A stretch of 47,681 nt of DNA, from NCBI GenBank assembly GCA_017407285.1, contig JAFQWW010000040.1:1-47681 (forward strand), in the 5' to 3' direction. This DNA is from Clostridia bacterium (GTDB lineage Bacteria > Bacillota > Clostridia > Christensenellales > RUG350). Within the stretch, counting starts at the first letter, position 1; each line of letters starts with the position of its first letter. The position numbers were made by a program, and so were the translations under genes. Positions 1 through 47,681 of the stretch are shown one piece after another. The notes beneath the pieces were generated by a model. The model worked only from the letters and a program-made list of their open reading frames with translations. It made no database searches and had not been told where the DNA came from.

Positions 1-1042
1 TATCGATAAAATCGACAATTATTATTCCACCAAGGTTTCTAAGCCTTAACTGGCGTGCAATCTCGTCTGCTGCTATCATATTCGTCGTAAACACAGTTTC
101 TTCGTGATTGTTCTCACCCACGTATCTACCAGTATTTACGTCAATTATCGTAAACGCTTCCGTTCTATCTATTATGAGGTATGCTCCGTTAGTTAGAGGA
201 ACCTTTCTTTTCAAAATATCTTCTATCTCTTCGTTTAGACCAAACGCATCAAACATATCGTCTTTATCGGGATAATATTTGAGCGTTTTTTCATATTCGG
301 GCATTAGATTGGAAAATCTTTCCTTGAGTTCGCTAAAAACGGCTTCGTTGTTTATTATAATCTCTTCCGTATCCTCGTTTAATACGTCACGAATAGTTCT
401 CTCAACAAGCCCACTTTCTTTATAAACGAGTTGTCCGGGAGAGGCTTTTTCGAACTTATCTAGAATACGCTTGTATTCTGCGTATAAATTCTTTGCTTCT
501 TTCTTGATTTCTTTTGCCGTAGCGTTTTTAGAAGCGGTACGGAGAATATATCCTACGCCCTCTTCTTTAACCTCTTCTATTATTTTAGTCAAACGCTCAC
601 GGGTTTTTTCATCCGTAATCTTTCTAGAAATGCCGATATAGTCGTTTAGAGGCATTAAAACAATATATCTACCTGGTATAGTGATATCCTTGGTTATTCT
701 AACGCCTTTCGTACCAAATTGCTCTTTAACGACTTGAACCATTATCTCGTCGCCTACTTTATCTAAAATGGACGACGGCTTTTGACGTCTTTCGGCCAAC
801 AACTCCGATCCGTCCACCATGTTGCTTTCATGGACGTACAAAAATGCGTTTTTAGATAAACCAATATTCACGAACGCGGATTGCATTCCGTTTAAAACGT
901 TTTCTACGCGACCTTTGTAAATGTTTCCAATGAGCTTTTCCGTGGTCTCTCTTTCTACGTAAAGTTCGACCAAATCGCCTTCTTCTGTTACCGCTACCTT
1001 AGTTCGGCTTGCGTGCATGTCGATATAAATCTTATTTTTCAT
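1..1042 (-). CDS. rng: Ribonuclease E/G, 3' part beyond the window
   Basis: Endoribonuclease of the RNase E/G family, which cuts single-stranded RNA in rRNA processing and mRNA decay. The 347 readable residues run off the left edge. An S1-like RNA-binding segment covers roughly residues 36-120. The catalytic core follows, with the Mg-binding aspartates visible as IIDVNTG (D301) and IIVDFID (D344). The C-terminal zinc-link and dimerisation part lies outside. The ATG at 1042 overlaps the end of the upstream DUF2344 gene by 11 bases, and its GGAGGAGT site (1043-1050) sits only about 3 nt from the ATG, so translation is probably coupled. The order TIGR03960-DUF2344-rng is common in Clostridia, usually followed by rplU-rpmA-obg, which would lie to the left. 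Confidence 0.93.
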   Translation of the reverse strand, partial: MKNKIYIDMHASRTKVAVTEEGDLVELYVERETTEKLIGNIYKGRVENVLNGMQSAFVNIGLSKNAFLYVHESNMVDGSELLAERRQKPSSILDKVGDEIMVQVVKEQFGTKGVRITKDITIPGRYIVLMPLNDYIGISRKITDEKTRERLTKIIEEVKEEGVGYILRTASKNATAKEIKKEAKNLYAEYKRILDKFEKASPGQLVYKESGLVERTIRDVLNEDTEEIIINNEAVFSELKERFSNLMPEYEKTLKYYPDKDDMFDAFGLNEEIEDILKRKVPLTNGAYLIIDRTEAFTIIDVNTGRYVGENNHEETVFTTNMIAADEIARQLRLRNLGGIIIVDFID

Positions 1043-1685
1043 ACTCCTCCAATTTATAAAGAGGAATAAGATCAGTATCGCCGGTATATTGCTCCTCTCT
1101 TACTATATCGTAAAGATTAAATTTTAAATTAAGTCCCTTAATTCCATTCAACAACCTATCAACTCTAAGGTTATTATTACCCGAAGATAATCTTAAGAAA
1201 AGTCCGTCCTCGTCGTAATATATATCAGAGATTAGATTTCTAACCTCCTTTTGAACTAATTTATCTTTTTGGGTATACTCAATAGAGAGGCTATCAGATT
1301 CTTTTACCTCGTCGATGATTTTTTTCTGCTCCTCGGTTAAATCAACGTAAACTCTATAATCACTATAGGTTACGATGCCTGCAACGTTAGGATTTTTCTT
1401 CAATTCGTGAACGGATACGATATCCAAGCCTTTTACGGTTTGGTTAGAAAAGGCTTTAATAAAATCACGAGCGTTCATCTCCGTATCTACGCACATATAT
1501 TCTGCGTTAGACTCAACCGATAGTGGTAATGGCGGTGTAAAATAAACGAGAAAATGAGGATTAAATCCTTCCGAACGTTTAACGACGATACCTGCTCTAG
1601 TGAATCCACGCAAGGTGGAGCGAAGTACGTCCAAGTGAGCCATCAAAGAGGCAGGATAACGTTTTTTGAATTTGATTAACAACAT
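1032..1685 (-). CDS. DUF2344 (TIGR03936) radical-SAM-linked protein
   Basis: About 217 residues of the DUF2344/TIGR03936 family, which in many bacteria is fused to or encoded beside a TIGR03960 radical SAM protein, as here. The N-terminus carries the family pattern (KFKKRYPASLMAHLD, then GFNPHF and PLPLSVES). The biochemical role is not known to me; a link to tRNA or rRNA modification is only inferred from the partner. Start choice: the longest frame opens with a GTG at 1694, but that codon abuts the GGAGG at 1695-1699. The ATG at 1685 has the same GGAGG at a normal 8-9 nt spacing, so I use 1685. It overlaps the upstream gene by about 10 bases. Confidence 0.85.
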   Translation of the reverse strand: MLLIKFKKRYPASLMAHLDVLRSTLRGFTRAGIVVKRSEGFNPHFLVYFTPPLPLSVESNAEYMCVDTEMNARDFIKAFSNQTVKGLDIVSVHELKKNPNVAGIVTYSDYRVYVDLTEEQKKIIDEVKESDSLSIEYTQKDKLVQKEVRNLISDIYYDEDGLFLRLSSGNNNLRVDRLLNGIKGLNLKFNLYDIVREEQYTGDTDLIPLYKLEEYEK

Positions 1686-3469
1686 AACGAGCACCTCCCA
1701 AGTTTGTTAGCACCACACGCATTACAACCTTGCAAACAATTTTTGGTCGTAGTCTCGTCGTACGCTTTTTTACGTTCTTCTTCTAAATAACTACGCAAAA
1801 TACCGCAATCAATGTACTCAAAAGGCATAACACTTGATACATCGCGTTCTTTTACGTACTCGTTCAAATCTATACCACACTCTATCGCACTCTTTTTCCA
1901 AATCTCGCTATGGAAAAACTCCGACCAGCTATCAAAGATCTGACCAGACTCAAAAGCTTTAACTATTACTTTAGAAAGTTTTCTATCTCCTCTTGCCAAA
2001 ACGGCTTCCATATAAGAGGTTTCGTAATCGTGCCAATTATAATGCACGCCACGCATTCTTAATTTCTCACGAAGATATACTAATTTCTCCTCAAATTCTT
2101 CACGACTAATAAACCTTTCCCACTGAAAAGGGGTAACGGGTTTCGGTATAAATACCGAGGTTGAAACCGTTATCGAGAGATTTTTTCCTGAATTTCGATG
2201 TATTTTGTATAGTTCAATGATCGTTTTAACGATATCGGCTATTCCGTCCAAGTCTTCCTTCGTTTCCGTAGGTAAACCTATCATAAAATAAAGTTTTACC
2301 GAAGAATAACCGAGTTTAAATGCCGAAATCATACTTTTTTCAATATCTTCCGACGTGATATTCTTGTTTATAACTGCGCGTAATCTGTCCGTTCCTGCCT
2401 CTGGCGCAAAGGTCAAGGAACTTTTTCTTGCTTCTTCTGCAAACACGCTTTCAAAACTGTCAACGCGCATAGAGGGTAAACTCAAGCGAGTTTTGCCTTC
2501 CCCTGCCGTCTTTAAGTGCTCTATCAATTCTTTAAGTTTAGGATAATCGCCCGTACTCAAACTCGATAAAGACATCTCTTCGTATCCCGTGTCTTTTATA
2601 AGTTTTTCGCCAAAGGTACACAACGTATTCAAATTTCTTGCTCTAAGTGGTCTATAATAAAAACCTGCTTGGCAAAATCTACAACCGTTACTGCACCCTC
2701 TATATAACTCCAAAACTCCTCTATCGTGCACGATTTCCGTATTTGGTAAAAGTATTTTAGTCGGGAAATAGGCTTTATCAAAATCTTGTACAACTGCTTT
2801 TTTGACTATTCTCGTAAAGGAAACTATTTTATCCCCGTCGTATACGGCTTTGTCACGTGAGGGAATAATTACCCCTTGTATCTCGGATAATTTATCTAAT
2901 ACGACCTCTTTCGACCAATTCTTTTGCTTTCCTTCTTTAACGACGTCCACGATCTGCATCATTGACTCTTCGCCCTCGCCTACAGTCATCGCGTCGAAAA
3001 AGTCTGCAAAAGGCTCGGGGTTTGCCATACAAGGTCCCCCTGCTATTATCAAGGGATACTCCTCCCCTCTATCCTTTGCGTAATAAGGTATTCCTGCAAG
3101 TTTTAACATAGCGACTACGTTGGTGTAGGCAAGTTCATATTGGATAGAGAAACCAACTACGTCAAACGCAGTCAACTCGTCACCAGATTCAATAGCCACA
3201 ATAGGTAAATGCTCGCTAACTAATTTTTCATACAAATCAATCCACGGCATAAAACAACGCTCCGCCATACAATCCTCACGCTCGTTGAGCATGTGATAGA
3301 GTATGCGGAGACCTAAGTTACTCATACCTATTTCGTACGTGTCTGGAAAACAAAAACAGAAACGCAAAGCGCCGGGTTTATTAAAATCCGGCAAGTTAAA
3401 TTCACCCCCCGTATAACGGGCGGGTTTGGAAACGGTAGCATACAACCGTTTTCTTTCTTTTTCGTTCAT
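1676..3469 (-). CDS. TIGR03960 family B12-binding radical SAM protein
   Basis: A 597-residue radical SAM enzyme of the TIGR03960 group. Residues about 1-200 form a cobalamin-binding-like Rossmann region (FCFPDTYEIGMSNLG, IIAGGPCMANPEPFADFFDA). The radical SAM core carries the CxxxCxxC iron-sulfur motif as C259, C263 and C266 in RGCSNGCRFCQAGF. The C-terminus is Cys-rich (CLQGCNACG...CSLCC), typical of this group and possibly a further metal site. The substrate is unknown. It is first in a unit with DUF2344 and rng, with overlapping reading frames. The upstream AAAGGGA is a weak SD about 9 nt from the ATG. It diverges from ylbJ across a 69-base gap. Confidence 0.9.
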   Translation of the reverse strand: MNEKERKRLYATVSKPARYTGGEFNLPDFNKPGALRFCFCFPDTYEIGMSNLGLRILYHMLNEREDCMAERCFMPWIDLYEKLVSEHLPIVAIESGDELTAFDVVGFSIQYELAYTNVVAMLKLAGIPYYAKDRGEEYPLIIAGGPCMANPEPFADFFDAMTVGEGEESMMQIVDVVKEGKQKNWSKEVVLDKLSEIQGVIIPSRDKAVYDGDKIVSFTRIVKKAVVQDFDKAYFPTKILLPNTEIVHDRGVLELYRGCSNGCRFCQAGFYYRPLRARNLNTLCTFGEKLIKDTGYEEMSLSSLSTGDYPKLKELIEHLKTAGEGKTRLSLPSMRVDSFESVFAEEARKSSLTFAPEAGTDRLRAVINKNITSEDIEKSMISAFKLGYSSVKLYFMIGLPTETKEDLDGIADIVKTIIELYKIHRNSGKNLSITVSTSVFIPKPVTPFQWERFISREEFEEKLVYLREKLRMRGVHYNWHDYETSYMEAVLARGDRKLSKVIVKAFESGQIFDSWSEFFHSEIWKKSAIECGIDLNEYVKERDVSSVMPFEYIDCGILRSYLEEERKKAYDETTTKNCLQGCNACGANKLGRCSLCC

Positions 3470-3538
3470 CTATATATCCCTTTATAAAATTGTAATCTAA
3501 ATAATTCTAAACGGAAATCTTAAAAAATAAGATATCCT

Positions 3539-4486
3539 ATGAAAACTAAAGTCGTACCACTTTTTTTATCAACTGTCGTACTAATACTACTAGTGACCTA
3601 TCCCGACGTCTATTTACAAGCATCTTTGGACGGTATAACAATATTTGCAATAAACGTCTTGCCTGCCCTATTACCTTTCTTTTTCTTTACAAAAATACTA
3701 TCTAATTACGGTGCTAACGTAATAATAGGTCGAAAGCTAGGTAAAGTTACGAGAGCTTTATATAACGTGAATCAAAGTTCTGCATACGTCTTTATAATGA
3801 GTATCCTATCGGGCTATCCCATAGGCGCAAAACTTTTGCACGACTTATATCAAAATCATCAAATAGACCACGAAGATCTGAAATCTTCGATTGCTTTTTG
3901 TTCAACCTCGGGACCAATGTTTATTTTGGGTACGGTTGGTGGCGTAATGTTAAAAAATACGACTTACGGTTTTATTTTACTAATTTGTCATTATTTATCC
4001 GCCATACTAAACGGTTTTATATATAGAAAACGGAGAAAAAGTAAGGAGAAAAACTTTTATTATACCGTTACTAGTCAAAACGTTTTATCAGATAGCATAA
4101 CGGACTCTATATCAAGCGTCCTAACTTGCGGTGCGTATATTGCAATATTTTATATGATTGCAATAATGCTCAAAAACACGGGGGTGTTGAGCCTATTATC
4201 AAATTGCGTAAATTATCTAATTAAAAACCAAAGTCTATCTTACGGTCTAGTATTTAGTTTGGTGGAGATTACGGGCGGTTGTGCTGTGCTATCTAACACA
4301 AACACATTTCTAACTCTACCCATAATTTGCGCTGTAATATCATTCGGTGGACTATCCGTTACCTTGCAATCACTAAACTTTTTATGTAAATGCAATATAA
4401 AACCGATAAGATACGTTATCGTAAAACTAACTCAATCGATAATAGCGTTCTTAATTACTTGTTTTGTGGTGGGCGTTTTTCTTTAA
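3539..4486 (+). CDS. ylbJ: YlbJ-like sporulation integral membrane protein
   Basis: A 315-residue polytopic membrane protein related to B. subtilis YlbJ, which is needed for spore cortex formation. It has roughly eight hydrophobic helices. The conserved cytoplasmic-loop signatures SGYPIGAKL and AFCSTSGPMFILGT are the main evidence and match the nucleoside-recognition/YlbJ family. In Bacillus, ylbJ lies beside ylbH (rsmD) and ylbI (coaD), and the same neighbours are here, although ylbJ is inverted and converges on them. Its 3' end overlaps the coiled-coil gene on the other strand by 32 bases. No convincing SD precedes the ATG. The gene supports a sporulating ancestry together with Spo0A at 38.5-39.3 kb. 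Confidence 0.85.
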   Translation: MKTKVVPLFLSTVVLILLVTYPDVYLQASLDGITIFAINVLPALLPFFFFTKILSNYGANVIIGRKLGKVTRALYNVNQSSAYVFIMSILSGYPIGAKLLHDLYQNHQIDHEDLKSSIAFCSTSGPMFILGTVGGVMLKNTTYGFILLICHYLSAILNGFIYRKRRKSKEKNFYYTVTSQNVLSDSITDSISSVLTCGAYIAIFYMIAIMLKNTGVLSLLSNCVNYLIKNQSLSYGLVFSLVEITGGCAVLSNTNTFLTLPIICAVISFGGLSVTLQSLNFLCKCNIKPIRYVIVKLTQSIIAFLITCFVVGVFL

Positions 4487-4934
4487 TAATCGCACCTCTT
4501 AACTCTTCACGATTGTTTCTAATACAAGCAATCGTATCGGATAGAAAATTCTCAACGTCAGCAAACATGTCGTCTACGTACAATCTAGAATCACCTTTTA
4601 AGGTATTTGCAAACTGAACGGCTTCGTTCCTTATAACCTTAGCATCGTGCTCCGCTCTACGCAAAATCTCGGATTGGCTAACTATCTCAGCTGCCTGTCT
4701 TTCCGCTTCTGCCACTATCTCTTCACCTTTTTTAGTGCTCGAAGAAACGATTTCCGTCGAGTGATCGATGATATCTTGCGCCTTTTTCAAAGCAGACGGC
4801 AAACCGTTCTTAATTTCCGTTATAAGTTGCATACAAACGGTAGCGTCAACCATCGCCTTTTTAGAAAAAACGGCGTTTTTTGCGCTTAAAAATTCGTTCT
4901 CTAATTTGTCCAATAATACGAAAACGTCATCCAT
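4455..4934 (-). CDS. Small coiled-coil protein, ATP-synthase-b/DivIVA-like
   Basis: A 159-residue, highly charged, mostly helical protein with no signal peptide and no membrane segment. Residues about 50-125 have heptad-like spacing and Ala/Glu-rich stretches (EEIVAEAERQAAEIVSQSEI, RRAEHDAKVIRNEAVQFA) resembling the coiled coils of DivIVA/GpsB and the ATP synthase b subunit. Similar open frames near coaD in Clostridia are often labelled ATPase, but no nucleotide-binding motif is visible. The function is unknown; a cytoskeletal or scaffolding role is a guess. The ATG overlaps the coaD stop by 8 bases and has a good AAAGGAG SD. The 3' end runs antisense into ylbJ. Confidence 0.75.
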   Translation of the reverse strand: MDDVFVLLDKLENEFLSAKNAVFSKKAMVDATVCMQLITEIKNGLPSALKKAQDIIDHSTEIVSSSTKKGEEIVAEAERQAAEIVSQSEILRRAEHDAKVIRNEAVQFANTLKGDSRLYVDDMFADVENFLSDTIACIRNNREELRGAIIKEKRPPQNK

Positions 4935-5403
4935 TGAATTTCTCCTTTACAATATCCCGAATTTGTTCGGGTACTATATCCCAATATTTATCTCTAATAT
5001 CTTTTTCTCTTATCAAACTTGAAGATACGAATTCGTATCCATCGTCCGCCACAAAAAAGCAGGTTTCAAGTTTTCCGTAATCGTAATTTTGCTTTGCTAA
5101 ATTGCGTTCGTATAAAAAGTCTACACCGTCTCTAATACCGCGAACCAAAGTCGTAATGCCCCTAGTTTTACAAAAATCTGCAGTGTAGCCGGAGTAAAAA
5201 CATACCTCTACTTGCTTATCAGTTGCAAAAACGGCGTTTAGCATGTCCAAACGCTCGTCTACGCTAAACGTATATTTTTTGTCGGGGTTTATAAGCATCA
5301 AAACGACTACTTTATCAAATACTCGTTTTGCTCTCTCCACAATATTAACGTGACCAACGGTTACTGGATCAAAACTACCAGTAACGGCGCAAATCTTATC
5401 CAT
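4927..5403 (-). CDS. coaD: Phosphopantetheine adenylyltransferase
   Basis: Fourth step of coenzyme A synthesis: 4'-phosphopantetheine plus ATP gives dephospho-CoA and pyrophosphate. The 158 residues match the usual CoaD length. The nucleotidyltransferase signature GSFDPVTVGH is at residues 9-18. The substrate loop TLVRGIRDGVDF and the C-terminal VSSSLIRE segment, counterpart of the ISSS-R motif, are both present. It is soluble and normally hexameric. It lies in a translationally coupled chain: its start overlaps rsmD by 8 bases and its stop overlaps the coiled-coil gene. The rsmD-coaD pairing is conserved across Firmicutes. Confidence 0.96.
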   Translation of the reverse strand: MDKICAVTGSFDPVTVGHVNIVERAKRVFDKVVVLMLINPDKKYTFSVDERLDMLNAVFATDKQVEVCFYSGYTADFCKTRGITTLVRGIRDGVDFLYERNLAKQNYDYGKLETCFFVADDGYEFVSSSLIREKDIRDKYWDIVPEQIRDIVKEKFNG

Positions 5404-5938
5404 TTTTCTTCCTCATAAAGGTTAAGGTAGCAATACCGTATTTACGTTCATCGTACATTATAAACCATTCGTTTGGATTTTTCAAGGGGTTTTCCGATTT
5501 ATGTTCGTAAACGACTATAGAACTATCATCGAGTATATCAGAATTTGACAAATCCGAGAATAATTCTTCCTCACAAAAACCGTACGGAGGATCAAGATAG
5601 ATGATATCAAATTTTTTACCCGACAATCTTTTAAGCACGGTTTTATAGTCGGCACAAATCGTAACTGGTTTCTCTCCTATAATCTCTGCGTTTTTCTTGA
5701 CTTGTTGTATAACGGCATTAGATTTATCGGCAAATACGACTTCTTTTGCTCCTCGTGATATAGCCTCGAAGCCTACTGCCCCACTACCCGTAAATAAATC
5801 TAAAAAAGTCGAATTTGAAACGTTAGGATATAAAATGTTAAATAGGTTTTCCCTTACCCTATCCAAGGTTGGGCGTACACCGTCACATTTTAGTTCTAGA
5901 AGTTTTCGACCTTTATGTTTTCCACCAATTATCCTCAT
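5396..5938 (-). CDS. rsmD: 16S rRNA (guanine(966)-N2)-methyltransferase
   Basis: SAM-dependent methylation of G966 in 16S rRNA during 30S assembly. The 180-residue protein begins with the family signature MRIIGGKHKGRKL and RPTLDRVRENLFNIL. It then has the SAM-binding motif I (LDLFTGSGAVGFEAISRGA) and the catalytic N-methyltransferase motif IV DPPYGF. The start ATG overlaps the 5-FCL stop in an ATGA arrangement, and a weak AGGA lies upstream. It is directly followed by coaD, the standard Firmicutes order. Confidence 0.95.
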   Translation of the reverse strand: MRIIGGKHKGRKLLELKCDGVRPTLDRVRENLFNILYPNVSNSTFLDLFTGSGAVGFEAISRGAKEVVFADKSNAVIQQVKKNAEIIGEKPVTICADYKTVLKRLSGKKFDIIYLDPPYGFCEEELFSDLSNSDILDDSSIVVYEHKSENPLKNPNEWFIMYDERKYGIATLTFMRKKNG

Positions 5939-6471
5939 CTTATAATCCTATTCTCCGTAACTATCATGTCTAGTGTTTTATCAAAGCTATCAGGCTCAAA
6001 GTCACGCTTTTGTCCCTCAAACGCTACGCCGATTTTTATCATATCGTCTTCTAAAAATCTATCATAATATCCTTTTCCGTATCCAACGCGAGATTTACTC
6101 TCATTGTAGGCAACTAAAGGTACTACGACGACGTCAATAGCGCTTTTGTCAACGACGTCACCTATAGGTTCTAATACGTTAAAATTACCAGACTTACATT
6201 TATCAAAACCTGAAAATCTTATAGCCACCATATCCGAGCCTACGGTTTTAGGCGCACAAATTGATTTTCCAGACGAATACAAGCACTCGATAAACTCGGT
6301 TAAATCAACTTCGTATGGTAAAGCTAGATATACGCATAGTTCACGACTGTTTTTAACCTCGTTTAAGGATAATAATTTATCAACTATCTTTGCACTTTTT
6401 TCTCTAAGTTCAACGTTTGATAAACTTTTTCTAAACTCAATTGCACTTTTTCTAGCTTCACTTTTAGTCAT
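5935..6471 (-). CDS. 5-formyltetrahydrofolate cyclo-ligase
   Basis: Converts 5-formyl-THF to 5,10-methenyl-THF with ATP hydrolysis, recovering folate from a storage form. The protein has 178 residues, close to the family norm. The signature GYGKGYYDRFLED near residues 130-142 is the phosphate/folate-site loop. The N-terminal basic helix with RKSL and the central P-YEVDLTEF region also fit. It sits between alr (1-base gap) and rsmD (4-base overlap), with a GAGG SD. Functionally it connects with metF and metH elsewhere in the window. Confidence 0.94.
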   Translation of the reverse strand: MTKSEARKSAIEFRKSLSNVELREKSAKIVDKLLSLNEVKNSRELCVYLALPYEVDLTEFIECLYSSGKSICAPKTVGSDMVAIRFSGFDKCKSGNFNVLEPIGDVVDKSAIDVVVVPLVAYNESKSRVGYGKGYYDRFLEDDMIKIGVAFEGQKRDFEPDSFDKTLDMIVTENRIIR

Positions 6472-6472
6472 A

Positions 6473-7507
6473 TCAATTCCTCAAAAGGTTTCCTATACTA
6501 GATACGATTTCGTAAGGTATCGTATTTGAAATTTTTGCTAAATCGTCTGCATATTGACAATTATCACAACACTCTCCAACGTACACCACCTCATCTCCGC
6601 AAGATAGGTTTTCCTCGCCAATATCAATAATAACGGTATCCATGCACACGGCTACGATTTTAAAGAATTTGCCGTTATGTATAACGCTCCCACCGATAAG
6701 TGAACGAGTTATACCGTCCGCGTATCCACCGTCGACGATGGCAACTCTCCCACCCTTTTCGCTAGTTGAGAATACACCGTCGTACCCTGCCGTTGCGTAA
6801 GGCTCTAGTCTTTTAATTTGTAAGACAGTACCCGTAATCCGCATAGCAGGACAAAGTTCACCTTTAGGATATCCGTATAATCCTAAGCCTACTCTCACCA
6901 TATCCCCGTACGAGCGATTTTTCAATACTGATCCCGTCGCCGATATATGTGATATAGCGTTTGGGTATCGGGCTTTAACTAAACTCTCAAATAACGCAAA
7001 CGAACCTATCTGGTAATAAGCAGAGTTATCAGAAAAAACGTGAGAATATACGCCTTCTACTTTTAGTCTACCAACGGATGAGAGTAAATCGTTTAATTCA
7101 TCCACGCTTTTTACACCAAAACGATTCATACCGCTATCGACTTGTATGTGGATACGAATATCTTTTTGACATTTTTCGGCGCTACTCAACAAACTCAAAC
7201 AATGACCTTTCGTTGATACGCCAACGGATAGATTATATTCCGCGCAAAGATCGGAATCTTTCTCACGAAACGCCAAGAGTAGTATCGGGTTCTCTATACC
7301 CAACTCACGAATACGAACACCCTCTCCTGTTGTAGCAACTGCAAAATAGTTGACCTTATCACGCAATAAACCGACTATGCGCTCTAATCCGTGCCCGTAC
7401 GCGTTAGCTTTTACAACGGCACAAATCAATCTATCGCCTGCTTTTTTCTTAAGTACTTCGAGATTTCTTAATATCTTTTCCTCATCGGTACGAATATTTA
7501 ATCCCAT
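6473..7507 (-). CDS. alr: Alanine racemase (PLP-dependent)
   Basis: Interconverts L- and D-alanine and so supplies D-Ala for peptidoglycan. The PLP-binding lysine is K33 in VVKANAYGHG. The other key regions are QVDSGMNRFG, the HISATGS segment, the catalytic-tyrosine region AGYDGVF, GGYADG, and the C-terminal VCMDTVIID. At 344 residues it is a little short at the N-terminus, where the usual WxEIDLxAL strand is reduced. The ATG has a strong AGGAG SD, so the start is probably right. Ddl at 28-29 kb and the MurF-like ligase at 29-31 kb use the product. Confidence 0.95.
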   Translation of the reverse strand: MGLNIRTDEEKILRNLEVLKKKAGDRLICAVVKANAYGHGLERIVGLLRDKVNYFAVATTGEGVRIRELGIENPILLLAFREKDSDLCAEYNLSVGVSTKGHCLSLLSSAEKCQKDIRIHIQVDSGMNRFGVKSVDELNDLLSSVGRLKVEGVYSHVFSDNSAYYQIGSFALFESLVKARYPNAISHISATGSVLKNRSYGDMVRVGLGLYGYPKGELCPAMRITGTVLQIKRLEPYATAGYDGVFSTSEKGGRVAIVDGGYADGITRSLIGGSVIHNGKFFKIVAVCMDTVIIDIGEENLSCGDEVVYVGECCDNCQYADDLAKISNTIPYEIVSSIGNLLRN

Positions 7508-7556
7508 CGCACTCCTTAAAAATTTTAATCAGTATATTTTATGCTAGTTATTCAAA

Positions 7557-8123
7557 TTACTTAACAGAATCGTATCCTGCACTAAAAGCTTTTTGGTTGA
7601 GTTCCAAGAATTTAGCAGGAACGCACGCAGTAACTGATTGAGCAAAGATCTCTTTATCCATGTTGCATAGAGCACACACTGCTCCAAGCATTACGATATT
7701 AGTTGCTTTTGCCGATCCTACTTCTTCTGCTAATTTTACGGCGTTAACAAAATGGCAATTCTTTACACTCTTGCACTGCTCTTCAACGTCCTCAGGATAT
7801 TTTTCCAATCCCATAATTACGGGCATCGGGAAAATCTTTTGAGAATTTACGACAAGATGTCCGTCTTCTTTCAAGTAATGTTTCCATCTTAAAGCTTCAA
7901 GTTCTTCAAAAGCGATTAAAACGTCAACCTCACCCATAGTAATTATGGGCGCATATACTTTATCCGCCATTCTAACGTGAGTAACTACGCTACCGCCACG
8001 TTGAGCCATACCGTGAACCTCGCTTAGTTTGCACTCTTTTCCTGTAAGAGATGCGTATTTTCCTAAAACTCTACTAGATAAGAGCGTTCCTTGTCCGCCT
8101 ACACCTACGATTAAAATATTCAT
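7557..8123 (-). CDS. iorB: Indolepyruvate:ferredoxin oxidoreductase, beta subunit
   Basis: Gamma/beta-type subunit of the enzyme that oxidatively decarboxylates aryl pyruvates to aryl-acetyl-CoA and reduces ferredoxin. The 188 residues show the POR-gamma fold signature GVGGQGTLLSSRVLG at the N-terminus, then VHGMAQRGGSVVTHVR. It lies 9 bases downstream of iorA with a good AAGGAG SD. The pair indicates fermentation of aromatic amino acids, supplying reduced ferredoxin. No aryl-CoA synthetase is seen next to it in this window. Confidence 0.94.
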   Translation of the reverse strand: MNILIVGVGGQGTLLSSRVLGKYASLTGKECKLSEVHGMAQRGGSVVTHVRMADKVYAPIITMGEVDVLIAFEELEALRWKHYLKEDGHLVVNSQKIFPMPVIMGLEKYPEDVEEQCKSVKNCHFVNAVKLAEEVGSAKATNIVMLGAVCALCNMDKEIFAQSVTACVPAKFLELNQKAFSAGYDSVK

Positions 8124-8132
8124 AACGGCTCC

Positions 8133-9848
8133 TTATTTTACCAATTTTATAGAATTAAATTTGCAAACTTTAGCGCAAAGCATACAACCAACGCACAACG
8201 TGGAATCAATGCTTACCTTTCCGTCTGCTCCTGCAACGAGCGCAGGACAACCAAGTTTCATACAAGCTTTACAACCTTTACAATTATCAATTTCGGCCAC
8301 AGGTTTTGCACCTTTTTTCAATAATTCGCAAGGTTTGCGCGCGATAATTACGGAAACTTCGGGAGCGTTCAACTCTTCTTTAATAACGCGTTCAACTTCC
8401 CCTATGTAATATGAATCAACTACGCTCACACGTTTTACGCCACACGCTTTACACAATTCCACCAAATCAACCGATACGGTATCTTCCCCTTTTAGGGTTT
8501 TGCCCGTTGCGGGGTGCTCTTGGTGTCCGGTCATACCCGTCGTACTATTGTCTAAAATCATAACGGTATTAGTGTCTTTATTGTACACGCAATTTATAAG
8601 TCCCGTTATACCACTATGTAAGAAGGTAGAATCCCCAATAACTGCAACCGTCTTTTTAGCGTATTCAGGATTTGCCAAAGAAAATCCGTGAGCCATACCA
8701 ATACTTGCACCCATACATAAAACGGTATCAACGGCGGACAAGGGAGCACTAGCACCCAAGGTATAACAACCAATGTCGCCGGTTACGATGCATTTTAATT
8801 TATTCAAAACGTAAAATACGCCACGATGAGGACACCCTGCACACATAACGGGAGGTCTAACGGGTGCACTTGCAGGCACGGGCATAGCAGTTTTGAATAA
8901 TTTTTCTTTAATAGTTTCTGCAGTAATTTCCCCTTGCAAAGAGAACAAATCTTTACCGTGACAAGTAATACCATTTGCTTTAAGTTGGTTCTCAAAGAAA
9001 GGTTCGAGTTCTTCAACAACTAAAAGTTCGTCTACATTTTTGGAAAATTCGCGTATTGCTTCAATATCAAGAGGATAAACCATGCCAACCTTGAATACGG
9101 ATGCATTAGGTAAAACTTCTTTTACGTACTGGTAAACTGCACCCGAACACACTACTCCTAATTCCTTACCTAAGATCTCAACCTTGTTAACGCCGTTAAG
9201 AGTCTTTAAGTCGGATTTTAGTGCGTTCTCACGATTTTCTACAACGACGTGACGAGGACGCGCGTTAGCAGGCATCATAGCGTATTTGCGCATATCTTTA
9301 ACGTAAGCTTTGTTTTCAAGTTCTACCCTATCTTCGCACGAAACTACGCTTTGAGAATGTGCAATACGAGTCGTGGTACGCAACAAAACGGGCGTGTCGT
9401 ATTTTTCAGATAATTCATATCCAAGCTTTACGAATTCTTTTGCTTCTTGGCTGTCAGACGGCTCAAGCATAGGAACGTGCGCGCTTCTTGCATAAAATCT
9501 GCTATCTTGTTCGTTCTGGGAAGAATGCATACCGGGATCGTCCGCGACGACTATTACGAGTCCTGCGTTAACGCCCGTGTACGCACCGGTAAATAAAGGA
9601 TCTGCGGCAACGTTAAGTCCAACGTGTTTCATACACGCCATAGAGCGAACTCCCGCAACGCAAGAACCAAAAGCAACCTCAAGGGCTACTTTCTCGTTGG
9701 GCGCCCATTCAGCGTATAATTCGGGATATTTTGCCGCGTTCTCTGCAATCTCCGTACTAGGTGTACCGGGATATGCGGATAAAACTTTTACACCGGCTTC
9801 GTATGCGCCTTGCGCAATAGCCTGGTTAGTCAACATAAGTTTTTTCAT
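8133..9848 (-). CDS. iorA: Indolepyruvate:ferredoxin oxidoreductase, alpha subunit
   Basis: TPP- and ferredoxin-dependent 2-oxoacid oxidoreductase large subunit, 571 residues. The N-terminal pyrimidine-binding domain begins at GAYEAGVKVLSAYPGTPSTE. The TPP-pyrophosphate domain contains CAGCPHRG, TGDIGCYTLG and VIGDSTFLHSGI...DNSTTGMTG. The C-terminus carries two [4Fe-4S] ferredoxin motifs, CKGCKACMKLGCP and CVGCMLCAKVCK; the first cluster motif is slightly irregular, as is usual in IorA. The SD is GAGG, 5 nt from the ATG. The upstream 140 bases are very AT-rich and no confident promoter could be picked. Confidence 0.96.
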   Translation of the reverse strand: MKKLMLTNQAIAQGAYEAGVKVLSAYPGTPSTEIAENAAKYPELYAEWAPNEKVALEVAFGSCVAGVRSMACMKHVGLNVAADPLFTGAYTGVNAGLVIVVADDPGMHSSQNEQDSRFYARSAHVPMLEPSDSQEAKEFVKLGYELSEKYDTPVLLRTTTRIAHSQSVVSCEDRVELENKAYVKDMRKYAMMPANARPRHVVVENRENALKSDLKTLNGVNKVEILGKELGVVCSGAVYQYVKEVLPNASVFKVGMVYPLDIEAIREFSKNVDELLVVEELEPFFENQLKANGITCHGKDLFSLQGEITAETIKEKLFKTAMPVPASAPVRPPVMCAGCPHRGVFYVLNKLKCIVTGDIGCYTLGASAPLSAVDTVLCMGASIGMAHGFSLANPEYAKKTVAVIGDSTFLHSGITGLINCVYNKDTNTVMILDNSTTGMTGHQEHPATGKTLKGEDTVSVDLVELCKACGVKRVSVVDSYYIGEVERVIKEELNAPEVSVIIARKPCELLKKGAKPVAEIDNCKGCKACMKLGCPALVAGADGKVSIDSTLCVGCMLCAKVCKFNSIKLVK

Positions 9849-9991
9849 GATTTCCTCACTATATATAGTTATAAATATAAAGATATATCAATAATAACAC
9901 AAACAAACCTAATTTGCAATAATTTTTTCTAACAGATAAAAAAGTTAGGAATAAAAATAAAAAATATTTCTAAAAAACATCGTCAAAAACC

Positions 9992-10020
9992 TTGACAACG
10001 CCTTTCTTTTTACTTATAAT
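9992..10020 (+). promoter_or_regulatory. Consensus sigma-A promoter for tRNA-Thr
   Basis: Perfect -35 TTGACA (9992-9997) and perfect -10 TATAAT (10015-10020) with a 17-base spacer. The predicted +1 is near 10027, about 20 bases before the tRNA. It is the best promoter match in the window, as expected for a stable RNA gene. Confidence 0.93.
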
Positions 10021-10046
10021 AGACGAGTAATTCAGTTTTGGGTTAC

Positions 10047-10122
10047 GCTGCTATGGCTCAGTTGGTAGAGCACATCCTTGGTAAGGATGAGGTCACCGGT
10101 TCAAATCCGGTTAGCAGCTCCA
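10047..10122 (+). tRNA. tRNA-Thr (anticodon GGT), CCA encoded
   Basis: A 76-nt cloverleaf. The acceptor stem GCTGCTA pairs with TAGCAGC, followed by discriminator T and an encoded CCA. The D arm contains GGCTCAGTTGGTAGAGC, the anticodon arm is CATCC-TTGGTAA-GGATG with anticodon GGT (reads ACC/ACT threonine codons), and the T arm is CCGGTTCAAATCCGG. It stands alone between iorA and the ceramidase-like gene with its own promoter and terminator. Confidence 0.97.
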
Positions 10123-10125
10123 AAT

Positions 10126-10157
10126 AAAAGCCGACAATAGTCGGCTTTTTCTTTTGT
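10126..10157 (+). terminator. Intrinsic terminator of tRNA-Thr
   Basis: The stem AAAAGCCGAC (10126-10135) pairs perfectly with GTCGGCTTTT (10140-10149) around an AATA loop, followed by a T-rich tract. It starts 4 bases after the tRNA CCA. Confidence 0.93.
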
Positions 10158-10167
10158 AAAAACAAGA

Positions 10168-10190
10168 AAGCACCCCGAATTGGAGTGCTT
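10168..10190 (-). terminator. Terminator for the ceramidase-like gene
   Basis: Inverted repeat 10168-10176/10182-10190 with a 5-nt loop. On the minus strand it forms nine pairs with one G-U, then a T-rich run. On the plus strand the same position is an A-C mismatch, so it fits best as the minus-strand terminator of the gene ending at 10207. Confidence 0.8.
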
Positions 10191-10206
10191 TTTTCCTTTA
10201 TTGCTA

Positions 10207-11523
10207 TTATAATTTTTTAGCAAGAGTTATATAACTATCCATCAAATCTTCAGAATCTTCGGGATAAAGTTTTGCGCTTGCGTACTTTGATTCGTACAAA
10301 TGAGGCAAATAACATTCTTTAGGCGGTATATAGAAGGTAGATTGGTTAGCCAAGGTTATAAAGAAACAAATGTTATCTTTAAGCGCTTCTCTTATACGCT
10401 TTCCAAACTGGGTAAACACCTCGCCTGCAAAAGCAAAAATTATCACCTCTCCAATTTTGAAAACTTGTTGGTATACGGTAAAGAACTTCGTTGCGCTCAT
10501 TGCAAATCTATACGCGCTTCGAGCAGTTAGTGCGTTGAATAATTCAACGGGTGCGCCCGCGTCTAATTTTACACCGTAAGGAATTTTCACCTTGTTCATC
10601 TCGACGTAACTTTCTTGAACCTCGTCTTTTTCGGGAACTCGCGTTTTATATATTCTGGTATCAGAAATCGAGGATATATCCCCTTCAATCTCTTTCAAAC
10701 CGTCTAATGCAGAGGTAATTCTCTCGTAAACCTTGTTGCCCATCATAACGTAATGATCGGGTGCATCTTTTTCAGACTTTACGTTGAAATGATTCATATT
10801 GCCTGCCGTTCCACTAAAATACATAGAGATAAAATCTTGACCAAATCTCTCCTTCATTTTTTTAGCAACGATGCAAGAATAATCTCCGCAAATCTCCGTA
10901 CCGTCAACGCAGTCTTGATGACAAGCAAAACTATACATCAAACCTATATTTTTGCCTCCCTCTCCCTCGAAAAACAATACGGGAACGGAATAATCGGGTT
11001 CACCGAAAGGCTCGACTATATCGGGATTAAGTCTACCGGGATTGGTGCGAACTATACCGCTTTTCAAAACGTAGTTTCTAACGTAAGATATTCCTTCAAC
11101 CATTGTTTGAGCAAACTTAATTTTTGCATTCTCTCGACGCATAAACGCAAGCGCTATAACGTCGCATACTGCGTTCACCAACCAATCAAGATAGGTCTTA
11201 TCTAATTCGTCGTCCGCGCCTTCAAATTGTCCTACGTAACTTGGTCCACCCGTATGACAATGAGTTACCGTTACCATAATATCGTTTTTATCAACACCCG
11301 TGAGTTTGTGAGCGCGGTCTCTTACCTTATCATAGAAGTCCGTATTAAAGCACGCAGCGTCAATAGCCGTTAAAATAACGGTTTTTCCGTCTTTTTCTAT
11401 TGCAACCGCTTTAGCGTAAGTTCTCTCTTTAACCTCGCTAACTTGACGAAGGTTATAGTACCCTCTAATAGAACAACCTAAATGTGGGGTTATTTCTTTC
11501 TCGTACATACCGACCTTAAACAT
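10207..11523 (-). CDS. Neutral/alkaline ceramidase-like protein, non-secreted
   Basis: A 438-residue protein resembling the N-terminal catalytic domain of neutral/alkaline ceramidases. It has the zinc-site-like VTHCHTGGP (H88, H90), a second FACHQD region (H202), and GTAGNMNHFN at 238-247 where characterised ceramidases have the GDVSPN-type segment with the nucleophilic Ser. That Ser is not conserved here. There is no signal peptide, whereas known bacterial ceramidases are exported. A hydrolase on an amide-containing lipid or another substrate is possible, but activity is uncertain. It is 15 bases downstream of the RACo-like gene with a good AGGAG SD, so they are probably co-transcribed. Confidence 0.7.
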   Translation of the reverse strand: MFKVGMYEKEITPHLGCSIRGYYNLRQVSEVKERTYAKAVAIEKDGKTVILTAIDAACFNTDFYDKVRDRAHKLTGVDKNDIMVTVTHCHTGGPSYVGQFEGADDELDKTYLDWLVNAVCDVIALAFMRRENAKIKFAQTMVEGISYVRNYVLKSGIVRTNPGRLNPDIVEPFGEPDYSVPVLFFEGEGGKNIGLMYSFACHQDCVDGTEICGDYSCIVAKKMKERFGQDFISMYFSGTAGNMNHFNVKSEKDAPDHYVMMGNKVYERITSALDGLKEIEGDISSISDTRIYKTRVPEKDEVQESYVEMNKVKIPYGVKLDAGAPVELFNALTARSAYRFAMSATKFFTVYQQVFKIGEVIIFAFAGEVFTQFGKRIREALKDNICFFITLANQSTFYIPPKECYLPHLYESKYASAKLYPEDSEDLMDSYITLAKKL

Positions 11524-11538
11524 ACTCGTATCTCCTAG

Positions 11539-12990
11539 TTAAAAATTTAAGTTATCAATAAATATTTTATCAAATTCTTCTTCAATTGACAAGTCGTAGA
11601 CGACTGAGTTATCTAAAATGCTCTTCACGATCAAAGGATTGTCATCTAAAAGACAAGCGCCCTTTAGCGCGCTATTTCCCACGCTAACGCATCTACCGTG
11701 AAATTCTTTTGGGAAGGTATTCGTGATAAACAAGTCCTCAACGGATAGATACTTGCCTAATCCACCTGCAATATATACCTTTTCAATAGAGGAAAAACTA
11801 ATCCCAGCTTTAGACGTTAGTACTCTCAACGCGCTCAAGATAGCGGATTTAGCAAGTTGGAATTCTCTAACGTCGCTTTGATTTATATAAACCTCGGGTG
11901 TTAGGTAAAATTTTCCCTCTTTTACACCACGACCTTTATCGCAAATCTTACCAGTTTTATCGATAATTTTGTCAACTAATAGTTTTGACAATAAAGAGAT
12001 CAAACCAGTAGCACACAGTCCAACAGGAGATTTATCGGATATCGTTTTACCAATATAAAACTCCCCAATTCTCTCAACTCGATTTATAGCACCGTCAACG
12101 TAACTTGTTCCGCACGAAATTTTACCACATTCAAACGCAGGACCTGCCGACGTAGACGTAAAGAAATATTTATCTTTGACTTTTAATACGATTTCTCCGT
12201 TAGTACCTAAATCTATTAAAACCGCGCACTCGTCACAATATAATTTGGTGGCTATTATACCCGACAACACGTCGCTACCAATGTACGCGCTAACACAAGG
12301 TAAAACGACTACTTTATCAACCTCTAAACCAAAAAACTCACCTTTATACTCTCGTCTATCTAAAAACACGGGGGTAAAGGGATATACGCCTATATTAGAC
12401 GGATCTGTGCCTACGAAAATATGCGTCATAACAGTGTTTCCGCATACTCTCAGTAGATTTATTCGTAATCCACTAATCTTATCTTTTAACTCAAAAACCA
12501 CTCTTTTTATCGTATTAAGCAAAACAGTTTGAAGCTTTTTTAAACCGCCACCTTTACAATAAGATATCCTACTTAACACGTCGGCGCCCGCAAAAGATTG
12601 AGGATTGGAAAGATTGACACTCGCTATCTCCTCGTTATCGCGATTCAACAAAGAAAAAGCTAGCGTCGTAGTACCAATATCAAGAGAAAGAGTAGCGTAA
12701 TCTTTATACTCGTCGACTACAAAATCAAAATCAACGAAATCGTTTTTATATAACTCTATCTCAATATCCCCTTTAGGTTTAGTCTTACAAAGTAAAATAT
12801 CTCCATTTGAGTCGGTTTGTTGAAAGTCAGACGACTGAATAAGTTTAGCACGACACTTTCCACACACTCCACGTCCACCGCAAGGCGCACGAAAATAGTA
12901 CCCACTTTCGACTAAACTCTCAAGAAGGCTTTTGTTTGGATCTATTTCAACCTCGAAACTATGGTCTTTGTAATTAACCTTAGCGATCAT
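11539..12990 (-). CDS. ASKHA ferredoxin: corrinoid-activation (RACo-like) protein
   Basis: A 483-residue protein with an N-terminal plant-type [2Fe-2S] ferredoxin domain (C37, C43 and C46 in APCGGRGVCGKC, plus C68). A DUF4445-type ASKHA ATPase region follows from about residue 98 (LSLDIGTTTLAF, VLIDLGTNGEI, YIAGGLGKYLS). This is the architecture of RACo/RamA-type proteins, which use ATP and low-potential electrons to reduce inactive Co(II) corrinoids. No corrinoid methyltransferase is adjacent, but a MetH without its own reactivation domain is at 25-27 kb. There is no SD, and a TATAAT ends 6 bases before the ATG, so the mRNA is probably leaderless. The ceramidase-like gene follows. Confidence 0.85.
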   Translation of the reverse strand: MIAKVNYKDHSFEVEIDPNKSLLESLVESGYYFRAPCGGRGVCGKCRAKLIQSSDFQQTDSNGDILLCKTKPKGDIEIELYKNDFVDFDFVVDEYKDYATLSLDIGTTTLAFSLLNRDNEEIASVNLSNPQSFAGADVLSRISYCKGGGLKKLQTVLLNTIKRVVFELKDKISGLRINLLRVCGNTVMTHIFVGTDPSNIGVYPFTPVFLDRREYKGEFFGLEVDKVVVLPCVSAYIGSDVLSGIIATKLYCDECAVLIDLGTNGEIVLKVKDKYFFTSTSAGPAFECGKISCGTSYVDGAINRVERIGEFYIGKTISDKSPVGLCATGLISLLSKLLVDKIIDKTGKICDKGRGVKEGKFYLTPEVYINQSDVREFQLAKSAILSALRVLTSKAGISFSSIEKVYIAGGLGKYLSVEDLFITNTFPKEFHGRCVSVGNSALKGACLLDDNPLIVKSILDNSVVYDLSIEEEFDKIFIDNLNF

Positions 12991-12996
12991 ATCAGT

Positions 12997-13002
12997 ATTA
13001 TA
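12997..13002 (-). promoter_or_regulatory. -10 element giving a leaderless transcript
   Basis: Perfect TATAAT read on the minus strand, separated from the ATG at 12990 by exactly 6 bases. The expected +1 is therefore the A of the start codon. The -35 region 17 bases upstream is a poor match. No SD lies between promoter and start. Confidence 0.6.
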
Positions 13003-13027
13003 TTTTTAGACGTTTTTCATAATACAT

Positions 13028-13063
13028 ATTAAAAATTTTGATATAAAATATCGAATTTTTAAT
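13028..13063 (-). terminator. AT-rich inverted repeat over the ABC transporter stop codon
   Basis: A 36-base inverted repeat: a perfect 10-bp outer stem (ATTAAAAATT/AATTTTTAAT) and a 5-bp inner stem with a 3-nt loop. It overlaps the TAA stop of the ABC transporter at 13059-13061. It is almost entirely A/T and no separate U-tract follows, so it may be a weak terminator, an mRNA 3' end stabiliser, or neither. Confidence 0.45.
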
Positions 13064-14915
13064 CTAAAGCCTCATTTGCCTCTTTGTAGTTCATATCGTT
13101 TAGAGACTTCAACTCATAGAATTTTCCGCGCTTTGCCATCAATTCATCATACGTTCCAACCTCAACACATTCCCCTTCTTGCATAACGACTATACGATCC
13201 GCATCTCTTATCGTAGACAATCTATGCGCAACTATAAAGGTCGTTCTGCCTTTTATCAAATGCGATATCGCTTTTTGAACGTGGAACTCGGATATGTTGT
13301 CAAGAGCGGACGTCGCTTCATCAAGAATAAGAATACGAGGATTTCTAATAAGCGCACGAGCAATAGTTACCCTTTGTTTTTGTCCACCGGATAATTTGCC
13401 ACCGTGTTCGCCTACGTCGGAATCAATTCCTTTGGGTAATTCTTTCAAAAATTCTTCAATATTTGCCATTTTAACTACATTTTCAAGTTCTTCTTCCGAA
13501 TACCCTGCTATTCCGTAGGTTATATTATCTCTTATACTACCTGAGAACAATATACTGTTTTGCGGTACTACGGATATATTTTGACGATACTCACTCAAAG
13601 GCAAATCACTCAAACATTTATCATCAACGTATACCTTTCCACTTTCAGGTTTCAAAAATCCGATAATAAGGTTCATAATGGTAGATTTACCAGAACCACT
13701 TGCGCCAACCACGGCTATACACTCGCCCTGCTTAACGTCTAGCGAGAAATTTTTAATAACGTAATCTTTTGCATTAGGATATTTATAAGAAACGTTTTCA
13801 AAACGAACTCGTCCTTCAACCTCAAATCTATCTCCAGATATACTACTTTCTATGTCTTGCGACAACATAATTTCCGACACGGATTTCAATGATTCTGCTC
13901 CCGTAATAACGGTGGGCAAGCAGTTTATAATACCCAATACCGAACCGTTAATGCTTGCAAAGAGGGACTGAAACAAGACGATGTCACCTGCGGTTATAAT
14001 ACCTTGCAAACACATATACGTACAAAATATCAAACAAAGGGCAGCAAAAATACTGTTAATTACCCAAACCCAAGAGCCAAAAACAGCAGTTGCGTGATCG
14101 GCAGCTAAACCTTTTCTCGTAACCATGTTGATGTTGTGCTCGAGTTTGTTCAATTCTTTATTTTCAAGTCCGTGCGCCTTAGTAACCGGAATCATCTCAA
14201 GCATGGTGTTGAGTTTTGCGGACAAATTCTCGTTTTCCACCCTAAGTTCGTGTGAATTTCGAGACAAACGCTTTCTAAACAACATAGTTATCAAAACGTT
14301 TACAGGAATAATAAGCAAGAAGAATAAGGTTACCCACCAACTTCTATATAGCGCAATTCCTAATGAAATTAACACGCCCAATATTGCAGGCAAAAAGCTA
14401 TAGAGCATGGTTCTATTAAAATTGTCTATAGCATCCATATCTTTCAAAAACTTCGACTGTATTCGCCCAGTTTCCATTTCTTTGTGATAGGTAATGGAGA
14501 GTTTTTGAAGTTTACGAACGACTACGCGTTTTAGCCCCGCACCCGTTCGTCTGATCATCGTGTCGCCTATTTTGTTGTGCCAAATTGTAGTCGGGACGTT
14601 TTCTAGATAAACTACCACTATCACTACAGCGTAGATCAATAATGTAAAAATGGTCGTATTAGTAAACGGTTTAGTCGCTAAATTTATAACCTCTGCAGTT
14701 AGTAGAGGTACGACGTAAACAGGTAATGTTTTCAAAATCTCGGTCAAGAAATACATAAAAAAGTTTTTCGCATTTCCGCGCACGAGTTTACCTAAAATAC
14801 CTTTGGTTTTACCTTCTTTTTGAACTTCGTCTTTGAACAAAAACTCATAATCAGGTATTACGTTTTCGTTACGAGCATATACTTTTGCTTTCGTTTTTTT
14901 CTCTTGTCGTTCCAT
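13059..14915 (-). CDS. ABC exporter, fused permease and ATPase
   Basis: A 618-residue half transporter that would work as a dimer in the membrane. Residues about 50-345 form a six-helix type I exporter domain; about 375-600 form the ATPase. ATPase motifs are Walker A GASGSGKST (about 404), Q-loop VVPQN, signature LSGGQKQR, Walker B ILILDEATSALD and H-loop VAHRLS. The substrate cannot be told from sequence; lipid, peptide or drug export are all possible. It follows NfeD by 11 bases with a weak AAAGG SD. Only one such gene is present, so a homodimer is likeliest. Confidence 0.92.
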   Translation of the reverse strand: MERQEKKTKAKVYARNENVIPDYEFLFKDEVQKEGKTKGILGKLVRGNAKNFFMYFLTEILKTLPVYVVPLLTAEVINLATKPFTNTTIFTLLIYAVVIVVVYLENVPTTIWHNKIGDTMIRRTGAGLKRVVVRKLQKLSITYHKEMETGRIQSKFLKDMDAIDNFNRTMLYSFLPAILGVLISLGIALYRSWWVTLFFLLIIPVNVLITMLFRKRLSRNSHELRVENENLSAKLNTMLEMIPVTKAHGLENKELNKLEHNINMVTRKGLAADHATAVFGSWVWVINSIFAALCLIFCTYMCLQGIITAGDIVLFQSLFASINGSVLGIINCLPTVITGAESLKSVSEIMLSQDIESSISGDRFEVEGRVRFENVSYKYPNAKDYVIKNFSLDVKQGECIAVVGASGSGKSTIMNLIIGFLKPESGKVYVDDKCLSDLPLSEYRQNISVVPQNSILFSGSIRDNITYGIAGYSEEELENVVKMANIEEFLKELPKGIDSDVGEHGGKLSGGQKQRVTIARALIRNPRILILDEATSALDNISEFHVQKAISHLIKGRTTFIVAHRLSTIRDADRIVVMQEGECVEVGTYDELMAKRGKFYELKSLNDMNYKEANEALD

Positions 14916-14926
14916 AACTAAACCTT

Positions 14927-15445
14927 TTAAGCTTTTCGAACAATAATGTTTTCCTTCTCTATCTTGTGTACCTTAATCTTCTCGCCACGTTGAATAAAAA
15001 ATCCGTCCGTTAAAACGGTATAAACCGATCCACATAGTTTTGCAGTGCCTACGGGACGTAAAGTGGATAAAGTTACGCCCTCCACACCAACCAAATGCGA
15101 ATATCTCTTGTCCGTTTCTTCGCTTGACTCATCTCTAACGTCAGGAGAATACTTGATCCATTTATATCTAACGCTTCTCACCATAATGATAAAGGAAAAC
15201 AACATAATAACGGACACGACGAAAATCATGCAGAATATAACGCTAAATAATTGCTCCCCTTCTTTTAGAGAAAATGCTCGCAAAACAATACTAGACACGA
15301 CTAGTATTGCTCCCACTACACCTAGCGCCTTACCACCCGGTTGAAATATCTCGCAAACTATAGCGATAACACCGGCTAAAAGCAGTAGTGCTACGAAAAA
15401 ATCCATGTTTGCAAAGGTTAAATAAAACTGATTAAAAATCTCCAT
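14927..15445 (-). CDS. NfeD-like membrane protein with C-terminal OB fold
   Basis: A 172-residue NfeD-family protein. Three or four hydrophobic helices (about 17-33, 39-57, 67-90) include the family element EIFQPGGKALGVVGAI. A soluble OB-fold domain follows (about 115-172: GVEGVTLSTLRPVGTAKL...RGEKIKVHKIE). Short NfeD proteins usually partner SPFH/flotillin proteins at membrane microdomains. Here no SPFH gene is adjacent; the downstream partner is the ABC exporter. It has a promoter at 15509-15537 and a weak GGTG SD. Confidence 0.87.
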   Translation of the reverse strand: MEIFNQFYLTFANMDFFVALLLLAGVIAIVCEIFQPGGKALGVVGAILVVSSIVLRAFSLKEGEQLFSVIFCMIFVVSVIMLFSFIIMVRSVRYKWIKYSPDVRDESSEETDKRYSHLVGVEGVTLSTLRPVGTAKLCGSVYTVLTDGFFIQRGEKIKVHKIEKENIIVRKA

Positions 15446-15476
15446 TTTTCACCATTAAAAATCTATTTCAAAAGTA

Positions 15477-15497
15477 CAAAAAACAGTGCGTTTTTTG
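15477..15497 (-). other. A/T hairpin in the nfeD leader
   Basis: CAAAAAAC and GTTTTTTG pair perfectly (8 bp) around a 5-nt loop, inside the roughly 57-nt leader predicted for the NfeD gene. It is mostly A-T pairs, so stability is low. It could slow transcription or be incidental. Confidence 0.3.
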
Positions 15498-15508
15498 CTC
15501 TTTTGCAT

Positions 15509-15537
15509 ATATTATCACGGCGCAAAATTATTTGCAA
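15509..15537 (-). promoter_or_regulatory. Sigma-A-type promoter for NfeD-ABC exporter
   Basis: On the minus strand: TTGCAA (15532-15537), a 17-base spacer, then TAATAT (15509-15514). The predicted +1 is near 15502. It lies in the divergent gap with murG. Both hexamers are near consensus. Confidence 0.6.
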
Positions 15538-15594
15538 TACGTTTTTTAATTTTTTTAGTAACTTTTTTAAATTTTTTACCATAATATATCTATT

Positions 15595-16629
15595 ATGAAA
15601 ACTATTATACTTTGCGGTGGCGGTACCGCAGGACACATTATTCCAAACCTTGCACTATATCACGAGTTAAAAGACTACTTTTCGAACGTTATCTATCTTG
15701 GCGAAAAAAATTCCATGGAAGAAAAGATGGCAAGAGATGCCGGCATAGAATTTTTACCTATAAATTCCGTAAAGTTTGATCGCACAAATTATCTTAAAAA
15801 CTTTTCCGTAATATGCAAACTAAAAAAATACGTCAACGAGTGTTGCAGTATACTAAAATCAACTTGTGCCGACGTGGTTTTTTCCAAAGGCGGATACGTA
15901 TCCCTCCCCGTAACTTTGAGTGCAAAAAAACTAAATATACCCTACTGTATTCACGAGTCAGACCTAACTATGGGGCTTGCAAATAAAATTGTTGCAAACA
16001 AAGCAAGCGTCGTGTTTACGAATTTTGAGAAAACCTATCACGGCAAAAAACATAGACCTATCGGGATACCAATGCGCCGTGATCTTTTTTGCAATATTTC
16101 TCAAAAAGACTTATTGAGGGAGTATTCTCTACCTAATCGTAAAACCATACTTATAACGGGTGGAAGCTTAGGCGCACAAAAAATTAACGACGTAATTAGT
16201 CTTGTTTATCGCGATTTAACTAAAAAATATAACGTAATCCACCTAACAGGCAAAGGAAAATCTACGAAAAATTGTGCCCATGGATATAAACAACTTGAAT
16301 TTAGCAAAGAAATGGGAAAATTGTATAAAATGGCGGATTTAACGATATCTAGAGCGGGTGCGACCACGATAGCCGAACTTTGTGCGCTAAATAAAAAAGC
16401 AATTTTAATTCCCCTATCAAAATCTGCATCTCGAGGAGATCAAATTAAAAACGCTATCGAGGTTTCAAATTCGCAAAATTTCGAAGTTATATTTGAGGAA
16501 AATTTAACTCCTCAATCTTTATTAAACGCCGTCGATAAAATGATGGATAAAGAAATAACGAGAAGGATTGAATACAAAAATCCGAGTTTAGAGATCGCAG
16601 AAGTACTGTACGAACTTACGCTAAAATAG
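15595..16629 (+). CDS. murG: MurG, lipid II-forming GlcNAc transferase
   Basis: Transfers GlcNAc from UDP-GlcNAc to lipid I on the cytoplasmic face of the membrane, giving lipid II. The protein has 344 residues. The GT-B N-terminal glycine loop CGGGTAGHIIPNLAL is at 7-21, followed by FSKGGYVSLPV and the IHESD element. The C-terminal UDP-GlcNAc site shows TGGSLGAQKIN, HLTGKG, and SRAGATTIAELCAL with the key acidic residue in AELC. The gene stands alone, outside a division-gene cluster. No SD precedes the ATG; T-runs and a TAATAT at 15582-15587 lie directly upstream, so a leaderless or near-leaderless mRNA is possible. Confidence 0.95.
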   Translation: MKTIILCGGGTAGHIIPNLALYHELKDYFSNVIYLGEKNSMEEKMARDAGIEFLPINSVKFDRTNYLKNFSVICKLKKYVNECCSILKSTCADVVFSKGGYVSLPVTLSAKKLNIPYCIHESDLTMGLANKIVANKASVVFTNFEKTYHGKKHRPIGIPMRRDLFCNISQKDLLREYSLPNRKTILITGGSLGAQKINDVISLVYRDLTKKYNVIHLTGKGKSTKNCAHGYKQLEFSKEMGKLYKMADLTISRAGATTIAELCALNKKAILIPLSKSASRGDQIKNAIEVSNSQNFEVIFEENLTPQSLLNAVDKMMDKEITRRIEYKNPSLEIAEVLYELTLK

Positions 16630-16687
16630 TCGAAAGATTTTTTTTCACCACAAGATATAGAATTTTGCAAAAATTTTCATCTTCTTC

Positions 16688-16716
16688 TTGGTTTTTTTGT
16701 TTTTTTGTGATATAAT
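16688..16716 (+). promoter_or_regulatory. Promoter for dnaD-dnaI
   Basis: TTGGTT (16688-16693), a 17-base T-rich spacer, then a perfect TATAAT (16711-16716). The predicted +1 is near 16723. The short leader can form a 6-bp hairpin (TCCATT/AATGGA, 4-nt loop) before the AAGGAG SD at 16744-16749. Confidence 0.7.
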
Positions 16717-16755
16717 CACAAGTCCATTCCACAATGGATTTAGAAGGAGAAAAAT

Positions 16756-18201
16756 ATGTCTTTTTGCAGATTTACAAACGAATATCTTATAGATAATTAC
16801 ACTTTCATTGATAATCTTTTTATCAGTGAATATTTGCCGTATGCACCTGAAAATGCAGTACGAGTTTACGTATTCGGTTTGTTTCTCTGCTCTAATCCCA
16901 TTAGTCGTGACAATTCCCTCGACTCAATGTCTGCATCCTTAAATTTACCTATCGATGACATTGTCAATTCTTTCGAATATTGGGCAGAACAAGGTTTGGT
17001 TACCATAACCTCGAAAGCACCTCTTGAAGTTAGATATTTACCCGTTAAAACTTCGATTGCTCCGCCTAAGAAATTTAAGCCTGAAAAATATTCTGATTTC
17101 AACGTTGCTCTCCAACAGCTCTTCCCTACTCGTATGATTACACCTAACGAGTACAACGAGTATTATAACGTAATAGAGAGTCGTCATATACAACCCGAAG
17201 CCATGCTTATGATTATACAATACTGCGTAAATCTCAAAGGCGTAGATATTAGATTCCCTTACATAATTGCAGTTGCTAAAGATTGGGCAAATAGCGGAAT
17301 TAAAACTTGCGCAGACGTTGAGGAGAAGTTGAAAGAATACGAATCTACCTCGGATAGCATTAAAACCATTCTTGCAACTCTAGGCAAGAAAAACACGGGC
17401 GATCTTGAAGATAGAGAATATTACCTTAAATGGACTAAAAGTTGGGGCTTTGATTTTGCTTCTATTTTATTTGCAGCAAAACAGTGCAAAAATAAAGGTG
17501 GAATGAAAAAACTCGACAGTTTACTTGACAAATATTACAAACTCAACCTTTACACCATAAAGGAAATGGAAGAATACAAGGCTCATCGCGACACCTTATA
17601 TTCTATTGCAAAAGACGTTTCTAAAACTATTGGATTATATTACGAATCGTACGACTATATCGTCGAGAGCTATATCTCTCCTTGGGTTCAACGAGGATTT
17701 GATAAAGATTCTATCGTAACAGTCGCTCAATACTGTTTTAGGCGAAATATTAGAACCATCGAGGGCGTAAATCACGCTATTAATAAGTTTTACAAACTTG
17801 GACTCGTATCCGTTGATAGCATAAATAGGTACATAGATCACTTACTCGAAAACGACAATATTATTGCTAGGATATTGGAAAAAGCAGGTTGTGCTCGTAC
17901 GGTATTGAGCGCAGACCGTGATTACTACAACACTTGGTCAACCATTTGGGGATTTAGTGACGAGATGATTGAGTACGCCGCAACGCTTGCAGTCAACACC
18001 TCTCTTCCCCTATCTTACATAAATAAAGTTTTATCTAGATGGAACTCAGAAAAGATAACGACTTTAGAAGAGGCTAAAAAATCATCACAAAACGTTAAGA
18101 GTGAAACACAAACTCAAAAAGATTATATAACGAGAAATTATTCCAATGAAGAACTCGATGCCTTCTTCAACGACGACGGCTTCGATACCACGGAGATATA
18201 A
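16756..18201 (+). CDS. dnaD: DnaD-like replication initiation protein with four C-terminal repeats
   Basis: DnaD/DnaB-type primosome protein that helps load the replicative helicase. At 481 residues it is about twice the usual DnaD length. Residues about 1-100 form a winged-helix N-terminal domain. They are followed by what reads as four DnaB_2-type modules: about 115-195, 203-275, 281-362 and 368-443. Modules 2 and 4 are plainly alike (DREYYLKWTKSWGF versus DRDYYNTWSTIWGF), and modules 1 and 3 share the IIQYC/VAQYC core. The tail (about 445-481) is polar and acidic, ending in a segment that may bind DnaI. The gene's TAA overlaps the next ATG (TAATG), so the two are coupled. Confidence 0.88.
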   Translation: MSFCRFTNEYLIDNYTFIDNLFISEYLPYAPENAVRVYVFGLFLCSNPISRDNSLDSMSASLNLPIDDIVNSFEYWAEQGLVTITSKAPLEVRYLPVKTSIAPPKKFKPEKYSDFNVALQQLFPTRMITPNEYNEYYNVIESRHIQPEAMLMIIQYCVNLKGVDIRFPYIIAVAKDWANSGIKTCADVEEKLKEYESTSDSIKTILATLGKKNTGDLEDREYYLKWTKSWGFDFASILFAAKQCKNKGGMKKLDSLLDKYYKLNLYTIKEMEEYKAHRDTLYSIAKDVSKTIGLYYESYDYIVESYISPWVQRGFDKDSIVTVAQYCFRRNIRTIEGVNHAINKFYKLGLVSVDSINRYIDHLLENDNIIARILEKAGCARTVLSADRDYYNTWSTIWGFSDEMIEYAATLAVNTSLPLSYINKVLSRWNSEKITTLEEAKKSSQNVKSETQTQKDYITRNYSNEELDAFFNDDGFDTTEI

Positions 18202-19145
18202 TGAGAAGAGATATTATAAAAAAAATCCTTGCAGAATACAAGGAATATAAGATGGGTGAAACCATAATAGCGGAAGAAAGATATAATAACGCGCTAAAAA
18301 ACCCCGACTTTGCTCTAGCCGAGGAAAACCTCAAGAAACTCTCCTTTACTCTTGCAAAACAAGAAGCGTACGGTATTGATTCCACAGAGACTAAAAAAGA
18401 AATCGCAAAGACAAAGAAATTAGCTCAAAACGCTTTAAAAGCGATGAATCTAAAGGAAAGCGACTTCACGCCTAAATACCGTTGTAAAAACTGTAAAGAC
18501 ACTGGATACGACGAAAATGGCAAACTCTGTAAATGCGTTAAACAAAAACTTATCGAGCATTTAAAATCCAAGTGCGGAATGTCAGGTGCTCTCGATTTTC
18601 GCTTTTCCGAGAATACTTGTGATGCTTTTAGTGGTACAAAACAAGAAAAAAGTATGGTTGGACTATACAAAACCATGCAACTCTTTTGCGAGAAATTTCC
18701 AAACACTAAGTATAGAAACATTCTCCTATCCGGTCCTACGGGTGTTGGTAAAAGTTATTTGATTAGTGCCGTTGCTAACGATTTAATGGAAAAAGGTTTC
18801 TCCGTTTTATACGTTACAGCGTTTGAATTTAACGATTTGGTTTTAAAGTACCACACTACCCCGATAAACGAGAGAAACGAATATATGGACGACTTGTTGT
18901 CTGCAGATCTTCTCATTATTGACGATCTAGGAACGGAACCTATGAGAAAAAACGTAAGTATAGACTATCTATATTCCACAATTTCTTATAGAATGGAACA
19001 TAATTTACATACCATCTTCTCTACAAACCTTGATGCAAATAATTTAATGAGCAGATATGGAGAAAGAGTCTTTTCCAGACTCTTCCACAAAAAATACACT
19101 TATGCAAAACGCATAGTTGGTGATGATTTAAGATTAAAAAAGTAA
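18201..19145 (+). CDS. dnaI: DnaI/DnaC-type helicase loader ATPase
   Basis: AAA+ ATPase that delivers the replicative helicase DnaB/DnaC to the origin. The protein has 314 residues. The N-terminal region (1-90) is helical and helicase-binding. A zinc-binding knuckle is visible as C95, C98, C110 and C112. The AAA+ core has Walker A GPTGVGKS (178-185), Walker B LLIIDDLG (D241, D242), sensor 1 IFSTN, and an arginine finger region near SRYGERVFSRL. It is translationally coupled to dnaD. The TAA stop directly abuts the stop of the convergent PAP2 gene with no spacer. Confidence 0.94.
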   Translation: MRRDIIKKILAEYKEYKMGETIIAEERYNNALKNPDFALAEENLKKLSFTLAKQEAYGIDSTETKKEIAKTKKLAQNALKAMNLKESDFTPKYRCKNCKDTGYDENGKLCKCVKQKLIEHLKSKCGMSGALDFRFSENTCDAFSGTKQEKSMVGLYKTMQLFCEKFPNTKYRNILLSGPTGVGKSYLISAVANDLMEKGFSVLYVTAFEFNDLVLKYHTTPINERNEYMDDLLSADLLIIDDLGTEPMRKNVSIDYLYSTISYRMEHNLHTIFSTNLDANNLMSRYGERVFSRLFHKKYTYAKRIVGDDLRLKK

Positions 19146-20036
19146 TTACAATTTCAATAATTTGAATAAATATGGCGCTAAGAGTACGGCACTGCCTACG
19201 ACGAGCGCCATTATTATTATAACGCCTATCGTCTCAAGTGGTAAAACGAGAGATGACAATAAAAACACGACACCAGCGCAAGCCAAACCAACTAAAAATC
19301 TAAGTATCCTCTTCCACCAAACTTTTGCATCTTCAAACTTTATAAATCTTTCCTCAATCGGCGCGCACACACAATAACCTAATCCTGCACCAACAAGACC
19401 GAATATTTTGGTGTCGCCGAAAAATATTGATAAAATTCCAAAAACAAGCGTGATAATACCTGCAAGCATAAATCTTTTTGAATAAAACTTTTGATAAAGC
19501 CAACCTATTCCCCAACACACCAAACTTGCAATCATAAAACCAACCAAAGTATCACTTGGATAATGAACGCCCAAATAGATTCTAGATATTGCAAGCAACA
19601 AGGTAAATGCAATTTAGGAAATAATCAACCACCTAACTCTAAAATAACTTGCAATTCCCATATAAAGCGTTCCAGCGTTAGTGACGTGTCCGCTTGGAAA
19701 AGAATAAGAAGTGGGCTTAAAATTAGTATCAACTAGTAAATTATCTACCTTAACGTGTCTAATCTCTCCGTTTCGTAAAGCATCCGAAAAAATAGGACGT
19801 GGACGTTTTACAATGTTTTTCAAAGTAAAACTAAAGCACGACGACGTGAACACACAAAATAGTAGGTATTCACCAAGTTTTCTATTGAAACACCAGTATA
19901 TCACGAATAACGTGATTATGACTATTGCCGTTTCGCCAAAGAAAGAGAGTCCCAACATAAAGTTGTCGACTATTGCGCCCCACAATGTATTGGGGCTGGC
20001 AACGCTTTGAACGGCTTGAATAATTCCTATCTCCAT
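19146..20036 (-). pseudogene. PAP2-family phosphatase interrupted by one in-frame TAA
   Basis: A polytopic phosphatidate-phosphatase-like protein (type 2), probably acting on lipid phosphates or undecaprenyl pyrophosphate. All three PAP2 signatures are present in a single frame: KNIVKRPRP, SFPSGHVTNAG, and SRIYLGVHYPSD. A TAA at 19614-19616 splits the frame between the second and third. The C-terminal half has no proper start (only a TTG, no SD), so the protein would lose its last catalytic histidine. Without the stop, the product would be about 296 residues. The start is the ATG at 20036 with AGGAGA (20041-20046). Either a recent nonsense mutation or a base-call error; translation past TAA is less likely. 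Confidence 0.8.
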
Positions 20037-20128
20037 ACTGTCTCCTATCATTTTTCTTAATTATAACCTTAATATACGCTAGTGTCAAACCTAAAATTTC
20101 AAATTTTATCAAAAAAAGTCGTTTAGTA

Positions 20129-20157
20129 TTGCAATTAAAGTTGATTTGGAGTATAAT
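20129..20157 (+). promoter_or_regulatory. Promoter for adenine deaminase
   Basis: TTGCAA (20129-20134), a 17-base spacer, and a perfect TATAAT (20152-20157). The predicted +1 is near 20164, only about 12 bases before the ATG at 20176 and at the first base of the GAGGTGA SD. The leader is too short for a purine riboswitch. Confidence 0.75.
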
Positions 20158-20175
20158 TACGTCGAGGTGACGACT

Positions 20176-21972
20176 ATGAAATATCCTTTTTGTGAAAAAC
20201 AATTATATGAAATAACGGAAAAACTTGCATCAGTTGCCGAGGGTAGAATCCCTGCCGATACGGTAATTAAAAATTGCACTTTAATCAACGTATGCACGAA
20301 AGAGTTGATTAAAAACACCGATATCGTTATAACCGACGGCAGAATATGTCTTATTGGGGACGGCAAACATTGTATTGGGGAAAACACTAACGTAATTGAT
20401 GCAACGGGTTTATACGCATCTCCTGCGTTCATTGACACCCACCTACATATAGAGTCATCAATGTTGACTGCACGCGAATACGCGAAAGCCGTTATACCTC
20501 ACGGTACGGCAATGATTTGCATGGATCCTCACGAGATTTGTAACGTCTTAGGACTTAGAGGACTAAATTACCTCATTGAAGACTCCAAACGTACCCCGCT
20601 CAAAGTAATGGCGTTTGCACCCTCTTGTGTGCCCTCTATGCCCGGATTTGAAGATTCGGGAGCAAACATTTGCGCCCAAGATATAGAATCTGTTATTGAT
20701 AATGAAAGAGTGTTTGGTATCGGTGAAATGATGAATTACGTAGGCATTATAAACGGTGCTAAAGGTCCTCACGATATCGTTAAAACGGCACTTATGAGCG
20801 GAAAGGCAGTATCCGGACACTACTCCTCACCTGACGTAGGCAAAGATATGAACGCTTATTTTTCATGTGGCGTGAACGATTGTCACGAATCAACGAGCGC
20901 AAAAGATGCGTTAGAAAAATTACGTCGTGGCGTCAAAGTTTTCTTCCGTGAAGGATCTGCATCAAGAAACCTTGAAGAACTCTTAACCCTTATAACCAAG
21001 AAAAATATTGATACAAGGAACGTTGCTTTCTGTACGGACGATATTCACCCTGGTGATTTTGAATCAAAAGGTCATATAGATTATATCGTTCGTCGTGCTA
21101 TCGAGTTAGGTGTCCCCGCTCTCACTGCTTATCAAATTGCAACTATAAACGCGGCTGAAGCTTATGGATTCGCTCACGAAACTGGTTCAATATCTCTTGG
21201 CAACGTTGCAGATATCGTACTTGTTAAAGACATTGAAAAGGTTGACGTTCAAAAGGTTTTAATTAACGGCAAAGTCGTATCTGAAAACGGTAAAAATACC
21301 TTCTCGGTTGATTTATCAAGGAAATTTGAGGAAGAAGAACTAAATTCCGTGAACGTTGGCGCTAAAATTTCTATAGACGACTTTAGAATTAGTACGCTAA
21401 ACGAAGAGGAAAAAGTTCGAGTTATCGAGATTACGCCGACTCAGTTACCGACTGGTTCAACTACAGCCATAATCAAATCTAAAAACGGAAATCTAATTAG
21501 CGACACTAATCAAGATATACTTAAAACCGTAGTCTTTGAAAGACATCACGCTACGGGTTCACGCGGATACGGTTTTATCAAAGGTTTTGGTATAAAAGAT
21601 GGTGCAATTGCCTCCACCGTTGCTCACGACTGTCATAATTTATTAGTCGTTGGTGATAGCGACGAAGATATGTGTCTTGCATCAAACACCCTCGCCTCCT
21701 CCGGTGGCGGTATGTGCGTTGTAAAACAAGGTGAGGTTATAGCTCACTTACCTCTCCCCGTTGCAGGATTAATGAGTCTAAAGTCTGCTAAAGATACGGC
21801 AAGTCTTATTCGAAAACTCGAACAAGCGTGGGAAGAACTTGAGTGCAAAGTTCCCGATCCATTTATGACCATGTCCTTTATTTCTCTTGCTTGTATACCG
21901 AGCTTACGTATAACCAATCGTGGTCTTGTGGATACCGACAATTTTAATTTTGTTGATTTAATTGTAAAATAA
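20176..21972 (+). CDS. ade: Adenine deaminase
   Basis: Deaminates adenine to hypoxanthine for purine salvage. It is a 598-residue amidohydrolase of the AdeC/Ade type. Metal-site motifs are DTHLHIESSML, MDPHEICNVLG, SGHYSSPD and CTDDIHPGDF. The C-terminal half carries the Ade-specific region with ERHHATGSRGYGFIKGFG and VAHDCHNLLVVG. An in-frame TTG at 20146 extends the frame, but it lies inside the promoter, so I start at the ATG at 20176 with GAGGTGA SD. It is followed at once by a strong terminator, so it is monocistronic. Confidence 0.95.
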   Translation: MKYPFCEKQLYEITEKLASVAEGRIPADTVIKNCTLINVCTKELIKNTDIVITDGRICLIGDGKHCIGENTNVIDATGLYASPAFIDTHLHIESSMLTAREYAKAVIPHGTAMICMDPHEICNVLGLRGLNYLIEDSKRTPLKVMAFAPSCVPSMPGFEDSGANICAQDIESVIDNERVFGIGEMMNYVGIINGAKGPHDIVKTALMSGKAVSGHYSSPDVGKDMNAYFSCGVNDCHESTSAKDALEKLRRGVKVFFREGSASRNLEELLTLITKKNIDTRNVAFCTDDIHPGDFESKGHIDYIVRRAIELGVPALTAYQIATINAAEAYGFAHETGSISLGNVADIVLVKDIEKVDVQKVLINGKVVSENGKNTFSVDLSRKFEEEELNSVNVGAKISIDDFRISTLNEEEKVRVIEITPTQLPTGSTTAIIKSKNGNLISDTNQDILKTVVFERHHATGSRGYGFIKGFGIKDGAIASTVAHDCHNLLVVGDSDEDMCLASNTLASSGGGMCVVKQGEVIAHLPLPVAGLMSLKSAKDTASLIRKLEQAWEELECKVPDPFMTMSFISLACIPSLRITNRGLVDTDNFNFVDLIVK

Positions 21973-21974
21973 TC

Positions 21975-22003
21975 AAAAACGCGTCTTTTGACGCGTTTTT
22001 TTC
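21975..22003 (+). terminator. Intrinsic terminator of ade
   Basis: A perfect hairpin AAAAACGCGTC/GACGCGTTTTT with a TTTT loop and a continuing T-run, starting 2 bases after the ade stop codon. Confidence 0.95.
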
Positions 22004-22024
22004 TTAACTTTTTTTAATCGCCTA

Positions 22025-22053
22025 TTGCATACGAGAAATTTTTATGTTATAAT
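22025..22053 (+). promoter_or_regulatory. Extended -10 promoter for the 22081-24106 operon
   Basis: TTGCAT (22025-22030), a 17-base spacer, perfect TATAAT (22048-22053) preceded by TG at the extended -10 position. The predicted +1 is near 22060. It drives the small membrane protein, maf and the MreB-like gene, which follow without terminators. Confidence 0.82.
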
Positions 22054-22080
22054 ACTTAAGATATTTATATAGAGGTAACT

Positions 22081-22554
22081 ATGACTAAAAACGTTTTCAA
22101 ATTTATATATACGACTTTCATGAAAGTTTTATTGATTGTGATGACCGTTTTGTTCTCCGCTTGTGCGCTTAAAAACATTCTTGCTTTTTGTGGCGCGTTC
22201 GGTTGGACGTCTACCTATCTTTGGCTTGACGTAATAGGTTTAGTTTTGTGCGTTCTTTTGATAGTCGTTCTCTTGCTTATGCTCACGCATTCAAGATACG
22301 TCGTAACCAACTTTTCTCTTTACGTTAAAATGGGGTTATTTATCTACAAAATCCCCTGCGGTCTTATTCAATCAATTGTTAAAATTGAGCAAGACGGATC
22401 ACTTTTTATCCTATTCGTTAATCAGAAAGCTCAACCTGCTCAGATGAAGATTAATATCGTGGAAAGCGATTACGACGGATTTATAAAGTCGCTAAGAGAT
22501 TATAACGTAGATATATTTTACGAAACTTATAATAAAGATAGTGAAACGAAATGA
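22081..22554 (+). CDS. Small membrane protein with possible PH-like domain
   Basis: A 157-residue protein of unknown function. Two hydrophobic helices (about 10-30 and 44-68) are followed by a soluble beta-rich domain (about 70-150: SRYVVTNFSLYVKMGLFIYKI, then I-I-KIEQDGSLFILFVNQ). That pattern resembles the two-helix plus bacterial PH domain (bPH/DUF1200-type) proteins, but the match is by eye only. The SD is AGAGG. The end overlaps the maf ATG by 4 bases (ATGA), so the three genes form one operon. Confidence 0.72.
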   Translation: MTKNVFKFIYTTFMKVLLIVMTVLFSACALKNILAFCGAFGWTSTYLWLDVIGLVLCVLLIVVLLLMLTHSRYVVTNFSLYVKMGLFIYKIPCGLIQSIVKIEQDGSLFILFVNQKAQPAQMKINIVESDYDGFIKSLRDYNVDIFYETYNKDSETK

Positions 22555-23102
22555 AAATAGTTCTCGCTTCGACCTCGCCAAGACGAAAAGAATTATTAAA
22601 AGAGATTTTTTCCGACTTTGACGTCCTATCTCCCAATTGTGAAGAAAAAGAGGACAAAAGTCCTATTAAAACCGTTTTAGGTATAGCACGAGACAAAGCT
22701 AATTCCATAAACGTTGATTATGATGTGCTAATATCTGCAGACACTATAGTCGTATATAAAAAACGTATAATAGGCAAACCGATATCCAAGCAAGACGCTA
22801 TTCAAACACTCGAACTTTTATCGGGCAAAACTCATTCGGTATATACGGGTGTTTGCTTAAAAATAAAAAAATTTGATCGTACGATTGTTAAGGTTTTCGC
22901 GGTTAAATCTAGAGTAAAGATGAAGAAACTTTCTCCAAGCGATATCCTCGAATACGTAGATTCAGGCTCCCCTCTTGACAAAGCCGGAGCATACGGCATA
23001 CAAGACGGTGTAGTTGAAAAATATCACGGAAGTTATTCAAACATCGTAGGTTTACCAATAGAAAAATTAGAAAAAGTATTAAGACATTTAGGTGTCAAAT
23101 AG
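22551..23102 (+). CDS. maf: Maf nucleoside-triphosphate pyrophosphatase
   Basis: House-cleaning hydrolase of dTTP/UTP and modified nucleotides, linked to septum formation in Bacillus. The 183 residues are normal for Maf. Motifs: STSPRRKELLKEI (5-20), the catalytic acidic segment SADTIVVYK, GKP, LSGKTHSVYTGV, and the C-terminal DKAGAYGIQDG. It overlaps the preceding membrane-protein gene by 4 bases and is 8 bases before the MreB-like gene, matching the common maf-(radC)-mreB neighbourhood. Confidence 0.95.
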   Translation: MKIVLASTSPRRKELLKEIFSDFDVLSPNCEEKEDKSPIKTVLGIARDKANSINVDYDVLISADTIVVYKKRIIGKPISKQDAIQTLELLSGKTHSVYTGVCLKIKKFDRTIVKVFAVKSRVKMKKLSPSDILEYVDSGSPLDKAGAYGIQDGVVEKYHGSYSNIVGLPIEKLEKVLRHLGVK

Positions 23103-23110
23103 GAGGAATT

Positions 23111-24106
23111 ATGGCTGTAATTGATTTAGGTATTGATTTTGGTAGTTCAAACACAACTATATATCAACAAGGTTTCGGAATAGTTTTGAAAGAACCTTCC
23201 GTCATTGCGTTACGAAAGGAAAGAAAACTCGAGGTCGTTGCAGTCGGCTCTAAAGCCAAAAGATTGGTTGGTAAAGTATCTGCAAACACCCAAGTCGTAT
23301 ATCCTATCCGTGACGGTGTGATTACCAATAACGACGCGGCTATTTTGCTACTCAAAAAATTGATTGCGCGTCTACTCCCCGAAGGAAGTTTCAAACCGCG
23401 CATTAGAGCGCTCGTATCTATTCCTTGCGGACTCTCTTTGGCTGAGCGCAAAGCGTATGAAACCGTTATGCAAAAAGCCGGTGTAAACGAAGTTACATTC
23501 ATAGACACCCCTATTGCTATATCAAGACTCCTCTCCCACGGTGGCGTAGTCGTATCCATAGGCGGTGGCGTTACCGACGTTGCGTTAGTTGCAAATAACG
23601 AGATAATTGACGGTGCAAGTATAAATATTGCGGGAGATGCAATAAACAACGCTATCACCGATTACTTATACGAGAAACAAAACGTTAAAATTGGTCAAGC
23701 TACTACGGAAAAGATCAAACTTGCTATTGCTAGCTTGTACGCTAACGACACCTCAAGCATAGAAGTTATTGGACGTGACGCTGACTCTGGAGCACAGAGA
23801 ACCTTTATAATTACGGCTAAAGAAGTTTGTGATCTTATCGAACCTCTTTTGAAAAAAATCACGGATATTATATCCTCTATGATAACCTACGCACCTACCG
23901 AAGTTGCAGAAACCATGACGGAGAACGGTATATACCTTTGCGGTGGTACCGCCCTACTCCCCGGTCTTTGTGAATATATGGCAAATTTGGTTAGAATGAA
24001 AGTTACCTTATTAGACGACGCACAGTCAACCGTAATTAACGCCCTTGGCACTCTCGTGGGCGAGCGAGACAAACTCGCAGAATTTTTAAAACTAACCAAA
24101 ATATAA
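23111..24106 (+). CDS. MreB-like actin-family protein with altered ATP site
   Basis: A 331-residue protein clearly related to MreB/Mbl, the bacterial actins that guide cell-wall synthesis. The phosphate-1 motif is intact (GIDFGSSNTT, D9), as are GIVLKEPSVIAL, PIRDGVI and the adenosine motif LCGGTALLPGL. The centre differs: the usual EEP-A-AIG segment is IDTPIAISRL, about a dozen residues are missing before phosphate-2, and the usual DIGGGT reads SIGGGV, so the phosphate-2 Asp is replaced by S149. No mreC or mreD follows. It is probably a paralogue with reduced or no ATPase, perhaps a filament modulator; a housekeeping MreB should exist elsewhere. SD AGGAGG is excellent. Confidence 0.85.
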   Translation: MAVIDLGIDFGSSNTTIYQQGFGIVLKEPSVIALRKERKLEVVAVGSKAKRLVGKVSANTQVVYPIRDGVITNNDAAILLLKKLIARLLPEGSFKPRIRALVSIPCGLSLAERKAYETVMQKAGVNEVTFIDTPIAISRLLSHGGVVVSIGGGVTDVALVANNEIIDGASINIAGDAINNAITDYLYEKQNVKIGQATTEKIKLAIASLYANDTSSIEVIGRDADSGAQRTFIITAKEVCDLIEPLLKKITDIISSMITYAPTEVAETMTENGIYLCGGTALLPGLCEYMANLVRMKVTLLDDAQSTVINALGTLVGERDKLAEFLKLTKI

Positions 24107-24127
24107 TCTCAATAATATTTTAATAAC

Positions 24128-24158
24128 AAAAAAAGATAGCAATGTTGCTATCTTTTTT
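24128..24158. terminator. Bidirectional terminator between the MreB-like gene and DUF1292
   Basis: A long perfect hairpin, AAAAAAGATAGCA paired with TGCTATCTTTTTT around a 4-base loop. It has A-runs on one flank and T-runs on the other, so it can stop transcription from both convergent units. Confidence 0.93.
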
Positions 24159-24179
24159 CTTTACTCAAAATAAATTTGA

Positions 24180-24488
24180 TTATTCTTCTTCCATAAATTT
24201 AATGAACTCGTTATAAACGGTTTCTGCTAAATCATCGTCCTCAACAGGGAAAAGTTGTTCGTCGTCGCCCTCTCCTACGAGTTTGTAGATGTAAACTTCA
24301 CATTCTGCATCCTCGTCGTCCGCTGCACGTGCTGCCTGCTCTGCATCTTGCAAAAATACGAACCATTCTTTGTTGTATTCGTAAGTTCCAATATGAAGAA
24401 AATCTCTTTCCTCGCCGTCGTCGTTTTCAAGAGTGATAATTTCACAATCTTCTAAATCTTCAGTTTCATTAACGATATCTTTTGCCAT
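24180..24488 (-). CDS. DUF1292 protein (YrzB-like)
   Basis: A 102-residue, very acidic cytoplasmic protein of the DUF1292 family, function unknown. The pattern (EIITLENDDGEERDFLHIGTY, then EYNKEWFVFLQDAEQ, and a Glu/Asp-rich tail) is typical. It lies 17 bases after ruvX, the same order as yrrK-yrzB in Bacillus, suggesting co-expression rather than a known shared pathway. The SD is GAGGTG. Confidence 0.9.
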   Translation of the reverse strand: MAKDIVNETEDLEDCEIITLENDDGEERDFLHIGTYEYNKEWFVFLQDAEQAARAADDEDAECEVYIYKLVGEGDDEQLFPVEDDDLAETVYNEFIKFMEEE

Positions 24489-24505
24489 AATAACACCTCA
24501 TAAGT

Positions 24506-24916
24506 TTATTTTATTCTATCAAGGTAACTTTGGAGTATAATTGCCGCCGCAACCTTGTCAATAACTTGTTTTCTTTTCTCACGTCTCATATCTGCAGAGA
24601 TCAAAATTCTCTCGGCACTTTTAGAGGTAAGCCTTTCATCAATAAATTCTATTTTGCACGAAGTTTTAGGCTCTAGTTCACGAGCAAACTGTCTACTCAT
24701 CTCCGCTCTCTCGCCTTCCGTTCCGTCCATATTTACGGGTAACCCTATAACTATGGTGTCCGCCTCCATTTTTTTTGCAAATTCTGCAATATAGTCTACG
24801 TCGGCTTCTCCGCCCTTTCTATAATACGTTTCACTACCACTTGCAATAATTCCCATAATATCACTGCTTGCAAGTCCTATTCTAACGTCGCCTAAATCTA
24901 CTGCTATCTTTCTCAA
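24506..24916 (-). CDS. ruvX: RuvX/YqgF RNase H-fold nuclease
   Basis: A 136-residue YqgF-family protein, annotated as Holliday-junction resolvase-like and implicated in pre-16S rRNA processing. The acidic active-site residues lie in AVDLGDVRIGLASSD near the N-terminus, in FIDERLTSKSAER, and in the late VIDKVAAAIILQSYL. GLPVNMDGTEGERA is the family's other hallmark. The start codon is TTG, supported by AGGAG six to seven bases upstream and by family alignment. It lies between metH (19 bases upstream) and DUF1292. Confidence 0.94.
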   Translation of the reverse strand: MRKIAVDLGDVRIGLASSDIMGIIASGSETYYRKGGEADVDYIAEFAKKMEADTIVIGLPVNMDGTEGERAEMSRQFARELEPKTSCKIEFIDERLTSKSAERILISADMRREKRKQVIDKVAAAIILQSYLDRIK

Positions 24917-24935
24917 TTTGTACTCCTATTATTCT

Positions 24936-27284
24936 CTAAAAACCTTGATTTTGTAATACTTTAATACATTCTTGTGCGTTTTCTGCGTACTTTGCACCAA
25001 TACGCTCTGCAAAGTCATTAGTAACGACTGCCCCACCCACCAAGATTAAAAGGTTCGGGAAACGATCACGCAAAGCCACTACACTCTCTTCCATACTGTT
25101 CATAGTCGTGGTCATAAGCGCAGAAAGTCCAACGATTTTTGCATTACTTTTCTCAATTTCTGAAATAATTTTATCAATTTCTACGTCTCGACCTAAATCT
25201 ATAACGTCGTATCCGTAATTTGAGAGCACGGCTTTTACAATATTTTTACCTATATCGTGAACGTCGCCTTTTACGGTAGCAAGCACTATCTTTGCGCCCT
25301 TTTCATCCTTATCCGACATAAATTTGTCGCGAATATAGTCTAGAATCACACGCGCAGACTCCGCACCCGACATTAATTGAGGTAAAAAGCACTTGCCTAA
25401 AGCAAAATCATCGCCCAGTTCGTTCAATGCACTAATTACGTCGTTATTTATAATATCCGAGTAATTGTCGACGGTTGCTATCTCCTTAACGCGCTTTGCA
25501 CCCTCAACAGCCAAGCCGAAATAAACACATTCTTTTAAGGTATGTTCGCGACTCTTATCTACCACGCTTTTTGCAGATGCGTATTTAGCAACGTACGCCT
25601 CACAATCCTTATCTACACCTAAAACTGCAGATTTTGCAACGAAATCGTCAACAACCTCACAAAGCGCAGGATTAATAATCGCGCACGACAAACCTTGTGC
25701 TTTCGCAAAATTGTAAAATACACCGTTAATTCTCTCCCTTTGGGGCAAACCAAAGGAAACGTTAGACAAGCCTAAAACCGTTTTAACACCGTATTCATTT
25801 AATTTTTTCAAGGTATCAAGCGTTCTAACCGCGTTTTTATCGTCTACGCTTATAGCCATAGTTAAAGCGTCTATAAAAACCCTATCTTTACATATACCGT
25901 AACCTGCACAAGTTTTTACAATTCTCTCGGCTATCTCCACTCTAACCGTGGGATTTTCCGATATTCCTCTCTCGTCAAGACAAAGCCCTATAATGCAAGC
26001 ACCGTATTTTTCACACAAAGGCAATACGTTTTTTAAGGATTCTCTCTCGCCGTTTACGGAATTTATCAATACGACGCCACACGCCCTTCTTAAAGCTGTT
26101 TCCAAAGCTTTCACGTTGGTCGTATCAATACACAAAGGCACGCTTATCTTACCAGACAAATACTCGACGATCTCGCCTAGAACGTAGGCTTCGTCTATTC
26201 CCGCCATTCCTACGTTTACGTCTATAACTTGCGCACCTAGAGCAATTTGTTCGGCACATAGTCCGTATACGTATTCTAGATCCAACTCTTGTAAAGCCTT
26301 TTTAAGAGTAGGTTTACCAGTCGGATTCAATCTCTCGCCTATTACGAAAAATTTATCAAATTCCACCCTTCTTTGAGCAGAACACAACGCAGGCGTAATA
26401 GATTTATTAAAACTTTTCTGCGCTGTTTCAAATTCATGATTTGCTAGAAGTCTAATATAATTGTCATCAGTTCCACAACAACCACCAACCGCTTGAACAT
26501 TAGGGACGGTTTTTACGATCTCACCAACCCAACTAGCAAAATCGTCTGCGCTCATATCGTACGAAGTCTTACCGTTTTCGTACACAGGCATACCTGCATT
26601 AGGTTTAATAAATATAGGTAGAGTGGTGTGTTTTGATAATTCTACTGCGTTTTTTAGAGTTTTATCCGCGCCCAAGCCACAATTTAGTCCTAGCGCATCT
26701 ACACCTAATCCCCCTGCTATACGAGCAAAGGATTCGATATCGTTACCCGAGAAGGTTCTACCGTTCTCATCAAAACTCATAGAACACACGATAGGTAAAT
26801 CGGTGTTTTCCTTAAAAGCTAATATTGCGGAACGAAGCTCTGCAATATCGGTAAAGGTTTCAATAACCACGAGGTCAAAACCAAGTTCGGCTACGACTTT
26901 TGCTTGCTCTAAAAACCTCTCGTATGCCTCCTCAAAGCGTAATTCCCCCGTCGGATACATAAGTTTTCCAAGCGGTCCACAGGAGTACGCAATAAATCCG
27001 TCCGTAGATACTTTTGCATTTTTATACGCAGATTTAATAATCTGCGCAACTGTATAACCAGTATCCTTCAAATTGAAAGAATTTGCACCAAAGGTATTTG
27101 AATAAATTACGTCAGAACCAGCAAGACGATAGGATTTGTGAATATCAATTATTTCGTTAGGCTTTTCAACGTTATATTGCATTGCAAGCCTACTATCCAA
27201 GCCTCTTGATATCAACCTCGTTCCCATCGCTCCGTCTAAAACGAGAATTTTACTTTTTAGTTGTTCTAGAAAATTTTTCTTCAT
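24936..27284 (-). CDS. metH: Cobalamin-dependent methionine synthase, no activation domain
   Basis: Methylates homocysteine using methyl-THF via cob(I)alamin. The 782 residues hold three modules. Homocysteine/zinc domain, about 1-290, with zinc cysteines in LGLNCGLG and VGGCCGT. Pterin-binding domain, about 305-565, starting FVIGERLNPTGKPTLKKAL. B12 cap and B12 domain, about 585-782, with the cobalt-ligand motif DVHDIGKN and GLSALMTTTM. The C-terminal SAM-dependent reactivation domain of E. coli MetH (about 350 residues) is absent. Another protein must re-reduce oxidised cobalamin. It overlaps metF by 4 bases (ATGA). Confidence 0.96.
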   Translation of the reverse strand: MKKNFLEQLKSKILVLDGAMGTRLISRGLDSRLAMQYNVEKPNEIIDIHKSYRLAGSDVIYSNTFGANSFNLKDTGYTVAQIIKSAYKNAKVSTDGFIAYSCGPLGKLMYPTGELRFEEAYERFLEQAKVVAELGFDLVVIETFTDIAELRSAILAFKENTDLPIVCSMSFDENGRTFSGNDIESFARIAGGLGVDALGLNCGLGADKTLKNAVELSKHTTLPIFIKPNAGMPVYENGKTSYDMSADDFASWVGEIVKTVPNVQAVGGCCGTDDNYIRLLANHEFETAQKSFNKSITPALCSAQRRVEFDKFFVIGERLNPTGKPTLKKALQELDLEYVYGLCAEQIALGAQVIDVNVGMAGIDEAYVLGEIVEYLSGKISVPLCIDTTNVKALETALRRACGVVLINSVNGERESLKNVLPLCEKYGACIIGLCLDERGISENPTVRVEIAERIVKTCAGYGICKDRVFIDALTMAISVDDKNAVRTLDTLKKLNEYGVKTVLGLSNVSFGLPQRERINGVFYNFAKAQGLSCAIINPALCEVVDDFVAKSAVLGVDKDCEAYVAKYASAKSVVDKSREHTLKECVYFGLAVEGAKRVKEIATVDNYSDIINNDVISALNELGDDFALGKCFLPQLMSGAESARVILDYIRDKFMSDKDEKGAKIVLATVKGDVHDIGKNIVKAVLSNYGYDVIDLGRDVEIDKIISEIEKSNAKIVGLSALMTTTMNSMEESVVALRDRFPNLLILVGGAVVTNDFAERIGAKYAENAQECIKVLQNQGF

Positions 27285-28129
27285 TTGTTTACAACGCTTA
27301 AAATAGTACTGATATTATCAAATATCGTTTTTGCAGTACTAGGATTGTTCATAGTATATAAGTGGATACCGTCAACATCGTTAGATATTAGATCGGTAAT
27401 TTGTTCAATCGCAAAGTTTAATCCTGCTTGTCTTAACGCATCGGGATTATCTTCGAACTTACTAATGAGTTTACTTAGTCTAGTAGGAATTTTTGCTCCA
27501 CACATAGATACCGTTCTAAGTATTTGCTTTGCATTAGTGATAGGCATAATACCTGCAACTATAGGTGCGTTTACTCCGATTTTTACCGCTTCGTCTCTCA
27601 TTTTGTAAAAGTCTTCGTTATCAAAGAATAGTTGAGAAACGAATCGAGTAACGCCCAAGTCGTACTTTTTCTTCATAAAGGAAACGTCTTGTAAATAGTT
27701 CTCGCTCTCGACGTGTCCTTCAGGGTAACAGGTTGCAAAAATCTCAAAATCCCATTTATCTTTCATAAAGGATATAAGATCGGTTGCATACTTAAAATCA
27801 GTAAGCTCTGCGTCCTGTTTTCTATCTCCACGCAATGCAAGCACACTCTTAATCCCGTGCGCTACTAAATCGTCAAGTATTTCCCCAACGCTTTCTTTAG
27901 TCTCGCCCATACACCTAACGTGAGCAATTGCTTTAATATTATGCTCGTTTTGAACGACGGAGGCAATATCCGCAGTACCCGTGCCACCGTCACCACCCGC
28001 AGCGTACGTCACGCTAATATAGTCGGGTGTAATTTTTGCAAAATCGTAAAGATTTTTATATATAGCCTCTATGCCAACGTCATTTTTAGGCGGAAATATT
28101 TCTAAAGAAAAGCTCGTGTTAGAATTCAT
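27281..28129 (-). CDS. metF: Methylenetetrahydrofolate reductase
   Basis: FAD enzyme reducing 5,10-methylene-THF to 5-methyl-THF, the methyl donor for MetH just downstream. The 282-residue TIM barrel shows the expected SLEIFPPKN start, YISVTYAAGG, HVRCMGETKE, ALRGD (folate-binding region), FVSQLFFDNEDF and GIMPITNAKQI. It has its own extended -10 promoter with a leader of about 21 bases, too short for a SAM or cobalamin riboswitch. It is first of metF-metH-ruvX-DUF1292. Confidence 0.95.
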   Translation of the reverse strand: MNSNTSFSLEIFPPKNDVGIEAIYKNLYDFAKITPDYISVTYAAGGDGGTGTADIASVVQNEHNIKAIAHVRCMGETKESVGEILDDLVAHGIKSVLALRGDRKQDAELTDFKYATDLISFMKDKWDFEIFATCYPEGHVESENYLQDVSFMKKKYDLGVTRFVSQLFFDNEDFYKMRDEAVKIGVNAPIVAGIMPITNAKQILRTVSMCGAKIPTRLSKLISKFEDNPDALRQAGLNFAIEQITDLISNDVDGIHLYTMNNPSTAKTIFDNISTILSVVNK

Positions 28130-28156
28130 TTGTTCACCACTTAATTAATTTTACTA

Positions 28157-28186
28157 ATTATAGCACCAAAATGTAAAAAAAGTAAA
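28157..28186 (-). promoter_or_regulatory. Extended -10 promoter for metF
   Basis: On the minus strand a perfect TATAAT (28157-28162) preceded by TGC, the extended -10 form. The -35 is weak (TTTACT or TTACTT, spacer 17-18), as is usual for extended -10 promoters. The predicted +1 is near 28150. Confidence 0.72.
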
Positions 28187-28213
28187 GAAAAATCAAGGAT
28201 AATATAAAACTCT

Positions 28214-29341
28214 CTAACTTTTTGCAACGAAATAGTTGCCACTCAACAACTCACTTGAGTAATGAGTTAGATATTCTTCCTTTTCCCTCTCGCGATCTTT
28301 TGCATATTCAATCATACCTTTTGCAAGACAAGAATAGTCAAGTTCGCACTCCTCAAATAAATATCCACTCATTGATCCCGGAATCGTATTCACTTCGTTA
28401 ACGTACAACTCTCCCGTATCTTCTTGATACATATAATCCACACGTACAACGCCAACTAAATCAAACTCTTCGTACAATTTTTGCGTAGTTTTTCGGATTT
28501 TTGAGGCAAGACGAGGACTGATATCTGCAGGTATTTCTCTCTCGTCCGATCTTTCCTTAGATTTAGATAGATATTTATCACGATAGGACAAAACTTCCCC
28601 TCTCCGTTTTAGCGGTTTTTCAATAGCACTGACGATAACGCTTGAACCGAACCTCACGCCAGCGCAATTCAGTTCGATCATATTAGATATCTTCTTCTCG
28701 ACTAATGCTTTGTTCGTATAACAAAAAACTAATGAAAGCGCGTCTTTTAATTCATTCTTGTTTTGTGGCGCGTTTACTCCCACGCTTGATCCCATATCAA
28801 CGGGTTTTACAATAACGTCTAAACCATATTTTGATATGATTTTATCACAAATACCCTCTTCGTTACTCAAAAAATCATTTTTGCTAACGCATATTCCGGG
28901 AACTACCCTAAATCCTTTTTCGCGCGCTACGACCTTGAATATTTGTTTATTCAAACAGATAGATGAGGGTAGTATACTTGAGGACGTGTACGGTACGTCG
29001 TACATCTCAAGCATTCCTGCCAAACCTCCGCCCTCGCCCGCGCCACCGTGCATACATAAAAATGCTACGTCGATCTCACCTACGACTTTCAAAAATCCAA
29101 ATTTACCGTACGATACGAGTTTTTTGCCGTCCAAAATTATCTTTGTGTGTAGTTTTTCATTAAAATTCTTATAACTTTCCGCATACTTTAATTTCTCGCC
29201 CGTAAACCACCCATACTCCGTTATATACACAGGGTAGATTTCGTACTCGTATTCAAGTTCTGCCATCGCTTGAAGCGCCGTAATAACTGATACTTCGTGT
29301 TCGCAAGATTTACCACCAAAGAAAACGCCTATCCTTTCCAT
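28214..29341 (-). CDS. ddl: D-alanine--D-alanine ligase
   Basis: ATP-grasp ligase making D-Ala-D-Ala for peptidoglycan precursors. The protein has 375 residues. Signatures: FGGKSCEHEVSVITA at the N-terminus, LCMHGGAGEGGGLAGMLE, VKPVDMGSSVGV (ATP site), and VVRVDYMYQ...VNEVNTIPGSM (metal and D-Ala site). A longer frame begins at 29413 but crosses the terminator. The ATG at 29341 has GGGGAGG at ideal spacing and begins the conserved strand, so I use it. It directly follows the MurF-like ligase, which would consume its product. Confidence 0.96.
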   Translation of the reverse strand: MERIGVFFGGKSCEHEVSVITALQAMAELEYEYEIYPVYITEYGWFTGEKLKYAESYKNFNEKLHTKIILDGKKLVSYGKFGFLKVVGEIDVAFLCMHGGAGEGGGLAGMLEMYDVPYTSSSILPSSICLNKQIFKVVAREKGFRVVPGICVSKNDFLSNEEGICDKIISKYGLDVIVKPVDMGSSVGVNAPQNKNELKDALSLVFCYTNKALVEKKISNMIELNCAGVRFGSSVIVSAIEKPLKRRGEVLSYRDKYLSKSKERSDEREIPADISPRLASKIRKTTQKLYEEFDLVGVVRVDYMYQEDTGELYVNEVNTIPGSMSGYLFEECELDYSCLAKGMIEYAKDREREKEEYLTHYSSELLSGNYFVAKS

Positions 29342-29353
29342 TTTTTCCTCCCC

Positions 29354-29386
29354 AAAAAAATAATGAAGACCTAAGTCCTCATTATT
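29354..29386 (-). terminator. Intrinsic terminator between murF-like gene and ddl
   Basis: A 12-bp hairpin (29375-29386 with 29359-29370, one G-U pair, TTAG loop) followed by seven Ts on the minus strand. It ends directly in front of the ddl SD. The 5' arm overlaps the ddl -10 element. Confidence 0.85.
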
Positions 29387-29412
29387 ATATGCCGTAAAAA
29401 ATGAAAGGTGCA
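29384..29412 (-). promoter_or_regulatory. ddl promoter overlapping the terminator
   Basis: A perfect TATAAT at 29384-29389 on the minus strand. The -35 candidate (TGCACC, 17-base spacer) is weak. The predicted +1 is near 29377, inside the hairpin's 5' arm, so transcripts from here lose most of that arm and cannot form the terminator. Confidence 0.55.
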
Positions 29413-29417
29413 CGATG

Positions 29418-31073
29418 CTATTTAAGTTCTGCTACTTCGTTATAATCATCTGGTAAATCGTTTTCAAGCAAAACGGAATCGTTTGCTTTTAGGAAATTCT
29501 TAAATTCACTTTTAGCTTCAGATAAGGAATTGTACACTAATATATTTTTCTCGTCAAAACCACTCTCCAGTAGCCCTGCTTTAATAGGTTCACTTCTGTT
29601 TGCGCCAATCAAAACGGCTATATCACAAACTGAAGCGATCTTTCTACCAAATTCTTTATTACTTTCCCTCTCCTCTGATCCTAGTTCAACCAGTCCCGGA
29701 GTTACGACGACCTTTCTACCTTCAAACATTGATAGAGTTTCTAACGCCGCGTTTGCGCCTTCTATATTTGCGTTAAAGGTGTCGTCTAGTATAGTCATTC
29801 CGTTCGCAGTTTTTATAAGTTGGAGTCTGTGTTCAGGCGCGGTTAACTCAGCTATTACGGATACGATATCCTCTAACTCAACACCCAATTCGTACGCTAT
29901 ACCAACCGCAACTGCAATATTTGATATATTGTGTTTACCAAGCATAGTGGTTTTACAAGGCAAAACCTTATCTTCAACGACTAAATCAAAGACGCTACCC
30001 TCACTCGTAACCACTATATTTTGGATAGATACCCTGTTGTTTTCGCCACAAACACCACATAGATCGTATTTGCATTTTAGGTTTTCAACTACGTCACTCA
30101 AGTGCTTCGTGTCCGAGTTAACGACTAAATATCCGTCACGCTTATTTAGAGACTCCGCTAATTCACATTTAGTTTTAACGATATTTTTAATATTCAAAAA
30201 GGTCTCTAAATGTTGATTAGAAATACCCGTAATTATACCGTATTGAGGTTCGACTATATCACATAATTCTCTAACGTTACCACCGTTTCTTGCGCCCATT
30301 TCGGCAATAAAAACTTGATGAAAAGGCTTTAACTTGCTTACACACATAGAAATACCCATTGGTGTATTATAACTTGCAGGCGTGCTTAATACGTGATACT
30401 TTCGAGATAACATTTTCGCCAATATAACCTTAACCGTGGTTTTTGCATAACTACCCGTGATGCCGATCTTTATAACGTCCCCTCTTTTTGCTAAAACCTT
30501 GGTCGCTTTTTTAACGTAACGATTATTATTCAACTGTTCAAAGGGCGCAGTGAGTAAACAAGAGAGTAAAACGAGTACGGGTAGTGCTAAAGGTGATAGC
30601 GCAATTAAGGTAAATCGGAAATTATGATAAATACCGCCTAAAAGCATAAAATTCCAATTTATTGAAAAAATCAAGGCGTTAAGTCCTAAACACAACAACG
30701 ATAAAACGACGTACTGACGAATCATTCTACGCGTATATACTAAAGGCTTTTTCTTAGGAATTTTACTCTCGTAGAAAACGAATAAAATACTCAACACGAA
30801 ATAAAAAGCAATACCTAAGTAGGTAAAAATTTCGTGCGCATAACCGTTAAACAAGGTGTTCGTTACAAAAAGTCCGGCTAAAGATAGTAAACATATTAAA
30901 ACGAGTCGTTTAAAATATCTACCGTTCGTTCTACCGTACCAATTAAATAGTCTAATTAAATGATAATTGTTGAGTTGATAGGTATGTAAAAATTTGTATG
31001 CCATAAATACCATAATAACGGTATTGATTACGCTTAATCCGGCACAAACTATAGTGTAAACGTTAATATCCAT
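29418..31073 (-). CDS. Membrane-anchored MurF-like Mur ligase
   Basis: A 551-residue protein with a membrane domain (about five helices: 5-27, 57-75, 82-100, 118-137, 152-176) in place of the soluble UDP-binding domain of MurF. A Mur-ligase ATPase core and C-terminal domain follow. The core shows GITGSYAKTTVK (204-215), IAEMGARNGGNV, TGISNQHLETF, LGKHNISNIAVAVG, and DDTFNANIEGANAAL. The C-terminus has GLVELGSEE and LLENDLPDDY. The ATP-loop Gly of GxxGKT is A210 here. Being followed by ddl suggests D-Ala-D-Ala addition to the stem peptide, but another amide ligation is possible. The stop lies 76 bases before ddl. Confidence 0.82.
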   Translation of the reverse strand: MDINVYTIVCAGLSVINTVIMVFMAYKFLHTYQLNNYHLIRLFNWYGRTNGRYFKRLVLICLLSLAGLFVTNTLFNGYAHEIFTYLGIAFYFVLSILFVFYESKIPKKKPLVYTRRMIRQYVVLSLLCLGLNALIFSINWNFMLLGGIYHNFRFTLIALSPLALPVLVLLSCLLTAPFEQLNNNRYVKKATKVLAKRGDVIKIGITGSYAKTTVKVILAKMLSRKYHVLSTPASYNTPMGISMCVSKLKPFHQVFIAEMGARNGGNVRELCDIVEPQYGIITGISNQHLETFLNIKNIVKTKCELAESLNKRDGYLVVNSDTKHLSDVVENLKCKYDLCGVCGENNRVSIQNIVVTSEGSVFDLVVEDKVLPCKTTMLGKHNISNIAVAVGIAYELGVELEDIVSVIAELTAPEHRLQLIKTANGMTILDDTFNANIEGANAALETLSMFEGRKVVVTPGLVELGSEERESNKEFGRKIASVCDIAVLIGANRSEPIKAGLLESGFDEKNILVYNSLSEAKSEFKNFLKANDSVLLENDLPDDYNEVAELK

Positions 31074-31076
31074 ATC

Positions 31077-31766
31077 TTAACCTTCCAAAAATCTTTTTAC
31101 AACAAAAATAAATTTTCCAAGTTCATCTGCGTAGGAAAAATGTCCTGCCCTATCAAACACAACGAGTTGTGAGTTCGCAATATTCTTGTTAAGTTTTTTC
31201 GCCATATATATTGGCGTAGTCTTATCACGCTTCCCCCAAACGATAAGAGTTGGACAGTCAATATATCTTAAACTGTCGCTTTGATCAAAATTTACGACGT
31301 TAACGAAGGTTTTCTTCATAACACTATTTAGTTCCCTATATTCTTTAGAACCACACTTGCTAACGTCTAAACCTAATTTCTTGCGTATTCTATAAATCCA
31401 TAGTTTTATATAATACTTTATGGATTTTCGAGGCAAAATTCCCGCACTATTACATAAAACTAGTTTTTCAACCAACTCAGGAGTCTCTTTAGATAGATAT
31501 ATACCTACGCGACCGCCAAAAGAGTGACAAATAAAAATCGCACGATTTATCTCCTCTTTTTTTAGTATATCTACAACCCCATAGGCGTAGTCTGAAAGAT
31601 TTAGCGGATAATCAGGATGCCGACTATTTCCAAATCCGTAAAAATCTGGAACTATAAATCTATATCCTTTTAGTGATTTTGCAATAGGCATCATCAACTC
31701 GCCACTTGCGCCCCAACCGTGTAATAACACAACCGGTTTTCCTCTGCCGTACGTAACGTAATTAAT
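31077..31766 (-). CDS. Alpha/beta hydrolase with probable ATT start
   Basis: A soluble alpha/beta hydrolase of about 229 residues. Oxyanion loop LLHGWGAS, nucleophile elbow CHSFGGRVG (Ser), acid loop WGKRDKTTP (Asp) and the late AGHFSYAD (His) form a complete catalytic triad. The substrate is unknown. The only standard in-frame start is a GTG at 31730, but it has no SD and would cut off the conserved first strand (NYVTYGRGKPVVLLHG). The reading frame continues upstream to an ATT at 31766-31764 that shares its A with the TAA stop of rimI (TAATT). A GGAGG lies 6 bases before the ATT. I therefore take ATT as the start. It lies in the ribU::tsaE-to-murF run. Confidence 0.78.
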   Translation of the reverse strand: MNYVTYGRGKPVVLLHGWGASGELMMPIAKSLKGYRFIVPDFYGFGNSRHPDYPLNLSDYAYGVVDILKKEEINRAIFICHSFGGRVGIYLSKETPELVEKLVLCNSAGILPRKSIKYYIKLWIYRIRKKLGLDVSKCGSKEYRELNSVMKKTFVNVVNFDQSDSLRYIDCPTLIVWGKRDKTTPIYMAKKLNKNIANSQLVVFDRAGHFSYADELGKFIFVVKRFLEG

Positions 31767-32206
31767 TACACTCCTCCAATCTCAAAAGAATAAAGATAGG
31801 CATCCTCGCCACCTCCGTAATAGTTTGCCCTCTCGCCGTACTTTATAAATCCAACCTTTTCGTATAACGCTATCGCTGACAGGTTTTTTGCTCTAACCTC
31901 TAAAAAAATATGCTCTGCACCTTTTTCACGTGCAATCTCTAAAACCTTTTCAATGAGCAATAACCCATAACCTTTTCGCCTATAAGCATTTAGGACTGCA
32001 ACACGGAATAATTCACTAGTATCAAATAAAGTGTGCATACAAAAGTATCCGATTATCTCGTCATTAAACACAAGAACGGCGTAATCGTAACACTCGTTTT
32101 CTAAAGATTGGGAAAGTGTGTCCACACTCCACGGATCCACAAAGCACTCTTTCTCTATTTGCGCGACTGTTTCAATGTCGCTATTGGTCATTTTTCTTAT
32201 AATCAT
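31766..32206 (-). CDS. rimI: Ribosomal protein S18 alanine N-acetyltransferase
   Basis: GNAT-fold acetyltransferase of 146 residues. Motifs: the N-terminal IRKMTNSDIETVAQIEKECF, the acetyl-CoA loop AYRRKGYGLLLIE, then EVRAKNLSAIALYEKVGF and the C-terminal ANYYGGGEDAYLYS, which is typical of RimI. The classical target is the N-terminus of S18, though the tsaB-rimI linkage is general in bacteria. It overlaps tsaB by 4 bases. Its last codons contain the SD (GGAGGAG) of the following hydrolase. Confidence 0.94.
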   Translation of the reverse strand: MIIRKMTNSDIETVAQIEKECFVDPWSVDTLSQSLENECYDYAVLVFNDEIIGYFCMHTLFDTSELFRVAVLNAYRRKGYGLLLIEKVLEIAREKGAEHIFLEVRAKNLSAIALYEKVGFIKYGERANYYGGGEDAYLYSFEIGGV

Positions 32207-32763
32207 TTCTTATTTCGTTCCGCTTCAGATGCTCTCATATAAAACGGTTTTGCAAAATCAACGGTTTGATTTTTGTTAATTTTGTCTTCAACTACTTGGC
32301 TTAACGCCTCGGGCGTTAGTGTGGTCACGTCTATCTCAACAGCACCATCGGGTAAAACACCGTCCTCTGCCGTTTTATACGTTAAAGAATTGTTAAATTT
32401 TTCCGCTATATAATAGACGTGTTTTGCGTCAATCGCAAAAATTTTATCATCAAAATTATGATATGCAAAGGGTTCGAATGTCGTGACCTCAACTACGGAC
32501 TTTTTATTAGCATATGCAAACGCATTTACTGTTGCAACGCCAACTCTAATACCAGTAAATGATCCAGGTCCCACAGTAACGCCAAAGTAATCAACGTCGT
32601 TTATCGATATCTCTGCATCGTCTAGCAACTTTTCAATTGCAGGCAACAAGGAAACGGAATGACCTTGTCTAACCGTTTCGCTCTTGTATGAATATAATTT
32701 ATCCTCTACCTTTAACGCTATCGTCAAAGAATCACAAGAGGTGTCTATTGAGAGTACTTTCAT
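32203..32763 (-). CDS. tsaB: tRNA t6A threonylcarbamoyltransferase subunit TsaB
   Basis: ASKHA-fold scaffold that joins TsaD and TsaE to make threonylcarbamoyl-adenosine at position 37 of ANN-decoding tRNAs. The protein has 186 residues. MKVLSIDTSCDSLTIAL, RQGHSVSLLPAIEKLL and GVTVGPGSFTGIRVGVATVN are diagnostic. The C-terminal half is shorter and diverged, as usual for Firmicutes TsaB. Its ATG shares one base with the ribU::tsaE stop (TAATG) and its end overlaps rimI by 4 bases, so the three are strictly coupled. TsaD is not in the window. Confidence 0.95.
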   Translation of the reverse strand: MKVLSIDTSCDSLTIALKVEDKLYSYKSETVRQGHSVSLLPAIEKLLDDAEISINDVDYFGVTVGPGSFTGIRVGVATVNAFAYANKKSVVEVTTFEPFAYHNFDDKIFAIDAKHVYYIAEKFNNSLTYKTAEDGVLPDGAVEIDVTTLTPEALSQVVEDKINKNQTVDFAKPFYMRASEAERNKK

Positions 32764-33749
32764 TATCTATCCTCTTTCGTAATAGTTATTTTACGTTTTT
32801 TGCCGTTTGTTTCGATATTTACGGTATACACTCGACCTAATATTGACGGCATTCTATTCCACTCGACGATACATATTCTATCTCGTGAAAAATATTCTTC
32901 AAAGCCTAAATTCTCAAGTTCTTCATCGTCTTCAATTCTATACATATCAAAGTGACAAAGTTTACCGTCTAAATATTCTTTTAATATATTGAAAGTAGGA
33001 CTCAAAACGTCCTCTTTAACACCAAAACTTTGCGCAATTCCTCTAGCAAAAACAGTTTTACCTGCGCCAAGATCGCCGTTTAATAGTACGGTATCTCCAA
33101 AATTCAATTCTTTAGCAAACGCCTTTGCTAAACTTAGAGTTTCGTTTGCGCTATTCGTGATAAAAACGTTCTCGCTCTTAATATCGTAATTCTTCTCTTT
33201 TTTCTCGGCAACGCCAATAAATCGGAAAAACTTATGTATTTGTTTGTATAAAAGAAACGTTAATATAGAATTTGCACCCGCTTTCACTAAGTTAAATAAA
33301 AGTATGGCAGGAATCATACCTACGACAACCTCTATTGCAATTCCACCAAAAAGTGGGTGTGCTAACAAATTTGCAGGGATAATTACGACCATCCAAGAGA
33401 AAAATCCGCAAATTAGAGCTAAAATAGCGCCTTTTATGTTTCTTTTTCTTTGATAAATAAGCCCCGCCACTAATGCGTAAACGCCAGTAGCTAGTAAATG
33501 CATAATAAATCCGGTCAATCCCGAGCCACCCATTGCAAAGGCTTGTATTACGCATACAACGAAGGTAATAATCAGTCCGGACACAGGACCATACATAAAG
33601 GTCCCTAAAAATATAAAGACGTCCGCAACGTCGTATAGCATATAGTTTGGTGTAAACGGAAAAGGAAATTGTATTCCTAAAGCTAAGCTAACGATGCTAA
33701 GCGCCGATAGCATCGCCATTCCAGTCAACATTCTAGTAGTAATTTTCAT
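32763..33749 (-). CDS. Fusion: riboflavin ECF S component (RibU-like) and TsaE ATPase
   Basis: One 328-residue frame joining two normally separate proteins. Residues about 1-175 are a six-helix ECF substrate-binding protein of the RibU type (PFTPNYMLYDVADVFIFLGTF, GPVSGLIITFV). Residues about 190-328 are a complete TsaE, the ATPase of t6A synthesis: Walker A GDLGAGKT (225-232), SPTFNILKEY, HFDMYRI and VEWNRM. The linker AEKKEKNYDIKSENV is hydrophilic. There is no Met between M145 and M269 and no GTG/TTG near the linker, so TsaE cannot easily be made alone. An FMN riboswitch and terminator precede the gene (SD AAGGAG). TsaE would thus be tethered to the membrane and repressed by FMN. Confidence 0.9.
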   Translation of the reverse strand: MKITTRMLTGMAMLSALSIVSLALGIQFPFPFTPNYMLYDVADVFIFLGTFMYGPVSGLIITFVVCVIQAFAMGGSGLTGFIMHLLATGVYALVAGLIYQRKRNIKGAILALICGFFSWMVVIIPANLLAHPLFGGIAIEVVVGMIPAILLFNLVKAGANSILTFLLYKQIHKFFRFIGVAEKKEKNYDIKSENVFITNSANETLSLAKAFAKELNFGDTVLLNGDLGAGKTVFARGIAQSFGVKEDVLSPTFNILKEYLDGKLCHFDMYRIEDDEELENLGFEEYFSRDRICIVEWNRMPSILGRVYTVNIETNGKKRKITITKEDR

Positions 33750-33774
33750 TTGTTAAACTCCTTCCGTACCCTTT

Positions 33775-33802
33775 TAAAAACCCCTATACGAGGCATAGGG
33801 GT
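33775..33802 (-). terminator. Riboswitch expression-platform terminator
   Basis: An 8-bp perfect hairpin (33780-33787 with 33795-33802, 7-nt loop) followed by a run of Us on the minus strand, 26 bases before the ribU::tsaE ATG and just after the FMN aptamer. The flanking GTACCC (33799-33804) can instead pair with GGGTAC (33766-33771) next to the SD. Confidence 0.85.
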
Positions 33803-33808
33803 ACGCTT

Positions 33809-33914
33809 GATATTCTCTCATCCAGACTATACTGTCGGTCAAGGAATTACACCTTGTCTGCTTACGCTCGTGGACTTTTACCACCGGTGGGGACTTTCAC
33901 CCCGCCCCGAAATC
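33809..33914 (-). promoter_or_regulatory. FMN riboswitch (RFN element)
   Basis: On the minus strand the conserved RFN blocks appear in order: TTCGGGGCGGGGTGAAAGTC, CCACCGGTGGT, AGTCCACGAGC, GGTGTAATTCC, ACCGACAGT and AGTCTGGATGAGAGA. The closing P1 stem is GATTTC with GAATATC (one bulge). The ligand is FMN, which normally favours termination and shuts down riboflavin transport or synthesis. It begins 18 bases after the deoC stop. No promoter is evident between them, so it may also act on read-through from pdp-deoC. Confidence 0.97.
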
Positions 33915-33932
33915 TATATGGAATTCTGTTGT

Positions 33933-34571
33933 TTATCCTTCGACGATTTTATCGCCGGCACTCGTGCCGAGTCTAGTCGCTCCAGCATCTATAAGTTCTT
34001 TCGCAAAATTGTAATCTCTAATGCCTCCGGCAGCTTTTACTTGACATTTGCCGTTTACTGCCTTCTTCATAAGTTGAACGTGGTGAACGGTTGCTCCCGT
34101 TCCAAAAAATCCAGTTGACGTTTTAACGAATGCAACGCCTGCGTCTGCGCAAATTTCGCAACCTTTTACAACTTGCTCGTCCGTTAAATGACAGGTTTCT
34201 AATATAACTTTTAGAGGAACGCCACACGCATCAACTATGCTCTTTACGTCACGATACACGTAGTCGTAATCTCCAGATACGAGTCTTGACACGGGAATAA
34301 CAACGTCGACCTCTTCTGCACCACACTTAACCGCATATTCCGCTTCCTTTGCGCGAATAATCGTTTCACTCTCTCCGAAAGGAAAACCTGCAACGGACAC
34401 GGTCTTTATATCACTACCTTTCAAAAGTTCTTTAACTAAGGTTACGTAATTAGGATTGACACACACAGAGTAAAATCCATACTTTAGTGCAGATTCACAA
34501 TGTTTCTCAATATCAAAAGGCGTAGCCGTAGTTTTCAATATGGTATGATCTATGTATTTTGCTATATTCAT
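33933..34571 (-). CDS. deoC: Deoxyribose-phosphate aldolase
   Basis: Splits 2-deoxyribose-5-phosphate into acetaldehyde and glyceraldehyde-3-phosphate in deoxynucleoside breakdown. It is a class I aldolase of 212 residues. The Schiff-base lysine is in FVKTSTGF, with VKAAGGIRD near the C-terminus and DHTILK at the start. The upstream gene pdp supplies deoxyribose-1-phosphate. The SD is GAGG. The FMN riboswitch follows directly without an intervening terminator. Confidence 0.95.
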   Translation of the reverse strand: MNIAKYIDHTILKTTATPFDIEKHCESALKYGFYSVCVNPNYVTLVKELLKGSDIKTVSVAGFPFGESETIIRAKEAEYAVKCGAEEVDVVIPVSRLVSGDYDYVYRDVKSIVDACGVPLKVILETCHLTDEQVVKGCEICADAGVAFVKTSTGFFGTGATVHHVQLMKKAVNGKCQVKAAGGIRDYNFAKELIDAGATRLGTSAGDKIVEG

Positions 34572-34578
34572 ACTAACC

Positions 34579-35880
34579 TCAATATAGAATTATTTCTCCT
34601 ACAGAATTTATTTTAGCATATATAAGGCGTGGTTTGTCAAGTGATTCACGACGAACCTCAAATACGGAAGAAAATTTTTCATAAATTTCATCACTTAAAC
34701 ACTCATTTGAGTAAACCTTACACAAGACGTCTCCTTTTTTGACCTCTAAAGACACGCAAACGTTATTTATAACGCCCACGGTATAGTCTATAACGTCCTC
34801 TTTTTTACGACGGCCACCGCCTAAATCACATACTAGTTCGCCTAGTTTTTCTGCGTGAATTTTGTGAACGAAACCGTCTTCTTTTGCTAGTATTTCAGTA
34901 ACAACGGGAGCAACTTTTAGTGAAGATAAATCTCCGCCTTGATGAGCAATCATTTGATTAAACTTTTCATACGCAGTACCGTCGTCCAAGACTTTACAAA
35001 CCTTAAAAAACGCTTCTGCATAATCAATATTCTCACACTCTGATACGACGTTTGAAGCAAGCGCTACGGAAAGATCACGAAGCCTATTTTTATCTCCCTT
35101 CAAAACGCCAATAGCACCCTCAATCTCCAAAGAATTGCCAACGTACTTGCTCAAAGGTTCATTCATATCGGTTATCATAGCAATAGTCTTAACCCCTTCT
35201 CGTCTACCGATAGCACACATGGTTTCGGCTAATGAGAGCGCATCAGAGAAGTTTTTCATAAAGGCACCGTCACCGTATTTGACGTCCAAAATGATCAAAT
35301 CTCCTGCTGACGCCAATTTTTTACTCATAATACTTGCAGAAATTAGCGCAATATTGTCAACAGTTGCGGTAACGTCACGCAATGCGTACAAAATTTTATC
35401 CGCAGGACACAAATCGGGAGTTTGACCAACGATACAAAATCCTATTTCATTTAACTGATTTTCTATATATTCTTTTGATAGAGAAGAAGACAAGCCTTTT
35501 ATACTATCAAGCTTATCTATCGTTCCGCCAGTATGTCCTAGCCCTCTTCCACTCATCTTAACGCTTTTATAACCAAGAGATGCGAGTATAGGCATAATAA
35601 TAAAACTCGTACTATCGCCCACGCCACCCGTACTATGTTTGTCAACCTTTATACCGTCAACGTGAGAATAGTCCATTACCACTCCGGAGTCACGCATAGC
35701 GCGCGTTAGATATAGGGTTTCGTCAAAGTCAAAACCTTTCAAGCAAATAGCCATAAGCAGTGCACTTGCTTGATAATCGGCAACGTCACCTTGAACTACA
35801 CCGTCAACAAAAAACTTGATTTCCTCTTCACTCAAAGAAAAACCGTGCTTTTTTTTGTTAATAATATCAACTATTTTCAT
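34579..35880 (-). CDS. pdp: Pyrimidine-nucleoside phosphorylase
   Basis: Phosphorolysis of thymidine, uridine and deoxyuridine to the base and (deoxy)ribose-1-phosphate. The protein has 433 residues. The signature KVDKHSTGGVGDSTSFII and SGRGLGHTGGTIDKLDSI are clear, as is the C-terminal swivel domain with LGGGRRKKEDVID. A TTG at 35898 would extend the frame, but the ATG at 35880 has AGGAG at good spacing, so I start there. It overlaps the exported-protein gene by 14 bases and is 7 bases before deoC. I cannot separate Pdp from DeoA (thymidine phosphorylase) strictly by eye. Confidence 0.92.
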   Translation of the reverse strand: MKIVDIINKKKHGFSLSEEEIKFFVDGVVQGDVADYQASALLMAICLKGFDFDETLYLTRAMRDSGVVMDYSHVDGIKVDKHSTGGVGDSTSFIIMPILASLGYKSVKMSGRGLGHTGGTIDKLDSIKGLSSSLSKEYIENQLNEIGFCIVGQTPDLCPADKILYALRDVTATVDNIALISASIMSKKLASAGDLIILDVKYGDGAFMKNFSDALSLAETMCAIGRREGVKTIAMITDMNEPLSKYVGNSLEIEGAIGVLKGDKNRLRDLSVALASNVVSECENIDYAEAFFKVCKVLDDGTAYEKFNQMIAHQGGDLSSLKVAPVVTEILAKEDGFVHKIHAEKLGELVCDLGGGRRKKEDVIDYTVGVINNVCVSLEVKKGDVLCKVYSNECLSDEIYEKFSSVFEVRRESLDKPRLIYAKINSVGEIILY

Positions 35881-36223
35881 TCTTTCTCCTACTGGCAAAA
35901 ATTGCTAGAACTTGTTTTACGAGTTGTTCTCGTTCTAAACCGCCTTTAGAATTTAAGCGTTTTATCAAGGAATATGCGTGCAAATCAATAATAACGTTTG
36001 CATTTACACCGCTTACATTCTCAATTTCCCGTTCAATATCGTGACAAATGGATATATTCTCGCTTCTTAAATATATCGGCTCACATATTATAGCGACGTA
36101 AATCTCACTATAATATCTAAAAGACTCTGCGCGCTCTACTTTGTCGTGGCTTAAAGCAATATTAACCGCATCACTTGGCGTAAAAAGCATAGCCATTGCT
36201 AACACAGCACAAAAAAATTTCAT
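35867..36223 (-). CDS. Small exported protein, unknown
   Basis: A 118-residue protein beginning with a short signal-peptide-like stretch (MKFFCAVLAMAMLFTPSDA); no clear lipobox. The rest (VAIICEPIYLRSENISICHD, then VSGVNANVIIDLHAY) has the alternating beta-alpha look of YhcN/YlaJ-type or similar small envelope proteins, but I do not recognise it. It sits between rsfS and pdp with an AGGAGG SD, 24 bases after rsfS, and overlaps pdp by 14 bases. A sporulation link would be a guess. Confidence 0.65.
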   Translation of the reverse strand: MKFFCAVLAMAMLFTPSDAVNIALSHDKVERAESFRYYSEIYVAIICEPIYLRSENISICHDIEREIENVSGVNANVIIDLHAYSLIKRLNSKGGLEREQLVKQVLAIFASRRKNENS

Positions 36224-36247
36224 ACGCCCTCCTATGTAGAGGGTAAA

Positions 36248-36598
36248 TTATTCCTCGTAACGCGTAAGGTTATTGCCGTCCTCCCACAATCTCTCTAAGC
36301 AATAGAACATTCTCATTTCATCGTTGAAAATGTGTACAACTACGTCACCGTAATCAAGGATAATCCATCTCGAATCGGAAAACCCTTCGCGACGCACGGG
36401 CTCGAGTCCCATTTCGGACAATTTTTCTTCAACGTGCTCACCCATAGCTTTTACTTGGGTAGAAGATTTTGCGCTTGCTATAACAAAATAATCTGCAACG
36501 ACGGTTAAATGCTCGATGTCTAGCATAATAATATCGTTGCCCTTTTTCTCGGATAATAATTTTGCAATTTTTAATGCTAATTCTTTACTGTTTTCCAT
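36248..36598 (-). CDS. rsfS: Ribosomal silencing factor RsfS
   Basis: Binds L14 of the 50S subunit and blocks 30S joining in slow growth. The 116 residues are normal. Family features: IMLDIEHLTVVADYFVIASA, STQVKAMGEHVEEKL, EGFSDSRWIILDYGDVVVHIF and the final YCLERLWED. It is 17 bases after nadD::yqeK, the conserved nadD-yqeK-rsfS order. The SD is AGGAG. Confidence 0.96.
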   Translation of the reverse strand: MENSKELALKIAKLLSEKKGNDIIMLDIEHLTVVADYFVIASAKSSTQVKAMGEHVEEKLSEMGLEPVRREGFSDSRWIILDYGDVVVHIFNDEMRMFYCLERLWEDGNNLTRYEE

Positions 36599-36615
36599 AT
36601 GAACTCCTATGTATA

Positions 36616-37713
36616 TTATCTGTTTTTATAATACTCGTATGCATTTTTGGTCAAATAATAAATGTTTTCACCTTTATTAACCAAATATTCGTAACTATGA
36701 TTTAAACATTCAACGAAGCCTTTTTCAAAGTCAAATAAGAGAGCGGAACGCAACTTCTCTACTCCGTCAAACTCTCTTCCCTCTTCCGTCATATCGGCAA
36801 CGTAGACGAGTTTTTCAAGCGTAGTCATATCCTCACGCCCCGTTGTGTGATAGCGGATTGCTTGCACGACCTTATCATTGAAACCTAATCTTTTTGCATA
36901 TTCTGCTCCCGAGAACTGATGCGCAACCGGTGTTGATATAGCGTCTTCAGGGACACCTGACGTGGTGTCTGTTTTTTTAGTTATATCGTGAAATAAAGTT
37001 GCAAGAAAAACGTCTTCGACGGATAAACCAAGATTTCTATTTAACCTTAACGCCCATTTTACCGTTCTAAATACGTGATCAACCGTCTTTTGTGGTAAAT
37101 TGGCTTTAACTATATCAACGTATTCATTTTTGTATAACGCGTTTTTACAAACGTAGTCAGATACCTCTCGTGGTACAATATCGGATATATCAAAACCTAA
37201 AGACGCCAATGCTCGAATTTCTCTTGAAGATATGTTTTCGCCAACGTAAGATAAAACGGTAATATTTCCACCAACCTCACGAGCCTTGTTTATCGCTTCG
37301 TTCATATCCTCAATTCTACCCTCTCTTGGATAGACCGCAATATCCACCATGCTCAATAGTTTTTCGGGTTGATACCACTTAAATAAATCCGCCATACTAT
37401 CACCACCGATGACGTAGACGAGTTTATCCTCAGGATATAGTTCTTGAAATTTTTTAACCGTGTTAACGGCATAATTTTTCTCTAAACTGTTCTTCTCAAT
37501 ATCTGATATTATCGCATTCTTAAAAGCCAACGCGCACATTTCCATTCTTGACTCAAAAGATACGCTACTAGTCGTATTTTTGTGAGGCGGATCGAATGAG
37601 GGAAAAACTATGCAAAAATCAAGATTTAACTCTTTTTTTGCAGAGTTTAATACCGCAACGTGCTCGTTATGAGGCGGATTGAACGCACCGCCGTAAAGTC
37701 CTATTTTTCTCAT
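36616..37713 (-). CDS. NadD-YqeK fusion
   Basis: A 365-residue bifunctional protein. Residues about 1-190 are nicotinate-mononucleotide adenylyltransferase (NAD synthesis), with GLYGGAFNPPHNEHV, PSFDPPHK, IGGDSMADLFKW and ISSREIR. Residues about 196-365 are a YqeK-type HD-domain hydrolase, known to cleave diadenosine tetraphosphate: VDHVFRTVKWA, ATLFHDITKK and YHTTGREDMTTLEKLVYVAD. In Bacillus these are adjacent genes. The start is fixed by the NadD motif. There is no SD; a good promoter puts +1 on the A of the ATG, so the mRNA is probably leaderless. Confidence 0.93.
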   Translation of the reverse strand: MRKIGLYGGAFNPPHNEHVAVLNSAKKELNLDFCIVFPSFDPPHKNTTSSVSFESRMEMCALAFKNAIISDIEKNSLEKNYAVNTVKKFQELYPEDKLVYVIGGDSMADLFKWYQPEKLLSMVDIAVYPREGRIEDMNEAINKAREVGGNITVLSYVGENISSREIRALASLGFDISDIVPREVSDYVCKNALYKNEYVDIVKANLPQKTVDHVFRTVKWALRLNRNLGLSVEDVFLATLFHDITKKTDTTSGVPEDAISTPVAHQFSGAEYAKRLGFNDKVVQAIRYHTTGREDMTTLEKLVYVADMTEEGREFDGVEKLRSALLFDFEKGFVECLNHSYEYLVNKGENIYYLTKNAYEYYKNR

Positions 37714-37719
37714 AACTAT

Positions 37720-37747
37720 ATTATATACCCAAACCTTGATATTTCAA
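37720..37747 (-). promoter_or_regulatory. Promoter for leaderless nadD::yqeK
   Basis: On the minus strand: TTGAAA (37742-37747), a 16-base spacer, perfect TATAAT (37720-37725). Exactly 6 bases separate the -10 from the ATG at 37713, so the predicted +1 is the start codon itself. Confidence 0.78.
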
Positions 37748-37794
37748 AGTATATTTGAAAAATTTATGGCAATAATCTCAAAAACGGAGATATT

Positions 37795-38535
37795 ATGGCA
37801 AAAATCATTGACAGAATAGTACTTAATACCCTACTTTTTGCAATTTTTACACTTTGGGCCACCTATATAACTAACAATATAATTATAGGTGCAGGGATTG
37901 CGTTTATTTTGATACTTACGATATCAATATTCACGAAGCCTAAGACGGAGTTAAAATTCGTGCCTGAAGATTATATTCCTAAACTAACAACTATGCCAAC
38001 ACACGACCTCGTTGATCTTATAATGAAGGTTATTATCCCCTCCTATCACCCAACGCAAAAGAAAAACGCTATCGTGTTAGGCGACGTCTTGCTCGTACCG
38101 TTTTTAAAACTAACCCCTGTATCTGCAGACGAAATATATGCAAAAGCCCGAAAAGCAAAGTTTTCGGGCTATAAAAAGCTTGTTTTAATACTTAACTCAT
38201 ACGACGAAAATCAATTTAATAAAATCACACAATTTTTACCACTCTCTGTCGAAAATATAGACTCAAAAGTAGTTATATGCGCACTAAAGAAAGCAAACGC
38301 TTTACCAGAGATACCTAAACAAGCAAAGGTAAAACCCAAACTCAAATCCGTATTCAAAAACGCTTTTTGTAAGAAAAATTTCAAATATTTCTTACTTAGT
38401 GGTTTCTCTTTAGCGATTTTAGTCGTCTTTACGCCGTTCAAGTTATACTATTTGGTTTTTTGTACGATTACACTTAGTTTTGCTCTGCTGTGTTTATTCA
38501 AAAAGCAAAAGAAAATTCCGTCGTATTTTATTTGA
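37795..38535 (+). CDS. Four-helix membrane protein, unknown
   Basis: A 246-residue protein that I do not recognise. It has two N-terminal helices (about 10-27 and 30-46), a soluble cytoplasmic part (about 50-195), and two C-terminal helices (about 200-217 and 221-237). The soluble part has an alternating strand/helix pattern (KNAIVLGDVLLVPFLKLTPVSA, GYKKLVLILNSYD, SKVVICALKKANAL), somewhat like a nuclease-fold or Rossmann-like domain; this is not a firm assignment. The SD is CGGAG. The TGA stop directly abuts the stop of spo0A on the other strand. Confidence 0.75.
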   Translation: MAKIIDRIVLNTLLFAIFTLWATYITNNIIIGAGIAFILILTISIFTKPKTELKFVPEDYIPKLTTMPTHDLVDLIMKVIIPSYHPTQKKNAIVLGDVLLVPFLKLTPVSADEIYAKARKAKFSGYKKLVLILNSYDENQFNKITQFLPLSVENIDSKVVICALKKANALPEIPKQAKVKPKLKSVFKNAFCKKNFKYFLLSGFSLAILVVFTPFKLYYLVFCTITLSFALLCLFKKQKKIPSYFI

Positions 38536-39279
38536 TTACATTCCGTCAATCAAAAGTTTGTCCGCAATCAAAGCAATTAACTCACCGTTAGTTGGTTTGT
38601 CGTGTGAGGTATATATCTTGATACCAAATAAGTTATTTATGTTCTCAATCCTCCCCTTATTCCAAGCAACCTCAATAGCGTGACGAATAGCACGCTCTAC
38701 CTTGCTTGCCGTGGTTGAATATACGCTTGCAACGGTAGGATATAATTCCTTCGTTATCGAATTCATAATATCGGGTTTTGCAACCGCAAGTTTTATCGCT
38801 TCTTTTAGATATCTATAACCTTTTATATGCGCGGGAATCCCAACGCTCATAAATATATTTGCAATTTTAGATTCAAAACTCTTTTCTTCAGAATCTTCGC
38901 ATGAAGTTCTAATAAAATCACTTTCGGTCATAACGTCTATAAGTCTATCGCTACAAACGGGTTTCAACATATAAAAGTTTGCACCAAGATTCATAGCACG
39001 AGTTATAAATCCGTCGCCCGACAGTGAGGACACCACGATTATTCTCGCACGATTTCCAATTGCACGCAACTTTTCAATTAACCCAAAGCCGTCAAGTATT
39101 GGCAAAACCAAATCAGTAACGACGATATCAGGTTTAAGTGTGCAGATTTCAGTAAAAGCACGTTCTCCGTCGGCAGATGCACCGACTACTCTCAAACAAT
39201 CGCCCGACGAAATTACGTCGATAAGCAATTCTCTTTCTGCATTGTCTTTTTCAACAACGTAAACGGTAAGTTCGATCAT
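38536..39279 (-). CDS. spo0A: Sporulation master regulator Spo0A
   Basis: Response regulator that, when phosphorylated, switches on sporulation genes. The protein has 247 residues. Receiver domain about 1-120: the phosphoacceptor is D56 in DIVVTDLVLPILDG, S84 takes the Thr/Ser place, and K106 lies in MLKPV. The acidic pocket reads EKDN instead of the common DDN. The DNA-binding domain is highly conserved: VGIPAHIKGYRYLKEAIKLA, ITKELYPTVA, SKVERAIRHAIEVAW, INNLFG, KPTNGELIALIADKL. The start is the ATG at 39279 with AAGGAG SD; the longer frame from 39315 has none. It is monocistronic with its own regulatory region. Confidence 0.95.
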   Translation of the reverse strand: MIELTVYVVEKDNAERELLIDVISSGDCLRVVGASADGERAFTEICTLKPDIVVTDLVLPILDGFGLIEKLRAIGNRARIIVVSSLSGDGFITRAMNLGANFYMLKPVCSDRLIDVMTESDFIRTSCEDSEEKSFESKIANIFMSVGIPAHIKGYRYLKEAIKLAVAKPDIMNSITKELYPTVASVYSTTASKVERAIRHAIEVAWNKGRIENINNLFGIKIYTSHDKPTNGELIALIADKLLIDGM

Positions 39280-39328
39280 AAAGTTCTCCTTTTTGCATAG
39301 CAAAAAACAAGCCATGCAGGCTAAAATT

Positions 39329-39358
39329 AGTATAGAAATTTTTTTGCAAGAGTGTAAA
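39329..39358 (-). promoter_or_regulatory. Possible proximal spo0A promoter
   Basis: On the minus strand: TTTACA (39353-39358), an 18-base spacer, TATACT (39329-39334). The predicted +1 is near 39322, about 43 bases before the ATG. Plausible but less compelling than the distal promoter. Confidence 0.45.
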
Positions 39359-39405
39359 AGATGTTAGAAAGAAATTCGTCTTTTGTTCTCTTAAAATTCA
39401 CTCAA

Positions 39406-39434
39406 ATATTATCGCGTATTCGACGAATTGTCAA
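39406..39434 (-). promoter_or_regulatory. Distal spo0A promoter
   Basis: On the minus strand: perfect -35 TTGACA (39429-39434), a 17-base spacer, then TAATAT (39406-39411). The predicted +1 is near 39399, leaving a leader of about 120 bases. A 0A-box-like sequence occupies the spacer. Confidence 0.72.
39419..39426 (-). promoter_or_regulatory. 0A-like box inside the spo0A promoter spacer
   Basis: On the minus strand TCGTCGAA, 7 of 8 matches to the Spo0A box TTGTCGAA, between the -35 and -10 of the distal spo0A promoter. Binding there would be expected to block RNA polymerase. Confidence 0.6.
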
Positions 39435-39478
39435 GCAATTTTCTATAATTTTTTATAAAGAGTTTTTCTTCGCGCACA

Positions 39479-39496
39479 TTCGACAATATTCGACAA
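39479..39496 (-). promoter_or_regulatory. Two perfect tandem 0A boxes
   Basis: On the minus strand two exact copies of the Spo0A box TTGTCGAA (39489-39496 and 39479-39486), separated by TA. The 10-base repeat puts both on the same face of the helix, as needed for a Spo0A dimer. They lie about 80-97 bases upstream of the predicted distal +1 of spo0A. Confidence 0.85.
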
Positions 39497-39508
39497 AGGA
39501 GAAAGCAA

Positions 39509-39533
39509 AAAAGCACGCGTGTTGCGTGCTTTT
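39509..39533 (-). terminator. Terminator of lepA-hemW-glnS
   Basis: The hairpin AAAAGCACGC/GCGTGCTTTT with a 5-nt loop begins 2 bases after the glnS stop and is followed by a T-rich stretch on the minus strand. It insulates spo0A from the upstream operon. Confidence 0.92.
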
Positions 39534-39535
39534 GC

Positions 39536-41179
39536 TTATTTATTAATTTGTGCTTTGTATTTGTCTTTAAGACCGATTATTCTATTGAACACGGGAGTTT
39601 CTTTAGTTGAGTCACGATCTTTTATAAAATAACCAGTTCTCATAAACTGATAGGTTTCACCCACCTCACACTCATAAAGTGAGGGTTCAACGAAACCGTC
39701 TTTTATTACAAGAGAATCTTTATTGAGTTTATCCTGTATCTCGCCTTCTATGCTATCGTCAACGAGTTTGTCGTACAAGCGAATTTTAGCGGGACGGCCG
39801 TATTTTGCGCTAACCCAATGTATCGTACCCTTCACCTTCTTCGTGCTATTTCCGCCACTCTTCGTGTCGGGATCGTATTCTGCGTGAACGACTATTCCGT
39901 CCGGTGTTTCCTCATATCCCGTGCATTTTATAATGTAAGCACGATTCAATCTTACCTCGGCACCGGGATAAAGTCTAAAGTACTTGGGAGGAGGATCAAT
40001 TTTGAAATCGTCCTCGTCGATATAGAGTTCTTTAGTGAACACGACTTTTCTGCTCTCTGCTCCTTCCGTCGGACGATTAGGAACTATTAACTCTTCTTCG
40101 CCTTCATAGTTATCGATAACGAGTTTAATGGGGTTTACTACTGCCATTTTGCAATCTACGGTTTGTTGTAACTCGTCTCTTACACAATGCTCTAAAAGGG
40201 CAAAATCTACCTCGGACAAAGCCTTGGATACACCGGTAACGTTAATGAAAGATTTAAGTGCGTTAGCGGGATAACCTCTTCTTCTCATACCTGCAATAGT
40301 AGGCATACGAGGATCGTCCCATCCGTCTACGATACCAGTTTCAACTAAGTTTTTAAGATAACGTTTACCTAAAATGACGTCGGAAACGTTGATCTTTGCA
40401 AACTCAATCTGGCGAGGAGGATTAGGAAACAATCCCAAAGACTGGGTAGACCAGTTGTACAAAGGTCTTCTCTCCTCAAACTCAGGACCACACAAAGAGT
40501 GCGTTACACCCTCAAGTGCATCAAGCAAAGGAGAAGCGAAGTCGTACATAGGATAAATACACCACTTATCTCCCGTTCTGTGGTGAGTTACGTACATAAT
40601 ACGATAAATAACGGGATCACGCATACAAAGTATGGGAGACGCCATATCTATCTTGGCACGCAAAGTGCAATATCCTTCGGGAAACTCTCCGTTTTTCATT
40701 CTATTGAACAAATCGAGGTTTTCCTCAATACTTCTATTTCTATACGGACTCTCCTTTCCGGGAGTCGTCAAAGTACCACGATACTCTCTTACCTCGTCTT
40801 GAGTCAAATTACAAACGTAAGCTTTTCCTGCCTCAATAAGTTTAACGGCGATCTCGTACAAGTCTTGATAATGATCTGAAGCAAAATAGGTCTTGTAAGG
40901 TTCAAAACCAAGCCATGCAATATCCTCTTTTATAGATTGAACGAATTCATCCTTTTCTTTTACGGGATTGGTGTCGTCAAAATATAAAAAGCACTTTCCA
41001 TCATATCGCATCGAGGTACCGAAGTTGATACAAATTGATTTAACGTGACCTAAATGCAAGTATCCGTTAGGCTCGGGAGGTACACGGGTGCAAACCACGT
41101 TATCCTTAACCTTTCCAGCCTTTAAGTCCTCGTCTACGTAATCAAAAATAAAGTTATCAGTTAGTTCAAATTTTTCCAT
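39536..41179 (-). CDS. glnS: Glutaminyl-tRNA synthetase
   Basis: Class I synthetase charging tRNA-Gln directly. The 547 residues match GlnRS. HIGH motif in PPEPNGYLHLGHVKS (HLGH 42-45), YFDDTNP at 67-73, and GWDDPRMPTIAGMRRRGY characteristic of GlnRS. The C-terminal anticodon-binding beta barrels are present (IHWVSAKYGRPAKIRLYDKL, GYFIKDRD). The KMSKS position reads ILGKR (269-273) where GlnRS usually has MSKR; the Lys is kept but the Ser is Gly. It is the last gene of lepA-hemW-glnS, with GGAG SD and a terminator after it. Confidence 0.95.
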   Translation of the reverse strand: MEKFELTDNFIFDYVDEDLKAGKVKDNVVCTRVPPEPNGYLHLGHVKSICINFGTSMRYDGKCFLYFDDTNPVKEKDEFVQSIKEDIAWLGFEPYKTYFASDHYQDLYEIAVKLIEAGKAYVCNLTQDEVREYRGTLTTPGKESPYRNRSIEENLDLFNRMKNGEFPEGYCTLRAKIDMASPILCMRDPVIYRIMYVTHHRTGDKWCIYPMYDFASPLLDALEGVTHSLCGPEFEERRPLYNWSTQSLGLFPNPPRQIEFAKINVSDVILGKRYLKNLVETGIVDGWDDPRMPTIAGMRRRGYPANALKSFINVTGVSKALSEVDFALLEHCVRDELQQTVDCKMAVVNPIKLVIDNYEGEEELIVPNRPTEGAESRKVVFTKELYIDEDDFKIDPPPKYFRLYPGAEVRLNRAYIIKCTGYEETPDGIVVHAEYDPDTKSGGNSTKKVKGTIHWVSAKYGRPAKIRLYDKLVDDSIEGEIQDKLNKDSLVIKDGFVEPSLYECEVGETYQFMRTGYFIKDRDSTKETPVFNRIIGLKDKYKAQINK

Positions 41180-41213
41180 AATCAGTCTCCATAATTACCT
41201 TATTTTACCACCT

Positions 41214-42332
41214 TTAATCTAAAAACTCAACGATAATTGAGTTAAGAGTATAAAAATATTCTTTTTTTACCCTAATTTTTTCCTCAGTAACGTCCAAAAC
41301 CTTACTGAGCTTAGATATTCCCTTAGAATATTTATCTAAAATATCTACGCCAAAGCGTTCTTTTATCACGGACAAAGTAATTCCGTCCGACAAGCGCAAA
41401 CCTAGCATGACACTCTCTTCCAATTCGTCCTCTTTGCTTAGTTTAGCGTCCAGCGTCTTAATCTCGTCAAAATTAATCGTGTTCAAATAGTCACTCAAAC
41501 TGCTAGTATTATAAAATCTTGCGTTTTGTAGAAGACTATGAGCACCTAAACCCATTCCTAAGTAACTTTTTCGAGTCCAATATCCCAAATTGTGTTTACA
41601 CTCGTAACCGGGATGAGCAAAGTTACTTACCTCGTAACGCTCTAATCCGTAACGTGACGTGAGAGATAAAACTTCGTTGTAGAGGTCTGCAACTCTATCT
41701 CCGTCAGGAAGAGTACACACACCGTCTTTTACCATATCAAAAAGTTTCGTGCCTTTCTCAACGCCTAGTCCGTATGCAGATAAATGCTTCACGCCACAGT
41801 CAAGTACCCCACTAACCGAGCGCAAACAATCATCTTCACTCTCTGGTAAACCTAAAATCAAATCTGCGTTAACTTTAAGATTGGTATTAGTTAATAACTC
41901 TAATGCACGTCTTGCTTGATTTTCGTCATGCGCTCGACCAATTATCTTGAGCGTTTTATTATTTAAGCTTTGCACGCCCAGACTAACACGGTTGCACGCA
42001 TTTTGATATTCCGATACCTTGTCTACATCTAGACTCTCTGGATTAGACTCAACTGTGATTTCTACCTCACTTGCTACAGTAAAATTTTTACAAATCGCAT
42101 CAACGATTTCGGACACGTAACCGAGCGGTAAAATACTAGGTGTTCCGCCACCTATAAATACGGTATCAACGATATATTCCCCTTTTAGTTTGTCTGCGTA
42201 ATAAGCAATTTCTAAAAGAAGTTTATTCTTGTAACTCTCCATTCTATCCAAGTTTGGAAAAGACAAAAAGTCGCAATACGCGCATTTGCTCCTACAAAAC
42301 GGAATATGAAGATAAAGCCCAAGCTTTTCCAT
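41214..42332 (-). CDS. hemW: HemW-like radical SAM heme chaperone
   Basis: A 372-residue radical SAM protein of the HemN/HemW family. The iron-sulfur motif is CRSKCAYCDF: CxxxCxxC followed by Asp-Phe instead of the fourth Cys of true HemN. That and the lack of the HemN N-terminal extension favour HemW (heme insertion) over coproporphyrinogen dehydrogenase. Other features: YLHIPFC, FIGGGTPSIL, SLGVQSLNNKTLKIIGRAH and NADLILGLP. It shares one base with the lepA stop (TAATG). lepA-hemW is a widespread Firmicutes pair. Confidence 0.93.
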   Translation of the reverse strand: MEKLGLYLHIPFCRSKCAYCDFLSFPNLDRMESYKNKLLLEIAYYADKLKGEYIVDTVFIGGGTPSILPLGYVSEIVDAICKNFTVASEVEITVESNPESLDVDKVSEYQNACNRVSLGVQSLNNKTLKIIGRAHDENQARRALELLTNTNLKVNADLILGLPESEDDCLRSVSGVLDCGVKHLSAYGLGVEKGTKLFDMVKDGVCTLPDGDRVADLYNEVLSLTSRYGLERYEVSNFAHPGYECKHNLGYWTRKSYLGMGLGAHSLLQNARFYNTSSLSDYLNTINFDEIKTLDAKLSKEDELEESVMLGLRLSDGITLSVIKERFGVDILDKYSKGISKLSKVLDVTEEKIRVKKEYFYTLNSIIVEFLD

Positions 42333-44134
42333 TATTTATCAAATTTTAATATAGTCATAAACGCTTCACTAGGAACGCTTACCGAACCTACTTGGCGCAT
42401 ACGTTTTTTACCTTCTTTTTGTTTTTCAAGAAGTTTCTTCTTTCTCGTAATATCGCCACCGTAACATTTTGCCAATACGTCTTTTCGCATAGCTTTTACG
42501 GTTTCTCTAGCAATTACCTTACCACCGATCGCCGCTTGAATAGGTATCTCAAACATTTGACGAGGAATAACGTCTTTCAATTTTTCTGCTATAGATCTAC
42601 CTCTTGCGTACGCTTTGTCCTTGTGAACGATAATACTTAGCGCATCACATACGTCTCCGTTTAATAAAATATCCAATTTTACCAACTCACTTCTCTTGTA
42701 TCCCGTAATTTCATAGTCTAAACTAGCGTAACCTCTAGACTTTGATTTTAAGGAGTCAAAGAAATCGTATATGATTTCATTCAAGGGCATTTCGTATTCA
42801 ATACGAGCACGTCCAGAATCAATATAGGTCATATCGGTATATATACCACGCTTTTCTTGGCACAATTCCATTATAGGACCAACGTACTCGGGAGGCGTGT
42901 AGATGTAAGCCTTAACCACGGGTTCTTCCATATAATCAATTTCGGTAACGGCAGGCAAGTGGCTAGGGTTTGCGACCTCCATCATCTCTCCGTTAGTCTT
43001 ATACACGAGATAGGAAACAGAGGGCGACGTCGTAATAATGTCGAAATCAAACTCTCTTTCCAATCTCTCCTCTATAATTTCCATATGGAGAAGTCCTAAA
43101 AATCCACATCTAAAACCAAAACCTAACGCAGCGCTGACTTCGGGTTCGAAAACAAGCGCCGCATCGTTCAGATTCAATTTTTCTAGTGCATCTTTTAGGT
43201 CGTTATATTTAGATCCGTCCGCGGGATAAATACCGGAAAAAACCATAGGTTTTGCTTCTTTATATCCCGGTAACGGCTCGCTCGTACCCCCTTCGGCCAA
43301 AGTAATAGTATCACCGACCGAGGTATCTTTTACGTTTTTAATACTTGCTGCAATATATCCTACGTCTCCTGCAGACAATTTTTCACAAGGCAATAGTTTG
43401 GGGTTAAACACACCGACCTCGGTTACGTCGAACTCTTTACCACTATGGCACATCTTGATCTTAACACCCGCACGAACTTCTCCGTCCACAATTCTAACGA
43501 AAGATATTGCGCCTTTGTAGTTGTCGTAGTAGGAGTCAAAAATCAACGCCTTAAGCGGTGCATTCTCGTCACCTTGAGGTGCAGGGATTTTCTCGATTAC
43601 ATCACGCAACACGTCTTCAATGCCTATTCCCTCTTTTGCAGAAACTAAAGCAATCCCATCAGTGTCCAAACCTATAATATCCTCGATTTCCTTTTTAGCA
43701 CCCTCAATATCGGCACTAGGTAAATCAATTTTGTTTATCAAAGGAACGATTTCCAAATCGTTATCCATAGCAAGGTAAACGTTGGTTAGTGTCTGTGCCT
43801 CCACGCCTTGAGATGCATCAACTACAAGCAAAGCACCTTCGCACGCAGCCAAAGAACGAGAAACTTCGTACGTAAAGTCCACGTGCCCCGGGGTATCAAT
43901 AAGATTTAGAATATACTCCTCTCCGTTGTAATTATAAAACATACGAACGGGCTGTAATTTTATAGTAATACCACGCTCACGCTCGATGTCCATGCTATCT
44001 AAAAGTTGAGCTTCCATATCTCTTGAGCTAACGACACCCGTGTACTCAATCAATCTATCCGCAAGCGTGCTCTTTCCGTGATCTATATGGGCAACTATAC
44101 AAAAATTTCTTATTTTGTCCTGCCTTTTTGACAT
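42332..44134 (-). CDS. lepA: Elongation factor 4
   Basis: Ribosome-associated GTPase promoting back-translocation or initiation under stress. The protein has 600 residues, normal length. G1 [15 protein letters not shown]2 within [11 protein letters not shown]3 DTPGHVDF, G4 [10 protein letters not shown]5 VSAKEGIG. The LepA-specific C-terminal domain is complete ([20 protein letters not shown]). First of the lepA-hemW-glnS operon, with GAGGAG SD. It diverges from the glycerophosphodiesterase gene across a 71-base gap. Confidence 0.97.
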
Positions 44135-44170
44135 TTCTTACTCCTCAATAACTTTTTTACAATATTCGCC

Positions 44171-44199
44171 TTGCGCAAATTAAAACCAAGTGCTATAAT
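44171..44199 (+). promoter_or_regulatory. Promoter for leaderless glycerophosphodiesterase gene
   Basis: TTGCGC (44171-44176), a 17-base spacer ending in TGC (extended -10), perfect TATAAT (44194-44199). Exactly 6 bases separate it from the ATG at 44206, so the predicted +1 is the start codon. No SD is present. Confidence 0.82.
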
Positions 44200-44205
44200 G
44201 AACGC

Positions 44206-44922
44206 ATGAAAAATTTTGATTGGTTAATTAAAACTCCTATAGCGCATCGCGGTCTTCACAACGACAAATTGCCCGAAAACTCTATATCGGCATTTCAAAA
44301 TGCTATACGACACGGCTATAATATTGAAACTGACGTACGTCTAACCAAGGACAAAAAACTCGTCCTCTTTCACGACGATACCCTCTCACGCATGTGCGGA
44401 GAAAATGTTGCAGTCGCAGATCTAACGTTTGATGAACTGCAGTCCTATACTCTTAAAAACACGAGTGAAAAAGTACCCCTTCTCTCCGATCTCCTATCAC
44501 TGGCTGGAGAAAATGTAGGACTTTTGATAGAACTTAAATCAGACGGGAAGGGCGAACTTGAAAAAGCGGTATACGACGAAATCAAAAATCTTAACGGTCG
44601 TTATGCCGTTCAATCCTTCCACCCCTACTCCGTAAAATGGTTCAAAGATAACGCAAAGGAAATTCCAAGAGGTTTACTAGCCACGATAGAACTTCCCCCT
44701 GCATTGAGTAAAATCGTGAGATTTGTACTAAAGCACCTTTTGCTCTACAAAAAAGTTAGTCCCGATTTTCTCGCATACGACGAAAGATTTATTGCAAAAA
44801 GACGAGTTCAAAAGAGAAAGGTTCCTCGCCTTGCTTGGACGGTACGCGAAAAAACACGCGAACACGAACTTTTAGAGAAAGGTCTTGCCGATAACGTTAT
44901 ATTTGAAAACTATCTAGCTTAA
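44206..44922 (+). CDS. Glycerophosphodiester phosphodiesterase
   Basis: A soluble, 238-residue GDPD-family protein hydrolysing glycerophosphodiesters to glycerol-3-phosphate and an alcohol. Catalytic elements: AHRGLHNDKLPENSISAF (His, Arg), IETDVRLTKDKKLVLFHDDT (Glu, Asp, second His), LIELKSD (Glu/Lys), and the late AWTVRE. No signal peptide, so it acts in the cytoplasm, perhaps on deacylated phospholipids. It is transcribed alone from an extended -10 promoter as a likely leaderless mRNA. Its TAA abuts the pyrE stop on the other strand. Confidence 0.92.
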   Translation: MKNFDWLIKTPIAHRGLHNDKLPENSISAFQNAIRHGYNIETDVRLTKDKKLVLFHDDTLSRMCGENVAVADLTFDELQSYTLKNTSEKVPLLSDLLSLAGENVGLLIELKSDGKGELEKAVYDEIKNLNGRYAVQSFHPYSVKWFKDNAKEIPRGLLATIELPPALSKIVRFVLKHLLLYKKVSPDFLAYDERFIAKRRVQKRKVPRLAWTVREKTREHELLEKGLADNVIFENYLA

Positions 44923-45504
44923 TTATACTTGCAACGCTCTAGTGCCCGGTTTAGTCAAAGGAATTTTACCTTCTTTGCAAATCGGGCAATCTTTTTCTTC
45001 GTACGATATAACTTCCATAGACAAAAGCGCTTGGTAGGGTTTACCAAAGTCAACCTTACCGTTACTTCTGTCTACGATAGATGCAACTGCTACGACGTCT
45101 GCGCCCATAGACTCGAGAAGTTTTATGGTTTCAACTACCGATCCACCCGTCGTTACTACGTCCTCAACTACTAAAATCTTCTCGCCTTTCTTTACACTAA
45201 AACCACGGCGAAGAGTCATGTTACCGTCAACGCGCTCTACGAAGATGTTGGGTTTTGATAATGCTCTAGCCATTTCGTATCCCATAATTATTCCACCTAT
45301 TGCAGGAGATGCTACGGTATCAATCTCAATACCTTCAAGTTTCTTTGCAAGTTCTTTGCACAAAAGTTCGCTCTTATCAGGATACATAAAAAGTTTCGCA
45401 CACTGCATATAAGTATCGGAATGTCTGCCTGATGCTAGGCGGAAATGTCCTTTCAAAATTCCTTCAGTCTCTTTGAATATATCAAGTACTTGTTCGTTAG
45501 TCAT
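44923..45504 (-). CDS. pyrE: Orotate phosphoribosyltransferase
   Basis: Joins orotate to PRPP to give OMP. The protein has 193 residues. The PRPP-binding motif is ILVVEDVVTTGGSVVETI. RLASGRHSDTYMQCAKLF at the N-terminus and DTVASPAIGGIIMGYE are typical of the PyrE subgroup found in Clostridia. The C-terminus has a CPICKEG element. Last of carB-pyrK-pyrD-pyrE, with AGGAG SD. pyrF is not present downstream here. Confidence 0.96.
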   Translation of the reverse strand: MTNEQVLDIFKETEGILKGHFRLASGRHSDTYMQCAKLFMYPDKSELLCKELAKKLEGIEIDTVASPAIGGIIMGYEMARALSKPNIFVERVDGNMTLRRGFSVKKGEKILVVEDVVTTGGSVVETIKLLESMGADVVAVASIVDRSNGKVDFGKPYQALLSMEVISYEEKDCPICKEGKIPLTKPGTRALQV

Positions 45505-45515
45505 AATAATAGCTC

Positions 45516-46427
45516 CTAAATGTTTATTTTGCCTACGATATCACGAATATCGTCAATACCGTTTTTAATCATATAATTTTCCAATCCTTCAAGTATTTCA
45601 GGAATAACTAAAGGATTAGAGAAGTTTGCCGTACCTACTTGAACTGCGGACGCACCGACGAGCATAAACTCCAAAACGTCACGATAATTACTTATACCAC
45701 CTAATCCAATTACGGGTATTTTTACCGCTTTACAAGCCTCCCAAACCATTCTAAGCGCAATAGGTTTAACTGCAGGGCCACTCATTCCACCCGTAACGTT
45801 TGCAAGAATAGGTTTGCGTCTCTCTAAGTCAATAGCCATACCCGTTAAGGTATTTATAAGAGAAATACAGTCCGCACCACCGTTTTCCGCGGCTTTAGCA
45901 TTATCGGAAATAGAGGCTACGTTCGGGGATAATTTAACCATCAAGGGTGTTTTAGTCAAACGTGCTTTGACCTTCTCGGTTACGTTTTGAACGCTCTCGG
46001 GCTTTATACCAAAAGCCACGCCACCCTCTTTAACGTTGGGACAAGATATATTAAGTTCAATCATATCGACTAAACCGTTCAATCTTTCCGCAATCTCTTC
46101 GTAATCCGCTAACGTACTACCTGCAACGTTTGCAATAATATTAGTGCCCGATTCTTTCAAGAAAGGTAGATCGTATTCAATAAAATGCTCTACACCGGGA
46201 TTTTGCAAACCTACTGCATTCAAAATTCCGCTTGGCGTTTCGGCAATTCTGGGGGTAGGATTTCCAAGACGAGGTTTAAGTGTCGTACCTTTCGTAGATA
46301 TACCACCTAATATCGATATAGGATAAAACTCGTTGTATTCACGACCAAAACCGTACGTTCCAGATGCTGCAATAATAGGGTTTTTAAATTTTACACCGCA
46401 AATTTCCACACCGAGATTTATTTTCAT
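45516..46427 (-). CDS. pyrD: Dihydroorotate dehydrogenase B, catalytic subunit
   Basis: FMN enzyme oxidising dihydroorotate to orotate; type 1B, electrons passing to NAD via PyrK. The protein has 303 residues. Motifs: GVEICGVKFKNPIIAASGTYG, STKGTTLKPRLGNPTPR, ELNISCPNVKEGG (the catalytic Cys), VKLSPNV, and IGLGGISNYRDVLEFMLVGA. It overlaps pyrK by 4 bases and is 11 bases before pyrE. SD GGAGG. Confidence 0.97.
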   Translation of the reverse strand: MKINLGVEICGVKFKNPIIAASGTYGFGREYNEFYPISILGGISTKGTTLKPRLGNPTPRIAETPSGILNAVGLQNPGVEHFIEYDLPFLKESGTNIIANVAGSTLADYEEIAERLNGLVDMIELNISCPNVKEGGVAFGIKPESVQNVTEKVKARLTKTPLMVKLSPNVASISDNAKAAENGGADCISLINTLTGMAIDLERRKPILANVTGGMSGPAVKPIALRMVWEACKAVKIPVIGLGGISNYRDVLEFMLVGASAVQVGTANFSNPLVIPEILEGLENYMIKNGIDDIRDIVGKINI

Positions 46428-47194
46428 AACTCCACCTCCGAAATCGGAAATACCGGTCCGTCTTTACATACTCTTACGTTGCCTTCTGCTTTGGCTTGTT
46501 TGCACACACACACCAAACACGCGCCAACGCCACAACCCATTCTCTCTTCAAGCGACACGAAGCACGGGATATCTATTTTTCTATTTTCTATAGCGTTTTT
46601 CAACGCGCGGAACATAGGCTTAGGTCCGCAACACAAAATCGCATCAAAATTCTCACTCTCGTACTCGTTCAAGAAAAGTTCAACGGCGTTTTTTGCGTTC
46701 TCCAACGGTTCGTCATCATAAACTATTCTTAAATCTGCAAATCTACTTATCCTTTTAGTTAAGCACTCCGCTTTTTTGTTCCTAAAACCTAGATAAGCCA
46801 CGAAATGCTTGTCGGGATAACTCTTACCCATTCCACCAAAAGGACATACGCCCATCCCTCCTGCAAGGATAGCAATTTTCTTCCAGTTTTTATCAAGAAG
46901 AAAACCGTTTCCTAAAGGTAGGGTTGCCATAAGTTCGGTTCCGCATTTAAGTTTGGAGAGTTTTTCCGTTCCCTCCCCTCTTACTTGGTAGCAAAACTTA
47001 ACCTTTTCGCCTTTAGCATCGTAATCGGATATTCCAAACGGTCTTTTAAGAATATGACTGCCGTCACCAACACTAACGTTTAGAAATTTTCCTGCCCAAA
47101 TATCTTGAGCCGGTTCATCGAGTAGCAAGGTCGCCTCATAAATAGAATCTGCGACCTCGCTATTTTTTTCAATAATTACCTTAGTTTCTTTCAT
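46424..47194 (-). CDS. pyrK: Dihydroorotate dehydrogenase B, electron-transfer subunit
   Basis: FAD and [2Fe-2S] protein linking PyrD to NAD+. The protein has 256 residues. The FAD-binding barrel includes LKRPFGIS, the NAD region has ILAGGMGVCPFGGM, and the C-terminal cluster cysteines lie in ERMGCGVGACLVCVCK plus a later C. It overlaps carB by 14 bases and pyrD by 4 bases, so stoichiometry is probably set by coupling. Confidence 0.96.
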   Translation of the reverse strand: MKETKVIIEKNSEVADSIYEATLLLDEPAQDIWAGKFLNVSVGDGSHILKRPFGISDYDAKGEKVKFCYQVRGEGTEKLSKLKCGTELMATLPLGNGFLLDKNWKKIAILAGGMGVCPFGGMGKSYPDKHFVAYLGFRNKKAECLTKRISRFADLRIVYDDEPLENAKNAVELFLNEYESENFDAILCCGPKPMFRALKNAIENRKIDIPCFVSLEERMGCGVGACLVCVCKQAKAEGNVRVCKDGPVFPISEVEL

Positions 47195-47681
47195 TGATCA
47201 CGTCTACCTCTTGTAGAGAAATTACGTTCAAATCTTTATCAACCTTGCCAAGCGACATAGCGCTAACGAAAGCGTTAACGGTGTCAAGTGAGGTAAAGCA
47301 GTTTGCACCCTGCTCAACTGCAAGACGTCTAATCTTAAATCCTGCTCTATCCGAATGACGACCTTTGGTGGGAGTGTTAATAATAGTTCTAACCTCTCTA
47401 GTCTTAATCAAATCCATAATATCGTCACAATCGTGGAGTTTTCCAACCACCTTAACGTCTAAGCCGTTCTCAGTCAAAGTCTTTGCAGTACCTGCGGTTG
47501 CGTACAATCTATATCCAAGTTCAACCAATTTCTTAGCAATAGGTACGACTTCAGCTTTGTTTTGGTTTGCAACCGTTATCAATACGCCACCGTCACGATT
47601 TGCATTCATACCCGATGCTATAAGTCCCTTCAACAACGCTTCGTTAAAATCGGTAGAAAGACCTAATACTTCACCAGTAGA
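47181..47681 (-). CDS. carB: Carbamoyl-phosphate synthase large subunit, C-terminal part
   Basis: Partial gene, cut by the right edge; about 166 C-terminal residues are visible. The STGEVLGLSTDF segment leads into the allosteric MGS-like domain (VLITVANQNKAEVVPIAKKL, LYATAGTAKTLTENG, NTPTKGRHSDRAGFKIRRLA). In the whole protein this domain binds UMP or ornithine-type regulators. It heads the visible pyrimidine operon; any PyrR attenuator would lie outside the window. Confidence 0.95.
   Translation of the reverse strand, partial: STGEVLGLSTDFNEALLKGLIASGMNANRDGGVLITVANQNKAEVVPIAKKLVELGYRLYATAGTAKTLTENGLDVKVVGKLHDCDDIMDLIKTREVRTIINTPTKGRHSDRAGFKIRRLAVEQGANCFTSLDTVNAFVSAMSLGKVDKDLNVISLQEVDVINERN

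Follow-up and report, generated by a model that had tools for sequence, protein, structure and literature searches.

A recurrent fusion of the riboflavin transporter subunit RibU and the t6A ATPase TsaE, encoded behind an FMN riboswitch

In Firmicutes, the gene for RibU (YpaA), the riboflavin S component of ECF transporters, usually follows an FMN riboswitch (PMC4418817, PMC3766115). TsaE (YjeE, YdiB) is the ATPase of the bacterial TsaD-TsaB-TsaE t6A machinery, on which the accuracy of translation depends. In a contig of 47,681 nucleotides from a Clostridia bacterium (JAFQWW010000040.1, analysed at its full length and here called the window), an initial annotation made from the letters alone described the two proteins as one chain behind such a riboswitch, and proposed that t6A synthesis is tied to riboflavin status. 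The locus raises the questions of whether the joint is genuine, where it came from, and whether TsaE is placed under flavin control by it. The features concerned are as follows.

33933-34571, minus strand: deoC (TIGR00126), the upstream neighbour
33806-33918, minus strand: FMN riboswitch aptamer (RFN element), RF00050, 105.2 bits, complete model, 14 bases past the deoC stop
33776-33802, minus strand: terminator-like hairpin and U-tract, -14.7 kcal/mol, z -4.3, the likely expression platform
33758-33763, minus strand: Shine-Dalgarno sequence AAGGAG, anti-Shine-Dalgarno duplex -11.9 kcal/mol
32763-33749, minus strand: ribU-tsaE fusion gene, 328 amino acids, a single open frame with an ATG start, identified by Pfam and NCBIfam; AlphaFold mean pLDDT 89
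33222-33749, minus strand: RibU half, residues 1-176, an ECF S component with AxxxA at 12-16
33156-33221, minus strand: linker, residues 177-198, with no ATG, GTG or TTG; pLDDT about 63 over residues 171-190 and below 50 at 181-183
32763-33155, minus strand: TsaE half, residues 199-328 and stop, Walker A at 225-232
32203-32763, minus strand: tsaB (TIGR03725, 109.4 bits), 1-base overlap with the fusion, the conserved next gene in relatives
31766-32206, minus strand: rimI (TIGR01575, 112.5 bits), 4-base overlap with tsaB, the conserved next gene in relatives

The fusion gene and its domains

The frame runs for 328 codons without an interrupting stop from the ATG at 33749, which follows the strong Shine-Dalgarno sequence. 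Pfam places ECF_trnsprt at residues 6-168, ECF-ribofla_trS at 2-172 and TsaE at 199-319, and the TsaE half scores well above the cut-offs of both PF02367 (124.9 bits, cut-off 26.6) and NCBIfam TIGR00150 (117.6 bits, cut-off 60.1). Searched against PDB sequences, the RibU half returns RibU entries only (3p5n, E 1.4e-15; TmRibU, E 1.9e-13), and the TsaE half matches TsaE/YdiB (5np9, E 1.1e-24). Frame, Pfam, NCBIfam and PDB matches agree with the annotated RibU-type S component joined to a full TsaE in one 328-codon frame, and the overlaps of tsaB and rimI, of 1 and 4 bases, were likewise recovered from the open reading frame coordinates, the tsaB start lying on the last base of the fusion's stop codon.

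Conserved motif residues are present in both halves. The AxxxA motif in helix 1 of S components serves in docking on EcfT; A12 and A16 are both present in the RibU half, and A16, together with N127 and N153, is invariant among 23 fused proteins. In the TsaE half the Walker A sequence GDLGAGKT begins at residue 225, and K231, T232, D268, E296 and W297 are invariant in the same 23 proteins. An AlphaFold model made with 23 fused homologues has a mean pLDDT of 89, low confidence at about residues 171-190 and a pTM of 0.58, which therefore indicates two well-formed domains whose mutual position is unfixed; Foldseek aligned this model to TmRibU with a TM score of 0.88-0.89 and to TsaE with one of about 0.7. 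Binding and import of riboflavin by the RibU half, and a role of the TsaE half with TsaB and TsaD in t6A synthesis, are predicted from sequence.

The leader and its riboswitch

The window's RF00050 match covers the entire model (1-138; cmscan) and reaches 105.2 bits, where the gathering score is 66.2; the conserved structure and core nucleotides are present, and non-standard pairs fall almost all within helix P1. The aptamer is complete, as first described, with the original limits (33809-33914) a few bases short of those of cmscan, whose positions are used here for RFN elements in general, as a regular expression misses many loci. The terminator reported after it also held up: the hairpin at 33802-33780 (-14.7 kcal/mol) is followed by five U, and none of 200 shuffled sequences equalled it (z = -4.3). 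It is absent from the list of a simple terminator scanner, and promoter and terminator scans of this region of the window did little better than chance and yielded no usable prediction. When the complete leader is folded, the structure of minimum energy favours a competing helix, CGTACCC/GGGTACG, which is compatible with a switch rather than proof of one. By analogy with the riboswitch family, FMN binding would lower expression. Because the deoC stop lies only 14 bases from the aptamer, the riboswitch may sit inside a longer operon. In the window the deoC side of the aptamer spans 33919-34571; deoC is likewise upstream in genomes G002, G004 and G345, and it precedes the riboswitch in several relatives (loci L004, L138 and L140).

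Recurrence of the fusion

Homologous fusions in relatives, which the annotation had left to a search, proved numerous. Of 396 genomes sampled from the same order, 42, spread over 15 genera and 6 families, gave the single-chain form with a profile of fused proteins. They were counted by hand, each having one unbroken frame across the two domains, which in one case is truncated by a contig end; frame analysis confirmed 37 fused genes and then four more. By the same profile and hand count, about 27 further genomes of the order have a single tandem match with stops between the genes. Sampling of about 750 genomes from elsewhere in the phylum, in other orders and classes, revealed no fusion. Fused proteins are 31-46% identical to that of the window, with linkers of 14 to 98 residues. 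Within the window's own family, G001, of another genus and 48% identical, carries the same fusion, and in G002 ribU and tsaE adjoin unfused behind an RFN element.

That two genes had been joined by assembly or binning might be suspected, since most of the genomes are drafts in tens to hundreds of contigs. The same joint in 42 genomes, on some contigs of hundreds of kilobases and with the same flanking genes, refutes such an artefact, to which we give a negligible probability. A single fused locus of family f24 (L065, in G279) combines an RibU of the type seen in family f3 with that family's HWEG linker, while other examined members of its genus are unfused; horizontal transfer and a misbinned contig are the candidate readings there. 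At two loci of family f8 (L026 and L029) ribU and tsaE are adjacent but on opposite strands.

A separate intact tsaE, which the annotation named among the findings that would refute its proposal, was not encountered. In the window's genome (G000), which is only 84% complete, a TsaE, a match to the fusion and an RFN element occur once each. Across 41 genomes, PF02367 gave exactly one match over its cut-off in each, at the fusion in fused genomes; extra matches were short P-loop stretches of about 35-55 positions.

The riboswitch accompanies the fusion nearly as regularly. An RFN element was found in 40 of the same 41 genomes, and where the genes are fused it lies immediately ahead of the fusion (the contig of G252 stops short of the gene start, placing the position of the element beyond view). 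At four more fused loci, it was found in G126, G345 and G004, and in G261 none was found in a stretch reaching about 1.1 kb upstream (L139). G001 has the fusion and no RFN element detected anywhere in its genome; its fusion (L003, L132) lies behind a different gene set. The annotated association is thus present at nearly every fused locus tested, and since no RFN element was found for G001 and G261, the fusion does not need the riboswitch.

A probable origin from an unfused operon

Five tandem loci in genomes of other orders and classes (L141-L145) show the arrangement RFN-ribU-tsaE-tsaB-rimI without fusion, with the same riboswitch and genes as in the window and with ribU and tsaE separate. 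The operon is thus wider and, most simply, older than the fusion, which would have grown from it; this spread could not be seen from the window alone. At one of these loci (L141) the tsaB and rimI queries both match one open frame of 382 amino acids, a possible tsaB-rimI fusion.

Trees of the two halves speak for repeated change. In a tree of 55 TsaE sequences at least five changes of the fused state are required, of which well-supported branches force three, and the RibU tree, which included one badly cut row (G131), has at least eight label changes; such changes do not tell gains from losses. A single origin is rejected, the constraint holding fused TsaE together giving an AU p of 4.1e-6. 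In genus g63 the TsaE halves form one group and the RibU halves do not (AU p 4e-44). The trees disagree, so in G153 and G199 (L019, L020) the RibU half of the fusion comes from a different clade: within one genus the S component was swapped. A different kind of S component had been considered for f3 genomes in which the first match covered only residues 145-313; a profile instead shows a RibU type of another clade. In genus g83 of family f32 the fused linker ends in a Met that aligns with the first residue of the unfused TsaE of G187, as would be expected if ribU had lost its stop.

These same findings bear on a serious rival to any benefit from coupling, namely that the fusion arose neutrally from two neighbouring genes read in the same direction, with a riboswitch so leaky that the flavin level does not matter appreciably for t6A. 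The cell would tolerate a lost ribU stop because both ends of RibU are cytoplasmic, and the small ribU-tsaE gaps in unfused relatives, the wide spread of tandem operons, the repeated appearance of the fusion and its presence in G001 without an RFN element all fit such an origin. Its persistence across long divergence (31-46% identity to the window's protein, 15 genera), even with a RibU half of another clade, is less readily expected under neutrality, as is the confinement of the fusions seen to one order when the same operon occurs outside it. We regard neutrality as somewhat unlikely, and the coupling as a hypothesis that it seriously challenges.

Translation of TsaE

If the riboswitch acts as its family does, its control of TsaE follows where no TsaE is produced free of RibU sequence. 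In the window, Met occurs at residues 145 and 269 with none between, and the nearest alternative starts are GTG155 and TTG215, as the annotation's claim of no Met in this interval and no GTG or TTG in the linker requires; a start at TTG215 would cut the beginning of the TsaE fold. As the linker has no start codon, every TsaE chain from the window must include some RibU sequence. The Shine-Dalgarno sequence before M145 is moderate (-7.0 kcal/mol), and initiation there could, on sequence grounds, yield a shorter chain comprising the last helix and TsaE.

Elsewhere the situation is mixed. A strong Shine-Dalgarno sequence precedes an in-frame start near the TsaE half in 13 of 37 fused genes examined, and essentially none does so in 11 of the 37. 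Many fused genes of family f3 have GGGAGGG shortly before an in-frame TTG, 10-15 codons ahead of the TsaE domain, with an anti-Shine-Dalgarno energy of about -10.7 kcal/mol, the strength of true starts; G279 has an ATG at the corresponding linker site. GGGAGGG falls within the codons of a linker peptide, HWEGxSL, just before the TTG (L036, L051, L060, L073, L075-L078 and other f3 loci), where it marks a possible internal TsaE start; the Glu codon of the peptide is mostly GAG, against about half elsewhere in those genes. Two products, full-length RibU-TsaE and free TsaE made by internal initiation or linker cleavage, would place much TsaE off the membrane, and the low-confidence prediction of the linker, like the f3 and G279 signals, is in keeping with this. 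HWEGxSL is conserved as protein, with varied leucine codons, so the f3 Shine-Dalgarno sequence may be incidental, and, like that of the window, the linkers of G153, G199, G262, G389, G188 and G318 contain no ATG, GTG or TTG. For the family as a whole we consider two products unlikely. The annotation's tie between riboswitch and TsaE therefore stands in part: among the genomes tested an RFN element is just upstream nearly always and this TsaE is the sole one, but G001, in which no RFN element was detected, and the strong internal start signal in about a third of the fused genes examined speak against a strict link.

Riboflavin physiology of the hosts

Among twelve genomes (ten fused, two tandem), lumazine synthase was found in none, against 14 of 14 controls; riboflavin kinase was present in 11 of the twelve, and EcfT (PF02361) in all, one each. 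The window's genome has an EcfA1-EcfA2-EcfT cluster, with two ATPase genes beside EcfT. Given the absence of lumazine synthase, the sole biosynthetic enzyme searched, the genomes look like those of riboflavin auxotrophs living by uptake. Some fused genomes have a second RFN element, and behind it another ECF S component, 210-230 amino acids or so in length (L127, L128, L131), so the fusion need not be the only riboflavin route.

A proposed function for RibU-TsaE

The reading that we favour, and hold to be probable, is of a bifunctional RibU-TsaE membrane protein, derived from the older operon and lowered by the riboswitch at high FMN, in apparent riboflavin auxotrophs with a single TsaE. One chain would comprise a riboflavin-binding S component, a flexible cytoplasmic linker of about 20 residues and a complete TsaE ATPase, both halves being active; it would have arisen more than once from FMN-riboswitch - ribU - tsaE - tsaB - rimI through loss of the ribU stop. 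Plentiful FMN would cause the riboswitch to lower transcription or translation of the whole chain, and TsaE would be produced at the membrane in constant proportion to the importer, possibly to the cell's benefit. As both ends of S components face the cytoplasm, tethered TsaE should lie on that side of the membrane. FMN control of t6A synthesis is plausible in these terms; with an essential enzyme under a repressing riboswitch, the control may be leaky or weak. The hydrolase and MurF-like genes downstream are, as in the annotation, candidates for the same control.

A more direct signal from flavin to the translation machinery can be imagined, in which riboflavin binding or docking of RibU to EcfT alters the availability of the tethered TsaE. 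Other S-component-fold membrane proteins with C-terminal soluble domains do act as receptors (PMC11109136), but linkers of 14 to 98 residues and a pTM of 0.58, with no fixed arrangement, speak against tight coupling, and we think such gating very improbable. Hardly more probable is a flavin-responsive hub in which the riboswitch would set the amount of TsaE by FMN, RibU occupancy or docking would set how much TsaE reaches TsaB-TsaD, and translation capacity would track vitamin B2 in obligate auxotrophs.

Relation to known systems and significance

The fusion resembles ordinary RibU in its six-helix S component (best PDB matches SaRibU 3p5n and TmRibU 5kbw), upstream riboswitch and separate EcfAA'T module, and differs in that the chain runs past helix 6 into a soluble P-loop ATPase. 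It resembles ordinary TsaE in its complete domain, Walker A and other motifs and the tsaB and rimI that follow; TsaE is normally a small soluble protein, whereas here it is covalently joined to a membrane transporter subunit behind an FMN riboswitch. With 5TMR sensor histidine kinases and other S-component-fold receptors it shares an S-component-type membrane domain with a C-terminal cytoplasmic domain (PMC11109136), but its membrane half is RibU by sequence and its soluble half a tRNA-modification ATPase, not a signalling domain. Non-biosynthetic targets are listed in a survey of 842 FMN riboswitches, which mainly names first genes, and tsaE does not appear in it (PMC4418817), and the sections consulted of a t6A review report no such fusion (PMC9654439). 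In the open-access literature nothing relevant was found on RibU with TsaE, on an FMN riboswitch with tsaE or t6A, or on a riboflavin transporter with YjeE, and neither operon nor fusion is described there, an absence that within that scope counts only weakly towards novelty. The fusion is real, recurrent and, within the literature covered, undescribed; the two protein families and the riboswitch are themselves known.

In summary, vitamin uptake and an essential tRNA modification step, not known as linked, are joined by gene order, riboswitch position and, repeatedly, a covalent bond. A 2024 study described S components as ending at helix 6, and for related receptors it proposed that toppling is limited by soluble domains at the C-terminus (PMC11109136); RibU-TsaE would depart from the former and put the latter to the test. 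An S component with a C-terminal soluble enzyme is relevant to the toppling of S components in the membrane, and a t6A enzyme is expected at that membrane. The hosts are a group of gut-type bacteria that apparently have no vitamin B2 synthesis, and, should t6A be under the control of the riboswitch, flavin analogues aimed at the riboswitch would lower a translation factor as well in these bacteria.
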